A stretch of 64,000 nucleotides of DNA from contig NZ_CP110496.1 of NCBI RefSeq assembly GCF_028748785.1, positions 248,001-312,000 on the forward strand, written 5' to 3'. The DNA comes from Candidatus Purcelliella pentastirinorum. Lineage in GTDB: Bacteria > Pseudomonadota > Gammaproteobacteria > Enterobacterales > Enterobacteriaceae. Position 1 is the first letter of the stretch. Every line of letters starts with the position of its first letter. Made by a program: the position numbers and the translations under genes. The notes beneath the pieces were generated by a model. That model had not been told where the DNA came from and made no database searches. It saw nothing but the letters and a program-made list of their open reading frames with translations. Shown piece after piece: positions 1 through 64,000 of the stretch.

Positions 1-810
1 AATCCTAAGATATCAGGAAGAGGTATATTAGAATTAAAAAAAAATGGTGTTATTGTAGAAACAGGATTGCTAGAAGAAAAAGCAAAAAAAATAAATAAAG
101 GATTTTTTAAAAGAATGAAAAAAGGAATGCCATTTGTACAGTTGAAATTAGCAACATCTATAGATGGTAAAACAGCATTAGCTAATGGTAAAAGCAAATG
201 GATAACATCTGTAACATCTCGTAATGATGTTCAAAATTTTAGAATGTTAAATGATGCTATATTAAGTACAAGTAAAACAATACTATCAGATAATTCTAAA
301 TTAGTAATTAAAAAAGAAAAATTTAGTAATAAAAAAATATTGATTTCTACTAATAAACACATTAAAATTAATATTCCACAACCATTAAGAATTATAATAG
401 ACAGTAAAAATCGTATTACACCTATGTATAATTTATTTAATTATAAAAGTGAAATTTGGTTAATACGTTTAAAAAAAGATAATAATATTTGGCCAAAACA
501 TGTAAAACAAATAATTTTAAATTCAAATAATAAAATTATAGATTTAGTAAAATTAATGTATATGTTTGGAAAAACAAATATAAATAATTTATGGGTTGAA
601 TCAGGAGCATTATTAGCTGGATCTTTAATAAAATTAAAACTAGTCGACGAATTAATATTATATGTAGCTCCTAAAATTTTGGGTAATTTATCAAAAAGTT
701 CATTTATAATACCTGAAATAAGAACGATATCTGAAGGATATAAATTTAAATTTGATAACGTAAAATATATAGGATCAGATTTAAGAATGATATTAACACC
801 AAAATATTAA
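1..810 (+). CDS. ribD: RibD, riboflavin deaminase/reductase, 5' end outside window
   Basis: This is the C-terminal part of the bifunctional riboflavin enzyme. The reading frame is open from the first base, so the deaminase domain lies mostly upstream of the window. What is present is the junction after the deaminase domain (NPKISGRG, matching E. coli NPQVAGRG) followed by the NADPH-dependent reductase domain, with the conserved segments QLKLATSIDGKTA, SKWITS and LWVESGALLAGSL, and the C-terminal DELILYVAPKILG. The reductase reduces the ribosyl group of the deaminated pyrimidine in the cytosol. ribH and nusB follow in the same direction, the order seen in E. coli. The frame shows no damage. 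Identification rests on motif-by-motif agreement with E. coli RibD. Confidence 0.95.
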   Translation, partial: NPKISGRGILELKKNGVIVETGLLEEKAKKINKGFFKRMKKGMPFVQLKLATSIDGKTALANGKSKWITSVTSRNDVQNFRMLNDAILSTSKTILSDNSKLVIKKEKFSNKKILISTNKHIKINIPQPLRIIIDSKNRITPMYNLFNYKSEIWLIRLKKDNNIWPKHVKQIILNSNNKIIDLVKLMYMFGKTNINNLWVESGALLAGSLIKLKLVDELILYVAPKILGNLSKSSFIIPEIRTISEGYKFKFDNVKYIGSDLRMILTPKY

Positions 811-847
811 CTTTAATAAAATATACATTTTAAAATTAAAAAAAACT

Positions 848-1324
848 ATGAATATTATAAAAGTACCATTAACAGCATCATATGCAAAAATAGCAATAAT
901 AATATCAAGATTTAATGAGTTTACAAATAAAAATATATTAGAAAGTGCAATAGATGTTTTAAAAAGAATAGGTGAAATACAAGACAAAAATATAACAGTA
1001 ATCTGGGTACCAGGAGCTTGTGAATTGCCTATAACCTGCAAAATAATTGCAAAAAATAAAAAATATCATGCAATAATAACATTAGGAACAATAATTAAAG
1101 GAGAAACATTACATTTTAAAAGTATTTCTAGTATAGTTAATAAAGAAATAGCAAATATCAGTATAACTCACAACATACCAATTATTATTGGTGTAATAAC
1201 CGCAAATAATATAGAACAAGCTATAAACAGATCAGGTATGAAATTTGGTAATAAGGGATGTGAAGCAGCATTAACCACATTAGAAATGATAAATATAATA
1301 AAAAAAATAAACTCTCAAAAATGA
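848..1324 (+). CDS. ribH: RibH, lumazine synthase
   Basis: This enzyme condenses the RibD product with 3,4-dihydroxy-2-butanone 4-phosphate to give 6,7-dimethyl-8-ribityllumazine, the penultimate step of riboflavin synthesis. It is 158 residues long, close to the usual 156. The substrate loop GTIIKGETLHF keeps the catalytic His. The C-terminal segment GMKFGNKGCEAALTTLEM matches the E. coli enzyme almost residue for residue. It lies 37 bp after ribD and 7 bp before nusB, so the three are probably cotranscribed. The family forms 60-subunit or pentameric assemblies. Retention with ribD suggests riboflavin supply by the symbiont, which is an inference. Confidence 0.97.
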   Translation: MNIIKVPLTASYAKIAIIISRFNEFTNKNILESAIDVLKRIGEIQDKNITVIWVPGACELPITCKIIAKNKKYHAIITLGTIIKGETLHFKSISSIVNKEIANISITHNIPIIIGVITANNIEQAINRSGMKFGNKGCEAALTTLEMINIIKKINSQK

Positions 1325-1331
1325 AAATCAA

Positions 1332-1745
1332 GTGAATATTTTATATCGTAAATCAGCAAGAAAAAGAGCTGTACAAGCATTATATAGTTGGCAAATATCA
1401 AACAATAACATTAATGATATTGAACATCATTTTTTAAAAAAAAAAAATAATAAAATAGATATAATTTATTTTAAAAAAATATTTAATGGAGTAACAAATA
1501 TAGTAAAAGAATTAGATGAAATTATAAAATTATACATCTTAAGAAAAATAAATACATTATCTTTAATAGAAAAAACAGTATTAAGAATTTCATTATATGA
1601 ATTAAAAAATTGTAACGAAATTCCTTATAAAATAATAATAGATGAAGGTATTGAATTAGCTAAAATATTTGGATCAAAAAATAGCTATAAATTTATAAAT
1701 GGAGTATTGGATAAAATAGTTGTTAAAATGAAATTAAAGAATTAA
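1332..1745 (+). CDS. nusB: NusB antitermination factor
   Basis: NusB binds boxA RNA together with S10 (NusE) in rRNA antitermination complexes. The protein is 137 residues, near the E. coli length of 139. Conserved stretches are ARKRAVQALYSWQ at the N terminus, TVLRISLYEL in the middle and IELAKIFG...YKFINGVLDKI at the end. The only suitable start is GTG at 1332, which aligns with the family N terminus. An ATG at 1321 is in a frame that stops after four codons. thiL, which follows nusB in E. coli, is missing; only about 117 bp of A/T sequence separates nusB from pgpA. Confidence 0.95.
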   Translation: MNILYRKSARKRAVQALYSWQISNNNINDIEHHFLKKKNNKIDIIYFKKIFNGVTNIVKELDEIIKLYILRKINTLSLIEKTVLRISLYELKNCNEIPYKIIIDEGIELAKIFGSKNSYKFINGVLDKIVVKMKLKN

Positions 1746-1862
1746 AAATGTATTTTAATAAAATTGAAAAAAGTAGTTTAAAAATGTAAAAAAATATTGT
1801 TTTTTAAAATTAAATTTATTAACTAAAAAATTAAATATATTTTATATAAATAAAATAAAATA

Positions 1863-2314
1863 ATGAAAAAAATAAATAATTTAGCATATATACTAGCAAT
1901 AGGCGGTGGTATAGGATTAATACCAATTATGCCTGGTACATTGATCTCTTTACTAACAATACCATTATGGTCTATAGTAAATTTTTTTTTTAAAATTAAA
2001 ATTATTTATTTAATTGCAATTATAAATATTACAGTTGGAATATATATATGTAAAATAGGAGAAAAAAAAATAGGAAAAAAGATCATAAAAGTATAGTATG
2101 GGATGAATTTACAGGAATGTGGTTATCATTAACAATTATTAATGATAAATCAAAAATTTTTATAATAATTATCTTGTTTCGTACAATAGATATTACAAAA
2201 CCATGGCCAATAATAAAAATACATCGTCACTTATCAGGAGGATTTGGAATAATGTTAGATGATATAATATCTAGTATAATAACTGGTATGTTAATATCTT
2301 TAATAAAAAATTAA
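1863..2314 (+). pseudogene. pgpA: PgpA phosphatidylglycerophosphatase, single-base frameshift at poly(A)
   Basis: Two overlapping reading frames together encode a complete phosphatidylglycerophosphatase A, the inner-membrane enzyme that makes phosphatidylglycerol. The first (1863-2096) carries GGGIGLIPIMPGT and three hydrophobic segments, then runs into a stop. The second frame, readable from about 2081 to 2314, continues with DHKSIVWDEFTGMW and HLSGGFGIMLDDI, both family hallmarks containing the acidic catalytic residues. The shift falls in a run of nine A (2062-2070) followed by six A (2075-2080). One extra A would restore a protein of about 150 residues (E. coli 172). Nothing else is damaged, so the gene may be rescued by polymerase slippage rather than dead. 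It overlaps the 3' end of the dxs remnant by 4 bp. Confidence 0.85.
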
Positions 2315-4121
2315 TATGCAAATAAAGTACTCAACCAAGTTAAAATTTGTTCTTTAATACCATAATAATCTAATTTATATTCACAACATATTTCATCTTT
2401 ATTACCTGAAGGAATAAACATATCAGGCAAACCAATATTTAAAATTATAATTAATATGTTTTTATTCAAAAACAACTCATTAACACCACTACCAGCTCCT
2501 CCTTTAATAATACCTTTCTCTATAATAACAAAATATTTATGATGTTCAGATAATTTAATAATTAAATCATCATCTAGAGGTTGTATAAACCTCATATCTA
2601 CCAAAGTAGTATTAAAAATTTTTACAATTTTATATATATCAAATAATAATATACCAAAATTTAAAATTACCAAATCCTTACCACATCTTAAAATTACACC
2701 TTTTCCTATAGTTATTAAGGACATTTATTTTAAATTTACATTAATAACTATACCCTTAAGATAACGAATTACACAGGATACCAGAGAATATTTATATGCA
2801 GTAAATAACATACTACTAAACTCATTTGCATCACTTGTAGTCATGATTATCATATTAGTAATACAATGTAAATATAAAATATAAAAAATTCACTGATGTA
2901 TTTTACCATCCTCACCCACTATTACGACACGATTAAATCGCTAATATTATAATAATATTTTGTAAAGTTATATCATGAATTATTTGATCATAAGTACGTT
3001 GTAAAAAAAATAGAGTATATTACTACTATAACCTTATAACCAACTACAGATAATCCAGCAACAAAAATGATACTATGTTGTTCTGCTATACCAACATCAA
3101 AATATTAATTAGGTAATCTTTAACAAATTTATTTAAACCTTATCCTTCAATCATAGCAGGTGTGATAACCATCAATTTTTTGTCTTTTTTAGCGATATTA
3201 CATAAAAAATCCCCTAAAATATCAGAATAATTAATTGAAGAATTATTAATTTTATAAAACTTACCTTTATTAAAGTTAAATTTTGGAACTAAATGCCATT
3301 TAATAGGATCATTTTTAGCTAAAAAATAACCTTTACCTTTTATAGTATGTAAATATAATATCTTAGGTACTGACTTATCCTTAATATTTTTATTAACAAT
3401 AAAACATCATGTCCATTTATGGAATTAATATATGAAAAACCTAATTTTTCAAAAAACTTTTTACATATATAAATTTTATTTAAAAAAATATGATAATTAT
3501 CATTTCTAATATAATCTTTATTAAAAATTATTTTAGATAAATATCTATTTATAGATCCCACATTTTTAAAAATAAACATATTATTATTATTAATTATGAT
3601 TAATAAATTATTGTCAACATCACCTGTATGATTAATAACTTCATATGCTATACCTGTTGTAATAGGCACCATCGCCTATTATAGAAACAACCCCCTTTAT
3701 TTTATTTTTCCCTTTTAAAAAATATAACCATACCCAATACTGCACTAATAGATGTAGAAAAATGACCAACAGTAAATACATCAAATTCACTTTCTTCTCT
3801 ACAAGTAAATGTATTAAGACCATCTATTTTTCTTATTGTATATATTTTATTAAATCTTCCAGTTAATATTTTATAAGGATAAGTTTGATGACCTATATCC
3901 CAAATAACTTTATCAAAAAGAGTTTATAATGTAAAACAACAATTAATTTAATAACACCTAGTCCAGAAGATAAATGTCCTACAGATAAACTTACACTATG
4001 CAATAAATAAAAACGTAATTCATTACACAAAATTAATATTTTCATCTTTTGACAAAAAACGTAATTTTTCTATTGAATTAATAGTTGATAAAATTAGATA
4101 TTTAATATTATTGATATTCAT
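2311..4121 (-). pseudogene. dxs: dxs pseudogene (1-deoxy-D-xylulose-5-phosphate synthase)
   Basis: Fragments of DXP synthase, the first enzyme of the MEP isoprenoid pathway, lie in order along the minus strand but in different frames. A plausible ATG is at 4121. After it come the pieces [19 protein letters not shown] (about 3.85-3.92 kb), the TPP motif SIIGDGA (about 3.67 kb), INGHDVL (about 3.41 kb) and [10 protein letters not shown] (about 3.09 kb). An intact C-terminal transketolase segment follows at 2311-2724, with LVDMRFIQPLDDD, GGAGSGVNE and NIGLPDMFIPSG. The many frame changes and stops mean the full protein cannot be made. ispA and xseB, which precede dxs in the E. coli operon, are absent: yajR begins 20 bp upstream of the remnant. 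Confidence 0.93.
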
Positions 4122-4140
4122 ATTTAATTTATTAAAAATA

Positions 4141-5496
4141 TTATTTTAAATAATTAATAATTATTTTTTTTAACAATATTTTATTAATTATTTTATCATC
4201 TATTTTAAAATGAATTGTATTTTCTTTTTTAAAGAATAATACTTCTATAATACCAGGTTGATTAATCAAAAAATCAATAAGGGATCTACTATTCAAAATA
4301 TTTTTGTTTAATACAAAACGTACATTAGTATAAAATATTGGTTCCTTAATATTTAATATTAATAAAAACCAAATAATTATCAATATACAAGAAATAAGAA
4401 AAACTATTTTTAAATTAAAATTATTTAATATAATTCCACTAATAAAACTACCTAGAAAAGAACCAAAAAATTGATAAGTAGAAAAAATACCTATAGCAGT
4501 ACCTCTGTATCCAATAGGTGAAAAATAAGACAACAAAAAAGGTAATAAAAATTCTTTAATATTAAAAAATATAAAAAATAACTGCATGCCAAATAAAGAT
4601 AATATAAAATTATTAATCGATAAATAAAGTAAAAATTCAGCTATAAATAACATTATTATAGTAATTTTAAAAAATATTTTAATATGACGTTTAAATTTCA
4701 AATATATAATAACAGGAACTGAACAAATAAAAGAAATAATTACCATAAAAAAATATAATTTCCAATAATTAGATTTTAAGAATTTAAAATTGTTTAATAA
4801 TATAGGAAATGTGATAAAATTAAACATAAGAATTATATGTAAACAAAAAATACTAAAATTTAATCTAAATAAATTTAGATTAAAAAAAATTTTATATATG
4901 CCAGTTTTAACAATAGATACATCTCTATTTAAAATATGATTATTAGGGCAAGGTACTATAAAAATAGCAATTAAAATACCTAATAATCCTAAAAATGATG
5001 CTATAATAAATAAACTTTGAATACCAAATAAATTAGCAATAAAAGGACCTAAAAACATAGAAATAGAAAAACCTAAACCAAAAATAACACCCATAAATCC
5101 TAAAGATTTCATACGATTTTTTTCATCTAATAAATCTGATAAAAGAGCCATTGATGGTGAAGTTATTGCTCCTAATCCTTGTATTGCTCTACCAATAATT
5201 ATATTCCAAATAGAATTTTTATAACATGCAATTAAATTACCAATAACAAAAATAATTAGACCTATAATAATAAATTTTTTATGCCCATATTTATCAGATA
5301 AGAAACTAAAAGGTATTTGAAAAATACTCTGTATTAAACCATAAATACCTACAGCAATACCAACTAATTTATTAGTAGCATAATGTATTTCAATACCATG
5401 AATTGTAATAACTGGCAACAACATGAATAAACCAAAAACTCTTAAAAATAAAATAGATATTAAACCAAATAATGCACGATATTCAATAGTATTCAT
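4141..5496 (-). CDS. yajR: YajR-type major facilitator transporter
   Basis: This is an inner-membrane transporter of the major facilitator superfamily with about twelve hydrophobic helices and a C-terminal soluble domain. Its 451 residues match E. coli YajR (454) along the whole length, including FQIPFSFLSDKYGHKK (the MFS motif A region), GRAIQGLGAI and the closing domain PGIIEVLFFKKENTIHFKI, which corresponds to the ferredoxin-like YAM domain of YajR. The substrate is not known. It lies 66 bp downstream of cyoE on the same strand, as in E. coli, and may be read through from the cyo operon. The frame is intact, and retention in so reduced a genome suggests a real role. Confidence 0.92.
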   Translation of the reverse strand: MNTIEYRALFGLISILFLRVFGLFMLLPVITIHGIEIHYATNKLVGIAVGIYGLIQSIFQIPFSFLSDKYGHKKFIIIGLIIFVIGNLIACYKNSIWNIIIGRAIQGLGAITSPSMALLSDLLDEKNRMKSLGFMGVIFGLGFSISMFLGPFIANLFGIQSLFIIASFLGLLGILIAIFIVPCPNNHILNRDVSIVKTGIYKIFFNLNLFRLNFSIFCLHIILMFNFITFPILLNNFKFLKSNYWKLYFFMVIISFICSVPVIIYLKFKRHIKIFFKITIIMLFIAEFLLYLSINNFILSLFGMQLFFIFFNIKEFLLPFLLSYFSPIGYRGTAIGIFSTYQFFGSFLGSFISGIILNNFNLKIVFLISCILIIIWFLLILNIKEPIFYTNVRFVLNKNILNSRSLIDFLINQPGIIEVLFFKKENTIHFKIDDKIINKILLKKIIINYLK

Positions 5497-5562
5497 AATA
5501 TTACATAAATTAAAAATTAAGATTTAAAAAAATAAAAACTAAAAATATATATAAAAATATAC

Positions 5563-6423
5563 TTAATAAATAACATAATCAATAGATATCATAAAATTAA
5601 TTAAAACTACAATTAATAAAGAATATAAATATACACATCTAGACCAAATTCTATCATTATTTAAATAAATAAAACCTATACATGATATAAAAAACCAAAA
5701 AAAATCAGCACAAGATATAACAATTAAATATTTATAATTAACATAATTAAAAAAATACAAAAATAAAGAAGATAAAGAAAAAATAATTATATAAAAAATA
5801 ATATATTTTTTAGTTAATAAAATACCTTTAACAATGGGCAATATTTTAATATCTATTTTTCTATAATCACATATATTATATATCATACTAGAATAAGAAT
5901 GAGGAATTTGCCAAAAAATGTACATAATAAATAAAATAAAAGCACAATAATCAAAATTATTAGTAACAGAACAATAACCTATAATTGGTGGAATAGAACC
6001 AGATAAACTTCCTATTAATATACTATGTATAAAATATCTTTTCATGATCAAACTGTATAAAATTACATAAATTAAAAATCCTATCAAAGATAAAATAGAA
6101 ATAAACATATTACAAAATTTGTATAAAAATATAAAACCCAAAAAACCAAAAAATAAAGCAATAAAAAATACTAAATAAAAAGTGATAGAATTTAAAATAT
6201 AAATTCTATTCTTAGTTCTTTGCATTTTACAATCTATATCACAATCAATTAAATTGTTTAACATGCAAGAAGAAGATAACACTGCAAACATACCTATCAA
6301 AGTATTAAATAAAAGTAAGTAATTTATATTACCCTTAGAAGCTAATAAAAAACTTCCTAAACAAGAAATTAAATTTCCAATAACAATTCTAGGTTTAATA
6401 AGATTAAAATATTTAATAAACAT
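5563..6423 (-). CDS. cyoE: CyoE, protoheme IX farnesyltransferase (heme O synthase)
   Basis: CyoE attaches a farnesyl chain to heme B to make heme O, the cofactor of the bo3 oxidase encoded next to it. It is an integral membrane prenyltransferase of the UbiA family, 286 residues (E. coli 296). The first Asp-rich prenyl-diphosphate site is seen as NLIDCDIDCKMQRTKNR. The second loop reads YNICDYRKIDIKILPIVKG. It lies 27 bp after cyoD. The enzyme needs farnesyl diphosphate, yet dxs nearby is a pseudogene and ispA is missing from its usual place, so the prenyl donor must come from elsewhere. Confidence 0.95.
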   Translation of the reverse strand: MFIKYFNLIKPRIVIGNLISCLGSFLLASKGNINYLLLFNTLIGMFAVLSSSCMLNNLIDCDIDCKMQRTKNRIYILNSITFYLVFFIALFFGFLGFIFLYKFCNMFISILSLIGFLIYVILYSLIMKRYFIHSILIGSLSGSIPPIIGYCSVTNNFDYCAFILFIMYIFWQIPHSYSSMIYNICDYRKIDIKILPIVKGILLTKKYIIFYIIIFSLSSLFLYFFNYVNYKYLIVISCADFFWFFISCIGFIYLNNDRIWSRCVYLYSLLIVVLINFMISIDYVIY

Positions 6424-6450
6424 TATTTAATTATAATACACAAAAAAAAA

Positions 6451-6768
6451 TTATTTATACTGTAAATGGAATAATATCCATTTAGAGCCCAGAATAATAA
6501 TTAAAATGATAAAAAAAACAAAAATCATAGAAATAATATTTAAATACCATTTTAAAAAATCATAAAAATGCAAAAAACATAATAAATGTATTATGAACTG
6601 AAATACCATAAAAAAATAAATTAAATCTAGGGTTATATTATAATTAAAAATTTTATAAAATATAACAAAAAAAGACAACACAATTAAAAATAAAGATGAA
6701 AATACACCTGTTATATATAATTTAATTTCATTATTTAAAAAAATGAATTTTTTAAATAAATATTTCAT
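6451..6768 (-). CDS. cyoD: CyoD, cytochrome bo3 oxidase subunit IV
   Basis: This is the small fourth subunit of the cytochrome bo3 ubiquinol oxidase, with three predicted membrane helices. I start it at the ATG at 6768, which gives 105 residues (E. coli 109) and aligns EIKLYITGVFSS with the family's VKTYMTGFILS. The frame is open further upstream to 6849, but that stretch lies inside cyoC and has no counterpart. The start overlaps the cyoC stop by one base (TAATG), suggesting translational coupling. The helix segment FIIHLLCFLHF corresponds to VLVHLVCFLHM in E. coli. Confidence 0.93.
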   Translation of the reverse strand: MKYLFKKFIFLNNEIKLYITGVFSSLFLIVLSFFVIFYKIFNYNITLDLIYFFMVFQFIIHLLCFLHFYDFLKWYLNIISMIFVFFIILIIILGSKWILFHLQYK

Positions 6769-7370
6769 TAAACTACTCCTATTAAATACACAAAATTGTA
6801 TAAAAATATCCATACTATATCTAACAAATGCCAAAATAATCCTAAACAAATAAAACGATTAATATTAATTTTACTAAAACCATGATAATGAAAATGAAAT
6901 AACATAACTAATATCCAAATTAAACCACAAATAACATGTAATCCATGAATACCTAACAAAGTAAAAAATGCTGAAAAAAAACCATTAATCAAAGGAGAAA
7001 AACCTAAAAGATACAAATTATAAAATTCATAAAATTCTAAAAAAACAAAACCAAAACCTAAAATGAAAGTTATACATAAAAATAAAATACAATAAATCTT
7101 AGAATAAAATTTCTTTAAAAAAACTAAAAAAATACCATAACTAAAAGAACTAAATAATAATAAAATAGTTTCAAAAAAAATCACATAGAAATTAAACACT
7201 TTATTAAAATCAACTAAATTATGAAAATTAAAACTCATAATTATATATACTGTAAATAAAACACCAAAAATAATCAAATCACTTAATAAATAAAACCAAA
7301 AACCTATAATTCTATTTGAAAAATTTTCTTCATATTTTAAATTATTTTTCTTAAAATATATTAAATTCAT
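6768..7370 (-). CDS. cyoC: CyoC, cytochrome bo3 oxidase subunit III
   Basis: This is subunit III of the bo3 quinol oxidase, a five-helix membrane protein of 200 residues (E. coli 204) that holds no redox centre. Recognisable stretches are NRIIGFWFYLLSDLIIFGVLF near the start, LGIHGLHVICGLIW in the fourth helix and ICLGLFWHLLDIVWIFLY at the C terminus, the signature of heme-copper oxidase subunit III. It lies between cyoB (37 bp upstream) and cyoD (1-base overlap) on the minus strand, in E. coli operon order. Confidence 0.95.
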   Translation of the reverse strand: MNLIYFKKNNLKYEENFSNRIIGFWFYLLSDLIIFGVLFTVYIIMSFNFHNLVDFNKVFNFYVIFFETILLLFSSFSYGIFLVFLKKFYSKIYCILFLCITFILGFGFVFLEFYEFYNLYLLGFSPLINGFFSAFFTLLGIHGLHVICGLIWILVMLFHFHYHGFSKININRFICLGLFWHLLDIVWIFLYNFVYLIGVV

Positions 7371-7407
7371 TAAATTTATCCATATAAAAGATGAAATTAA
7401 AATATAT

Positions 7408-9354
7408 CTATTTTTTTTTATTTTTAATTATATGTCCTTTAATAATAAAAAAATTATCACTTTCAAAAGTCTTAAAAATAAAAACTATAAAAACAAAAAT
7501 AATTGATAAACAAAATAACCACCAAATATGCCATATAGCAGAAAACCCTACTAATAAAGTGAAAAATGATATTAAAATACCAAAACAATTATTTTTAGGC
7601 AAATATATATATTTATCAAATTTATAATTTTTATTTTTATTATTGTTTTTTTTCATTTTCCAAAAAGCATCTTTACTATAAACATTAGGTAAAACAGAAA
7701 AATTATAAATAGGAGGAGGTGAAGATATAGACCATTCTAAAGTTCTACCATCCCAGGGATCACCTGTCAAATCAATATTTTCGTTACGATAAATAATGGA
7801 AACAACAAATTGAACTATTTGAAAAATTATACCAATGGTAATTAAAATCGTACCAATTGCAGACAAAACTAATAAATTATGATAATTATGATCAATATTT
7901 TGACTTAATCTTCTAGTCATACCCATTAATCCTAAAAAATATAAAGGAATAAAAGATACAAAAAAACCAATAAACCAAAACCAAAACGCAATCTTACCAA
8001 TGAATTCATTTAAAGTAAAACCAAAAAATTTAGGAAACCAATATGATATTCCAGCAAATAAACTAAATACTACTCCACCTATAATAACTGTATGAAAATG
8101 AGCAACTAAAAATAAACTATTATGTAAAATAAAATCTGCTCCAGGAACTGCTAATAAAACTCCAGCCATACCACCTATAGAAAAAACTATTAAAAAACCT
8201 ATAGTCCACATTATTGAAGAATGTAAATATACTTTACCTCTATAGATGGTAAATAACCAATTAAAAACCTTTACACCAGTAGGTATAGCAATAATCATAG
8301 TAGCAATACCAAAAAAAGAATTAACATCAGCGCCAGCACCCATTGTAAAAAAATGATGCATCCATACAATAAATGAAAGGAATGTAATTGAAATAGTAGC
8401 CCAAACTAAAGAAACATATCCAAAAATTTTTTTCTTTGAAAAAGTAGATACTACTTCTGAAAAGATACCAAAAGCAGGTAAAATTAATATATAAACCTCT
8501 GGATGACCCCAAATCCAAATTAAATTTACATACATCATTACATTGCCACCTAAATCATTAGTAAAAAAATGAAAATTTAAATATCTATCTAATGTTAATA
8601 ATAATAAAGTTGCTGTCAAAACAGGAAATGACAATATGATAAGTATATTTGAACAAAGAGTAGTCCATGTAAAAATAGGCATTCTAAATAAAGTCATACC
8701 CTTAGCACGCATTTTTAAAATAGTAACACAAAAATTAATTCCAGTTAATAAAGTACCTATTCCTGATATTTGCAAACTCCATATCCAATAATCTACACCA
8801 ACGCCAGGACTATATTGTAATTCTGATAAGGGCGGATATGCTAACCAACCAGTACGAGCAAATTCACCTATCCATAAAGATAAATTTATTAAAACAACAC
8901 CTGCAAAAGTCAACCAAAAACTTAAATTATTTAAAAAAGGAAAAGCAATATCACGACAACCAATTTGCAAAGGTATTATATAATTCATAAAACCAATAAT
9001 AAAAGGCATAGCAACAAAAAATATCATTATTACACCATGAGCAGTAAAAATTTGATCATAATGTTCTGAGGATAAAAACCCCTGATGATAATTTGAAGAT
9101 AATACTTGTTGTCCTCTCATCATTAAAGCATCAATAAAACCTCTAAACAACATAACTAAAGATAAAATAATATACATTATACCTAATCTTTTATGATCAA
9201 CACTAGTGAACCATTCAGACCATAAATATTTCCATTTTTTTAAATAAGTAATTATAAAAATCAAAAATATAGTTACAAAAAAAACAAAAATAATTGTAGA
9301 TAAAATAATAGGTTCATGAAAAGAAATTGCATCCAAAGTTAATTTACCAAACAT
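7408..9354 (-). CDS. cyoB: CyoB, cytochrome bo3 oxidase subunit I
   Basis: This is the catalytic subunit, which oxidises ubiquinol and reduces O2 to water while pumping protons. It holds heme b, heme o3 and CuB. It has 648 residues (E. coli 663). The metal-binding histidines are visible: [12 protein letters not shown] (low-spin heme ligand), [12 protein letters not shown] (CuB His with its cross-linked Tyr), WMHHFF (two CuB His) and [12 protein letters not shown] (both heme ligands). The C-terminal part, [10 protein letters not shown] and after, is more diverged and Lys/Asn-rich. All known functional residues that I can identify are in place, so the oxidase should be active. Confidence 0.98.
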
Positions 9355-9409
9355 CTCCTAACTCCATAATAAAAATAAAAACCTTTTAAGTAATATTGGT
9401 AGTTTAATT

Positions 9410-10246
9410 TTAATAATTTTTAAATTTATTAATTATTTGAAAAAATGTATTACTATTAACATAAGAATAATATTTTATAAAATGATTTGTAGTAGGTAAA
9501 GCTAATTCTTCAAAATCAAACATTGTGTTTATTTTAAATTTAGATTTTTTAATGAAATTTACACATTTTAAAAAACTTTCATGTGTTGGTTCAACATAAG
9601 TAATAAATTTCATATTAGAAAATCCAATACCACTATAATTGGAGGATATACCATGATATATTCCGGGTTTACTTGCAATTAAATACAATTTAGTACTCAT
9701 ACCAGGCATAGCATAAATTTGACTTCCTAAATTAGGTATAAAAAAAGAATTCATAACAGAATTGGAAGTAACTCTAAACAATATCGTAGTATTTAATGGA
9801 ATTATAACTTTGTTTACAATTCCTACAGAATATTTAGGATAAATAAATAACCATTTCCAATCTAATGCTATAACATGAATTTCAAGATAATTATTTTTAT
9901 TTCCAATAATTCTACTAGGATCTAATTTATGAGTTGTTCTCCATGTAATTAATGCTAAGAAAAATATAATAAAAATTGGAATAATCCAAATTATTAATTC
10001 TATAATATTAGATTTATTCCAATTAGGAAGATAAACACTATTTTTATTAGCTTTATACCTAAAAACAAAAAATATTGTCATAAATATCACTGGCAAAACT
10101 ACAAAAAGCATTAAAATAAATGATATAAATATTAATTTATGTTCTTCAGTTGCAATCACCCCTCCAGTAGATAAAAAATCGACACTACAACCACTCAACA
10201 AAATGGTTAGTAATATAAAAAAACATTTATACATAAAAAACCTCAT
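9410..10246 (-). CDS. cyoA: CyoA, cytochrome bo3 oxidase subunit II (lipoprotein)
   Basis: This is subunit II of the bo3 oxidase, anchored by a lipoprotein signal with lipobox LLSGC near residue 20 and two further membrane helices (about residues 40-65 and 85-105). The periplasmic cupredoxin domain follows, with VTSNSVMNSFFIPNLGSQIY and GMKF matching E. coli. It lacks CuA ligands, as expected for a quinol oxidase. At 278 residues it is shorter than E. coli CyoA (315) because the His-rich C-terminal tail is missing. An alternative start is the Met at residue 5. It is the first gene of the cyo operon, 54 bp after yajC. Confidence 0.97.
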   Translation of the reverse strand: MRFFMYKCFFILLTILLSGCSVDFLSTGGVIATEEHKLIFISFILMLFVVLPVIFMTIFFVFRYKANKNSVYLPNWNKSNIIELIIWIIPIFIIFFLALITWRTTHKLDPSRIIGNKNNYLEIHVIALDWKWLFIYPKYSVGIVNKVIIPLNTTILFRVTSNSVMNSFFIPNLGSQIYAMPGMSTKLYLIASKPGIYHGISSNYSGIGFSNMKFITYVEPTHESFLKCVNFIKKSKFKINTMFDFEELALPTTNHFIKYYSYVNSNTFFQIINKFKNY

Positions 10247-10300
10247 TAAACAAATAATATTTTAATCAAATAAAATATTAAAAATTTAATTAAAATAATT

Positions 10301-10636
10301 CTATTTCAAACCATTTATAGTACCTTTAGGTAAAATATTGGAAATAAAATCACGTTTTATAATTACTTCAGTAGAAGAATTTATCAATAAAGTAATATAA
10401 TCAGCGCTATTAATTTTAACAACACGACCGATTAAACCACTAGTTGTTAATATCTCTTCACCTTTTGTAATTGATTCGACTATATTTTTATGCTCTTTGG
10501 AACGTTTTTGCTGAGGACGTAAAATTAAAAAATAAAAAACTAAAATAAAAATAAATAACATAAAAAATATAGAATATGAACTACTTTGATTGACATAATC
10601 CATAGAATCAGAAACATTAGAAAAAAATACTCTCAT
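10301..10636 (-). CDS. yajC: YajC, Sec translocon accessory protein
   Basis: YajC is a small single-span membrane protein associated with SecDF-SecYEG. The 111 residues (E. coli 110) show one hydrophobic helix around residues 22-42, then the family motif LRPQQKRSKEHKNIVESI and GEEILTTSGLIGRVVKI. In E. coli it sits between tgt and secD. Here it lies 54 bp upstream of cyoA in the same direction, and neither tgt nor secDF is adjacent, so this is a rearranged junction. It may now lead the cyo transcript, which is an inference from spacing. Confidence 0.93.
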   Translation of the reverse strand: MRVFFSNVSDSMDYVNQSSSYSIFFMLFIFILVFYFLILRPQQKRSKEHKNIVESITKGEEILTTSGLIGRVVKINSADYITLLINSSTEVIIKRDFISNILPKGTINGLK

Positions 10637-10780
10637 TTAATTACCTTTTATTATTTTATACAGAACAGTAATTTGAATAAAATAAATTTTATCATACAAA
10701 AGAGTAAAAATAAACTTGTAGAAATATTAAATATATGTTAAATTAAATGATTAATTATGATTATTATTCGAGATAATATT

Positions 10781-11383
10781 ATGGTAATGGTTACACATGA
10801 AGCACCTAACTTTATTGCACCTGCAATATTAGGCAATGGAAAATTGACACAAAATTTTAATATGAAAGAATACAAAAAAAATAAATATGCCATAGTATTT
10901 TTTTGGCCAATGGATTTTACATTTGTATGTCCATCAGAATTAATAGCATTTAATAAAAGATATAAAAATTTTAAAAAAAGAAATGTTAAATTAATAGGAA
11001 TTTCAATAGACTCAATTTTTGTTCATCAACAATGGAAAAAAACAAAAATATCTGATGGGGGAATAGGTGAGGTAAAATACGTAATGGTTTCTGATATAAA
11101 AAGAAAAATTCAAAAATCTTACTGTATAGAAGATAGTAAGAATGGGGTAGCATTACGTGCATCATTTTTAATAGATAAAAATAACATAATTAGACATCAA
11201 ACAGTTAATGATTTACCATTAGGTAGAAATATAGATGAAATATTAAGAATAATAGATGCGTTGCAAATACATGAAAAAAATGGCAATGTATGTCCGGCTC
11301 AATGGAAAAAAAATAAAAAAACTATAAAACCTACTTTTGAAGGAATCACAAAATATCTAAGTAATAATTTAGATGATTTATAA
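10781..11383 (+). CDS. Typical 2-Cys peroxiredoxin (AhpC/TSA family)
   Basis: This is a thiol peroxidase that reduces hydrogen peroxide and organic peroxides. Starting at the ATG at 10781 gives 200 residues. The peroxidatic Cys is about residue 50 in DFTFVCPSE, and the resolving Cys is about residue 171 in NVCPAQW, so it is a 2-Cys enzyme. The Arg of the active site is in GVALRASFLID. The open frame extends eight codons further upstream to 10757, but that extension has no counterpart. The family is kept in other insect symbionts and fits the need to handle oxidants from an aerobic respiratory chain. No dedicated reductase gene (ahpF) is adjacent. Confidence 0.93.
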   Translation: MVMVTHEAPNFIAPAILGNGKLTQNFNMKEYKKNKYAIVFFWPMDFTFVCPSELIAFNKRYKNFKKRNVKLIGISIDSIFVHQQWKKTKISDGGIGEVKYVMVSDIKRKIQKSYCIEDSKNGVALRASFLIDKNNIIRHQTVNDLPLGRNIDEILRIIDALQIHEKNGNVCPAQWKKNKKTIKPTFEGITKYLSNNLDDL

Positions 11384-11400
11384 TTTTATTAAAAATTATA
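11379..11400 (+). terminator. Possible weak hairpin at the peroxiredoxin 3' end
   Basis: A 9-bp perfect stem (11379-11387 with 11392-11400, 4-base loop) starts at the stop codon. It is made only of A-T pairs and has no clear T-run after it. In DNA this AT-rich such stems arise easily, so this is only a candidate. Confidence 0.25.
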
Positions 11401-11741
11401 TGATATTAAATATAAAAAATAATTTTAATTTTTATAAAAAAAAATAATAGTTTTAATAATGTTAATTACATGAATGTTTTTTACTTAAAAAACAAATATT
11501 TAGAATTTAAGAATTAGAATAAACAATAAAAATAATTTAATTTTATAATTATAATATATAAATAACAAATAATAATACACACTTAAAATAAAAAAAAATT
11601 TTGAACAATTGAAATTAATATTAAATACTAGAAAACATAGATAAGTACATTTTTTTATAAAAAAAATAAATAATTTTAAAAAAACTAAAGTAAAGTTTTT
11701 AATAATTAAAAATTAATCTAAATATAAATAAAATAATTAAA
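11401..11741. other. Noncoding A/T stretch between convergent genes
   Basis: About 340 bp between the ends of the peroxiredoxin gene and pyrF. I see no reading frame with recognisable content, no tRNA and no strong repeat. Since both neighbours point inward it need not hold a promoter. It is most likely residue of deleted genes. Confidence 0.6.
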
Positions 11742-12449
11742 TTAACTATTAATGGAAAATAAAATATCTTTTATTTTCTTTAATGGATTTAATGAATTTA
11801 TAATTGGTCTACCAATAACTATATAATCTATTCCAATTTTTTTCGCTTTTATAGGATTAATTATTCTTTTTTGATCATTACAATTATCATTGTAACATCT
11901 TATTCCTGGTACAATTAACTTAAAGTTTTTACCAAATTTAATTTTTAAATTATTAGCTTCATAACCGGAACAAACAACACCATCCATTCCACAATCATAA
12001 GATAATTTAGCAAGTAATTCTGTATAATTATATGTAGAAAATGAAATTCCTAAATCAATTAAATCATGATCATTTAAACTAGTTAATAATGTAACAGATA
12101 TTAATAATGGAACATCCCCATAAAATCTATCTAAAACATTACGAGCTTCAAGTAATACACCTTTACCACTTACAGCATGAATATCAACCATCCAAACACC
12201 CATTTTAGCTGCGATTTCTATAGATGATAAAACAGTATTTGGAATATCATGAAATTTTAGATCCAAAAATATTTTAAATCCACGTTTATGTAATAAATCT
12301 ATCAATCTATAACCAAATAACATAAATGTATTTATACCAATTTTTACACGACATAATGTGGGATTAATTTGATCTATAAAATTTAATATATCTTTTTTAT
12401 TAAAAAAATCCAAAGCTACTACAATTGGCAAATAAGAAAAATTGAACAT
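11742..12449 (-). CDS. pyrF: PyrF, orotidine 5'-phosphate decarboxylase
   Basis: PyrF catalyses the last step of UMP synthesis, the decarboxylation of OMP. It has 235 residues (E. coli 245). The catalytic signature DLKFHDIPNTV carries the Asp-Lys-Asp array, and VALDF near the N terminus, GVDGVVCSG-like MDGVVCSGYEA and the phosphate-binding end IDYIVIGRPI complete the TIM barrel. It is monocistronic and divergent from greA; the E. coli partner yciH is absent. Retention implies that pyrimidines are made by the symbiont at least in part. Confidence 0.96.
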   Translation of the reverse strand: MFNFSYLPIVVALDFFNKKDILNFIDQINPTLCRVKIGINTFMLFGYRLIDLLHKRGFKIFLDLKFHDIPNTVLSSIEIAAKMGVWMVDIHAVSGKGVLLEARNVLDRFYGDVPLLISVTLLTSLNDHDLIDLGISFSTYNYTELLAKLSYDCGMDGVVCSGYEANNLKIKFGKNFKLIVPGIRCYNDNCNDQKRIINPIKAKKIGIDYIVIGRPIINSLNPLKKIKDILFSINS

Positions 12450-12684
12450 TATTTTATTATCCTTAATATAATTTAAAATAAACTATAAGACTTAATTAAT
12501 ATGATAAAATGAAAAACAAATAATTTTAAAATTGTATTCTGTTAATAACATTATCAAATTTATCAAAATATCATATTTAAATTAAAGAAATCATATGCAA
12601 ATATCATAATATTTATAATATAATTTAATTGATATAATACATTGTAAAAATTAATATAAATTAAATTTAAGAGGTATTTAAACA

Positions 12685-13161
12685 ATGAAAAAAACTCCAA
12701 TGACATTAAGAGGAGCAAAAAAATTACGTAAAAAACTTGATAAACTTAAAAAAATCAAAAGACCTCATATTATTTCTTTAATTGCAGAAGCACGTAAACA
12801 TGGAGATTTAAAAGAAAATGCTGAATATTATTCAGCTAGAGAAGAACAAGGGTTTTGTGAAGGTAAAATTCAAGAAATTGAAACAAAATTAGCAAATGCA
12901 CAAATTATAGATATAAAAAAAATCCCTAATAATGGTAAAATAATATTTGGAACAACAGTAACAATATTAAATATTAACTTAAAAAAAAAATTTACTTATA
13001 GAATAGTCGGTGATGACGAAGCTAATTTAAAAGAAAACCTTATTTCAGTAAATTCCCCTATAGCTAGAGGTTTAATATGTAAAATAATAGGTGATCATAC
13101 AATTATACAAACTCCATGTGGTAAAATAAAATATAAAATACTACAAGTTGAATATATATAA
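12685..13161 (+). CDS. greA: GreA transcript cleavage factor
   Basis: GreA rescues backtracked RNA polymerase by stimulating transcript cleavage. Its 158 residues equal the E. coli length. The N-terminal coiled coil (about residues 1-75) carries the acidic tip in [17 protein letters not shown], with the Asp and Glu that coordinate Mg2+. The C-terminal domain ends with [15 protein letters not shown] Shine-Dalgarno-like GAGGT lies about ten bases before the ATG. yhbY, which separates greA from rlmE in E. coli, has been lost, bringing greA next to rlmE. Confidence 0.97.
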
Positions 13162-13250
13162 AAACTATAATAATATATTTTAATTAAAAAAATACTTGAT
13201 TTAATAAATAAAATATGGTTTATATATGAAAAAAAAAATAAAAAAATAAT

Positions 13251-13853
13251 TTGAATAGATGGTTTAATAAACATACAAATGATTTTTATACAAGAGAAGC
13301 ATTTAAAAAAAAATTACGTGCAAGATCATGGTATAAATTATCTCAAATAAACAAAAAAGATAAATTATTTAAAAAAAATATGATAATTATAGATTTAGGA
13401 TCAGCTCCCGGAGGGTGGTCTAAATACGCAGTTAAAAAAACAAATATAAAAAAAAGTTTGATAATATCTAATGATATATTGCCTATGAAACCAATAAACG
13501 GAATAAATTTTATAAAGGGAGATATAAAAAGAAAATCAATAAAAAATAAATTGATAAAATCAATAAACAAAAAAAAAGTCGATTTATTAATGTCAGATAT
13601 GTCACCAAATATTAGTGGTATACCATCAATAGATATACCAAAATCGATCAATCTAATTAAATTAGCAACTAAAATAGCAAAAAAAATATTAAAAAAAGAA
13701 GGTAAAATGTTAATAAAAGCATTTCAAAGCAAAGAATTAAATGATTACTTAAAATATATTCATACCCTATTTAAAATAGTAAAAATAAGAAAACCATATG
13801 CTTCAAAAATATCTTCTAGAGAAATTTATATCTTAGCAACAAATAAAATTTAA
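13251..13853 (+). CDS. rlmE: RlmE, 23S rRNA U2552 2'-O-methyltransferase
   Basis: RlmE (FtsJ/RrmJ) methylates the ribose of U2552 in 23S rRNA. The SAM-binding motif is DLGSAPGGWSKY, and the catalytic K-D-K-E set is suggested by RSWYKL, MSDMSPNISG, LIKAFQ and SSREIYILA. Read from the TTG at 13251 it has 200 residues (E. coli 209). An ATG at 13226 in a more usual position is followed by ten A and is out of frame; dropping one A would join it to the main frame and give a lysine-rich leader like that of E. coli. So the true start is either TTG 13251 or ATG 13226 with slippage. ftsH follows after 60 bp. Confidence 0.93.
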   Translation: MNRWFNKHTNDFYTREAFKKKLRARSWYKLSQINKKDKLFKKNMIIIDLGSAPGGWSKYAVKKTNIKKSLIISNDILPMKPINGINFIKGDIKRKSIKNKLIKSINKKKVDLLMSDMSPNISGIPSIDIPKSINLIKLATKIAKKILKKEGKMLIKAFQSKELNDYLKYIHTLFKIVKIRKPYASKISSREIYILATNKI

Positions 13854-13913
13854 TATTTTATTTAAATTAACTTATTAAATAAACAAAATTATCTTTAATA
13901 TGAGGTTGTTGTC

Positions 13914-15761
13914 TTGAATGACATGGCAAAAAATTTAATTTTATGGTTAGTAGTAGCTATTATACTAATTTCGGCATTTCAAAATTTTAGTACTAATGAA
14001 ATAAATTATCATAAAATAGATTATTCAACTTTTATGTTAGAAGTTAATAAAAACAAGGTAAAAGAAGTATGTATTAATGGAAGAGAAATTAAAATTAAAA
14101 ATAAAGATAATACCAAATATATCACTTATATCCCCGTTAATGACCCAAAACTATTAGATATTTTATTAACAAAAAATGTAACAGTAATAGGAGAAGCACC
14201 TGAAGATCCAAGTTTAATAGCTTCAATATTCATCTCTTGGTTTCCTATGTTATTGCTTGTAGGTGTATGGGTATTTTTTATGCGTCAAATACAAGGTGGT
14301 GGTGGTAAAGGTGCTATGTTATTTGGTAAAAGTAAAGCTAAAATGTTGTCTGAAAATAAAATAAAAACAACTTTCGCAGATGTAGCCGGGTGTGACGAAG
14401 CAAAAGAAGAAGTTATGGAATTAGTGGAATATCTAAAAAATTCAAAAAAATTTCAAAAATTAGGAGGTAAGATTCCAAAAGGTCTGCTAATGGTTGGTCC
14501 TCCAGGAACAGGAAAAACCTTATTAGCTAAAGCAATTGCAGGTGAAGCAAAAGTACCATTTTTTACAATTTCAGGATCTGATTTCGTAGAAATGTTTGTT
14601 GGTGTTGGAGCATCAAGAGTAAGAGATATGTTTGGACAGGCAAAAAAATCTTCACCATGTATAATTTTTATAGATGAAATTGATGCTGTAGGTAGACAAA
14701 GAGGAGCGGGATTAGGTGGTGGACATGATGAAAGAGAACAAACATTAAATCAAATGTTAGTAGAAATGGATGGATTCGAAGGAAATGAAGGAATAATTGT
14801 AATAGCAGCCACAAACAGACCAGATGTACTAGATCCAGCTTTATTACGTCCTGGAAGATTTGATAGACAAGTAATAGTAGAGTTGCCTGATATTCGTGGA
14901 AGAAAACATATATTAAAAGTACATATGAAAAAAGTTCCACTAGCTAAGGATGTACAACCAATAATTATAGCAAGAGGAACACCAGGTTTTTCAGGGGCTG
15001 ATTTAGCAAATTTAATAAATGAAGCGGCTTTATATGCAGCTAGAAATAACAAAGAAGTTGTATCCATGTTAGAATTTGAAAAAGCTAAAGATAAAATATT
15101 AATGGGTACAGAAAGAAAATCAATGGTAATGACAGAATTACAAAAGGAATCTACAGCATATCATGAAGCTGGACATGCAATAATAGGAAGATTATTACCA
15201 GAACACGACCCAGTACATAAAGTGACTATAATTCCTAGAGGAAGAGCTTTAGGAGTAACATTTTTTTTACCAAAAAATGACAATATTAGTACCAATAAAA
15301 AAAAATTAGAAAGTCAAATTTCAACATTATATGGAGGTAGATTAGCTGAAGAAATTATTTACGGCACTGAAAATATTTCAACTGGATCATCTAATGATAT
15401 AAAAGTTGCTACTACGTTAGCTAGAAATATGATTACAAAATGGGGGTTTTCAGAAAAATTAGGACCTTTATTATATGCAGAGGAAGAAGAAGAAATATTT
15501 TTAGGAAGATCTATGACAAAAAATAAACATATATCTGAAGATACTGCTAGAATTATAGATCAAGAAATAAAATTATTAATAGAAAATAATTACAAAAGGG
15601 CTAAAAACATATTAAATAAAAATTTAGATATTTTACATGCTATGAAAAATGCATTAATGGAATATGAAACAATAGATGCTAAACAAATTGATGATTTAAT
15701 ATCAAGAAAAAATATAAAAACAACAGAGGAATTAAAAAAAATTAAAAATAAAATAAACTAA
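13914..15761 (+). CDS. ftsH: FtsH, membrane AAA+ zinc protease
   Basis: FtsH is an ATP-dependent inner-membrane protease that degrades unassembled membrane proteins and regulators such as LpxC. Its 615 residues show two N-terminal membrane helices, then Walker A GPPGTGKT (about 195-202), Walker [12 protein letters not shown], the second region of homology with [19 protein letters not shown] and the zinc site HEAGH (about 417-421). It is among the best conserved genes here. I use the TTG at 13914 because E. coli ftsH also begins TTG-S/N-D-M-A-K-N and a GAGG ribosome site lies at 13902-13905. The C terminus is about 30 residues shorter than in E. coli. Confidence 0.98.
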
Positions 15762-15916
15762 AATATCAGATAATTAATTTATAAAATATAAAAAAAATAA
15801 AATCTGATAAATTAAATTAATTGTATGTGGAAATAAAATTATATAAAATAAATTTTTGATAATAAGTTCAAAATAAAACTAACTAGTATTTAATTTTATA
15901 AATAAAAGGCAAGAAT

Positions 15917-16189
15917 ATGAATAATTTTTTTTTAATATTATTTTTAGTAACATCATTTATATTAACTGCTTTAATATTAATACAAAAAAATAATAATATA
16001 GAAGTTGGCAAATCACTTAACATAAATAATGTTATGTCTATAATAGATAACAAATATTCAAATAATATAATAAATAATTTAATATACATATTATCAATAT
16101 TATTTTTTATAATTAGTTTATTATTAAATAATTACAATTTTAATAAAAACATTTATTTTAACAAATGGGAACATATAAATACAAAATAA
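15917..16189 (+). CDS. secG: SecG, preprotein translocase subunit
   Basis: SecG is the small non-essential subunit of SecYEG, with two membrane helices (about residues 2-22 and 53-72). The loop between them is reduced but keeps the charged LIQKNNNIEVGKS, corresponding to LIQQGKGADMGAS in E. coli. It has 90 residues (E. coli 110), having lost most of the Gly-rich middle. AAGG at 15907-15910 precedes the ATG. It sits in the E. coli order ftsH-[folP-glmM]-secG-leuU, with folP and glmM deleted. Sequence similarity is modest, so the call leans on synteny and topology. Confidence 0.85.
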   Translation: MNNFFLILFLVTSFILTALILIQKNNNIEVGKSLNINNVMSIIDNKYSNNIINNLIYILSILFFIISLLLNNYNFNKNIYFNKWEHINTK

Positions 16190-16237
16190 ATAATAAAATA
16201 CTATATTTATAATGAATAAAATTATTAATTAAAAAAC

Positions 16238-16320
16238 ACCGAGGTGGTGAAATTGGAAAACACGCTACTTTGAGATGGTAGTACCTGTAGGGTTTACGGG
16301 TTCAAGTCCCGTCCTCGGTA
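16238..16320 (+). tRNA. leuU: tRNA-Leu (anticodon GAG)
   Basis: The acceptor stem 16238-16244 pairs fully with 16313-16319, the anticodon loop reads TTGAGAT giving GAG, there is a long variable arm and the T loop is GTTCAAG. CCA is not encoded. It lies between secG and the initiator tRNA as in E. coli (leuU-metY). Confidence 0.96.
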
Positions 16321-16404
16321 AATTAAAATAATAAATATTGATTCATTCAAAATAATATACTAATATTAAATATTGCTTTGTATTTTAATTTTTTTATCAA
16401 TCAA

Positions 16405-16481
<77 letters not shown>

Positions 16482-16685
16482 ATAATAAAAACGCATGTAA
16501 ATTTTGATAAAACTAATAATACAAAAAAATAATAACACATTATTTCATCAAAATAATTTTTTAAATTCAAATAAATAAAAAAATATTAAATAATAATTTA
16601 TTAAAAAACATAATCATCTTTAAAATTTTATAACAAAAAAATAAAAAATTAAAATTTCAAAAATAATTAAAATAAAAGGTAAAAA

Positions 16686-18170
16686 ATGACAAAAGAAATT
16701 TTAAATGTTATAGAATCTGTTTCTAATGAAAAATCATTACCCCAAGAAAAAATTTTCGATGCATTAGAAAAAGCATTAGCTACAGCAACTAAAAAAAAAT
16801 ACGAAAAAGACATAAACGTGAGGATATATATAGATAGAAAAACAGGCTCATTAAATAGTTTTAGAAGATGGTTAATAGTTAAAGAAGTAATATATCCTAC
16901 AAAAGAAATTACATTAGAAGCCGCAAAAATTGAAAATAAAGAACTAAACATAGGAGACTATATAGAAGACAAAATTAAATCTATTAAATTTGATAGAATA
17001 ACTACTCAAACCGCTAAACAAGTAATAGTACAAAAGGTAAGAGAAGCAGAACGTTTAATGATAATAGAACAATTTCAAAAAAGAAAAGGTAATATAATAA
17101 CAGGAGTAATAAAAAGAATAAATAGAGAAAACATAACATTAGATTTAGGTAATAATGCAGAAGCAATAATCTTACGTGAAGATATGCTACCCAGAGAAAA
17201 TTTTAGAATAGGAGATAGAGTAAGAGGTGTACTATATTTAATAAAACCTGAATGGAGAAAAGCACAACTATTTATTACACGTAGCAAACCAGAAATGTTA
17301 ATTGAATTATTTAAAATAGAAGTGCCTGAAATAGGAGAAGATATAATTGAAATAAAAGCAGCTGCTAGAGATCCGGGGTCAAGAGCAAAAATTGCAGTTA
17401 AAACAAACGATAAACGTATAGACCCTATAGGAGCATGTATAGGCATGAGAGGTTCTAGAGTACAAGCAACATCTAGCGAATTAAATGGAGAAAAAATAGA
17501 TATAATATTATGGGATAATAATCCGGTACAATTTGTAATAAATGCAATGGCTCCAGCAGATGTAATTTCTATAATAGTAGATGAAGATAAAAATACAATG
17601 GATATTGCAGTAACGGAAAAAAATTTAGCTCAAGCAATAGGTAGGAATGGACAAAATGTACGTCTAGCATCTCAATTAACAGGGTGGGAAATTAATGTTA
17701 TGACAAACAACGAATTATCTAAAAAAAATAAAAAAGAAAAAAATAAAATAATAGATAAATTCGTGAAATATTTGCAGATAGATGAAAAATTAGCTTTATT
17801 ACTAATAAAAGAAGGAATAAATTCATTAGAAGAAATTGCATATATACCAATTGAAGAATTAATGGAAATAAAATTAATTAATAATAATATCTTAAAATCA
17901 TTAAGAAAAAAAGCAAAAAAATCCCTAGAAATAATAGAATTAATTAACGAAAAAAAAAACAATAAAATAATTAAAAACTTCTCTAAAATAAAAATCATAA
18001 ATAAAAAAATTGCATTAAGTTTAATAAATAAAGGTATATTAAATTTAGAAAATTTAGCAGATCAAGATATACATGATTTAATAAAAATAAAAGAATTAAA
18101 CAATAAAATAGCTGGAGAATTAATTATGGAAGCAAGAAATATCTGTTGGTTTAATAAACATAATCAATGA
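16686..18170 (+). CDS. nusA: NusA transcription factor
   Basis: NusA modulates pausing, termination and antitermination by RNA polymerase. It has 494 residues (E. coli 495), so all domains are kept: the polymerase-binding N-terminal domain, S1 (about 135-200, [17 protein letters not shown]), KH1 and KH2 (IGMRGSRVQ and [13 protein letters not shown]), and two C-terminal acidic-repeat domains. The C-terminal repeats are much richer in Lys and Asn than in E. coli. AAGG precedes the ATG by six bases. rimP, normally the first gene of this operon, has been lost. infB follows after 15 bp. Confidence 0.97.
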
Positions 18171-18185
18171 TTTATAGGCAAAAAA

Positions 18186-20519
18186 ATGTGTGATATAAAT
18201 ATAAAAAAATTAGCTAAAAAAATAAAAATATCAAAAACAAAATTAATAAAAAAACTTTCAAACATAGGTATATATAAATCTATTAATGACACAATAAATT
18301 GTAAAGAAAAAAAAATAATATTAAAATATTTTGAAAATAAAAAAAATACACAAAAAAAATTTACAATTAAAAGAAAAAAACTAAGTATTTATAATATTCC
18401 TACTATAAATGGTATAAATAAATCAATACAAATAGAAATTAGAAAAAAACACACTTATATAAAAAATATAAATAATAATAAAAAAAACACATTAAAAACA
18501 AAAAAAATAAAAAAAATATTTAAATTAATAAATAGTAAAAATAAAATAAAAGAAATTAATAACCATGAAATTACTAAATTAAAACAAAAACAAACAAATA
18601 TAGATAAAAAAAACAAAATCATAGAAACAGATTTTAATATTTACGACTATAAAAAACAAAATAAAAAAACATTATATACAAAAATAAAAGAAAAAAATAA
18701 CATAAAAAATAATATAAAAAAAAATAAAATAAATATACTAAATAAAAAAAATAAAAAAACCATTTTAAAACAAAATTTTAATAAATTAAAAAAAGATATT
18801 AACAAAGAAATTACTATAAAAAATAATATGTCTGTTATAGATTTAGCCAAAAAAATGGCCATAAAAAAATCTAAAATAATAAAAATTATTAATGATATAG
18901 GAATAAATTCAATAAAAAATGAATTGATAAATAAAGAAATAATACAATTAATCGTAGAAGAATTAGGTTACAAAATAACTTTTTCAAAAAAAAATAATTT
19001 TGAAAAAAAAAATACAACAAATCAAAAAAATAATAAAAAACCAATAATAAAAATAAGACCTCCAATAGTTACAATTATGGGACATGTGGATCATGGTAAA
19101 ACATCATTATTAAAATATATAAATTCAAATAGAACAAAATACAAAGAAGATGGTAATATTACACAAAATTTATATTCATATCAAATAAATACTGAAAAAG
19201 GATTAATTACATTTATAGATACTCCAGGACATTCGGCTTTTACAACAATGAGATCTAGCGGTGCAAAAATAACAGATATAATAGTATTAATAATAGCAGC
19301 AAATGACGGAATAATGCCACAAACAATAGAAGCAATTAATCAAGCACAAAGAGTTAAAGTGCCAATTATAGTTGCTATTAATAAAATAGATATAATAAAA
19401 TCAAAATCAAAAGAAATAAAAAAAGAATTAACAAAATATAATATAATTCCAGAAGAATGGGGAGGTGAAAATCTATTTGTGGAAATATCTGCAAAATTCG
19501 GACAGGGTATAAACGAACTATTAGAAAATATTATATTACAATCTGAAATATTAGAATTAAAAACAAATATAAACACTTTAGCTAAAGGAATAGTTATTGA
19601 ATCGTATTTAGATAAACAAAAAGGACCAATAATAAATGTAATTACAAAAGAAGGAATTTTGAAAAAAGGAAATATTATATTATGTGGAACAAAATATGGA
19701 AAAATAAAAGCAATGCATAATGAGCATAATGAAAAAATAAATGAAGTATTTCCTTCAGTACCAGTTAAAATACTTGGTTTATCAGGTATTCCTAATATAG
19801 GAGATGTAATAACTGTCACACAGAATGAAAAAATAGCTAAAGAAATAGCATTTTACAGAAAAAAACAAAAAAGAGAAATTAAATTTAATAAAATCATAAA
19901 AAATGACAAACAAGATATATTTAAAGAAAATATACAAAAAATAAATATTTTAATTAAAGCAAATAATCATGGACAATTAAGAGCAATACTAGACACAATA
20001 TATCAATTAAAAAATAAAACTGTTAAAATAAATATTATATCCTATAACATAGGTTGGATAACAAAAACAGATGTTAATTTAGCAAATACAACAAAATCTA
20101 TAATATTTGGTTTTAACGTAAAAAGTGAAAATACAATAAAAAAAATAATAAAAAATACAAAAATAAAAATAAGATATCATAATATCATATATAAATTAAT
20201 TGAAGATATAGAATTAATTATAAAAAATATTGAAAAAAAACAAAAAAATAAAAATAAACAAGGAATAGCTGAAGTAAAAAACATATTTAAATCTCCAAAT
20301 TTTGGTACAATTGCTGGATGTCTTATAAAAGAAGGAACAATAAAAAATTTTAGCAATGTAATTGTAATAAGAAACGAAAAAATAATGTACAATGGTAAAA
20401 TAGAATCTTTAAGAAGATTTAAAACAGATGTTAAAGAAGTTAATACAGGTTCCGAATGTGGTATAACTTTAAAAAATCTAAATAATATTTTACCAGGTGA
20501 TATAATCAAAACATTATAA
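18186..20519 (+). CDS. infB: InfB, translation initiation factor IF-2
   Basis: IF-2 is the GTPase that places fMet-tRNA on the 30S subunit and promotes subunit joining. It has 777 residues (E. coli 890). The small N-terminal domain (MCDINIKKLAKKIKISK) is kept. A Lys/Asn-rich linker replaces the Ala/Glu/Arg-rich one. A second copy of the N-terminal fold (about residues 217-265, MSVIDLAKKMAIK) precedes the G domain. The nucleotide motifs are GHVDHGKTS (about 299-307), DTPGHSAF and NKID. Domains II-IV follow, and the last residues are trimmed, ending at GDIIKTL. It lies between nusA and rbfA as in E. coli. Confidence 0.97.
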   Translation: MCDINIKKLAKKIKISKTKLIKKLSNIGIYKSINDTINCKEKKIILKYFENKKNTQKKFTIKRKKLSIYNIPTINGINKSIQIEIRKKHTYIKNINNNKKNTLKTKKIKKIFKLINSKNKIKEINNHEITKLKQKQTNIDKKNKIIETDFNIYDYKKQNKKTLYTKIKEKNNIKNNIKKNKINILNKKNKKTILKQNFNKLKKDINKEITIKNNMSVIDLAKKMAIKKSKIIKIINDIGINSIKNELINKEIIQLIVEELGYKITFSKKNNFEKKNTTNQKNNKKPIIKIRPPIVTIMGHVDHGKTSLLKYINSNRTKYKEDGNITQNLYSYQINTEKGLITFIDTPGHSAFTTMRSSGAKITDIIVLIIAANDGIMPQTIEAINQAQRVKVPIIVAINKIDIIKSKSKEIKKELTKYNIIPEEWGGENLFVEISAKFGQGINELLENIILQSEILELKTNINTLAKGIVIESYLDKQKGPIINVITKEGILKKGNIILCGTKYGKIKAMHNEHNEKINEVFPSVPVKILGLSGIPNIGDVITVTQNEKIAKEIAFYRKKQKREIKFNKIIKNDKQDIFKENIQKINILIKANNHGQLRAILDTIYQLKNKTVKINIISYNIGWITKTDVNLANTTKSIIFGFNVKSENTIKKIIKNTKIKIRYHNIIYKLIEDIELIIKNIEKKQKNKNKQGIAEVKNIFKSPNFGTIAGCLIKEGTIKNFSNVIVIRNEKIMYNGKIESLRRFKTDVKEVNTGSECGITLKNLNNILPGDIIKTL

Positions 20520-20534
20520 AAATAATAAAAAAAT

Positions 20535-20897
20535 ATGAATAAAAATAAAACAAGATCATTAAAAATAGCTAAGGAACTCAAAAAAAATATAGCTAATATA
20601 ATATTATTAAAAATAAAAGACCCTCGTCTTGAAAAAATAATAATTTTATCAGACATAATTATGTCAAATGATCTAAAATATGCAAATATTTTTATTATGT
20701 TTATAAAAAATGAAAATTTAAATAAAAAAAATATATTAAATATTTTAAATAAAGCATCAGGTTATATTAGAATTTTACTGAAAAAAAAGATGTACATTAA
20801 AAATATACCTATATTAAACTTTTTATATGACTATTCTTTAGATAATGGAATAAAAATATTTAAATTAATTAAAAAATTAAAAAAAACCAATAAATGA
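20535..20897 (+). CDS. rbfA: RbfA, 30S ribosome-binding factor
   Basis: RbfA is a KH-fold assembly factor that helps mature the 5' end of 16S rRNA. It has 120 residues (E. coli 133). The core KIAKELKKNIANIILLKIKDPRL, then DLKYANIFIMF and the C-terminal LLKKKMYIKNIPILNFLYDYS follow the family pattern, including the P-x-L-x-F segment. It overlaps truB by 4 bp (ATGA), so translation is probably coupled. The flexible C-terminal tail is shortened. Confidence 0.93.
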   Translation: MNKNKTRSLKIAKELKKNIANIILLKIKDPRLEKIIILSDIIMSNDLKYANIFIMFIKNENLNKKNILNILNKASGYIRILLKKKMYIKNIPILNFLYDYSLDNGIKIFKLIKKLKKTNK

Positions 20898-21655
20898 ATA
20901 AAAAAAACATAAAAGAAAATAATATAGATGGAATGATATTATTAGATAAAGAATATGGATTAAGTTCAAATAATAATTTACAACAAATAAAAAAAATATT
21001 AAAAATAAAAAAAGCTGGATATGTGGGTACATTAGATCCAATTGCAACAGGAATATTACCTATATGTATAGGAAAAACTACCAAAAAAACACAATACTTA
21101 GTTGAACAAAAGAAAAAATATTTAGTTATTGCTAAATTAGGTGAAAATACAAATACTTTTGATAAAGAAGGAATAATATTAAAAACTAGAAAAATAAATT
21201 TTTCAAAAAAAAAAATACAAAAAATAATAAATGATTTTCATGGAGAACAAATACAAAAACCACCAATATATTCGGCATTAAAATATAAAGGAAAACCACT
21301 ATATTATTACGCAAGAAAAAATATTAAAATTCCAATTAAAAAAAAAAAAATTTATATTCACAAAATAAAATTAATAAATTATAAAATAGATAAAATTAAA
21401 ATAAAAATAACCTGTTCAAAAGGAACATACATAAGATCAATAATAAATGAATTAGGTGAATTATTAAATTGTGGAGCACATGTAATCTTTTTAAGAAGAT
21501 TACAATTAGGAACGTATACTCTAAAAAATTCAATAAAATTAATAAGTATAAAAAATATAGTTACATCATATTATAAAAATAAAAACAACATAACATTAAA
21601 TATTCTTAATAAATTTAGAAAAGTATACTTTCCAGACAAAGAATTAAAATTTTAA
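20894..21655 (+). CDS. truB: TruB, tRNA pseudouridine-55 synthase
   Basis: TruB makes the pseudouridine at position 55 of the T loop in nearly all tRNAs. The catalytic Asp is residue 48 in GYVGTLDPIATGILP, the same number as in E. coli. Other family parts are KTTKKTQYL, QKPPIYSALKYKGKPLYYYARK and CSKGTYIRSI. At 253 residues it is about 60 shorter than E. coli TruB (314); the missing part is the C-terminal PUA domain. The shortened form keeps the catalytic domain. It overlaps rbfA by 4 bp. Confidence 0.95.
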   Translation: MNKKNIKENNIDGMILLDKEYGLSSNNNLQQIKKILKIKKAGYVGTLDPIATGILPICIGKTTKKTQYLVEQKKKYLVIAKLGENTNTFDKEGIILKTRKINFSKKKIQKIINDFHGEQIQKPPIYSALKYKGKPLYYYARKNIKIPIKKKKIYIHKIKLINYKIDKIKIKITCSKGTYIRSIINELGELLNCGAHVIFLRRLQLGTYTLKNSIKLISIKNIVTSYYKNKNNITLNILNKFRKVYFPDKELKF

Positions 21656-21726
21656 AATAATAAACTACATAATATAATAAAATAATTAAATTAAAAAATA
21701 AAATATAAAAACAGGATTATAAAATT

Positions 21727-21996
21727 ATGCCTTTAAATAAAGAAGAAAAATTTGAAATCATCAATAATTTTAAATTAAAAAACAAAGATACAGGATCAAG
21801 CAATATACAAATAGCATTATTAACAAAAAAAATAAATAAATTACAAAAACATTTTATCAAAAATAAAAAAGATAAACATAGTAAATATGGATTATTAAAA
21901 ATGATATCAAAAAGAAAAAAATTATTAAAATATATCAAAAAAAATAAAAATACAGAATATAAAAAATTAATAAAAATGTTAAAATTAAGACATTAA
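21727..21996 (+). CDS. rpsO: Ribosomal protein S15
   Basis: S15 binds the central domain of 16S rRNA and nucleates assembly of the platform. Its 89 residues match the family length. Recognisable parts are DTGSSNIQIALLTKKI, LQKHFIKNKKDKHSKYGL and ISKRKKLLKYIKK. The E. coli HKKDHHSRRGLL segment is KKDKHSKYGLL here. It lies between truB and pnp, as in E. coli, where S15 represses its own translation; no such structure can be judged from this A/T-rich leader. Confidence 0.96.
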   Translation: MPLNKEEKFEIINNFKLKNKDTGSSNIQIALLTKKINKLQKHFIKNKKDKHSKYGLLKMISKRKKLLKYIKKNKNTEYKKLIKMLKLRH

Positions 21997-22109
21997 AAAA
22001 AAAAAATAAAAAAAATATTAAATTTAAAAAATTATTTATATACAATACATGTATAAATTTTGATATAATATTCTAAAAACAACAACTTATAATATTAAAG
22101 GAATATGTT

Positions 22110-24182
22110 TTGTTAAACTCAACAATATCTAAATTTCAATATGGTCGTAATATTGTTACATTAGAAACAGGAACTATAGCAAGACAATCTTCGTCTTCAA
22201 TAATAGCTAGCATGGATGAAACAACTATATTAATCAGTATAGTTAATAAAAAAAACAATAAAAATGAACAAAATTTTTTTCCATTAACGGTACATTATCA
22301 AGAACGTGCATATGCAGCAGGACGTATACCAGGTAGTTTTTTTAGAAGAGAAGGAAGACCGAGTGAAAACGAAATATTAACTGGAAGATTAATAGATAGA
22401 CCAATTCGTCCTCTATTTCCAAATAATTATACAGATGAAATTCAAATTATCGCAACAGTAATTTCACTTAACCCACAAATAAACCCTGATATTATATCTA
22501 TAATAGGAACTTCAGCCGCATTACATTTGTCCAATATACCATTTAATGGGCCAATAGGAGCTGCTAGAGTTGGATATATAAATAACCAATATATTTTAAA
22601 TCCCACATATGATGAAATAAAAAAAAGTGATTTAAATTTAATTATATCAGGTACAAAAGATGCAGTGTTAATGGTAGAATCAACATCTAATTTATTAAAT
22701 GAAAGTAAAATATTAGATGCAATAATATTTGGACATAACGAACAAAAAAATGTAATTAATCAAATAAAGTCCTTAACAAAAAAATATGATAATAATAATT
22801 ACATTAAACCTGTAATAAATAATAATAAAGATTTATACTATCAAGTTAAAAAAAATGTCAAAAATAAATTAAAAATAGCGTACAACATAATAGAAAAACA
22901 AATAAGATTAAATAAAATTGATGAAATAAAAAATAAAATAATATCCAAATTAAATATTTTAAATAAAAAAATAAAAGAAAATGATATTTCAAATATTTTT
23001 AATAAAATAGAAAAAAAAATAGTAAGAAAAAATATTATAAAAAATAAAGTAAGAATAGATGGTAGAGAAAAAGACATGATCAGAGCACTAGATATACGAA
23101 CACATATATTACCTAGAACTCATGGATCAGCATTATTTACAAGAGGTGAAACACAAGCACTAGTAACAGTAACATTAGGTACAACACGTGATGCACAAAA
23201 TGTAGACGAATTACATGGTATGCATACAGACAATATATTATTTCATTATAATTTTTTACCATATTCTGTCGGAGAAATAGGTAAAATAGGAATACCTAAA
23301 AGAAGAGAAGTAGGTCACGGATGGTTAGCTAAAAATAGTATATTAGCTATAATGCCTAAACAAAAAGCATTTCCTTATACAATACGTATTGTATCAGAAA
23401 TAACTGAATCAAATGGATCATCATCTATGGCATCTGTATGCGGAGCATCATTAGCATTAATGGATGCAGGAGTTCCTATTAAGACAGCAATAGCAGGTAT
23501 AGCAATGGGTTTAATAAAGGAAAAAGATAAATATGTAATTTTATCCGATATTTTAGGAGACGAAGACCACTTAGGAGATATGGATTTTAAAGTAGCAGGA
23601 AGTAAAAATGGAATAACTGCCTTACAAATGGATATGAAAATAAAAAATATTACTTATGAGATCATAAAAATAGCTCTAAATAAAGCAAAACATGCTAGAA
23701 TACATATTATTAATGTAATGAATAAAGCAATCAATAAACCCAAAAATAATATTTCTATATATGCTCCTAGAATATATACAATGAAAATAAAACCAGAAAA
23801 AATAAAAAATATTATAGGTAAGGGTGGATCTATCATTAGAGAAATCACAGAAAAAACAGGTACTTCAATAGAAATAAAAGACAACGGAACAATAAAAATA
23901 GCTGCAAATAACGAAAAAAAAACTAAAAAAGCTATAAAGAGAATAAAAAAATTAACGCAAGAAATAGAAGTAGGAAATATTTATAAGGGGAAAATAACCA
24001 AAATAGTAGATTTTGGGGCTTTTGTCAAAATAGGAATGGGAAAAGAAGGATTAATACATATATCACAAATTTCAGAAAAAAGAATAAATAAAATTACAGA
24101 TCATTTACAAATAGGACAAGAAGTAAAAGTCAGAGTACTAGAAATTGATAGACATAATAGATTTCGTTTAAGCATGAAATAA
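22110..24182 (+). CDS. pnp: Polynucleotide phosphorylase
   Basis: PNPase is a 3'-5' phosphorolytic exoribonuclease and a component of the RNA degradosome. It has 690 residues (E. coli 711). Two RNase PH domains flank an all-helical linker, and the second holds the catalytic Asp residues in [19 protein letters not shown]. Then come KH ([17 protein letters not shown]) and S1 ([20 protein letters not shown]). It stops right after S1, lacking the short E. coli tail. I use TTG at 22110, since E. coli pnp also starts with TTG-Leu-Asn. An AAGGA ribosome site lies ten bases upstream. nlpI, which follows in E. coli, is gone. Confidence 0.98.
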
Positions 24183-24243
24183 TCAAAATTATGTGAAATA
24201 TCAAAAAACACATCTAAATAAATAAAATTAAAAAATAAACAAT

Positions 24244-24266
24244 TATAAAAAAAATTTTTATATTTT
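24244..24266 (+). terminator. Candidate terminator after pnp
   Basis: An 8-bp A-T stem (24244-24251 with 24255-24262, 3-base loop) is followed by a T-rich stretch. It lies 62 bp after the pnp stop in the 216-bp gap before deaD. Being all A-T, it would be weak. Confidence 0.3.
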
Positions 24267-24398
24267 ATTTTAAATTTTTTTTATACCCTATATTATCCTC
24301 GTAAATAAAATATTTATTTTATATTTAAAAATTAAATACAATTAATAACATAAAACAAATAAAAGTATATCAATTTGATTAAAAGGAATAAATAATAA

Positions 24399-26051
24399 AT
24401 GAACAAAACAAAATTAACTTTTAACGATTTAAAATTAAACTCAAATATAATACAAGCATTAAAAGATATTGGGTATATTAAACCATCACCTATACAAATT
24501 GCATGTATACCAGAATTAATAAAAGGAAGAGATGTATTAGGAATAGCACAAACAGGAAGCGGAAAAACAGCAGCATTTGCATTACCATTTTTAAATAATA
24601 TAAATAAAAAAAAAAAAAATATACAAATATTAGTATTAACACCAACTAGAGAACTAGCAAAACAAATAACAAACTCATTTATGAAATTTGCAAAATATAT
24701 AAATAATATAAAAATAATATCTATTTATGGCGGGCAAAAATATGAAACACAATTATATCTATTACGTAATAAACCTCAGATAATTATTGGAACACCTGGA
24801 AGATTATTAGATCATTTAAAAAGAAAAACTATAAATTTATCCAAAACAAAAAAAATAATTATAGATGAAGCTGATGAAATGTTAAAAATGGGATTTATAG
24901 AAGATGTAGAAAAAATAATATCAAAAATAAAAAAAAGATACCAAATAGCATTATTCTCTGCAACCATGCCAAATAATATTAGAAATATTACATATAAATT
25001 TACAAAAAATCCTATAGAAATTAAAATAAAATCTAATATACAAAATATACCTGATATTAATCAAAATTACTGTATTATATACGGTCGTAAAAATGAAGCA
25101 TTATCAAGATTTTTAGAGATAGAAAAATATGAAGCAGTTTTAATTTTTGTTCGTACAAAAAATTCTACATTAAAAATGACAAGTTTTTTAGAAAAAAAAG
25201 GATATACATGTTCTCCATTAAATGGAGATATGAATCAAATTTCCAGAGAAAAAACTTTAGATAAATTTAAACAGGGATCATTAAATATCTTAATTGCCAC
25301 TGATATCGCAGCAAGAGGTCTAGATGTTAAACGTATAAATTTAGTGATAAATTACGATATTCCATTAGATCCTAAATCATATATACATCGTATAGGAAGA
25401 ACAGGTAGAGCTGGTAGAAAAGGAAAATCATTACTATTTGTAGAAAACAAAGAAAAACATTTATTAAATAACATAAAAAAAATAATAAAACTACCATTAA
25501 AAAAAATAGAATTACCTAAACCAGAATTATTAAGTTTACATAGACAAAACAAATTCATTAATAAAATACAAAAACAATTAAAAAGTAAAAATTTAGAAAA
25601 ATATCGTATTTTACTAACAAAATTACAAAAGGAAAAAGAAATAGATATAGAAACTTTCGCAACTATATTATTAATACTAGCACAAAAAGAAAAACCATTA
25701 TTATTATCATCAGACAATATTAAACATAAAAAAATAAATAAAATTTACGATAAATCAAAAAACAATTTAATGTATTTATATAAAATAAATTTAGGAATAA
25801 AAGATGGAGTAAAAATAAAAAAAATATTAAATGAACTAAAGAATAAAAATAATATTAAAAATAATGATATTGGAAGAATAAAAATATTTAAATCATATTC
25901 AACTATAGAATTATCTAAAAATATAAAAAGAAAAATAAAAAAAAATAAAAATAAAATAAAAATTATGAATAAAATAACTGAAATAAGATTATCAAAAAGA
26001 AGATATAAAAAAAACAATAAAAATAATAAATTAAAATTCAATTATTCATAA
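24399..26051 (+). CDS. deaD: DeaD, cold-shock DEAD-box RNA helicase
   Basis: DeaD (CsdA) unwinds RNA during large-subunit assembly and mRNA decay. It has 550 residues (E. coli 629). Helicase motifs are in order: Q motif GYIKPSPIQIACIP, AQTGSGKTAAF (about 46-56), PTRELAKQ, the DEAD box in IIDEADEMLKMGF (about 155), SATMP, and HRIGRTGRAGRKG. The C-terminal part (after about residue 400) is diverged and Lys/Asn-rich, and the E. coli RNA-binding extension is only partly recognisable. Its neighbour pnp is also an RNA-decay factor. An AAGGA motif precedes the start. Confidence 0.96.
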   Translation: MNKTKLTFNDLKLNSNIIQALKDIGYIKPSPIQIACIPELIKGRDVLGIAQTGSGKTAAFALPFLNNINKKKKNIQILVLTPTRELAKQITNSFMKFAKYINNIKIISIYGGQKYETQLYLLRNKPQIIIGTPGRLLDHLKRKTINLSKTKKIIIDEADEMLKMGFIEDVEKIISKIKKRYQIALFSATMPNNIRNITYKFTKNPIEIKIKSNIQNIPDINQNYCIIYGRKNEALSRFLEIEKYEAVLIFVRTKNSTLKMTSFLEKKGYTCSPLNGDMNQISREKTLDKFKQGSLNILIATDIAARGLDVKRINLVINYDIPLDPKSYIHRIGRTGRAGRKGKSLLFVENKEKHLLNNIKKIIKLPLKKIELPKPELLSLHRQNKFINKIQKQLKSKNLEKYRILLTKLQKEKEIDIETFATILLILAQKEKPLLLSSDNIKHKKINKIYDKSKNNLMYLYKINLGIKDGVKIKKILNELKNKNNIKNNDIGRIKIFKSYSTIELSKNIKRKIKKNKNKIKIMNKITEIRLSKRRYKKNNKNNKLKFNYS

Positions 26052-26170
26052 AATATTTTAAACTTAAAATAAAATCACAAATTAAAAAATAAATACATAA
26101 AATTTATTATTTATTTATTAAATTATACATAATTTAATAATAAATTTTATAATTAATAATAAAAAATAAA

Positions 26171-26737
26171 ATGAAAATAAAATATAATGCAAATAAATTT
26201 TACCATGGATTAAAAATTATTATAAACAACGAACCATATTCTATTGAAAATCAAGAATTCTTTAAACCAGGAAAAGGACAAGCAATCGTAAGAGTAAAAT
26301 TAAGAAAATTAAAAGATGGAAAACTAATAGAAAAAACCCTTAAATCTACTGATTCAGTAAGATCTGCAAATATATTAGATATAAATGCTATTTATTTATA
26401 TAATGATGCAAAAATATGGTATTTCATGAATAAATTTAATTTTGAACAAATAGCAATAAAAAAACAAATTTTAACAAACAAAATAAAATGGTTATCACCT
26501 AAAACTAAATATACAATAACTTTATGGAATAAAAATGCAATATCAATAAATATTCCTAATTTTATAAATTTAACCGTTATTGAAACAGAACCATGTAAAA
26601 ATGAAAATATAAACAAAAACACAAAAATCGCTAAATTAAATAACGGAATAAAAATAAAAATACCATTATTTGTAAAAAATGGAAATATTATTAAAATCGA
26701 CACTAGAAATGAAAAATATGTATCTAGAATAAAATAA
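26171..26737 (+). CDS. efp: Elongation factor P
   Basis: EF-P relieves ribosome stalling at polyproline stretches by entering the E site. Its 188 residues equal E. coli EF-P exactly, and it aligns without gaps: FYHGLKIIINNEPYSIENQEF, the modified-Lys loop KPGKGQAIVRVKLRK with the Lys at about position 34, KSTDSVRSANI, FVKNGNIIKIDTRNEKYVSRIK. The lysyl modification would need EpmA/EpmB, which are not in the window. YeiP, the paralogue, was considered and rejected because the loop and C terminus fit EF-P better. Confidence 0.95.
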   Translation: MKIKYNANKFYHGLKIIINNEPYSIENQEFFKPGKGQAIVRVKLRKLKDGKLIEKTLKSTDSVRSANILDINAIYLYNDAKIWYFMNKFNFEQIAIKKQILTNKIKWLSPKTKYTITLWNKNAISINIPNFINLTVIETEPCKNENINKNTKIAKLNNGIKIKIPLFVKNGNIIKIDTRNEKYVSRIK

Positions 26738-26995
26738 AACTTTATACTTTATATAAACAACAAAATATTAATAAATATTATATATATTAACTAATAAATT
26801 ATACTGATCACGTTCTAATAAATATAAAATATAAATAAAATATAAAATTTTAACTAAAATAATTAATAAATTGTACATAATAATTATAAAATAAAATTAA
26901 TAAATACAAAATACATAATAATATGTATTATATTAAATCTATTCAAAAAAATATAAATTTTATAAAAACTATTAAAAAATACTAAAATATAAAAA

Positions 26996-27334
26996 ATGAA
27001 AAAAATAAACAAAATAATAATATTATCAATTATTCTTTTATTAAATACATCATGTAAAAAACAAGACGAAATAAAAGGAACAATAAATAACTATACATAT
27101 TATTTAAAATCATTTGATTTAAAGAAATTAAAAACTCCTAAAAACATATATTTAATAATAAATAATAATATAAATTATCTAATTTCTATTAAAAAAAATA
27201 AAAATAAAATAGGAAAAGAATTAAATATATATCCTCCGCAAATATTATCAAAATTAAATTATAAAAATGATTTTTTTTCAAAAAAAATAAAAAAAACAAA
27301 AAAAATAGATAAAATTTTGAAAAAAAACAATTGA
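26996..27334 (+). pseudogene. bamC: Truncated BamC lipoprotein remnant
   Basis: The frame encodes 112 residues: a lipoprotein signal (lipobox LNTSC at about 16-20), then a segment resembling the BamD-binding N-terminal region of BamC. NNYTYYLKSFDLKKLKTPKN corresponds to GDEAYLEAAPLAELHAPAG, and GKELNIYPPQ to GKQLDIRPPAQ. E. coli BamC has 344 residues with two helix-grip domains. Here the frame ends before the first. From 27335 to about 27620 only short broken frames remain, one with DKKKSYRLKYKIILKK, which could come from the first helix-grip domain. So it is either decayed or reduced to its BamD-binding peptide. The assignment is by eye and tentative. Confidence 0.6.
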
Positions 27335-27726
27335 AGCTACAAAATACTATAAAATTAATATTAATAATATATCAATAAAAAATAAAATAAATAAATTAAA
27401 TACAAAATAAATAAATTAAATATTTTAGATAAAAAAAAATCTTATAGATTAAAATATAAAATAATATTAAAAAAATATACATAAACTCGTTTAAAATAAA
27501 ATATTTAAATAAAAAAAATTATAAAAAAGTAAAAACAAATATTATGAAAAATTAATACTTAATAAAACTTATAAACATTTTAAATTAATTAAAAAAATTA
27601 AAGATTATAAATAAAAAAATATATATAAAATTAAAAAAAAATTTTGTATTTTAAATATCACTAAAAAATGTTTAAATATCTATTTATAAATAAACAAAAA
27701 TTATAATTAAGAAAAATAAAAAATAT
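27335..27726 (+). other. Decayed sequence between the bamC remnant and nuoA
   Basis: About 390 bp with no intact gene. Short frames interrupted by stops show faint BamC-like pieces (around 27440-27480 and 27540-27615), suggesting the rest of bamC is eroding here. The nuo promoter should also lie in this stretch, but I cannot pick one out of the A/T background. Confidence 0.45.
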
Positions 27727-28101
27727 ATGTCATTCTTAACATATCTTACATTGACAATAATAATAAGTTTATTAATGTTATTATCTGGATGGATACTAGG
27801 TGGAAAATCTAATAATACAATAAACAAAAATTCACCATTTGAATCAGGTATGAATCCTATAGATAATAATAATATAAAAGTAAATATACAATTTTACAAA
27901 ATAGCAATATTTTTTATACTTTTTGATGTAGAAACAATATACTTATATACTTGGGTTTTATCAATAAAAGAAAATGGAATATTAGGATTAACAGAAATAA
28001 TGGTTTTCATTTTAATATTATTAATTGGATTATTATATATAATAAAGAAAAATGGGCTATTAATAAATTATAAAAATAAAAAAATACCAAGGGATTATTA
28101 A
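27727..28101 (+). CDS. nuoA: NuoA, complex I membrane subunit
   Basis: NuoA is a three-helix subunit at the junction of the membrane and peripheral arms of NADH:quinone oxidoreductase. It has 124 residues (E. coli 147), with shortened ends. Conserved are [17 protein letters not shown] (loop near the quinone channel) and the acidic helix [19 protein letters not shown]. It opens the complete nuoA-N operon, in E. coli order. One base separates it from nuoB. Confidence 0.96.
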
Positions 28102-28102
28102 A

Positions 28103-28756
28103 ATGGACTATACATTAATTAAAATAAAATCAAAATCAAATGATAAATACCCACTGGAAAAAAAATATAAAACAAAAGATCCATTAGATAATTTTAAACA
28201 AAATATATATATAGGTAAATTAAAAAAAATAATACACAACATAGTAAATTGGGGAAGAAAAAATTCTATTTGGCCATTTAATTTTGGATTATCTTGTTGT
28301 TATGTAGAAATGGTTTCATCTTTTACATCAATACATGATATATCAAGATTTGGGTCTGAGGTTTTAAGACCATCTCCTAGACAAGCAGATTTAATGGTTA
28401 TTGCTGGAACTGTTTTTTACAAAATGGTACCAATAATACAAAAATTATATGATCAAATGTTAGAACCTAAATGGGTCATCTCTATGGGAGCATGTGCTAA
28501 CTCGGGAGGAATGTATGATGTTTATTCGGTAATACAAGGAGTAGATAAATTTCTTCCAGTTGATATATACATACCTGGATGCCCTCCTAGACCAGAAGCT
28601 TATATACAAGCATTACTTTTACTAAAAAAATCAATTGGAAAAGAAAGAAGACCATTATCATGGTGTATAGGAGATCAAGGAATATATAAAATTAATTATA
28701 AAGCAGAACGTGTAAAAAAAAGAAAAAAAAGAATATCAAAAGAATACTTTAAATAA
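28103..28756 (+). CDS. nuoB: NuoB, complex I subunit with cluster N2
   Basis: NuoB carries the terminal [4Fe-4S] cluster N2, which hands electrons to ubiquinone. The 217 residues (E. coli 220) show the unusual adjacent cysteines in GLSCCYVEM, plus the other ligands in [12 protein letters not shown] and [10 protein letters not shown]. It is soluble, at the base of the peripheral arm. It follows nuoA by one base and precedes nuoCD by about 100 bp. Confidence 0.98.
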
Positions 28757-28857
28757 AAAATATATATTAAATAATATTTAATATACAAATAATATTGTTT
28801 AACTTAATTGAATAAAAAATTTTACTAAAAAATAAAAATTCGCAAAATAAACATATC

Positions 28858-30657
28858 ATGAAAAAAAATAAAAAAGATTATTATAACAATAAAAATAAAA
28901 TACAATCGAATAATAAAAACAATATACTTGAAACCTTAAAAAAAAAATTTCCAAATAAAAAATTTATTTTGCAAAAAAATCTAACAAATAGCATAACTAT
29001 ATGGATAAATCGCAAAGATTTAATAGATATAATATATTTTATTAAAAAAATAAATAAACCATACATAATGTTATATGATTTACACGGAATAGATGAAAGA
29101 TTAAGAATACATCGTAATAATTTACCACAAGCTGAATTTTGTGTATTCTATCACATTTTATTAATAAAACAAAATAAAGATTTAATATTTAAAATAGCAT
29201 TAAAAGAAAATGATTTAAAAATACCATCATTGACTAAAATATTTCTTAATTCAAATTGGTATGAAAGAGAAACATGGGAAATGTTCGGAATAAAATTTAC
29301 AGGACATCCAAATTTAACAAACATTTTAATGCCAAAAACATGGATAGGATATCCATTAAGAAAAAATCATCCATCTAGAGCGACGGAATTAGATTATTTC
29401 ATATTAACGAAAGAAAAAGAAAAATTAGAAATGTCATCATTAACATTCAATCCTAATGAATGGGGTTTAAAAAAAATAAATGATAAAAAACAAAACTATA
29501 TGTTTTTAAACTTTGGACCAAATCATCCTTCAGCACATGGAGTATTCAGAATAATATTACAACTATCAGGAGAAAAAATTATAAATTGTATACCAGATAT
29601 TGGTTACCATCACAGAGGAGCTGAAAAAATCGCAGAAAGACAAACATGGCATGGGTACATACCTTACACGGACAGAATAGAATATTTAGGTGGATGTATA
29701 AACGAAATGCCTTACATATTAGCAATAGAAAAAATAGCAAAAATAAAAGTACCTAAAAGAGCACAAATAATAAGGATTATGTTATCAGAACTATTTAGAA
29801 TTAACAGTCATTTATTATATATATCCACTTTTATACAAGATTTAGGTGCTATAACTCCTATTTTTTTAGCATTTACTGATCGTCAAAAAATATATAATAT
29901 TATTGAAGAAATTACTGGAGCAAGAATGCATCCAGCATGGTTTAGAATCGGTGGAGTGGCTAAAGATTTACCAAAAAATTGGAATAAATTACTAAAAGAA
30001 TTATTGATATGGATACCAAAAAGATTAAACATGTATATAAATGCATCATTAAATAATAAAATAATCATTAACAGATCGAAAGGAATTGCAAAATATAATC
30101 AAAAAGAAGCATTATCATGGGGCGTAACCGGATCAGGACTGAGAGCAACAGGCATTAATTTTGATATTAGAAAAAACAGACCATATTCAGGATATGAAAA
30201 TTTTGATTTTCAAATACCTATAGGAGACGGTACAAGTGATGCATATACACGTGTTATATTAAAAATGGAAGAATTATACCAAAGTTTAAATATATTAACA
30301 CAATGTCTTAATTATATGCCTGAAGGATTATATAAAGCTAAACATCCATTAACTACCCCCCCAATGAAAAATAAAACATTAAAACACATAGAAACATTAA
30401 TACATCACTTCTTACAAATGTCTTGGGGCCCAATTTTACCTCCAGAAGAATCATTACAAATGATAGAAGCTACTAAGGGAATAAATAGTTATTATTTAAT
30501 TAGTGACGGTAACGCAACAAGTTATAGAACAAGAATTAGAACACCAAGTTTCCCACATTTACAACAAATTCCATCCGTAATAAATGGAAGTTTAATATCA
30601 GATCTTATTGTATATTTAGGAAGTATAGATTTTGTTATGTCTGATGTGGATAGATAA
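28858..30657 (+). CDS. nuoC: NuoCD, fused complex I subunits C and D
   Basis: This is a single 599-residue protein joining NuoC (about residues 1-185, with [12 protein letters not shown] and GHPNL) and NuoD (about 200-599, with [35 protein letters not shown] and the C-terminal DFVMSDVDR). The fusion is the state known in E. coli and relatives, supporting an enterobacterial origin. NuoD forms the quinone-binding cavity with NuoB. It ends two bases before nuoE. The first 20 residues are low-complexity Lys/Asn. Confidence 0.98.
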
Positions 30658-30659
30658 TT

Positions 30660-31163
30660 ATGAAAAATATTAAAAAAAAAAAAAACAAAAAAGAAAATAA
30701 ATTAACAACAAAAGAAAAAAAACAAATTCAAGAAGAAAAAAAAAAATATAAAAATAAAAATTCAGTAATAATAGAAGCATTGAAAATTGTACAAGAAAAA
30801 AGAAATTGGATTTCTGATAAAATTATAATTGCTATATCAAAGGAAATTGAAGTATCGTACAATGATATAGAAGAAATTGCAACCTTCTATAGTCAAATTT
30901 TTAGAAAACCTGTCGGTAAACATATTATAAAATTCTGCGATAGTGTAGTATGTTATGTTAACGGGTATAAAGATATTCAAAAAAAAATTGAATACCATTT
31001 AAAAATCAAACCAGGAAATACGACAGAAGATAATTTATTTACACTATTACCAACATGTTGTTTGGGTAATTGTAATTTTAGTCCTACAATTATGATAGAC
31101 AAAGATATATATGGACCAGTAAATACAAATTCAGTCATTCAAATATTGGATAAATATTTATGA
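30660..31163 (+). CDS. nuoE: NuoE, complex I [2Fe-2S] subunit
   Basis: NuoE carries cluster N1a in a thioredoxin-like fold and is part of the NADH dehydrogenase module with NuoF and NuoG. The four ligands are in CDSVVC and LPTCCLGNC. It has 167 residues (E. coli 166). The N-terminal 30 residues are a Lys-rich, poorly conserved stretch. It overlaps nuoF by 4 bp, implying coupled translation. Confidence 0.96.
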   Translation: MKNIKKKKNKKENKLTTKEKKQIQEEKKKYKNKNSVIIEALKIVQEKRNWISDKIIIAISKEIEVSYNDIEEIATFYSQIFRKPVGKHIIKFCDSVVCYVNGYKDIQKKIEYHLKIKPGNTTEDNLFTLLPTCCLGNCNFSPTIMIDKDIYGPVNTNSVIQILDKYL

Positions 31164-32434
31164 AATTAAAAAAAAAAAATAATCAAACTCATCCATTAAC
31201 ATGGCGTATACGTAAAGACAAAAAACCAATATGGATTAAAGAATATTGTAAAAAAAAAGGATATAAAACAGCTGAAGCAACATTAAATAATATGAACTCT
31301 AAACAAATTATATTAATGATTAAAAATTCCGAATTAAAAGGAAGAGGTGGAGGAGGGTTTCCAACTGGTATAAAATGGGAATTAATGTCAAAAGTTAATA
31401 TTTCTAAAAGTAAATATATAATATGTAATGCAGATGAAATGGAACCTGGTTCATATAAAGATAAATTACTCATAGAACAACTACCTCACCTACTAATTGA
31501 AAGCATTATTATTGCTGCATTTGCATTAAAAGCACAACAAGGTTATATATTTTTAAGGGGGGAATACATTAAAGCTAACACAAATCTAAAAAAAGCAATA
31601 AAAGAAGCAATCAATGCTGGATTTATTGGAAATAAAATATTTAATACAAAATTTAACTTCAAACTTAATGTTCATATAGGGGCTGGAAGATATATTTGTG
31701 GTGAAGAAACCGCGTTATTAAATTCATTAGAAGGCAAACGAGCTATACCAAGACACAAACCACCATTTCCTGCATTAGTCGGGTTTTTAGGAAAACCCAC
31801 ATGTATAAACAATGTAGAAACATTATGCAATATACCTGGAATAATAAAATATGGAATAGAATGGTACAAGGGGTTATCTAAAAGTAACGATTATGGTACC
31901 AAAATGATGGGATTTTCAGGAAAAGTAAATAATCCAGGTGTTTGGGAAATGCCATTTGGAACAACAGCAAGAGAAATTTTAGAAAAATACGCAAAAGGAA
32001 TGCATAAAAAAATAAAATTAAAAGCATGGCAACCCGGAGGAGCAAGCACAGCATTGTTAACAGAAAAACATTTAGATACTCCAATGGACTTTACTAATAT
32101 CCTTAAAGCAGGAAGTCGACTAGGAACAGGAATAGCATTGGCCATTGACGATAAAATAAATATTTTATCATTAATAAAAAACATAGAAAAATTCTTCTCT
32201 AGAGAATCATGTGGTTGGTGTACTCCATGTAGAGAGGGTTTACCATGGATAGTAAAAATATTGAACAAATTAGAAAAAAAACAAGGAAATAAAAATGATA
32301 TAAAAATTCTCAAAGATATATGTTCGCATATCAAAAATGGAACAACATTTTGTGCTCATGCTATTGGAGCTATAACCCCATTACAAAGTGCAATTAAAAT
32401 TTTTTATCAAGAATTCGAATATAGTTTAAAATAA
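31160..32434 (+). CDS. nuoF: NuoF, complex I NADH- and FMN-binding subunit
   Basis: NuoF oxidises NADH, passing electrons to FMN and cluster N3. Key sites in its 424 residues (E. coli 445) are the NADH/FMN glycine-rich loop ELKGRGGGGFPTGIKW, the FMN-site acidic segment NADEMEPGSYKD, HIGAGRYICGEETALLNSLEG and the N3 cysteines in ESCGWCTPCREG and GTTFCAHA. It overlaps nuoE by 4 bp and is 39 bp before nuoG. Confidence 0.98.
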   Translation: MKLKKKNNQTHPLTWRIRKDKKPIWIKEYCKKKGYKTAEATLNNMNSKQIILMIKNSELKGRGGGGFPTGIKWELMSKVNISKSKYIICNADEMEPGSYKDKLLIEQLPHLLIESIIIAAFALKAQQGYIFLRGEYIKANTNLKKAIKEAINAGFIGNKIFNTKFNFKLNVHIGAGRYICGEETALLNSLEGKRAIPRHKPPFPALVGFLGKPTCINNVETLCNIPGIIKYGIEWYKGLSKSNDYGTKMMGFSGKVNNPGVWEMPFGTTAREILEKYAKGMHKKIKLKAWQPGGASTALLTEKHLDTPMDFTNILKAGSRLGTGIALAIDDKINILSLIKNIEKFFSRESCGWCTPCREGLPWIVKILNKLEKKQGNKNDIKILKDICSHIKNGTTFCAHAIGAITPLQSAIKIFYQEFEYSLK

Positions 32435-32473
32435 ATAAATTTTTATAATAAAAATAATGTTTTAGGTTAAAAT

Positions 32474-35194
32474 ATGACAATAAATCTATATATAGATAAA
32501 AAAAAATATAAAATAAAAAAAAAAAATAATAATTTATTACAAATATGTTTATCATTAGGTTTCAATATACCATATTTTTGTTGGCACCCAGCAATGGGAA
32601 GTGTAGGGTCTTGTAGACAATGTGCGATTAAAAAATATAAAAATTATGAAGATAAAAATGGTCAAATAGTTATGGCATGTATGACATCATTAACTGATAA
32701 TACATTCATAACAATAAATGATAAAGAAAGTAAAAACTTTAGAAAATTTATAATAGAATTACTTATGACAAATCATCCTCATGATTGCCCAATATGTGAA
32801 GAAGGTGGTAATTGCCATTTACAAGATATGACCGTAATAACTAAACATAAATCAAGAAGATATAATTTTAAAAAAAGAACATATTACAATCAATATCTAG
32901 GACCTTTTATATCTCATGAAATGAATAGATGTATTACATGTTATAGATGTGTAAGATATTATAAAGAATATGCACAAGGTAACGATTTTGGAGTATTTGG
33001 GATAAGTAATAATATCTATTTCGGTAGAACCAAAGAAGGTATGTTAAAAAATGAATTTTCCGGTAATTTAATAGAAATATGTCCTACCGGGGTTTTTACA
33101 GATAAAATAAATTCAAATAACTATGCTAGAAAATGGGATACACAATTTTCTCCTAGTATATGTCAACAATGCAGTGTTGGATGTAATATTAGTATTGGAG
33201 AAAGATACGGTAAATTGATCAAAGTAGATAATAGATATAACAATGAAATAAATAATTATTTTTTGTGTGATAAAGGAAGATTTGGACATGGGTACGTTAA
33301 TAATGATAAAAGACCAAAATATATATTCATAAAAAAAAAAAACAAATTAACAAAAATAGAAAAAAGTAAAGCATTAAATATAATTAAAAACATGATGATA
33401 AAATATAATAAAATTATGGGTATAGGTTCAACAAGAGCAAGTGTTGAAAGTAATTTCGCACTAAAAACACTGGTAGGAAAAAAAAACTTTTCAACAGGTA
33501 TGACAGAAAAAGAAGAAAAAACGAACAAATTAATATTAAAAATATTATGTAACAGTAACATAAATATCCCTTCATTAAAAAATATAGAAAAATATGATGT
33601 TATATGTATATTCGGTGAGGATATAACACAAACATCTCCATGTATTGCTTTAGCAGTAAGACAAGCAATTAAAAATACTATGAATAATTTATCAAAAAAA
33701 ATAAACGTAGAAGAATGGCATAACATTGCAAGATCTAATATTAAACAAAACAAAACTAATGATCTATTTATAACCTGTATTAATAAAACAAAATTAGATG
33801 ATATTTCCAAATGGTCTTATTATGGATCAACTGAAGATCAAACACGTCTTATATTTGCAATAGCAAATAAATTAAATAAAAATTCACCACCTGTAATAAA
33901 TCTAGATATCAAATTAATTAAACAATCTAGTTATATAGCAAACAAATTAATATATGCAAAAAAACCATTAATTATTTCTGGTAATCAATTAAGAAGTATA
34001 AAAATGATACAAGCTGTAAGCAATTTAATAAAAGCATTAAAAATAATGAATTCTAATACTGGAGCAATATTATTACCATCAGATGTAAACAGCATGGGGG
34101 TTTCATTAATAGGTGGAATACCTTTAAATAAAATTTTAAAAAAAATAAAAAATAATAATAAAATTATTCTAATAATTTTAGAAAACGACTTATATTATAG
34201 ATTATCAAAAAAAAATATAAACAATATATTTAAAAAAAAAGATAATATAATATTAATTGATCATCAATTTACAAAATTTACTAAACATGCAAAAATTATC
34301 TTACCAGCAACAACATTTGCTGAAAGTACAGGTACAGTAATCAATTACGAAGGAAGAAATCAACGTTTTTTTAAATTATTTGAACCAAAATTTTATGATT
34401 CTAATAATATAATGAAGGAAAGTTGGAAATGGATAAAAAAATTAAAAAACATTTCTAATAAAAAAAATAATCTAAAAACAGATGATATAATAAATGAATG
34501 TTATAAAAAAACTATACAATTAAAATATATAAAAAATGCTGCTCCATCATCATTATTTAAAATACATGGACAAAAATTAGCACGTGCTCCACAACGTTAT
34601 AGTGGACGTACCGCTTTGCAAACAAATTTAAATATACATGAAAAAAGTCAACCCAAAGATAAAGATACCATGTTTAATTTCTCTATGGAAGGATACTATA
34701 AATTAAATATAAAGAATTTACAAACACCTTTTATCTGGAGTCCGGGTTGGAATTCAAACCAAGCATTATATAAAATAATAAAAAAACCTCTAAAAAATAA
34801 AAAAAAACCTAAAAATTATTTATATTTTTTAAAAACAAAAAATATTAATTGGTTTAATAAAATACCTGAAAGGGATACTAAAATAAAAAATAAATTAAAA
34901 ATATACCCATATTATAAAATATGGGGATCTGAAGAATTAACAAAATATTTTACAAAAATAAATAAATATATAAACAAAACATATATAATATTTAATATAT
35001 ACGATGCAAATAAATTAAAATTAAATAATGGTGATTTAGTAGAATTAAATTATCACGATATATATTCAAATTTAATAGTTAAATTATCAACTTATATTAA
35101 AAAAGGATATATAGGATTACCATTAGGAAAAGCAGCACTACCACTATCTTTGAATCATAAAAGAATAAATATAAACGATCTACGGAAAATCTAA
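32474..35194 (+). CDS. nuoG: NuoG, complex I large iron-sulfur subunit
   Basis: NuoG channels electrons from NuoF toward NuoI. Its 906 residues (E. coli 908) hold an N-terminal ferredoxin domain with cluster N1b ([17 protein letters not shown]), the His-ligated N5 and N4 clusters ([18 protein letters not shown] and [11 protein letters not shown]) and an off-path N7 site (CQQCSVGC with a later Cys in FLCDKGRFG). A molybdopterin-oxidoreductase-like domain without cofactor follows. AGG precedes the start. The stop is one base before nuoH. Confidence 0.97.
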
Positions 35195-35195
35195 G

Positions 35196-36167
35196 ATGTT
35201 TTTGCTAAAATTAAATATTACAGAAAAAATACATATAATAAAAAATCTAACAATTTTATTAATAATTATAATATCAGGTGCATTTCTTAGTTTTATTGAA
35301 AGACGAATTTTAGCAATTTTACAAAATAGATATGGTCCCAACCAGGTTGGTTGGGAAGGAACATTGCAAGTATTAGCAGATATGATAAAAATGCTTTTCA
35401 AAGAAGATTGGATACCACCTTTTAGCAAAAAAACATTATTTATAATATCACCAATTCTTGCATTTATATTACCAATAATAATAACTTCGATAATACCATT
35501 TAATGAAAATTTATCAATTATGAATATTGATATTGGTATATTATTTTTTATAATGATTACAAGCTTATCAGTATATCCAATATTATTAGCGGGAATATCA
35601 AGCAATAGCAAATATTCATTATTAGGGTCTATCAGATCAATAGCACAAACGTTAAGTTACGAAATATTCTTAAGTACATCAATTATGGGAGTAATTGCTA
35701 AATCAAAAACATTAAATATTTTAGAAATAGTACATAATCAAAAACATTTATGGAATATAATTCCACAATTTTTCGGGTTCATAACATTCATAATAGCTTC
35801 TATTGCAATATGTCATAGACATCCATTTGACCAACAAGAATCTGAACAAGAATTATCAGATGGATATCGTATTGAATATTCTGGTATGAAATTTGCATTA
35901 TTTTTTTTAGGAGAATACATTAATATAATTAGTATGTCGTTTATGATAGTATCAATATTTCTTGGCGGGTGGTATGGATTAAATTTTTTATCACCAATAA
36001 TATGGATTATTTTAAAAACATTTTTTTGTACAACAATATTTATTGTAATCAGAGCATCTTTACCTAGACCAAGATTTGATCAAATAATAAAATTTGGTTG
36101 GATGTTTTGTTTACCACTAACATTATTGAACTTAATAATTACATCAATAATAATTTTATATAAATAA
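35196..36167 (+). CDS. nuoH: NuoH, complex I membrane subunit
   Basis: NuoH forms the quinone-chamber entrance and the first proton path, with about eight helices. Conserved parts in 323 residues (E. coli 325) are [55 protein letters not shown] and [22 protein letters not shown], the acidic loop facing the quinone site. It follows nuoG by a single base. Confidence 0.98.
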
Positions 36168-36177
36168 AAAAAATTAA

Positions 36178-36720
36178 ATGAAAATAAAAAAAATTATAAT
36201 AACTATTATTACATGTTTAAAAAGTATGTGGATAATATCCAAAAATATATTTTCTAAACCTGAAACCATAAAATATCCATATGAAAAAATAAACTTATCA
36301 ACCCGTTATAGAGGAAGAATTATATTAACAAGAAATAAAGAAGGAGATGAACGATGTGTTGCATGCAATTTATGTTCTGCAGTATGTCCGGTGAGTTGTA
36401 TAGCATTACAAAAAAAACAAAAAAAAGATGGTCGATGGTACCCAAAATTTTTTCGTATAAACTTTTCAAGATGTATTTTTTGTGGTTTTTGTGAAGAAGC
36501 ATGTCCTACCAAAGCAATACAATTAATTCCAGATGTAGAATTATCAGAATATAAAAGATCTAATCTAATATATGAAAAAAATGATTTATTGACGTTAAAT
36601 ACAGGAAAATATAAAAAATATGATTTCTACAAAATTACGGGGATACAAACAAAAAATAAAAAAAAGGGAGAAGCTTATAATGAAAATAAACCAATTGATG
36701 TAAAAAAAATACTACCTTAA
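36178..36720 (+). CDS. nuoI: NuoI, complex I ferredoxin-like subunit
   Basis: NuoI bridges NuoG and NuoB with two [4Fe-4S] clusters, N6a and N6b. Both ligand sets are present: [15 protein letters not shown] and [12 protein letters not shown]. The 180 residues equal the E. coli length. [21 protein letters not shown] matches closely. It lies 10 bp after nuoH and 12 bp before nuoJ. Confidence 0.98.
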
Positions 36721-36732
36721 AGAGATTTTAAT

Positions 36733-37221
36733 ATGAAAATAATATTCTATATCTGTTTATTAGTTATTGTAATTAATATTATTTGCACAATAATGAATAC
36801 AAATCCAATAAACTCACTAATTCATCTAATAATATCATTAATGAGCATATCAGGACTATTTTTTTTAATTAACGCTAAATTCATTGGAGCTATAGAAGTA
36901 ATTGTATATGCTGGAGCAATAATGGTATTATTCATTTTTGTAATAATGATGCTTAATCTTGACAAAATTACAAAAAAAAGGGAAAAAAAATGGTCATCAA
37001 ATAAACTCATGACAATAATATTAATATCATTATCAATATCTATAATATTTATTATTAATAAACTATTAAATAATAAAAATTACTACATAGATATAATTAA
37101 AACAAACATTCAAGATATAGGCATTATATTTTTCAATAAATACATCTTAATTGTTGAATTATCTTCAATAATGTTATTATCAGCATTATTGGTATCCCTT
37201 TATATTAATAACGAACATTAA
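36733..37221 (+). CDS. nuoJ: NuoJ, complex I membrane subunit
   Basis: NuoJ is a five-helix subunit next to NuoA and NuoK. It has 162 residues (E. coli 184). The conserved third helix reads AIEVIVYAGAIMVLFIFVIMML, with the pi-bulge region that changes shape during coupling. The C-terminal loop is shorter than in E. coli. AGAGAT lies upstream of its ATG. Confidence 0.95.
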   Translation: MKIIFYICLLVIVINIICTIMNTNPINSLIHLIISLMSISGLFFLINAKFIGAIEVIVYAGAIMVLFIFVIMMLNLDKITKKREKKWSSNKLMTIILISLSISIIFIINKLLNNKNYYIDIIKTNIQDIGIIFFNKYILIVELSSIMLLSALLVSLYINNEH

Positions 37222-37246
37222 AAATAAAAATATTATACAAAAAAAT

Positions 37247-37549
37247 ATGATTAACTTAAAATATATATTAATAATATCATCAATATTATTTTGGATGGGT
37301 TTAATAACAACAATATGCAGAAGAAATATTTTTTATATATTAATAGGCATAGAAATAATGATCAATAGTTCAGCGATAAACTTTATAATTGCAGATGATT
37401 ATTGGCATAATATCGATGGACAAATTATATATATAATTATAATAAGCATAGCAGCTGCAGAAATAAGTATAGGATTAAGCCTACTAATGATAATGTATAA
37501 TAAATTTAAAACACTAGATATAGATTGTTTAAAAGAGTTAGATAAATGA
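37247..37549 (+). CDS. nuoK: NuoK, complex I membrane subunit
   Basis: NuoK is a three-helix subunit homologous to MrpC antiporter subunits and carries part of a proton channel. Its 100 residues equal E. coli. The two key glutamates are visible in LIGIEIMINSSAINF and IISIAAAEISIGLSL. It overlaps nuoL by 4 bp (ATGA). Confidence 0.97.
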   Translation: MINLKYILIISSILFWMGLITTICRRNIFYILIGIEIMINSSAINFIIADDYWHNIDGQIIYIIIISIAAAEISIGLSLLMIMYNKFKTLDIDCLKELDK

Positions 37550-39363
37550 AAACTTTATCAATAGTAATTATATCACCATTAATTAGTTCAATATTAATTA
37601 TAATATTAAATAAAAAATATTCAAAAAATATCATTTCTCTATTAGGTATAGGATCAATATTAATATCTACTATAATAACTTTATATAATTTAGTATATTT
37701 TAAAAATCATGAAAAAAAGATATATATACAAAAATTATGGAAATTAATGACAATAAAAAATTATAATATAGACATAAATTTATTAATAGATAACCTATCA
37801 ATAAATATGTTAATAATGATTACATCTATTGCTTTATTAATACATATTTTCTCTAAATGGTATATGAAAGAAGAAAAATACCTTAAAAGATATTTTGCAC
37901 TTATGAACCTTTTTGTATTTAATATGATTATATTAGTTTTAACTGACAATTTAATAACTATGTTTTTCGGATGGGAGGGAGTAGGAATATGTTCATATTT
38001 ATTAATAGGATTTTATTATAAAAATCATAAAAATATAAAAGCTGCAATGAAAGCATTCATAATTACAAAAATCGGTAGTATATGTTTAATAATATCTATT
38101 TTAATTATATATAAGATATTTGGAACTTTAAATATATTAGAAATTAAAAAATTAGCTTTAAAATATTACAACCATAATGATAAAAATATAAAATTAATCA
38201 ATACATTACTTTTAATATCTGCAATAAGTAAATCAGCACAAATACCATTACATACATGGTTATTAAATGCAATGGTAGGACCTACACCAGTATCAGCTTT
38301 AATACATGCTGCAACCATGGTAACTGCTGGAATTTATTTAATATTAAGAACACATACATTATTCATATTAACTCCAAAAATTTTAAACCTAATCGGAATT
38401 ATAGGTGGAATAACAATAATATCATCAGGGTTATCAGCAATAAAAGAAAAAAATATTAAAAAAATACTAGCATATTCCACAATTAGTCAATTAGGATATA
38501 TTTTTATAACAATAAGCATAAAATGTTGGAATACAGCAACATTACATTTAATGAATCATGCATATTTTAAATCGTTACTATTTCTTGCAACAGGAAGTAT
38601 TATAACAAATTTAAAAAATGAACAAAATATTTTAAAAATGGGGGGGTTATATAAAAAAATACCGTTAATTTATTTATATTTTTTAATAGGAGGAGCATCA
38701 TTACTAGGTATTCCTATAATTACTTCAGGTGGATATAGCAAAAATATTATTTTTTCAAATTTATTAATAACCAATAATAATATATTAATATTAATTGGAT
38801 TAATCGGTGTTTTATTAACTGCCATTTATACAACCAGAATGATTACTAAAATTTTCCACGGAAATAACTATTATAAATTAAATAAAAAAAAAATAAATAA
38901 TTTATTTCATAATATACCTTTAATTATATTAGCAATATTATCAACCTTCATAGGAGGAATGTTGACTATTTATTTAAATAATATTAAATATAAAAATGTA
39001 ATTATGCTAGAAATAATAAGTATTATTGTGATAATTACAGGGTTTATAATGACATTAAAAATAAAAAATTATAATATAAAAAACAAACAAAAAAAAAATA
39101 TATTTAACAATATACTAAAATATTTATTTATTACTGAAAAAATAGATAATTTATACAAAATAATATTAATAAAACCATTCAATAAATTAATATTATTTAT
39201 AAAAAGGGACCCACTAAATAATATAATATCATTTACAAAAAAAACAATATATTACATTAGCAATTCAATAGAATTATTTTCAAATGGTAATATTAGATGG
39301 TACATTACTACAATAACTATCAGTGGAATAATTATTATATCATTTATATTAATAAATATATAA
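37546..39363 (+). CDS. nuoL: NuoL, complex I antiporter-like subunit
   Basis: NuoL is the distal proton pump, with about fourteen helices and a long lateral helix (here about residues 510-560). It has 605 residues (E. coli 613). Family marks include FFGWEGVGICSYLLIGFYY (with the pump Glu), LLISAISKSAQIPLHTWL (key Lys), ALIHAATMVTAGIYL and AYSTISQLGYI. The lateral-helix region is the most diverged. It overlaps nuoK by 4 bp. Confidence 0.97.
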   Translation: MKTLSIVIISPLISSILIIILNKKYSKNIISLLGIGSILISTIITLYNLVYFKNHEKKIYIQKLWKLMTIKNYNIDINLLIDNLSINMLIMITSIALLIHIFSKWYMKEEKYLKRYFALMNLFVFNMIILVLTDNLITMFFGWEGVGICSYLLIGFYYKNHKNIKAAMKAFIITKIGSICLIISILIIYKIFGTLNILEIKKLALKYYNHNDKNIKLINTLLLISAISKSAQIPLHTWLLNAMVGPTPVSALIHAATMVTAGIYLILRTHTLFILTPKILNLIGIIGGITIISSGLSAIKEKNIKKILAYSTISQLGYIFITISIKCWNTATLHLMNHAYFKSLLFLATGSIITNLKNEQNILKMGGLYKKIPLIYLYFLIGGASLLGIPIITSGGYSKNIIFSNLLITNNNILILIGLIGVLLTAIYTTRMITKIFHGNNYYKLNKKKINNLFHNIPLIILAILSTFIGGMLTIYLNNIKYKNVIMLEIISIIVIITGFIMTLKIKNYNIKNKQKKNIFNNILKYLFITEKIDNLYKIILIKPFNKLILFIKRDPLNNIISFTKKTIYYISNSIELFSNGNIRWYITTITISGIIIISFILINI

Positions 39364-39438
39364 TATTTACAAATTTATTATAATTTAAATAATTAAAAAA
39401 AATATAAATAATAATAATATTTAAGGATTAAAATAACA

Positions 39439-40941
39439 ATGTTGCTTGTATGGATAATAATAATTCCATTTATAGGAAGTATAGTATGTTGGCAAAGTCA
39501 ATACCTAAATAAAAACATGCCAAAATGGTTAGCTCTTTTTATTAATATAATATTAGTAATATTATCAATAAAAATTTATCAACAAATTGGTTTTAACCAA
39601 AAATCTCTTTTAATAAATAAAATACCCATATGGAATATAGAATTTTGCACAAAATGGATAAATAGATTTAATATAAATATACATTTAGCAATAGATCAAT
39701 TATCATCATTAATGATCTTATTAACAAATGTATTAGGTATAATTACTATTATTATATCATGGAATAATATAAACAAATATCCAGGTTTGTTTTATTTTAA
39801 TATAATATTAATCATTACATCAACAATAGGAATTCTTTTATCAATAGATATGATTTTATTTTTATTCTTTTGGGAATTCATATCAATACCAATATATTTT
39901 TTAATCACAATATGGGGAAATAAAAACATAAAGAAAAGAACTCAAAATGCTATAATTTTTTTTATTTACACACAGATTTCAGGAATAATATTATTATGTA
40001 GCATTATAATGCTATCTTATATTAATTATAAGAATACAAATATATGGAGTTTTGATTACAATACTTTGTTAAAAGTACATATGTCTAAAATAATAGAAAA
40101 TATATTAATGCTAGGATTTTTGATATCATTTTTAATAAAATTACCAATAATACCTATACACAAATGGATGATTAATACACATATTAGTAATCCAATAAAT
40201 AGCACAGTAGATATTATAGCATTTTTGTTAAAAATACCTTTATATGGAATCTTAAGATTCAATATATCTCTATTTCATGAAGCTATTAATAATTTTTCAA
40301 CAATAATATCATATCTACTAGTTATTGGTATGTTTTACAGTTCATTTATGGCATTAGCACAAAAAAATCTTAAAAAACTTATTACATATAATTTGATAAT
40401 GCATACAAACTTTGCATTAATAGCTATATGTAATATTAATAAATTCATATATCCAGGAATAATAATATATATTATATCTAATATAATATCAACATTAGCA
40501 CTATTTATATTATGCAAACAAATCTATAAACATTTAAATACTTTCAACATAGAAAAAATGGGTGGATTATGGAAAGAAAAAAAAATATTTCCTGTAATAA
40601 CACTATTTTTTATATTAGCGAATATAGGATTACCAGGAACTGGTAACTTTATAGGAGAAATAATAATTTTATTAGGTATTTTAAAAAAATCATTAATAAT
40701 ATCAATATTAATGTCATTAAATTTATTATTTTCCTCTATATACTCATTAATAATTTTACAAAAAATATTTTACGGAAAACAAAAAAAAATAATAAAAATT
40801 CAAAAAACTAATTTTAAAATATTAAGTGTAAACATTATTTTAATTGCAACTACATTATTAATAGGTCTTTACCCTGAAATTATTTTAAAAGAAATAAAAC
40901 AAAAAACAAATAATATTCACTATTACGTTGAAAATAAATAA
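39439..40941 (+). CDS. nuoM: NuoM, complex I antiporter-like subunit
   Basis: NuoM is a second proton-pumping subunit with about fourteen helices. It has 500 residues (E. coli 509). LFLFFWEFISIPIYFLI carries the conserved Glu and IKLPIIPIHKWMINTH the channel Lys. The segment following it, NPINSTVDIIAFLLKIPLYGILRF, stands where E. coli has the conserved H-x-x-A-P-x-x-x-S motif, and here only part of that motif survives. AAGGA precedes the start. The 75-bp gap after nuoL is the largest inside this half of the operon. Confidence 0.96.
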   Translation: MLLVWIIIIPFIGSIVCWQSQYLNKNMPKWLALFINIILVILSIKIYQQIGFNQKSLLINKIPIWNIEFCTKWINRFNINIHLAIDQLSSLMILLTNVLGIITIIISWNNINKYPGLFYFNIILIITSTIGILLSIDMILFLFFWEFISIPIYFLITIWGNKNIKKRTQNAIIFFIYTQISGIILLCSIIMLSYINYKNTNIWSFDYNTLLKVHMSKIIENILMLGFLISFLIKLPIIPIHKWMINTHISNPINSTVDIIAFLLKIPLYGILRFNISLFHEAINNFSTIISYLLVIGMFYSSFMALAQKNLKKLITYNLIMHTNFALIAICNINKFIYPGIIIYIISNIISTLALFILCKQIYKHLNTFNIEKMGGLWKEKKIFPVITLFFILANIGLPGTGNFIGEIIILLGILKKSLIISILMSLNLLFSSIYSLIILQKIFYGKQKKIIKIQKTNFKILSVNIILIATTLLIGLYPEIILKEIKQKTNNIHYYVENK

Positions 40942-40948
40942 ACTTTAT

Positions 40949-42382
40949 ATGAAATACATTTTTGAATCACTAAATATAATATTACCAATATTAATAATAA
41001 TTATTACATTAATTATTATTATGATATTAACAATAATAGGAATAAAAAAACAAAAAAGTTATTTTTTAACTATAATATCAATATTAATAATAATATTATT
41101 TTTAATATTTAATATAAATAATAAAATAAATCAGTTAACGACATTACTACATATAAATAAACATACCATAATATATACATTAACAACATTAATAGGAAGT
41201 TTATCAACATGTATATATGCACGACAATGGATAAATGAAAATAATGAAAATAAAAATGAATTTTATATATTTATACTAATTTCATCATTAGGAAATATAT
41301 TAATAATAAATGCAAATAATTTATTATCTCTTTTAGTTGGAATTGAGCTGATATCAATACCTACTACAGGATTAATAGGATATTCATTAAAAAAAAAATC
41401 TTCTCTAAAAGCTACAATAAAATATAAAATATTAGCTAGCATATCATTATCATTTATAATTTTTGGAATATCATTAATTTATATAACAACAGGAAATATT
41501 ACGTATAATATAATAATGCAATTAGTAATAAATAAACCATTAGCAATCATTGGTTTCGCTATGATTATAATTGGTTTAGGGTTTAAATTATCAATTATTC
41601 CATTTCATTTATGGATATCAGATGTATATAAAGGATCATCTATTCCAACAATAAATTTTCTAAACACAACAAATAAAATAGCTTATTTTTATGCGACTTA
41701 TAATTTAATTTTAAACACATTTATTATAAATATTCATTCAATAAAAATAATATTGGAAATAATGACATATTTATCAATAATTTTAGGTAATTTAATGGCA
41801 TTATCACAAAAAAACATAAAAAAATTATTAGCATATACATCTATAACTCATGTCGGTAATTTATTATTAGTAATAATAAATTCAAAAAACATTTTATCCT
41901 TTGAAACATCAATTATATATATAATAAACTATTTATTAAATTCCACTGGAATATTAGGTATAATAAATTTATTATATAATAAAATTAAAGATAAAAAAGA
42001 AAATTATCCTATAAATTACATAAAAGGAATATTTTGGAAAAATAAAATACATGCAATAATGCTAACTATAATAATATTATCGTTCGCTGGGTTACCAACA
42101 ACAATCGGATTTATAAGTAAATTTTATATAATTATGTTAACTATTACCTCTAATTTATGGTGGTTAACAATTTTAATAATATTTAGCAATATTATTGGAA
42201 TATGTTACTACTTAAATATTATAAAAATAATATTTTGCAAAAAAGAAAACAATAAAAACGCAATAAAAATAAATAAAAATGAAAGACTACAAAATATATT
42301 AATATATCTATCTACAATTTGTATAATATTCATAGGAATATATCCTCAATTAATAATTAATATAATAAAAATTAACATATAA
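40949..42382 (+). CDS. nuoN: NuoN, complex I antiporter-like subunit
   Basis: NuoN is the third antiporter-like pump, 477 residues from the ATG at 40949 (E. coli 485). The open frame extends upstream to a TTG at 40928 inside nuoM, which I consider less likely. Conserved parts are LLVGIELISIPTTGLIGY, KATIKYKILASISLSFIIFG, IIGLGFKLSIIPFHLWISD and NLMALSQKNIKKLLAYTSITH. It closes the nuo operon; a nucleoside hydrolase lies downstream on the opposite strand. Confidence 0.96.
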   Translation: MKYIFESLNIILPILIIIITLIIIMILTIIGIKKQKSYFLTIISILIIILFLIFNINNKINQLTTLLHINKHTIIYTLTTLIGSLSTCIYARQWINENNENKNEFYIFILISSLGNILIINANNLLSLLVGIELISIPTTGLIGYSLKKKSSLKATIKYKILASISLSFIIFGISLIYITTGNITYNIIMQLVINKPLAIIGFAMIIIGLGFKLSIIPFHLWISDVYKGSSIPTINFLNTTNKIAYFYATYNLILNTFIINIHSIKIILEIMTYLSIILGNLMALSQKNIKKLLAYTSITHVGNLLLVIINSKNILSFETSIIYIINYLLNSTGILGIINLLYNKIKDKKENYPINYIKGIFWKNKIHAIMLTIIILSFAGLPTTIGFISKFYIIMLTITSNLWWLTILIIFSNIIGICYYLNIIKIIFCKKENNKNAIKINKNERLQNILIYLSTICIIFIGIYPQLIINIIKINI

Positions 42383-42415
42383 ATTGAAAAGTAAAAAAAT
42401 GAATATTTATATTAA

Positions 42416-43342
42416 TTATATTTTCAATATATTTAATAAATTAGATTTAACATTTACAACATCTAAATTTAAACAAACTTTTCTTAATAAATTATCATTA
42501 TTATGTAATATATTATGATAATCATATTTCTTATCAAACATAAGAGTACTACCTCTATATAGAGTATCAGTCAAAACTTCTACATATACATCCTTAACAT
42601 CAAACCATTTATCTTCAATTAAATAAGATATTACTATAGGATCATGCAATACCATTCCATCAAAAAATTTTTTATTCTTATAAAACGACATATAACAACG
42701 AGATAAATCAATTAAAAAATTATTATTTAAAGAAAATAAATCATCTTCTGTTATAACAATTTTATGTGTAACATCTAAGGGTACAACCACAATAGGTAAT
42801 TTTGATAAAAAAACTAATTGAGCCGCATGCGGGTCAGACCATACATTGAATTCACTATTACATGTTATATTTCCAAAACAACCATTAGTACCAAATGCTC
42901 CACCCATTATAATCAAAAACTTAATCTTAGGTACCAATTCAGGACATTTTTTAATAACTGTAGCAATATTAGTTAAAGGACCTAAAGCAACTAAAATTAT
43001 TTCATAAGGATTATTATTTATACTATCAATAATAAATTCTAAAGCATCATAAGCAACATAATTAACATAATCATCAAATATATCACCTAAACCATTATTA
43101 CCATGAATATTAATAGAATCATCAAATGAATTATTATATACAAGTGAATTTGAACAACCTTTATAAATAGGTACATCTATATCAAATTTTTTAGAAAATA
43201 AAACTGCATTATTAGTAACTTGATTTATGTTAGTGTTACCAAATACTGTAGTAATACCTAATATATTTTGAGTTCTATAAGCCAATAACAAAGCAAAAGC
43301 ATCATCAACTCCAATATCTGTATCAAAAATAATTTTATTCAT
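42416..43342 (-). CDS. Nucleoside hydrolase (inosine/uridine-preferring family)
   Basis: This enzyme cleaves the N-glycosidic bond of ribonucleosides to free base and ribose. The Ca2+-binding motif is FDTDIGVDDAFA, with Asp at residues 7, 9, 13 and 14. The other active-site parts are MGGAFG, CNSEFNVWSDPHAAQ and HDPIV, where the catalytic Asp lies. It has 308 residues, typical for RihA, RihB, RihC or IunH. Base specificity cannot be read from the sequence. It stands alone, convergent with nuoN. With the ureide genes some 5 kb away, it could help release purine or pyrimidine bases for salvage or nitrogen recovery, but that link is inference. Confidence 0.9.
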   Translation of the reverse strand: MNKIIFDTDIGVDDAFALLLAYRTQNILGITTVFGNTNINQVTNNAVLFSKKFDIDVPIYKGCSNSLVYNNSFDDSINIHGNNGLGDIFDDYVNYVAYDALEFIIDSINNNPYEIILVALGPLTNIATVIKKCPELVPKIKFLIIMGGAFGTNGCFGNITCNSEFNVWSDPHAAQLVFLSKLPIVVVPLDVTHKIVITEDDLFSLNNNFLIDLSRCYMSFYKNKKFFDGMVLHDPIVISYLIEDKWFDVKDVYVEVLTDTLYRGSTLMFDKKYDYHNILHNNDNLLRKVCLNLDVVNVKSNLLNILKI

Positions 43343-43502
43343 GTTTTAAATGAAGCATTATAAATTAAAGTACACAAACATTATAACAAAAAAATATTTT
43401 ATTTAAAATAATAAAAGTATAAAATAAAATACATTGTTTTTCATAAAAAACAATAAATTAATAATTCTATATTATATAAATATAATTTTTAAAAAAATAA
43501 AT

Positions 43503-43589
43503 GGAGGAATGGTCGAGTGGTTTATGGCAGCGGTCTTGAAAACCGCAGACGATTAAAATCGTCCGAGAGTTCGAATCTCTCTTCCTCCG
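43503..43589 (+). tRNA. serT: tRNA-Ser (anticodon TGA)
   Basis: The acceptor stem 43503-43509 pairs with 43582-43588, the anticodon loop CTTGAAA gives TGA, a long variable arm is present and the T loop is GTTCGAA. The discriminator is G. CCA is not encoded. Confidence 0.96.
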
Positions 43590-43741
43590 TAAGATATAAA
43601 ATCTAAAAAAATAAAAATAAAATTTCATTAACTTAAAATAAAATACACTTTAATAACAAAAAAAATTTTAAAATTAAATGATATTTAATATAATTAATAT
43701 ACTAAAAAATATAATATTTATATATTATTTATTAATAAATA

Positions 43742-43814
43742 TGCCCGAAGGTGGAATCGAACCACCGACACGGGGATTTTCAATCCCCTGCTCTACCAAC
43801 TGAGCTATCCGGGC
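43742..43814 (-). tRNA. tRNA-Phe (anticodon GAA)
   Basis: Read on the minus strand, it starts GCCCGGATAGCTCAG. The acceptor stem closes with one G-T pair, the anticodon loop TTGAAAA gives GAA, and the discriminator is A. CCA is not encoded. It is nearly identical to E. coli tRNA-Phe except in the T stem. Confidence 0.97.
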
Positions 43815-43970
43815 AACATAAAAATTATTTTAAAATATACAAACTCAAATTTTTAAAATATTTATAAAAAATATAAAAAATAAAATATAATCAATTATCT
43901 AATTGAGCAATTCTAAAATAAACTATCATACAACTATGATTAAGTAAATATTTTATAAATAGGAAAAAAT

Positions 43971-45620
43971 ATGGAAATTTTTTTTACAATATTGATAATG
44001 ACATTAGTAGTATCACTTTCAGGTATTGTTTCTAAAATTATTCCATTTACAATACCTTTACCATTAATGCAAATAACAGCAGGAGCATTATTAGCATGGC
44101 CTAAATTTGGACTACATGTAGATTTTGACCCGGAACTATTTTTGGTTTTATTTATCCCACCATTATTATTTGTAGATGGACTAAAAACACCAATTAACGA
44201 ATTTTTAAATAATGGAAGAGAAATAATAGCATTGGCACTAATATTAGTGATAATAACAGTTATAGGTATAGGATATTTAATCTCTTGGATAACCCCAGGA
44301 ATAGCATTAACACCTGCATTTGCATTAGCAGCGGTACTTTCACCCACAGATGCAATAGCGTTATCCGGAATACTAGGTAAAAAAAAAATACCTAAAAAAA
44401 TAATGACTATATTAAATGGCGAAGCGCTTATGAATGATGCATCTGGATTAGTATCATTAAAATTTTCAGTTGCAGTAGCAACGGGATCAATGGTTTTTAC
44501 AATACCAGAAGCAATATTAGAATTTCTAAAAATAGCTATAGGAGGGCTATTATCTGGGATAATAGTATGTAAAACTTATGGTAAACTGTTGAAATTATTT
44601 AGAAAATGGAGTGGTGCTGATACAGCAACACAAACAATTTTATTACTTTTATTACCATTTACTTCATATTTAATAGCAGAACATTTAGGAGTATCAGGTA
44701 TTTTAGCATCTGTAGCATCAGGTATGACAATAAATAAATTTAATATTTTACGTCAAGCACCATTAACAATGAGATTAAGAGCTAAGGGTGTATGGCAAAT
44801 GTTAGAATTTGTATTTAATGGAATAGTATTTCTTATGTTAGGTCTGCAATTACCAGATATTATACAAATATCAATAATAGAAGCAAAAAAAGATCCTAAT
44901 GTACAATTATGGATTTTACTATGTGACATAATTATTATATATATATCATTAATAATAGTAAGATTTATATGGTTATGGATAATGAAACATGTAAGTATAT
45001 TTTTACTAAAAAAACATCCATTAGCTTTTACCAATTATAGTAATCGTGAATTATTAATTACATCTTTTGCTGGTGTTTGCGGTGCTATAACTTTAGCGGG
45101 AGTATTATCAATACCATTATATCTTAATAATGGATCAGTTTTTCCTGCAAGATACGAACTTATATTTATTGCAACCGGTGTAATTCTATTTTCATTAATA
45201 ATAGGGGTTATATTTTTACCAATAATGCTTAGAGGGATTAATGGTATTAATAAAATTAATTATTATAAAGAATTACAATTAGCTAAAGCAACAATGGCGG
45301 ATTTAGCAATAGAGAGTTTATATAAAATAGAAGAAAACCTAATTAAAGAGAATACAGAAAATATAGATACAGAATTACTAAAAGAAGTTAACACTAAAAT
45401 AATTGGTAATATAAGAAATAAAATAAATATTCATAATGATTTAAAACAAGCTCAATTTAAAGAAAATTTAGAAAAAAGATTAAGACTTGTAGCTTTAAGA
45501 GCTGAAAGAACTGAATTATACCATATGAGAGCAACTAAAAAAATAAGTAACGAAATTATGTTAAAATTATCTCATGATTTAGATTTAATGGAAGCGTTAT
45601 TAACAGATATAGAAGAATAA
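43971..45620 (+). CDS. yjcE: CPA1-family cation/proton antiporter (YjcE-like)
   Basis: This is an inner-membrane monovalent cation:proton antiporter with about twelve helices and a C-terminal cytosolic helical domain (about residues 425-549). Its 549 residues equal the length of E. coli YjcE. Motifs include LFIPPLLFVDGLKTP, the transport region LSPTDAIALSGILG and the CPA1 Asn-Asp pair in NGEALMNDASGLVS. It presumably exchanges Na+ or K+ for H+ and contributes to pH control alongside the respiratory pumps. It is monocistronic, starting about 150 bp after the divergent tRNA-Phe. Confidence 0.92.
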   Translation: MEIFFTILIMTLVVSLSGIVSKIIPFTIPLPLMQITAGALLAWPKFGLHVDFDPELFLVLFIPPLLFVDGLKTPINEFLNNGREIIALALILVIITVIGIGYLISWITPGIALTPAFALAAVLSPTDAIALSGILGKKKIPKKIMTILNGEALMNDASGLVSLKFSVAVATGSMVFTIPEAILEFLKIAIGGLLSGIIVCKTYGKLLKLFRKWSGADTATQTILLLLLPFTSYLIAEHLGVSGILASVASGMTINKFNILRQAPLTMRLRAKGVWQMLEFVFNGIVFLMLGLQLPDIIQISIIEAKKDPNVQLWILLCDIIIIYISLIIVRFIWLWIMKHVSIFLLKKHPLAFTNYSNRELLITSFAGVCGAITLAGVLSIPLYLNNGSVFPARYELIFIATGVILFSLIIGVIFLPIMLRGINGINKINYYKELQLAKATMADLAIESLYKIEENLIKENTENIDTELLKEVNTKIIGNIRNKINIHNDLKQAQFKENLEKRLRLVALRAERTELYHMRATKKISNEIMLKLSHDLDLMEALLTDIEE

Positions 45621-46183
45621 AACAATATTTAACATACCTTAAAAGTAAAACTAATCCATAAATAATAAAAAATATTGATATATTTAAATAAATAAAAAAA
45701 TAAAATAATCTACTAATACTAATAAATTATTTAAAAAAATAAAAAATAAAAAAATATTAAATATTAAATTAATAATCTTATTCAATTAATAAAAATTATA
45801 TGAAATCAATAACATAATATCTTGATTTTATCGTTAAAATTGTTAAAATAACAAAATTAAATAATAAAGTTTTATATTTAATAAAATATATATTAACTAT
45901 ATTAATAATCTTTAAACTTAAAAAAGTTATATTTAACAAAATATAAAATTAATATTAAGAAAAAAATTGTCCATATTTATATATAAATTAAACTTTATAT
46001 ATTTTACAAAATTAAATAAATATTAATTTTAAAAACCAAAATATTCTATATATAAAAATATATAATTTTTACTTTAAAAAAACACTACAAAATAATTAAT
46101 AAAAATAAAATAAATATTTTAATAATACATAAAAAAATTTAGCTATATATAAAAATATTGATAAATATACTAAATAATCTATT
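45621..46183. other. Noncoding A/T stretch before tRNA-Ile (site of a lost 16S gene)
   Basis: About 560 bp of nearly pure A/T with no convincing gene. In E. coli the 16S gene of rrnH would lie just before tRNA-Ile. I found no recognisable 16S piece, including no anti-Shine-Dalgarno end. A promoter for the two tRNAs should be here but cannot be picked out. Confidence 0.6.
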
Positions 46184-46257
46184 AGGCTTGTAGCTCAATA
46201 GGTTAGAGCACACCCCTGATAAGGGTGAGGTAAGTGGTTCAAATCCACTCAAGCCTA
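46184..46257 (+). tRNA. ileV: tRNA-Ile (anticodon GAT)
   Basis: The acceptor stem 46184-46190 pairs perfectly with 46250-46256. The anticodon loop is CTGATAA, anticodon GAT, and the D loop and T loop are standard. CCA is not encoded. It is followed after 7 bp by tRNA-Ala, the spacer pair of enterobacterial rRNA operons, although no rRNA gene is present. Confidence 0.97.
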
Positions 46258-46264
46258 ATACAAA

Positions 46265-46337
46265 GGGGCTATAGCTCAGTTGGTAGAGCATCTGCTTTGC
46301 AAGCAGAAGGTCGGGGGTTCGAAACCGCCTAGCTCCA
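46265..46337 (+). tRNA. alaV: tRNA-Ala (anticodon TGC)
   Basis: The acceptor stem 46265-46271 pairs with 46330-46336 with one G-T pair. The anticodon loop TTTGCAA gives TGC. The T stem (46313-46317 with 46325-46329) has a G-G mismatch in its middle pair. CCA is not encoded. Confidence 0.95.
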
Positions 46338-46382
46338 ATAAATAAAAAACAAAATAAAAAATAAAAATAAAAAAACAATTAA

Positions 46383-46838
46383 TTAACAAAAAATGTCATT
46401 TAAAAATGGATTTTTAGCAGCTCTACGAGCCAATCTATCACATAATTCATTTCCCATATCACCAGTATGACCCTTTACCCATTCCCAATGAATAATATGA
46501 CAATTAATTGCTTTTTCTAACCTAATCCATAAATCTACATTTTTAACAACACTATTATTATAAGTTCTCCAATTCCGTTTTTTCCAATTTAGAATCCATT
46601 CAGTAATACCACTACGTAAATATGTACTATCAGTGTAAATAATAATATTTGATTTAATAGTAAAATATTCAAGTGCAACAATTGCCGCCATAATTTCCAT
46701 ACGATTGTTTGTCGTAAGGAAAAATCCAGCGCTAAAATAAATTTTTTTTAAACCATTTCTTATAAACACTCCATAACCACCAGGACCAGGATTTCCTATA
46801 CAAGATCCATCAATAAATACTATATTTTTCTTTAACAT
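46383..46838 (-). CDS. rnhA: Ribonuclease HI
   Basis: RNase HI degrades the RNA strand of RNA-DNA hybrids. Starting at the ATG at 46838 gives 151 residues (E. coli 155). The catalytic acids are in FIDGSC, NNRMEIMAA, YTDSTY and NELCDRLA, and the basic handle region reads WILNWKKRNWRTY. The frame is open up to 46964, but that extra stretch overlaps dnaQ and has no counterpart. It is divergent from dnaQ with 57 bp between, the E. coli arrangement. Confidence 0.97.
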   Translation of the reverse strand: MLKKNIVFIDGSCIGNPGPGGYGVFIRNGLKKIYFSAGFFLTTNNRMEIMAAIVALEYFTIKSNIIIYTDSTYLRSGITEWILNWKKRNWRTYNNSVVKNVDLWIRLEKAINCHIIHWEWVKGHTGDMGNELCDRLARRAAKNPFLNDIFC

Positions 46839-46895
46839 ATTAATAAATCCTTTAATTTTTGATAAAATAAAAAAAAACAAAATTGAGAAAATAAT

Positions 46896-47585
46896 ATGAG
46901 AAAAATTATACTTGATACTGAAACAACAGGAATAAATCAAATTGGTAAACATTACAGTGGACATAAAATCATAGAAATAGGTGCAGTTGAAATGATAAAC
47001 AGAACACTAACTAATAATAACTTTCATGTTTATTTAAACCCCAATCGATCTATAAGCGAAGAATCATTTAATATACATGGAATATCAAATGAATTTTTAA
47101 AATATAAACCAACTTTTAAAGAAATATTAGATAAATTTATTAAATATATATACGGATCTAAAATAATAATACATAATGCTAAATTTGATATAGAATTTAT
47201 AAATTATGAATTATTTTTATTAAAAAGAAAAGATAAAATTTCAGATTATTGTAAAATAGTAGATAGTTTGATAATAGCAAGAAAAATATTTCCGGGAAAA
47301 AATAATAGTTTAAATTCACTATGTAATTATTACGGGATAAATATAAAAAAAAGAAAAAAACACGGAGCTTTAAAAGACGCTAAAATACTAGCAAATGTAT
47401 ATTTGTATTTAACAAGTAATCAAAAAAAACTATTTAAAAATGAAAAAACAAAAAAAAAAATAATTTTTAATAAAAATACTAAAAATAAAAAAAAAAAATT
47501 AAAAATAATATTTGCAAGTAAAAAAGAATTAGAATTAAATAAAAAATATAAAAATATATTAAATAAAAATTTGTTAATAAAATGA
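46896..47585 (+). CDS. dnaQ: DnaQ, DNA polymerase III epsilon (proofreading) subunit
   Basis: Epsilon is the 3'-5' exonuclease of the replicative polymerase. The DEDDh motifs are ILDTETTGI (Exo I), HNAKFDIEFINYEL (Exo II) and KHGALKDAKILA (Exo III with the catalytic His). It has 229 residues (E. coli 243). After about residue 185 the tail is Lys/Asn-rich, and the alpha-binding segment is not clearly recognisable. It is followed by tRNA-Asp as in E. coli. Confidence 0.95.
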   Translation: MRKIILDTETTGINQIGKHYSGHKIIEIGAVEMINRTLTNNNFHVYLNPNRSISEESFNIHGISNEFLKYKPTFKEILDKFIKYIYGSKIIIHNAKFDIEFINYELFLLKRKDKISDYCKIVDSLIIARKIFPGKNNSLNSLCNYYGINIKKRKKHGALKDAKILANVYLYLTSNQKKLFKNEKTKKKIIFNKNTKNKKKKLKIIFASKKELELNKKYKNILNKNLLIK

Positions 47586-47621
47586 TTTAATTGTAAAATA
47601 ATTAAGATAATAATATTAATC

Positions 47622-47695
47622 GGTGCGGTAGTTCAGTTGGTCAGAACATCGGCCTGTCACGCCGGGGGTCACGGGTTCAAGTCCCGTCCGCACCG
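47622..47695 (+). tRNA. aspV: tRNA-Asp (anticodon GTC)
   Basis: The acceptor stem 47622-47628 pairs fully with 47688-47694, the anticodon loop CTGTCAC gives GTC, and the discriminator is G. Full CCA is not encoded. It follows dnaQ as aspV does in E. coli. Confidence 0.96.
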
Positions 47696-47743
47696 CAAAT
47701 AAAATAAAAAATATAACTTAAAATATTTTATTCTATTAAAAAC

Positions 47744-47778
47744 AAGTAATATATACTATATTACTTACAAGTAATATA
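47744..47778. promoter_or_regulatory. Three alternating inverted copies of a 10-mer upstream of hpxA
   Basis: The 10-mer AAGTAATATA occurs at 47744-47753, in exact reverse complement at 47757-47766, and again forward at 47769-47778. The middle copy can pair with either neighbour, forming two mutually exclusive 10-bp hairpins with 2-3 base loops. It lies between tRNA-Asp and hpxA, ending 26 bp before the hpxA start. It might be a terminator, an operator or an attenuator-like switch; function is inferred only. Confidence 0.5.
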
Positions 47779-47804
47779 GTAATAAATTAAAAAAATTCAT
47801 TCTT

Positions 47805-48482
47805 ATGAATAAAAAAATAATAAAAATAATTAATCCAAATTCAAGCAAAAAAATAACAAAAGAAATAGATACTATAGCAAAAAATACAGCAAATTTTAAC
47901 ACGAAAATAATTACAACAAGATACGTAAATGGTATTTCTTCAATAGAAAACTACTATGATGAAGCTATATGTATCCCAAATATATTAAAAGAAATAAAAA
48001 AAGAAAGTAAAAACAAAGAAATAAAAGGCTACATTATAGCATGTTTTGGAGATCCAGGACTATTAGCAGCCCGTGAATTAACTAAATATCCTGTAATAGG
48101 AATTGCAGAAGCTGCAATGCACATAACATCTTTAATATCTACAAAATTTTCAATTTTAACAACATTACCTTATTGTATTCCAATGATACAAAAATTAATA
48201 AATACATATGGATTTAAAAATATTTGTTGTAATATACATTCAATAAACCTATCAGTAAATAAAATAAAAAAACACACAAAAGAATTAATAAAAAAAATAG
48301 AAAAAAAATGTCAAATAATAATAAAAAATGATAACTGTAATTCTATAATATTAGGATGTAGTGCAATGTCACCATTGTCTAACTATTTAACAAAAAAATT
48401 AAATATACCAATAATAGAAGGCATTAGTTCGGCTGTAAAATTAATAGAAACATTAATATCATTAAAACTATTTATAAATTAA
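47805..48482 (+). CDS. hpxA: Allantoin racemase (HpxA)
   Basis: This is a member of the Asp/Glu/hydantoin racemase family that interconverts R- and S-allantoin so that the stereospecific allantoinase can use both. It has 225 residues. The two catalytic cysteines are C80 in IIACFGDPGL and C185 in ILGCSAMSPL, matching the spacing known for Klebsiella HpxA (C79 and C184). INPNSS at the N terminus is the family start. hpxB follows after 36 bp. Such a racemase is needed when allantoin arises partly by non-enzymatic decarboxylation of the uricase products. Base composition equals the neighbours, so there is no sign of recent transfer. Confidence 0.87.
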   Translation: MNKKIIKIINPNSSKKITKEIDTIAKNTANFNTKIITTRYVNGISSIENYYDEAICIPNILKEIKKESKNKEIKGYIIACFGDPGLLAARELTKYPVIGIAEAAMHITSLISTKFSILTTLPYCIPMIQKLINTYGFKNICCNIHSINLSVNKIKKHTKELIKKIEKKCQIIIKNDNCNSIILGCSAMSPLSNYLTKKLNIPIIEGISSAVKLIETLISLKLFIN

Positions 48483-48518
48483 TTTAATAATTAAAATATT
48501 TCTAAAATAAAAAAATAA

Positions 48519-49454
48519 ATGAAAATTAAAAAAAAAAAATATCCTAGAGATTTATTAGGTTACGGAGACAATCCTCCAACAGTATCATGGCCAAATGATG
48601 CAAAAATAGCAATACAATTTGTATTAAACTATGAAGAAGGAGCAGAAAAAAATATATTACATGGCGATAATTCATCTGAAACATTTCTTTCCGATATAAG
48701 CAATTGTAAAAGCTATAAAAATCGCCATATGTCAATAGAATCTTTATATGAATATGGATCTAGAGTAGGTTTTTGGAGAATTCATAATGAATTTAAAAAC
48801 AGAAAAATACCATTAACTATATTTGGAGTGGCAATGGCTTTTATTAGAAATCAAGAAATAACAAAAACAATAATAAAAGAAAAATATGATGTAGTATGTC
48901 ACGGTCTAAAATGGATTAAATATCAAAATATAAATTATAAAAAAGAAAAAGAAGATATTATTAAATCTATTAAAATATTTAAAAAAATTTTTGGTCAAAG
49001 CCCTCAGGGTTGGTACTCTGGTAGAGACAGTCCAAATACTAGAAAAATAATAATAAAACATAGTAATATAATTTATGATAGCGATTATTATGGAGATGAT
49101 TTGCCTTTTTGGATGAATATTTACCTAAAAAATGGTAAAAAAAAGAAACATTTAATTATACCATATTCATTAGAAACAAATGATATGAAATTTATAGCAC
49201 AACCAGGATTTAATACATCTAAACAATTTTACCAATATTTAAAAGATACTTTTGATATATTATACAAAGAAGGAAAAATAAAACCTAAAATGATGTCAAT
49301 AGGAATGCATTGTAGAATAATAGGAAAACCTGGAAGATTTAAAGCGTTAACAAATTTTTTAGATTATATAAATAAATATAAAGATATATGGATATGTACA
49401 AGACAAGAAATTGCTAATCATTGGATCAAATATCATAAAGTTAAATTTAATTAA
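48519..49454 (+). CDS. hpxB: Allantoinase of the PuuE/HpxB type
   Basis: This enzyme hydrolyses S-allantoin to allantoate. It belongs to the polysaccharide-deacetylase fold, metal-independent PuuE class, not to the amidohydrolase allantoinases (AllB). Hallmarks in its 311 residues are YPRDLLGYGDNPPTVSWP, IQFVLNYEEGAEKNILHGD, ESLYEYGSRVGFWRI, GWYSGRDSPNTR and MMSIGMHCRIIGKPGR. These match PuuE of Pseudomonas along the length (about 308 residues). It follows hpxA on the same strand, and its 3' end overlaps that of the convergent amidase gene by 8 bp. The cytosolic location and pathway step are well supported by the family. Confidence 0.93.
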   Translation: MKIKKKKYPRDLLGYGDNPPTVSWPNDAKIAIQFVLNYEEGAEKNILHGDNSSETFLSDISNCKSYKNRHMSIESLYEYGSRVGFWRIHNEFKNRKIPLTIFGVAMAFIRNQEITKTIIKEKYDVVCHGLKWIKYQNINYKKEKEDIIKSIKIFKKIFGQSPQGWYSGRDSPNTRKIIIKHSNIIYDSDYYGDDLPFWMNIYLKNGKKKKHLIIPYSLETNDMKFIAQPGFNTSKQFYQYLKDTFDILYKEGKIKPKMMSIGMHCRIIGKPGRFKALTNFLDYINKYKDIWICTRQEIANHWIKYHKVKFN

Positions 49455-50847
49455 TCAAATTATCATATTTCATAATAAAACCATTTTTTTCTAATAATAA
49501 AGCGGCTTTAAAACATAAATCCTCTCTAAAAGGAGCTGCAATCAATTGAATACCAATAGGCAAATTATCACCTATCTTAATTGGTACAGTTATAACAGGT
49601 AATCCAATAAAAGATATAGGTTGAGTCAATATACCCATATTAGCCCTAATCAATAAATCAGTATTATTAATACGAATAAACTTTTGACCAATTGTAGTAG
49701 CGGAACAAGGAGTGGCTGGGGCTATTAAAACATCAAAATCGTTAAAAATATCATTAACTTTATGTCTGAAATATGTTCTAAAACGTTGAGCTTTAATATA
49801 CCAATTAGCAGGGATAATAGATCCAGCCAATAATCTTTCTCTAGAAAAAGGTTCAAATAATTCTGGATTATCTAATAATTTAGACCAATATAAATTACCA
49901 CCTTCAGCAGCTGTAATAATAAAAGCAGAAGATCTAGCTAATTCCACATCAGATAAATCTATATCATATTTAACACCTAGAGCTTTAGAAACAACATCTA
50001 TTATATTACGTACTTCGTTATTACACCAAGTGTAAAAATAACCAGATAATAAACAAAAACGTATATTATTATCATAACCATTATAATCTAAAAATACTTT
50101 GTTTTTTGATTTAATAGATTGAGATAAATCATTCTTATCAAGACCTTGCAAAACATTATATACATCAACTAAATCACCAACATTTCTAGCAAAATGCCCA
50201 GCATGATCTAAACTATAAGAAAAAGGATACATACCAGCACGAGATAATCTACCAAAAGTTGGTTTTAAACCTAAAACACCACAAAGCGAAGATGGAACAC
50301 GTATAGATCCATTAGTATCTGATCCTAAAGCAAAATGTACCAAACCAGATGCTACAGCAGCTGCAGATCCACCTGATGAACCACCAGCAATACGATTTAA
50401 ATCGCAGGGATTTCTAGTAGGACCATAATAACTATTTTCTGTAGTAAAACCATAAGCATATGCATCCATATTTAGCATACCACTTAACAATGCTCCATTA
50501 TTATTCAATTTGTTAATTAAATATGCATCACATTCAGCTACTGGGTCATTTGCAAATAAAGTAGATCCCACTAAAGTAACATAACCACAAACATCAAATA
50601 AATTTTTTACAGCATAAGGAATACCAGCTAGTTTTGATATTTTTTTTTTAGATATCAAATATTTATCAATTATATTAGCTTCTTTAAGCATACGATTAGA
50701 AGTAATTTCGGTCCAAGCATTAATAACAGGATTATATTTATCTATAGCACTCAAAGTAAACTCAGCTATTTCCATAGCACTTAAATCACCTCTAATTAAC
50801 CGTTTATTTATTTCTGAAATTGTTAAAAAACGAATATCTTCAATCAT
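49447..50847 (-). CDS. hpxY: Amidase of the AtzE/HpxY type
   Basis: This is an amidase-signature enzyme of 466 residues. The Ser-cisSer-Lys triad is K81 (GIPYAVKNLF), about S157 (GGSSGGSAAA) and S181 (GSDTNGSIRVPSS). The D-T-N-G-S form and overall length match AtzE, which deaminates 1-carboxybiuret, and HpxY of the Klebsiella hpxWXYZ cluster. It overlaps the small hpxX gene by 4 bp (ATGA), as AtzG precedes AtzE, so the two products very likely form one complex. In this setting the likely substrate is oxalurate, the product of HpxJ, which resembles carboxybiuret; that is inference. GatA of the tRNA amidotransferase was rejected because the sequence and partner differ. Confidence 0.85.
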   Translation of the reverse strand: MIEDIRFLTISEINKRLIRGDLSAMEIAEFTLSAIDKYNPVINAWTEITSNRMLKEANIIDKYLISKKKISKLAGIPYAVKNLFDVCGYVTLVGSTLFANDPVAECDAYLINKLNNNGALLSGMLNMDAYAYGFTTENSYYGPTRNPCDLNRIAGGSSGGSAAAVASGLVHFALGSDTNGSIRVPSSLCGVLGLKPTFGRLSRAGMYPFSYSLDHAGHFARNVGDLVDVYNVLQGLDKNDLSQSIKSKNKVFLDYNGYDNNIRFCLLSGYFYTWCNNEVRNIIDVVSKALGVKYDIDLSDVELARSSAFIITAAEGGNLYWSKLLDNPELFEPFSRERLLAGSIIPANWYIKAQRFRTYFRHKVNDIFNDFDVLIAPATPCSATTIGQKFIRINNTDLLIRANMGILTQPISFIGLPVITVPIKIGDNLPIGIQLIAAPFREDLCFKAALLLEKNGFIMKYDNLIN

Positions 50848-51026
50848 GCATTATATACTCCTGATATTCCAATATCACTAGATAAAGAATATAAAATTAA
50901 TGGTTGTGTTATATCAAATATATAAACAAAATTTAATAATAAATCTTCATATCTTTTTTCATCTAAGGATATGTTAAAAATTTTAATAAAATTTTTAACA
51001 TAATCTTCACAATTATTTTTTTTCAT
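50844..51026 (-). CDS. hpxX: HpxX, small AtzG-like partner of the amidase
   Basis: This is a 60-residue protein of the AtzG/DUF4089 kind, recognised by its size, its place directly upstream of an AtzE-like amidase, helical spacing (YVKNFIKIFNISLDEKRYEDLL) read in short parts as NFIKIFNISL and RYEDLLLNF, and the closing SGVYNA, like the PAxVYxP end of the family. A strong AGAGGT ribosome site lies 7-12 bases before the ATG. AtzG completes or stabilises AtzE, so HpxX probably does so for HpxY. Identification is by pattern and context, since a protein this short gives little else. Confidence 0.7.
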   Translation of the reverse strand: MKKNNCEDYVKNFIKIFNISLDEKRYEDLLLNFVYIFDITQPLILYSLSSDIGISGVYNA

Positions 51027-51318
51027 TTGTAAACCTCTAAATATAAAAATAATAATTTTAAAAAAAACAAGATTAAAACCAATAAATTATATTATACATA
51101 TCAAAAATAAAAAAATTAATAAAATTATTTTATTATATGAAATAAATAATTGTAAAATAATAATTTTACGATAAAAATACATATATCAAAAACAAAAAAT
51201 CATATATAAAAAAATATAATTATATATAATAATTTATTTAATAAAAAATAAATAAAAATAAGAAAATAAAGAATAAAATTAAAATAAAAATAAAAAATAT
51301 ATTATAAGGAAATAATAA
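51027..51318. promoter_or_regulatory. Divergent control region of hpxXY and hpxJK
   Basis: This 292-bp A/T-rich gap lies between the divergent hpxX and hpxJ starts, so promoters for both should be here. A 7-bp inverted repeat with a 4-base gap is at 51152-51158 and 51163-51169. The hpxX ribosome site is at 51033-51038 (minus) and the hpxJ one at 51306-51310 (AAGGA). No hpxR-like regulator gene is adjacent. I cannot assign -35 or -10 boxes with confidence. Confidence 0.4.
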
Positions 51319-52533
51319 ATGAATAAATTTGAACAAATAACTCCGCCTGAAAGGCTACTAATGGGTCCTGGGCCTATAAATATAGACCCAAGAATATTAC
51401 ACACTATGTCAAATAAATTAATTGGACAATATGATCCAATGATGACTAATTATATGAATGAAGTCATGCAATTATATCGTATAATTTTTAATACAAAAAA
51501 CTTAAATACTCTATTAATAGATGGAACATCAAGAGCAGGAATAGAAGCAATATTTATATCTATGATTAAACCCGGAGATAAAGTATTAATACCAATATTC
51601 GGTAGATTCGGACAATTATTATATGAAATATCAAAAAGATGTAAAGCCAATGTCCATACAATAGAAGTACCATGGGGTGAAATATTCAAACCAGATCAAA
51701 TAGAATATTCAATTAAAAAAATAAAACCTAAATTTTTACTTACAGTACATGGAGATACTTCAACTACAATGTTACAACCATTAGAAGAAATAGGATTAAT
51801 CTGTCAAAAATACAAAGTAATATTTTATACAGATGCTACAGCTTCATGCGGAGGAAATTATTTAAACACAGATGATTGGAAAATAGATGCAGTATCAGCA
51901 GGTATGCAAAAATGTTTAGGTGGACCATCAGGAACATCTCCTATAACAATTAATGATAAAACAATAGAAATCATGCAACAAAGACAACGTGTAGAATTTG
52001 GAAAGAATATAGACGATAAAAAAATTATTTTTTCAAATTATTTCGATATAAATATGATAATAGATTATTGGAGTGAAAAACGTCTGAATCATCATACAGA
52101 AGCAACAACAGCATTATATGCAGCACACGAATGTGCAAGATTAATCATTAAAGAAGGGATACATAATAGAATATTACGTCATAAACTACACGGAGATGCA
52201 CTATTATATGGAATAAAAAATATGGGATTGAAAATTTTCGGTAATATAAAATATAAAATGAATAATATATTAGGAATAATAATACCAAAAAAAATAAATG
52301 GAGAACAAGTAAGAAAACTTATGTTAGAAGATTTTGGTATAGAAATAGGAACATCCTTTGGACCCTTAAAAGGAAAAATTTGGAGAATTGGTACTATGGG
52401 ATATAATTCTCGTAAAGATTGTGTATTAAGAACATTATCGGCATTAGAATCAATACTTAATAAACTAGGATTTAAAACCATTCAGGGCAAAGCATTACAA
52501 GCAACATGGGATTTTTATAACATAAACGTATAA
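51319..52533 (+). CDS. hpxJ: (S)-Ureidoglycine aminotransferase (HpxJ/PucG type)
   Basis: This is a class V, PLP-dependent aminotransferase that moves the amino group of ureidoglycine to a 2-oxo acid, giving oxalurate and an amino acid. In the 404 residues, MGPGPINIDP opens the fold, LLIDGTSRAGIEA binds the cofactor phosphate, FYTDATASCGG holds the PLP-stacking Asp, and the Schiff-base Lys is K198 in AGMQKCLGGPSGTSP. RIGTMGYN near the C terminus is the carboxylate-binding Arg region. Alanine- or serine-glyoxylate aminotransferases are close relatives, but the setting between amidase and allantoate hydrolase genes decides the role. hpxK follows after 24 bp. Confidence 0.88.
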   Translation: MNKFEQITPPERLLMGPGPINIDPRILHTMSNKLIGQYDPMMTNYMNEVMQLYRIIFNTKNLNTLLIDGTSRAGIEAIFISMIKPGDKVLIPIFGRFGQLLYEISKRCKANVHTIEVPWGEIFKPDQIEYSIKKIKPKFLLTVHGDTSTTMLQPLEEIGLICQKYKVIFYTDATASCGGNYLNTDDWKIDAVSAGMQKCLGGPSGTSPITINDKTIEIMQQRQRVEFGKNIDDKKIIFSNYFDINMIIDYWSEKRLNHHTEATTALYAAHECARLIIKEGIHNRILRHKLHGDALLYGIKNMGLKIFGNIKYKMNNILGIIIPKKINGEQVRKLMLEDFGIEIGTSFGPLKGKIWRIGTMGYNSRKDCVLRTLSALESILNKLGFKTIQGKALQATWDFYNINV

Positions 52534-52557
52534 TAATAAATTAGAGATATTGTTAAT

Positions 52558-53820
52558 ATGTACTATCCTAAAATAAAAAATAATGAATCAAAGAAATATG
52601 CTACACGTATATTAAATAGAATAGAAAAATTATCAAAAATAAGTGAAAATAAAAATGATATAACACGCCTTTATTTATCAATAGAACATGTAAAAACAAA
52701 TAAAATTGTAGAAAAATGGATGAAATCGGCTGGAATGAAAACATGGCAAGATCAAGTAGGCAATATATACGGCAGATATGAAGCATCTACAAAAAAACAA
52801 CCAGCAATTCTATTAGGTTCACATTTAGACACAGTACCTAATGCAGGTAAATATGATGGGATTTTAGGTGTATTAACTTCAATAGAAATTATAAATCATT
52901 TAAATAAAAAAAAAATACACCTAAAAAAAGCAATAGAAATTGTCGGATTTGCAGATGAAGAAGGAACACGTTTTGGTATAACATTATTAGGAAGTAAAGC
53001 ATTAACAAATAAATGGAAAAAAAAATGGTTAAACTATAAAGATAAAAATAAAATTACAATTGCATATGCAATGGAAAATATAGGATTAAATACAAATAAA
53101 ATATATTTAGCAAAAAGAAAAATCAAAGATATAAAAGCATATATTGAATTACATATAGAACAAGGACCATATCTATATAAAAATAATTCAAGTATGGGTG
53201 TAGTAAGTGCAATAAATGGAGCAAAAAGAATTAATTGCACATTTACCGGTGAATCAGGCCATGCTGGTACTGTCCCAATATGTATGAGAAAAGATCCACT
53301 CATAGCTACATCAGAATGGATATTATTTATAGAGAATCAATTATTAAAATCCAAAACAAAAATAGTAGCAACTATTGGTAAAATAAATTGTTACCCAGGA
53401 GCAACAAATGTAATACCGAAAAAAATAAAACTAACACTGGATATAAGAGGACCAAAAAATAATGAACTAAATAAAACGATATCAACCATATTAAAAAAAG
53501 CACAAGAAATTTCTAAAAAAAGAAGCATAATATTTAATTCAAAAAAATATTATTCTACAAAACCTATTCAATGTGATAAAAAAATCAAAAATATAATAAA
53601 AAAAATAATTACCAACATACAAGGAAATTGTCCATCACTAACAAGTGGTGCTGGACATGATGCTATTTCTATGGCAAAAAAATGGCCTATAGGAATGATA
53701 TTTATTAAATGTATAAAAGGAATTAGTCATTCACCCAAAGAAAAAGTATTAAAAAAAGATATAATAAAAACAATTAAAGCTTATATGGAAATAATTTATA
53801 ATTTAACAGAAATAATTTAA
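52558..53820 (+). CDS. hpxK: Allantoate amidohydrolase (HpxK)
   Basis: This is an M20-family dinuclear metal hydrolase that converts allantoate to S-ureidoglycine, CO2 and ammonia. Metal ligands are in GSHLDTVPNAGKYDG, ADEEGTRF, ELHIEQGP and GAGHDA. The dimerisation lid domain sits in the middle. It has 420 residues (E. coli AllC 411). The close relatives N-carbamoyl-L-amino-acid hydrolase and beta-ureidopropionase share all these motifs, so specificity rests on the neighbours HpxA, HpxB and HpxJ. It ends 29 bp before the convergent end of dnaB. Confidence 0.87.
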   Translation: MYYPKIKNNESKKYATRILNRIEKLSKISENKNDITRLYLSIEHVKTNKIVEKWMKSAGMKTWQDQVGNIYGRYEASTKKQPAILLGSHLDTVPNAGKYDGILGVLTSIEIINHLNKKKIHLKKAIEIVGFADEEGTRFGITLLGSKALTNKWKKKWLNYKDKNKITIAYAMENIGLNTNKIYLAKRKIKDIKAYIELHIEQGPYLYKNNSSMGVVSAINGAKRINCTFTGESGHAGTVPICMRKDPLIATSEWILFIENQLLKSKTKIVATIGKINCYPGATNVIPKKIKLTLDIRGPKNNELNKTISTILKKAQEISKKRSIIFNSKKYYSTKPIQCDKKIKNIIKKIITNIQGNCPSLTSGAGHDAISMAKKWPIGMIFIKCIKGISHSPKEKVLKKDIIKTIKAYMEIIYNLTEII

Positions 53821-53825
53821 AATTT

Positions 53826-53868
53826 AAAAAAAAATAATTATGAAAATAATTAATTATTTTCATAATTA
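53826..53868 (-). terminator. Intrinsic terminator of dnaB, perfect 34-bp palindrome
   Basis: Positions 53835-53868 are a perfect 34-bp palindrome that covers the last codons and stop of dnaB. On the minus strand it is followed by nine T (complement of 53826-53834), the form of an intrinsic terminator. Read in the plus direction it has no T-run, so it would serve hpxK less well. The stem is long enough to compensate for its A-T content. Confidence 0.75.
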
Positions 53869-55256
53869 AAACTAGTATAATTATCAAACCTAGACCAATT
53901 ACCATTAAAAATCAAACGAACAGTTCCAATAGGACCATTTCTTTGTTTTCCTATAATAATTTCTGCAACACCCTTTAAATCACTATGCTCATTATATAAT
54001 TCATCTCTATAAATAAACATTATCAAATCTGCATCTTGCTCAATAGAACCAGATTCACGTAAATCAGAATTAACAGGTCTTTTATCTACTCTTTGCTCTA
54101 AAGAACGATTTAATTGTGAAAGCGCCATAATTGGTACCTTCAACTCCTTTGCTAACGATTTTAATGACCTAGATATTTCACCTATCTCAACATTTCTATT
54201 ATCTGAAATATAAGGAACACGCATTAATTGTAAATAATCTATCATAATTAAACTCAAACCATTATTTTCACGATATACACGTCTAGCTCTTGAACTCATT
54301 TCGATAGGAGTTAAACTGGAAGAATCATCAATATATATATTTTTGCGATCTAATAAAACTTTTACAGTACTAGAGATCCTTAACCAATCCTCATCACTTA
54401 ATTTACCAGCACGTATTTTAGATTGATCTACTCTAGATAATGAAGATAACATACGAATCATAATCTGTTCAGAAGACATTTCTAAACTAAATATTAAAAT
54501 AGGTTTATCATAAATCATAGAAACATTTTCACATATATTCATTGCTAAAGTTGTTTTTCCCATTGATGGTCTAGCAGCGACAATAATTAAATCTGAAGGT
54601 TGTAAACCAGCGGTTTTTTTATTAATATCTATATAACCAGTATTTATACCAGTAATATCTCCATTAGGGGTCTTAAATAATCTTTCTATATTTGATATAG
54701 TTATATCAAGTATATGTTCTATACGCTTTGGACCAAACGACTTATTAAGTCTTTCTCTAGAAATATTCATTATACTAGATTCTGCAAAATCTATTAAATC
54801 TTCACTCTTCTTTCCATTTAAAAAATAACCAGCATCAACAATTTTATTTGCAACTGAAATAATATTTCTAACAATAGATCTTTCACGAACAATAGATGCA
54901 TAAGTTGAAATATTAGCGCTACTTGGAACATTTTTAGATAATTCAGCTAAATAAGCGAATCCACCAACATTATCTATGTTACCATTCTGTTCTAAAGATT
55001 CTGAAAGAGTTATCAAATCTATAGGATTACCATTATCAAATAAATACTGCATAGTAGTAAATATTACACGATGTGCACTACTAAAAAAATCATCAACAAC
55101 CAATAACTCAGAAACAATATCCCATTTATCATTATCTAACATTAAGCCTCCCAAAATTGATTGTTCAGCTTCTAAAGAATAGGGTGGAGCTCTGAATTTT
55201 GAAATTAGAGATTTTTTATTTTTAATTGATTTATTAATTAATAAATTATCATTCAT
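53850..55256 (-). CDS. dnaB: DnaB replicative helicase
   Basis: DnaB is the hexameric 5'-3' helicase at the fork. It has 468 residues (E. coli 471), with an N-terminal domain (PPYSLEAEQSILGGLML) for primase contact and a RecA-like motor domain with Walker A ARPSMGKTTLAMNI, Walker B LIMIDYLQLM and the motif EIGEISRSLKSLAKEL. The arginine finger region is near KQRNGPIGTVRL. No intein is present. It is convergent with hpxK and stands alone on the minus strand; rluC lies about 100 bp upstream. Confidence 0.98.
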   Translation of the reverse strand: MNDNLLINKSIKNKKSLISKFRAPPYSLEAEQSILGGLMLDNDKWDIVSELLVVDDFFSSAHRVIFTTMQYLFDNGNPIDLITLSESLEQNGNIDNVGGFAYLAELSKNVPSSANISTYASIVRERSIVRNIISVANKIVDAGYFLNGKKSEDLIDFAESSIMNISRERLNKSFGPKRIEHILDITISNIERLFKTPNGDITGINTGYIDINKKTAGLQPSDLIIVAARPSMGKTTLAMNICENVSMIYDKPILIFSLEMSSEQIMIRMLSSLSRVDQSKIRAGKLSDEDWLRISSTVKVLLDRKNIYIDDSSSLTPIEMSSRARRVYRENNGLSLIMIDYLQLMRVPYISDNRNVEIGEISRSLKSLAKELKVPIMALSQLNRSLEQRVDKRPVNSDLRESGSIEQDADLIMFIYRDELYNEHSDLKGVAEIIIGKQRNGPIGTVRLIFNGNWSRFDNYTSFNYENN

Positions 55257-55361
55257 AATTTAATACCATAAAATTAAAGAAATATTCAAAAATGAAAATA
55301 ATAATGAAATTAATCTAAAAAAAAAATAATATTTTTAAAATAAAAAACACTTATTTTTTAA

Positions 55362-56309
55362 CTAAAGATTATCCAAACAGGTTTTTAAATCTTTATCCAA
55401 GGGTGAACGAATCAATATTGTTTTATTAGTTCTAGGATGGATAAAATTTAATTCATAAGCATGTAAAAATAATCTTTTCAATCCTGTATGAGATAATCGA
55501 TTATCAAATTCAAATTTACCATATCGTTTATCAAAAGCAATATAATGACCTAAATAACTAGTATGTAATCTAATCTGATGAGTTTTACCAGTAATCAATT
55601 CAGCTTTAATTAAAGTAGAAAATTTAAAATATCTCTTTACACTAAAATGAGTTTCAGAACATTTAATATTAATAAATAAAGGTTTATTTTTGATACTATT
55701 TTTATATATTTTTTTACAAATAACAGGAATATTAACTATTTTAAGATCCATAGGCCATATACCATATACCAAAGCTAAATACTTTTTTTTAATTTGATAA
55801 TTACGAAATTGTTTATGTAAACAACATAAAGAATAACGATTTTTAGCAAGTAATAATAAACCTGAAGTATCACGATCAATTCTATGGACTAATTCAAGAA
55901 ATACATCATAAGAATATAAAAAACGTAAACCATCTAACACATTATTAAATATTTTTGTACCACCATGTACAGCAATACCAGAGGGTTTGTTAATAATTAA
56001 TAAATCTTTATCTTCATACAAGATTGATTGTTGTAATAGTATAATAAATGTATTATTAAAATGTTTGACAAAATTACTATTTTTATTAGAATACCACAAA
56101 GAAGAAACTTCTATTATATCATTGATTTTTAATCTATAAATGTGTTCAACATGTTTACCATTAACACGTATTCCACCTTTTCTTAATAAACTATATATTT
56201 TACTCTTAGGTATACATTTCAAAGATTTAAATAAATAATTATCAACACGTTGACCCAACTCATTGAGTCCTATAGTAAAAATTTGCGCACTATTTCTATA
56301 ACCTGACAT
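55362..56309 (-). CDS. rluC: RluC, 23S rRNA pseudouridine synthase
   Basis: RluC makes pseudouridines 955, 2504 and 2580 of 23S rRNA in E. coli. Its 315 residues (E. coli 319) have an N-terminal S4 RNA-binding domain (GQRVDNYLFKSL to GGIRVNGK) and the catalytic domain with Asp in LVHRIDRDTSGLLLLAK. TGKTHQIRLHTSYLGH closes the active site. It is divergent from rne across 351 bp, the E. coli arrangement, which separates RluC from RluD. Confidence 0.94.
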   Translation of the reverse strand: MSGYRNSAQIFTIGLNELGQRVDNYLFKSLKCIPKSKIYSLLRKGGIRVNGKHVEHIYRLKINDIIEVSSLWYSNKNSNFVKHFNNTFIILLQQSILYEDKDLLIINKPSGIAVHGGTKIFNNVLDGLRFLYSYDVFLELVHRIDRDTSGLLLLAKNRYSLCCLHKQFRNYQIKKKYLALVYGIWPMDLKIVNIPVICKKIYKNSIKNKPLFINIKCSETHFSVKRYFKFSTLIKAELITGKTHQIRLHTSYLGHYIAFDKRYGKFEFDNRLSHTGLKRLFLHAYELNFIHPRTNKTILIRSPLDKDLKTCLDNL

Positions 56310-56660
56310 ATAATAAATAAAATTTTATTAAGAAAAATATAATAAAATGATAACATTATTTAACTAAAAAAATTACTCATTATTTATAATAATATAAATT
56401 ACCAATTCAATAAATACAAATCCATTAGTAATAAATTGAATAATTTCACCAATTCTTATATTATGAATATATACGTATATATTTTTATAAGTTATAAAAA
56501 TATATAAAATAATAAAATTAAAAAATAAACTTTAAATAATATTCATTAAATAAAATTTAATAAAATATAAACTTCAATAAAATAAATAATATTATTAAAA
56601 TAATTAATCTATCTATATAAGTTATTATTTAATAATATGTAATTTAATTAATTATATAAA
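56310..56660. promoter_or_regulatory. Divergent rluC/rne leader with an 18-bp palindrome and a 14-bp hairpin
   Basis: The region holds a perfect 18-bp palindrome at 56466-56483 (centre ACGT) that overlaps a 14-bp stem, 56476-56489 with 56493-56506, with a 3-base loop. It ends about 170 bases before the rne start. In E. coli the long rne leader contains hairpins through which RNase E controls its own mRNA; these structures could be the counterpart, but no sequence match supports that. Confidence 0.4.
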
Positions 56661-56675
56661 ATGAGTATAATTATC

Positions 56676-58982
56676 ATGAAAAGAATGTTAATAAATGCAA
56701 CTCAAAAAGAAGAATTAAGAGTTGCTTTAGTTGACGGACAAAATTTATATGATTTAGATATAGAAAGTCCAAGATATGAACAAAAAAAATCCAATATATA
56801 CAAAGGTAAGATAACGAGAATCGAACCAAGTTTAGAAGCGGCATTTGTAAATTATGGAACAGAAAAACATGGATTTCTACCCTTAAAAGAAATATCAAAT
56901 GAATATTATCCTAAAGGTTATAATAAAATAGATAAACTTAATATAAAAGAAATATTATCAGAAGGGCAAGATATAATAATACAAGTTAATAAAGAAGAAA
57001 GAAGAAATAAAGGAGCTGCTCTTACTACATTTATTAGCCTGGCAGGAAGTTACTTGGTATTAATGCCTAATAATCCTAAAGCAGGAGGTATATCACGTAA
57101 AATAGAAGGTGAAGAAAGGATAGAAATAAAAGAATTAACCTCATTATTAAAAATACCCAATGGTATGGGAATAATAATAAGAACAGCAGGATTAGGAAAA
57201 ACTATAAATTCCTTACAATGGGATTTAAATTTTAGATTAAAACATTGGGAATCTATAAAAAAATTAGCTAAAAAAGAATCTTCACCATTTTTAATATATC
57301 AAGAAAGCAATGTAATAGTTAGAGCATTTAGAGATTATTTAAAACCAGATATAGGAGAAATATTAATTGATAATCCTAATATATTAACATTAGCACATAA
57401 ACATATAACTGAATTAGGAAGACCTGATTTTAATAATAAAATAAAATTATATAAAGGTGAAATACCGCTCTTTAATTATTATCAAATTGAATCACAAATT
57501 GAAACTGCATTTCAAAGAAAAGTAAAATTACCATCTGGTGGAGATATAATAATAGACACAACAGAAGCACTAACAACTATAGATATAAATTCAGCTCAAT
57601 CCAAAAAGGGTATAGATATAGAAGAAACTGCATTTCATACAAATCACGAAGCAATAAATGAAATATCAAGACAATTAAGATTAAGAGATCTAGGAGGATT
57701 AATAGTTATAGATTTTATAGATATGGCATCAGTAAAAAATCAAAGAATAATAGAAAATAATTTAAAAGAAATAATAAAAGAAGATAGAGCAAGAATTCAA
57801 ATAAACCATATCTCTAAATTTGGATTATTAGAAATGTCAAGACAAAGATTAAGCACATCTCTGAGAGAATCAAGTCATTATGTATGTCCTAGATGTAATG
57901 GAACAGGTAATATTAGAGATAATGAATCATTAGCATTATCGATTTTAAGATTAATAGAAGAAAAATCAATAAAAGAAAATACATACAAAGTACATGTATT
58001 TGTTCCCATAAAAGTTGCCTCATATCTTCTTAATGAAAAACGTGATGCATTGAACAAAATAGAACAAAGACAAAAAGGAGTAAAAATAATTATAGTACCA
58101 AATAAAAAAATTGAAACACCAAATTATTTTATATCTAGAATATGTAAAAAAAAAGAAAACAATATACTAAGCTATGAATTATATAAAAAATATAAATCTG
58201 AAATAAAATGTATATATGAAATAGAAAAATATAAAAAAAAAAAATACTCCAATACAAAACAAAAAAAAAATAAATATAACAATCAAAAGGAATATATAAA
58301 TAATTATTTAACAAAAGACTCATATTACAAAAAAATTATTATAATAATTAAAAAATTTTTATCTTTAAAAGATTTAATTAAAAAAATAAAAAATATAATA
58401 AACACAAATTTTTTAAATAAAATAAATAAAAAAAAAGATAAAAAAAATAAAATACAATGTATTTATTTTAAAAACAAAAAAATAAAAAATAATAAAATAA
58501 AAATCAATAAAAAAAACAAAAATTTAAAATTAAAAAATAATAAAATAACTAGTCTACTAAAACTAGAAAACAAAAATAAAAAAATAGAAAATTTTCCAAA
58601 TAAAAAAAATAAAAAATTAAAAATAAAAAAACAAAAAATTAAAAATATAAAAATAAATAATAAAAAATCATTAAAACAAATAGATCACGCAATGTACACA
58701 CTAGAATGGACAATGTGTAAAATATGTACATCAAAAGATATTATACAAAAACATATACTAAAAAATAAAAAATATAAAGATAAAAAAAATAATAAAACAA
58801 ACAAACAAAATAAAAAAGATAAAAAAATAAAAAAAAATAAAAAACAAAAAAATATTAATCCAAAAAACAACTATAAAAATTTAATAAAAAAAACAAAAAA
58901 ACCGTCAAAAATTTTTGGATATAAACATGTAAGTGCTCCTATAACAAAAATAAAAAAATATAAAAAAAAACAAACAAAATAA
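56676..58982 (+). CDS. rne: Ribonuclease E
   Basis: RNase E is the endonuclease that starts mRNA decay and processes rRNA and tRNA. I start it at ATG 56676 ([10 protein letters not shown], the family start); an in-frame ATG at 56661 is possible. The catalytic half (about 1-500) is highly conserved, with S1, the DNase I-like site ([16 protein letters not shown] and VIDFIDM, two Mg2+ Asp) and the Zn-link CPRCNGTG. The C-terminal half is cut to about 250 Lys/Asn-rich residues (E. coli total 1061), yet keeps a hydrophobic-basic segment [17 protein letters not shown], like membrane anchor segment A, and ends with HVSAPITK, like the E. coli HATAPMTR near the PNPase-binding end. Confidence 0.96.
58799..58842 (+). 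repeat. 44-bp direct repeat, copy 1 (inside rne tail)
   Basis: Exact copy of 58968-59011, 169 bp apart. It is A-rich with scattered C, G and T, so identity is more than a simple poly(A) match. It codes for part of the Lys/Asn tail of RNase E. Confidence 0.8.
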
Positions 58983-59011
58983 AAAAGATAAAAAAATAAA
59001 AAAAAATAAAA
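58968..59011 (+). repeat. 44-bp direct repeat, copy 2 (across rne stop)
   Basis: Second exact copy of 58799-58842. Here it lies one base out of phase relative to rne, supplies the last codons and the TAA stop, and runs past it to just before the end of murJ. Confidence 0.8.
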
Positions 59012-59019
59012 TAAAAAAA

Positions 59020-60543
59020 TTAATAGCGAGTAAAATCTGATATGCGCAATTTTAATAAAAAAAGCATTAATAAATATGTAATTAAACCAATAAAACATAA
59101 TAAAAATAAACGAAATATTTTATAAAAAAAATTACCAATTTCCCAAGACGGCATAAAATACATGCAAATAAATAAAACACCAGACATAACAATGACCGAA
59201 AAAAAAATACGAAACAAAAAAATTAACCAACCAGAATTAGGTATAAAAACATTTCTTTTACGTAATTCATAATACAATAAAAAAGCATTTATTAACCCAG
59301 ACAAACTAGTTGACAAAGCAATACCTATATATTCAAAAAAATAAACAAATAAAAAATTCATAATTTGAGAAAATACTAAAATTATAAGAGAAATCTTTAT
59401 AGGAGTAACAATATCTTGAAAAGAATAAAAACTAGTAGATAAAATTTTAACTGTAATAAATCCCAATAAACCCAATGAATAAGCAAGTAAAATATGTTGA
59501 GTCATTAATGAATCAAATGCTGTAAATTTACCATATTGAAACAAAATTAAAATAATAGGACCAGATAATATAATCAATGCAACAGTAGCAGGCAAAGCTA
59601 ATAAAAAACAAAGACGCAATCCCCAATCAATTAAAGAAGAACATCTTTTATAATCTTTGATAAAAAAACTTCTAGATAAAGACGGTAATAAAATAGAACT
59701 TATAGACACTCCTAAAACACCACTAGGAAACTCCACCAACCTTTCAGCATAATATATCCATGAAACAGAACCAGTTGTAAAATAAGAAGATAAAATAGTA
59801 TTTATAAATACAGATATTTGACTTATAAAAGTTACTATCATCATAGGAATTATTTTATAAAAAATATGATATATTTTAATATTACGAAAATTAAAATATG
59901 GAAATACCAAAAGACCTAATTTTTTTAAAAAAGGAAGTGGATATAAGAATTGCAAGCATCCACCAAATAAAACAGACCATGCCAAACCTACAATAGGATG
60001 ATCAAAATATTTAATTATAAATAAAGAAAAAAAAATCATACTCATGTTAAGTAAAATAGGTATAAAAGACGAAATTGTATATTTATTCCAAGTATTCAAT
60101 ACTAATCCATATAAAGATGAAATTGAAATAAAAATTATATAAGGAAACATAATACTAAATAAAATTTTAGCTAAATATAATTTATGTACATCACAAGAAT
60201 AACCAGGTAAAAAAAATAATATTATTACAGAAGAATTAATAATACCTAAAAATACTATAAATAATAAAATAAAAAAAAATAAACCCAAAATAGATGAAAG
60301 AAAAATTTTTATTTCTTTTTTATTTTTATTAGATTTATATTTATATAATATAGGAACAAGAACTTGAGAAACACTACCATCAGCAAATATTTTTCTTAAT
60401 AAATTTGGTAGTTTAAATGCAATATAAAAAGCATCCGTTTCAATACTAACACCAAAAACATATGCAACCACAGCATCACGTACAAATCCCAAAAAACGAG
60501 ATAAACATGTAATAAAACTAACAAAAATAAAAGATTTAAACAT
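59020..60543 (-). CDS. murJ: MurJ, lipid II flippase
   Basis: MurJ (MviN) flips the peptidoglycan precursor lipid II across the inner membrane. It has 507 residues (E. coli 511) and about fourteen helices. Conserved are SRFLGFVRDAVVAYVFG, DAFYIAFKLPNLLRKIFADG, YYAERLVEFPSGVLGVSISS and LLPSLSR. The cavity Arg residues of the first helices are kept. Retention implies a cell wall, though glmM is missing from its usual place between ftsH and secG. It converges on rne, with 37 bp between the stops. Confidence 0.96.
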   Translation of the reverse strand: MFKSFIFVSFITCLSRFLGFVRDAVVAYVFGVSIETDAFYIAFKLPNLLRKIFADGSVSQVLVPILYKYKSNKNKKEIKIFLSSILGLFFFILLFIVFLGIINSSVIILFFLPGYSCDVHKLYLAKILFSIMFPYIIFISISSLYGLVLNTWNKYTISSFIPILLNMSMIFFSLFIIKYFDHPIVGLAWSVLFGGCLQFLYPLPFLKKLGLLVFPYFNFRNIKIYHIFYKIIPMMIVTFISQISVFINTILSSYFTTGSVSWIYYAERLVEFPSGVLGVSISSILLPSLSRSFFIKDYKRCSSLIDWGLRLCFLLALPATVALIILSGPIILILFQYGKFTAFDSLMTQHILLAYSLGLLGFITVKILSTSFYSFQDIVTPIKISLIILVFSQIMNFLFVYFFEYIGIALSTSLSGLINAFLLYYELRKRNVFIPNSGWLIFLFRIFFSVIVMSGVLFICMYFMPSWEIGNFFYKIFRLFLLCFIGLITYLLMLFLLKLRISDFTRY

Positions 60544-60876
60544 AATAATAATCTATATAAAGTATATAATAATTAAGATAAATTATCTTATCATTTTTTA
60601 GAAAAAAAATGATACATATGATAAACTTATTTATAATAAATTAATGTAATAATAGATACTTGTACAAATAAAAAAACTTTAAATAAAAAACATATAATTA
60701 AAAATAATAATTTTAATTAATTAAAATTATTCTATATTTTTTAATAACAGATAAATATAAAAAATAAAATAATGATTACTGATATTAAAAAAATCAATAA
60801 ATATATTAAATATTAAAAATATAATTCAAAAAATATATTTTCAAAATAAAATTAAAAAATAAAATAAATTTAACAT
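60544..60876. promoter_or_regulatory. Divergent murJ/tyrS region with an 11-bp hairpin
   Basis: This 333-bp gap holds the starts of both genes. An 11-bp stem with a 4-base loop is at 60589-60599 and 60604-60614, close to the murJ start. No T-box sequence is recognised. Promoters are expected but not distinguishable. Confidence 0.35.
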
Positions 60877-62157
60877 ATGAAAAATATAAATCTCATTAAA
60901 AAACTAAAAAAAAGAGGATTAATAAAAAATATAACTAATGAAAAACAATTAATAAAAAAAATAAAAAATAAAAATATTAAATTATACTGTGGTTTTGATC
61001 CTACAGCAGAAAGTTTGCACTTAGGTCATCTAATACCTATAATTTGCTTGAAACATTTTCAAAAATACGGACATACACCAATAATTATCATTGGAGGAGC
61101 AACAAGTCTAATTGGAGACCCTACATTAAAAAAAAAAGAAAGAAAAAAAATATCTAAAAAACAAACAAATCAATATACAAAAAAACTAAAAATACAAATA
61201 AATAAAATTTTAAAAAATGAAATAAATAATAAAAATCTCAATATAATTAATAATTACACTTGGTTTAAAAATAAAAAAATAATAAATTTTCTTATTAAAG
61301 TAGGAAAACATTTTTCTATAAATAATATGATAAATAAAGATTTCATTAAAAAAAGAATAAAAAACATAAAACATGGAATATCTTTTACTGAATTTTCATA
61401 TAATTTATTACAAAGTTATGACTTTTATAAACTAAATAAAAAACACAATGTAATATTACAAATAGGAGGCGCGGATCAATGGGGAAATATGATTTCAGGT
61501 ATAGAATTAATAAAAAAAATAAACAAAAAAAAAACATTTGCATTAACAGTACCATTACTAACCAAATCTAATGGAGAAAAATTTGGAAAAAGTAAAAAAC
61601 AAAATATTTGGTTAGATGAAAAAAAAACTAGTCCTTACAAATTCTATCAATTTTGGATGAACATAAATGATAAAGAAATATATAATCTTTTAAAAATATT
61701 TACATTTATGAAAATATCAAAAATAAAATTATTAATAAAAAAAAAAAATAAAAATGAAAAAAAAAATATGGGACAATTAATTTTAGCAAAAAAAATAACC
61801 ACAATGATTCATGGAAAACAAAATACAAAAACAGCTGAAAATATAACAAAAATATTATTTCATAAAAAAATAAAAAATATAACAGAAAAAGACCTTAAAG
61901 AATTAAAAAAAGGTGGTATACCATATATAAAAATTAAAAATAACGAAAATATAAATTTAACAAAAATTTTAATTAAAACAAAATTAAGCAAATCAAAAAC
62001 ACAAGCAAGAAAAATAATAATATCTAATGCAATAATGATAAATAATAAAAAACAAAAAAACACAGAACATAAAATAAACGAATCAGAAAAATTATTTAAT
62101 CAATATACAATTATAAAAAAAGGAAAAAAAAAACATTTTATGATAATATGGCAATAA
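60877..62157 (+). CDS. tyrS: Tyrosyl-tRNA synthetase
   Basis: TyrS charges tRNA-Tyr. Its 426 residues (E. coli 424) include YCGFDPTAESLHLGHLIP with the HIGH motif (about 48-51), LQIGGADQWGNMISG of the tyrosine site and KFGKS at about 235-239 as the KMSKS loop. A C-terminal S4-like RNA-binding domain (SKSKTQARKIIISNAIMIN) is kept. The frame is intact with long Lys/Asn insertions. No neighbour in the same direction overlaps it; clpP starts 63 bp later. Confidence 0.97.
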   Translation: MKNINLIKKLKKRGLIKNITNEKQLIKKIKNKNIKLYCGFDPTAESLHLGHLIPIICLKHFQKYGHTPIIIIGGATSLIGDPTLKKKERKKISKKQTNQYTKKLKIQINKILKNEINNKNLNIINNYTWFKNKKIINFLIKVGKHFSINNMINKDFIKKRIKNIKHGISFTEFSYNLLQSYDFYKLNKKHNVILQIGGADQWGNMISGIELIKKINKKKTFALTVPLLTKSNGEKFGKSKKQNIWLDEKKTSPYKFYQFWMNINDKEIYNLLKIFTFMKISKIKLLIKKKNKNEKKNMGQLILAKKITTMIHGKQNTKTAENITKILFHKKIKNITEKDLKELKKGGIPYIKIKNNENINLTKILIKTKLSKSKTQARKIIISNAIMINNKKQKNTEHKINESEKLFNQYTIIKKGKKKHFMIIWQ

Positions 62158-62220
62158 ATAAAAATTAACTTAAATAAAAAATAAAATAGTTAAAAATTTA
62201 ATAATCAATAAAAAATAAAA

Positions 62221-62835
62221 ATGGAAATTAAAAATAACAAAATTAACAATACTATTGTTCCAATGGTAATAGAAAATTGTAATAACAGAGAAAGATTTTA
62301 TGACATATATTCCCGTTTATTAAAAGAAAGAATAATATTTATAAATGGTATAATAAATGACGAATTATCAAATCTAACTATTGCACAAATGTTATTTTTA
62401 GAAGCCGAAAATCCAAAAAAAGATATATACTTATATATTAATTCGCCTGGAGGTAATATAACATCAGGATTATCAATATATGATACAATAAATTTTATTA
62501 AACCAGATATAAATACAATATGTATAGGACAAGCATGTTCTATGGGAGCATTTTTATTATCATCAGGTAAAAAAAATAAAAGATTTTCCTTGCCTAATTC
62601 TACAATAATGATACATCAACCATTAAGCTCGTATAAAGGACAAGTAACTGATATAGAAATACATACTAGAAATATAGTAAAAATAAAAAATAAAATAAAT
62701 AAAATATTAGCTAAAAATACAGGAAAAACAATAGAAAAAATAAAAAATGATACAGAAAGAGATTATTTTTTTACTACTAAAGAAGCAATAAATTATGGTA
62801 TTATTGATAAAATTTTAATAAAAACAAATGATTAA
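62221..62835 (+). CDS. clpP: ClpP protease subunit
   Basis: ClpP forms the double-heptamer serine protease chamber used by ClpX and ClpA. Catalytic Ser is about residue 107 in GQACSMGAF, His about 132 in TIMIHQPL, and Asp lies in TERDYFF. It has 204 residues (E. coli precursor 207). [13 protein letters not shown] is the oxyanion/handle region. clpX follows after 74 bp, as in E. coli, but tig is absent upstream. Confidence 0.97.
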
Positions 62836-62909
62836 TTAATAAAATATTTATAGATAATCAAAATTATTGTAATGAAAATATTAAAACTTACAAAATTAGG
62901 ACAAAAAAA

Positions 62910-64000
62910 ATGACAGAAAATAATAATACCTTAAATAAATTATTATTTTGTTCTTTCTGTAAAAAAAATCAAAATGAAGTACAAAAACTAATAGCTGGAT
63001 CATCAGCACATATTTGCAATGAATGTATAAAAATATGTAATAATATTATCGAAAATGAATCAAAAGAAATAATCAAAAAATATAAAAATATACCAACACC
63101 AAAAAATATAAAAAAACAATTAGATGAATATGTTATTGATCAAGATAAAACTAAAAAAATTTTAGCTGTAGCAGTATATAATCATTATAAAAAATTCAAA
63201 TACAATAATTCTAAATTTGGTAAAAGTAACATTTTATTAATTGGCCCAACAGGAAGTGGAAAAACCTTATTAGCAGAAACATTAGCACAAATGTTAAATG
63301 TACCATTTAGTATAGCAGATGCAACAACATTAACAGAAGCGGGTTACGTTGGAGAAGATGTAGAAAATATAATACAAAAATTATTACAAAAATGTAATTA
63401 CAATATAAAAAAAGCACAAAATGGAATAATTTATATAGATGAAATAGATAAAATATCAAAAAAAACAGATAATCCTTCAATAACAAGAGATGTATCTGGA
63501 GAAGGTGTACAACAAGCATTGTTAAAATTAATTGAAGGTACAATAGCATCAATACCTCCATATGGAGGAAGAAAACATCCACAACAAGAGTTTTTACAAA
63601 TAGATACTTCAAAAATTTTATTCATTTGCGGAGGAGTATTTAATGGATTAGAAAAAATTATTTTAAATAGAATTGAAAAAAAAAATTTAATAGGATTTAA
63701 TAGAAGAAAAAAAAATAAAAAAGATCAAACAAAAAACATAATAAATAAAGTAGAACCAGAAGATTTAATAAAGTACGGTATCATACCTGAATTTATTGGT
63801 AGACTAACAATAATAACAACATTAAAACAACTAAATAAAAAAGCTTTAATAAAAATATTAAATATACCAAAAAATTCATTAACAAAACAATACATAGAAT
63901 TATTTAGTATGGAAGGAATAACTCTAGAATTTCATAAAAAAGCATTAAATAAAATAGCAAAAAAAGCCTTATTAAAAGGAACAGGAGCAAGAGGACTAAG
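62910..64000 (+). CDS. clpX: ClpX, AAA+ unfoldase, 3' end outside window
   Basis: ClpX unfolds tagged substrates and feeds them to ClpP. The frame opens at ATG 62910 and runs off the window. The N-terminal zinc domain has Cys 14, 17, 36 and 39 (CSFCKKN and ICNECIKIC). Walker A is [12 protein letters not shown] (about 112-119), the pore loop lies near [12 protein letters not shown], and Walker B is [10 protein letters not shown]. About 363 codons are present of an expected 420 or so, ending near TGARGL, the sensor 2 region. No defects are seen. Confidence 0.97.

Follow-up and report, generated by a model that had tools for sequence, protein, structure and literature searches.

Bacterial breakdown of allantoin is known from the all pathway of Escherichia coli, one branch of which ends in oxamate (PMC11326118), and both features recur in the route that we propose here. 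In the hpx cluster of Klebsiella oxytoca (locus L016), hpxA, hpxB, hpxY, hpxJ and hpxK have the same order and orientation as in Candidatus Purcelliella, with the addition of hpxW, an RpiR regulator and a four-gene ABC transporter ahead of hpxJ; hpxY has been named an oxalurate amidohydrolase (PMC12625717), and a figure legend of that paper gives oxamate carbamoyltransferase as its other name. In other hemipterans, symbiont enzymes likewise let the insect reuse the nitrogen of purine waste (PMC8781418). Purcelliella itself has been described as supplying B vitamins and cysteine and as supporting the metabolism of its partner symbionts; the main text of recent Purcelliella papers makes no mention of nitrogen or allantoin. 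The hpx pathway and its gene order were already known, the allantoin block in Purcelliella is probably a new case of them, and its retention gives this symbiont a testable role in nitrogen metabolism.

The window (the whole stretch of DNA analysed, 64,000 nucleotides) belongs to the 483-kb genome of a Candidatus Purcelliella, an obligate symbiont of cixiid planthoppers, in keeping with the reduced symbiont genome supposed in a sequence-only reading of the same DNA. That reading had also placed six intact ureide-breakdown genes between tRNA-Asp and dnaB, and both the frames and the names hold by profile and structure matches, the name of HpxX being a likely one: the hpx block consists of six open frames with zero internal stops, between the following borders.

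47622..47696, + strand: tRNA-Asp (gtc), left border of the hpx block
47805..48482, + strand: hpxA, allantoin racemase, 225 aa (PF01177, 3qvj)
48519..49454, + strand: hpxB, PuuE-type allantoinase, 311 aa (TIGR03212, 3cl6)
49447..50847, - strand: hpxY, AtzE-family amidase, predicted oxalurate amidohydrolase, 466 aa (NF006631, 6c62)
50844..51026, - strand: hpxX, putative small HpxY partner, 60 aa (NF033624 below cut-off; position and ATGA overlap)
51027..51318, no strand: divergent intergenic region between hpxX and hpxJ, 292 bp (place of hpxW, RpiR regulator and ABC transporter in K. oxytoca)
51319..52533, + strand: hpxJ, ureidoglycine aminotransferase, 404 aa (3nnk)
52558..53820, + strand: hpxK, allantoate amidohydrolase, 420 aa (NF006775)
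53850..55256, - strand: dnaB, right neighbour of hpxK

HpxA scored 146 bits against PF01177 (Asp/Glu racemase family), with zero NCBIfam model matches, and aligned at 188 bits, including Cys80 and Cys185, to 3qvj, deposited as a putative hydantoin racemase, which we take to be HpxA itself; the score against the allantoin racemase 5lfd was 83 bits. Since its alignment with relatives was poor, the count of near-invariant columns kept (5 of 8) is unusable and the two cysteines rest on the 3qvj alignment. HpxB exceeded the cut-off of the PuuE model TIGR03212 (447.7 bits; cut-off 424.6), which classes it as a PuuE-type allantoinase, matched the PuuE allantoinase 3cl6 at 350 bits, and kept 122 of the 137 residues near-invariant in relatives. 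HpxJ, which passed no NCBIfam cut-off, matched the ureidoglycine-glyoxylate aminotransferase 3nnk over residues 2-401 (642 bits) and Bacillus PucG, 3isl, at 427 bits, and was classed as a ureidoglycine aminotransferase on the former; it is 66-71% identical to enterobacterial and pseudomonad relatives among the matches listed, 176 of 189 near-invariant residues are kept, and the invariant K198 is likely the PLP lysine. Knowledge of the family agrees with the earlier proposal that HpxJ puts one nitrogen onto an amino acid.

HpxK was assigned by the allantoate amidohydrolase equivalog NF006775 (483; cut-off 479), falling just below the cut-off of a second allantoate amidohydrolase model, NF006773 (564; cut-off 584), and far below that of the AllC model TIGR03176 (267.5; cut-off 597.75). 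Its best structure match was an N-carbamoyl-L-amino acid hydrolase (3n5f, 258 bits), and the allantoate amidohydrolase 1z2l scored 189 bits. H89, D100, E135, H199 and H391, presumably the M20 metal ligands, are all kept, as are 114 of 121 near-invariant residues. HpxY scored 653 bits against the AtzE-family model NF006631 (cut-off 461), placing it among AtzE-like proteins, but only 291 bits as GatA, an identity that we rejected on these scores; biuret hydrolase 6c62 matched at 419 bits, K81, S157 and S181 (presumably the Ser-Ser-Lys triad) are all kept, and so are 135 of 138 near-invariant residues. The short HpxX, without any Pfam match, reached 37.3 bits against NF033624, below the cut-off of 70, covering 53 of 55 model positions and keeping 5 of 7 near-invariant residues; its position and length, and an ATGA overlap with hpxY, would fit an HpxY partner. 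From annotation and by analogy with AtzE, we infer that HpxYX would convert oxalurate to oxamate.

The order hpxA+ hpxB+ hpxY- hpxJ+ hpxK+ was the commonest among the best 80 of at least 561 confirmed loci (40 of 80, with flanks of at most 10 kb, so that genes absent from a locus may sit further out; two of the loci, L018 and L086, share a single metagenome bin). K. oxytoca L016 is one of the 40 and has these genes in one cluster, contrary to the earlier view of a scattered set in Klebsiella that was condensed in the present genome; nor can the arrangement be called undescribed, and we rejected a new gene arrangement on this ground. In four Buttiauxella loci and one Mangrovibacter locus, tRNA-Asp and dnaQ lie within about 2-3 kb of the cluster, and a recent horizontal gain was rejected because some relatives thus have the same chromosomal neighbours. 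Judged by these sequence comparisons, the gene order in Purcelliella is old and ordinary, and the block appears to be what remains of an enterobacterial hpx cluster passed on by vertical descent, which has lost only the content of the hpxX-hpxJ interval: no trace of hpxW, the RpiR regulator or the ABC transporter was found beside hpxJ.

We compared the block with eight other reduced genomes (at most 1.2 Mb, each matching hpxJ at E 1e-100): Ishikawaella capsulata (G058), three Candidatus Pantoea edessiphila, Pantoea sp. SoEX, Pantoea sp. Aalb, G095 (1,150,626 bp) and G124 (708,439 bp). Seven of the eight share the Purcelliella order; as they were chosen for having hpxJ, the frequency of cluster loss cannot be read from them. 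The RpiR regulator and the ABC binding protein were absent from all eight, and regulator and transporter are lost in 10 of 10 reduced genomes examined; hpxW is retained in all eight but missing from both Purcelliella, and hpxA has been lost from one Purcelliella and, within the 19.5 kb examined, from G124. In a midpoint-rooted tree of four proteins with 55 tips, the two Purcelliella stood beside G124 (support 0.999) in an eight-tip cluster (0.972; one inner node 0.425) that also held Ishikawaella, the three P. edessiphila and SoEX. Pantoea sp. Aalb and G095 fell outside this cluster, so that the reduced genomes overall are not one clade, and the grouping may reflect long-branch attraction because the branches are very long and AT-rich.

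The steps on either side of the block gave no matches in the two Purcelliella genomes. HIU hydrolase (PF00576), uricase (PF01014) and an HpxO-like enzyme over cut-off (PF01494, FAD_binding_3) were found in neither, these three families being the scope of the search for a urate-to-allantoin pathway; a sub-cut-off FAD_binding_3 match in the window genome is dihydrolipoyl dehydrogenase. We therefore rejected uric acid, one of two starting points offered by the sequence-only reading, as a start inside the symbiont, and retained the other, allantoin, which must come from outside the symbiont. The HpxW family (PF01019) was likewise absent from both genomes, the best tblastn match for hpxW in the window (E 0.018) lying within another gene and none being found in L006, the locus of the second Purcelliella genome; the search for an oxamate amidohydrolase elsewhere in the genome, which had been suggested, thus ended without a candidate. 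The same was true of an allantoin or urate transporter, with neither NCS1 nor NCS2 permeases, the families searched for allantoin uptake, in either genome. Glutamine synthetase and glutamate dehydrogenase had no match in either, and a class I/II aminotransferase search of the window genome returned only a bioF-like gene, glyA and wecE, which speaks against the idea that the nitrogen is built into amino acids inside the symbiont at large.

We consider it likely that the block is a kept hpx remnant taking external allantoin to oxamate with release of two ammonia and one amino-acid nitrogen. Purcelliella would take in allantoin, either produced by the host from urate through its own uricase or acquired by feeding on sap. 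HpxB would convert it to allantoate, with HpxA interconverting its two mirror forms; HpxK would split allantoate into ureidoglycine, NH3 and CO2; HpxJ would turn ureidoglycine and a 2-oxo acid into oxalurate and an amino acid; and HpxYX would yield oxamate, NH3 and CO2. Three of the four allantoin nitrogens would be released, two as ammonia and one as an amino acid. Because the searches of Purcelliella gave no match for glutamine synthetase or glutamate dehydrogenase, the ammonia would most likely be captured by host cells, and the block probably gives the insect back nitrogen from allantoin of waste or dietary origin.

A related explanation, possible though on the unlikely side, is that the substrate is mainly dietary, sap allantoin and allantoate being made usable by the symbiont with recycling of host waste secondary. 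The block begins at allantoin, the urate-step families searched had no match over cut-off in either Purcelliella genome, and in all eight other reduced genomes with hpxJ the two families searched there, HIU hydrolase and uricase, gave either no match or one below cut-off; moreover, allantoin and allantoate are nitrogen transport forms of tropical legumes (PMC9464200). The same gene set would, however, be explained by a host uricase, and a uricase gene is encoded by the planthopper Nilaparvata lugens itself (review PMC8781418).

Comparison with the second Purcelliella genome (G001) bears on whether the block is instead a leftover in slow decay that brings no benefit today. There, five hpx genes are intact and hpxA is a remnant, hpxB being 91% and hpxJ 96% identical to the window genome. 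Removal of overlapping shadow frames left 48 of 60 reciprocal pairs, 43 of them controls, and the median dN/dS was 0.13 for the five hpx genes vs 0.16 for the control frames, a few of which are short and perhaps not genes, with one lacking synonymous changes excluded from the median. Five of the six hpx genes are under purifying selection, at a constraint about equal to that of neighbouring genes, so that the earlier claim of selection on the block stands for these five and fails for hpxA in the second genome. Decay would fit the hpxA remnant, the loss of hpxW, regulator and transporter, the weaker constraint on hpxY (dN/dS 0.25) and hpxX (0.43) than on hpxJ (0.07), and the loss of the pathway from many reduced genomes (8 of the 20 genomes listed without an hpxJ match, from 238, are at most 1.2 Mb). 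Nevertheless, both genomes have five frames free of damage at dS 0.17-0.32, with a dN/dS close to that of the controls, functional positions are kept, and the cluster order is intact in other reduced genomes, though these were picked for having hpxJ; we regard a mere leftover as improbable. Least probable are other substrates, with HpxK and HpxB as carbamoyl-amino-acid or hydantoin enzymes and HpxYX as a transamidase, for although the folds are common to such enzymes and the best structures for HpxK and HpxA and the GatA score of HpxY could be read in this way, HpxB exceeds the PuuE cut-off, HpxJ is close to its relatives and to 3nnk, HpxY scores far higher as AtzE family, and the hpx genes remain clustered across the best 80 of at least 561 loci.

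Returning to the allantoin-to-oxamate remnant, we tentatively propose for cixiids that Purcelliella, with no match for either glutamine synthetase or glutamate dehydrogenase, would perform the lower half of purine-waste breakdown on host or food allantoin, giving ammonia, one amino acid and oxamate to the host and partner symbionts. Of the transaminases in the genome, HpxJ may be the sole one to make an ordinary amino acid (the genome-wide search covered classes I and II), and the loss of hpxW would turn oxamate into an excreted end product.

Among known systems, 3nnk and Bacillus PucG belong to the HpxJ family, a likeness that covers the transaminase step only. Unlike the E. coli all pathway, in which oxalurate arises via ureidoglycolate and is split by AllFGH, Purcelliella would use HpxJ and HpxYX. 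The symbionts of Parastrachia stinkbugs and the yeast-like symbionts of Nilaparvata start at urate (PMC8781418), whereas Purcelliella is an intracellular bacterium whose route would start at allantoin, making it a possible bacterial counterpart of the uric-acid recycling described in Nilaparvata with its yeast-like symbionts.

The hpx block of the window comprises the following:

47805-53820: six open frames (hpxA, hpxB, hpxY, hpxX, hpxJ and hpxK), bordered on the left by tRNA-Asp and on the right by dnaB

Pfam, NCBIfam and PDB-sequence searches matched its proteins to an allantoin racemase, a PuuE allantoinase, an AtzE-family amidase, a small AtzE-partner, a ureidoglycine aminotransferase and an allantoate amidohydrolase. 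The open frames and the family and structure matches agree, confirming the sequence-only reading of six ureide-breakdown genes grouped between tRNA-Asp and dnaB. HpxA and HpxJ owe their names to structure matches, NCBIfam giving neither. HpxX, which had no Pfam match, scored 37.3 (cut-off 70) against its model; its length and place fit the partner role, and hpxX and hpxY overlap by ATGA. HpxK exceeded the cut-off of one allantoate amidohydrolase model, fell narrowly under another and widely under AllC, and its top structure match was an N-carbamoyl-L-amino acid hydrolase. Near-invariant residues (conserved at 98% or above among aligned relatives) were retained at 122/137 positions in HpxB (53 relatives), 135/138 in HpxY (78), 176/189 in HpxJ (88), 114/121 in HpxK (81) and 5/7 in HpxX (28).

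Family knowledge and annotation form the basis for assigning reactions. HpxB would open the allantoin ring, HpxK would yield ureidoglycine with release of NH3 and CO2, and HpxJ would transfer ureidoglycine's amino group onto a 2-oxo acid, leaving oxalurate, which HpxYX would probably hydrolyze to oxamate, CO2 and NH3. Three of the four nitrogens would be recovered only if HpxYX carries out this last hydrolysis; in PMC12625717, the hpxY product is an oxalurate amidohydrolase in the text and an oxamate carbamoyltransferase in a figure legend.

Searches at a threshold of E 1 returned no match for HIU hydrolase or uricase in either Purcelliella genome, and FAD_binding_3 (the HpxO family) gave one match per genome, below cut-off; the candidate in the window's genome proved, upon scanning the frame, to be dihydrolipoyl dehydrogenase. 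Since these three urate-step families gave nothing over cut-off, the block is predicted to begin at allantoin, and uric acid as a starting point within the symbiont, as had been proposed, finds none of these enzymes in 2/2 genomes. In eight other reduced genomes, picked for having hpxJ, HIU hydrolase and uricase likewise had no match above cut-off, G223 and G095 each giving a single weak one. At the same threshold, NCS1 and NCS2 permeases were unmatched in 2/2 Purcelliella genomes, as were glutamine synthetase and glutamate dehydrogenase, so that ammonia from the block would not be fixable by the usual enzymes in the Purcelliella cell. The class I/II aminotransferase search of the window's genome returned a bioF-like gene, glyA and wecE only.

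Loss of hpxW, the regulator and the ABC transporter was judged by tblastn with locus stretches as targets. Among the best 80 of at least 561 HpxJ loci, hpxW was matched in 64, the RpiR regulator in 70, the binding protein and the permeases of the transporter in 54 each, and the transporter ATPase in 60; the corresponding counts in the eight reduced genomes were 8, 0, 0 and 1 (a distant 27% match). For these genes the window held nothing beyond E 0.018, and L006, the hpx locus of the second Purcelliella genome (G001), gave no match. The sequence-only reading had suggested seeking an oxamate amidohydrolase elsewhere in the genome; the HpxW family, searched at E 1, was found in 0/2 Purcelliella genomes. 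In G001, hpxA is reduced to a 33-residue match amid stops (L006 reverse strand, 5600-6300), adjoining an intact hpxB.

Comparison of the two Purcelliella genomes (dS 0.17-0.32 for five hpx genes) gave dN/dS values of 0.125 for hpxB, 0.25 for hpxY, 0.43 for hpxX, 0.07 for hpxJ and 0.13 for hpxK. Constraint on hpxY and hpxX is weaker than on hpxJ. Because the medians of dN/dS (0.13 vs. 0.16) and pN (0.039 vs. 0.036) lie close to those of control frames (43 pairs; one without synonymous changes was excluded from the ratio), the five genes are under constraint about equal to that on other window genes.

The window's genome is a single contig of 483,447 bp. Among named sequences, its HpxJ is closest to the one from Candidatus Purcelliella pentastirinorum (96%), and the gene already carries the label purine catabolism protein PucG in a public record. 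Elsewhere in this genome, bioB (above its model cut-off) adjoins a bioF-like gene (below), followed by two more frames (locus L001, 405-3960; G000:C1 about 414-418 kb). PMC12505427 describes a complete biotin pathway as retained in Purcelliella of Oliarus polyphemus and not of O. filicicola; given the bioB and bioF-like genes, the window's genome may come from an O. polyphemus symbiont. As far as their available text extends, PMC12505427, PMC12691624 and PMC13202766 (main text, on Purcelliella or its hosts) mention neither nitrogen, allantoin, uric acid or urate, nor recycling; likewise PMC10333215 does not mention allantoin, uric acid or nitrogen recycling, nor PMC10073718 allantoin, uric acid, nitrogen or purine. 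Searching full texts for Purcelliella and allantoin together returned no paper; an earlier mention in the two founding genome papers is possible.

Near the block, tRNA-Ile(gat) and tRNA-Ala(tgc) are paired beside rnhA (window 46183-46337) in both Purcelliella genomes; in many bacteria this pair is located in the rRNA spacer. The longest rnhA frame (46383-46964) overlaps the start of opposite-strand dnaQ (46896-47585), and the real rnhA start is probably further inside the frame.

The order hpxA+ hpxB+ hpxY- hpxJ+ hpxK+ occurs in 40 of the best 80 of at least 561 HpxJ loci, the others holding B Y J K (7), Y J K (23), J K (3) or J alone (7), where absent genes possibly lie beyond the flank. This five-gene set is also present in 7/8 other reduced genomes with hpxJ, the exception being G124, in which hpxA was not seen within the stretch fetched (L093); the arrangement, which had been thought possibly undescribed, is therefore common among the loci fetched. 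dnaQ lies within the flank in 6 of those 80 best loci and 7/8 reduced genomes, and tRNA-Asp was called in 5/6 scanned free-living loci vs. 1/8 reduced loci; dnaB is the right neighbor in both Purcelliella genomes and is missing from the flanks of all 88 other loci. Because the order is common to relatives and the dnaQ and tRNA-Asp neighbors recur, the block is best interpreted as a cluster inherited at a long-established site rather than newly assembled. In three Pantoea edessiphila and Pantoea sp. SoEX (L092, L094, L095 and L096), the hpx block lies about 10 kb or less from one end of contigs of 69-71 kb; these contigs could be plasmids, or the assemblies could break repeatedly at this point.

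The hpx block is real and conserved and looks functional; it represents part of a known pathway, kept by an obligate endosymbiont. Between hpxX and hpxJ, Klebsiella oxytoca carries hpxW, which encodes a protein of the gamma-glutamyltranspeptidase family, together with an RpiR regulator and the four genes of an ABC transporter; the arrangement in Purcelliella is ordinary, and its place of retention and stopping point are modestly new.
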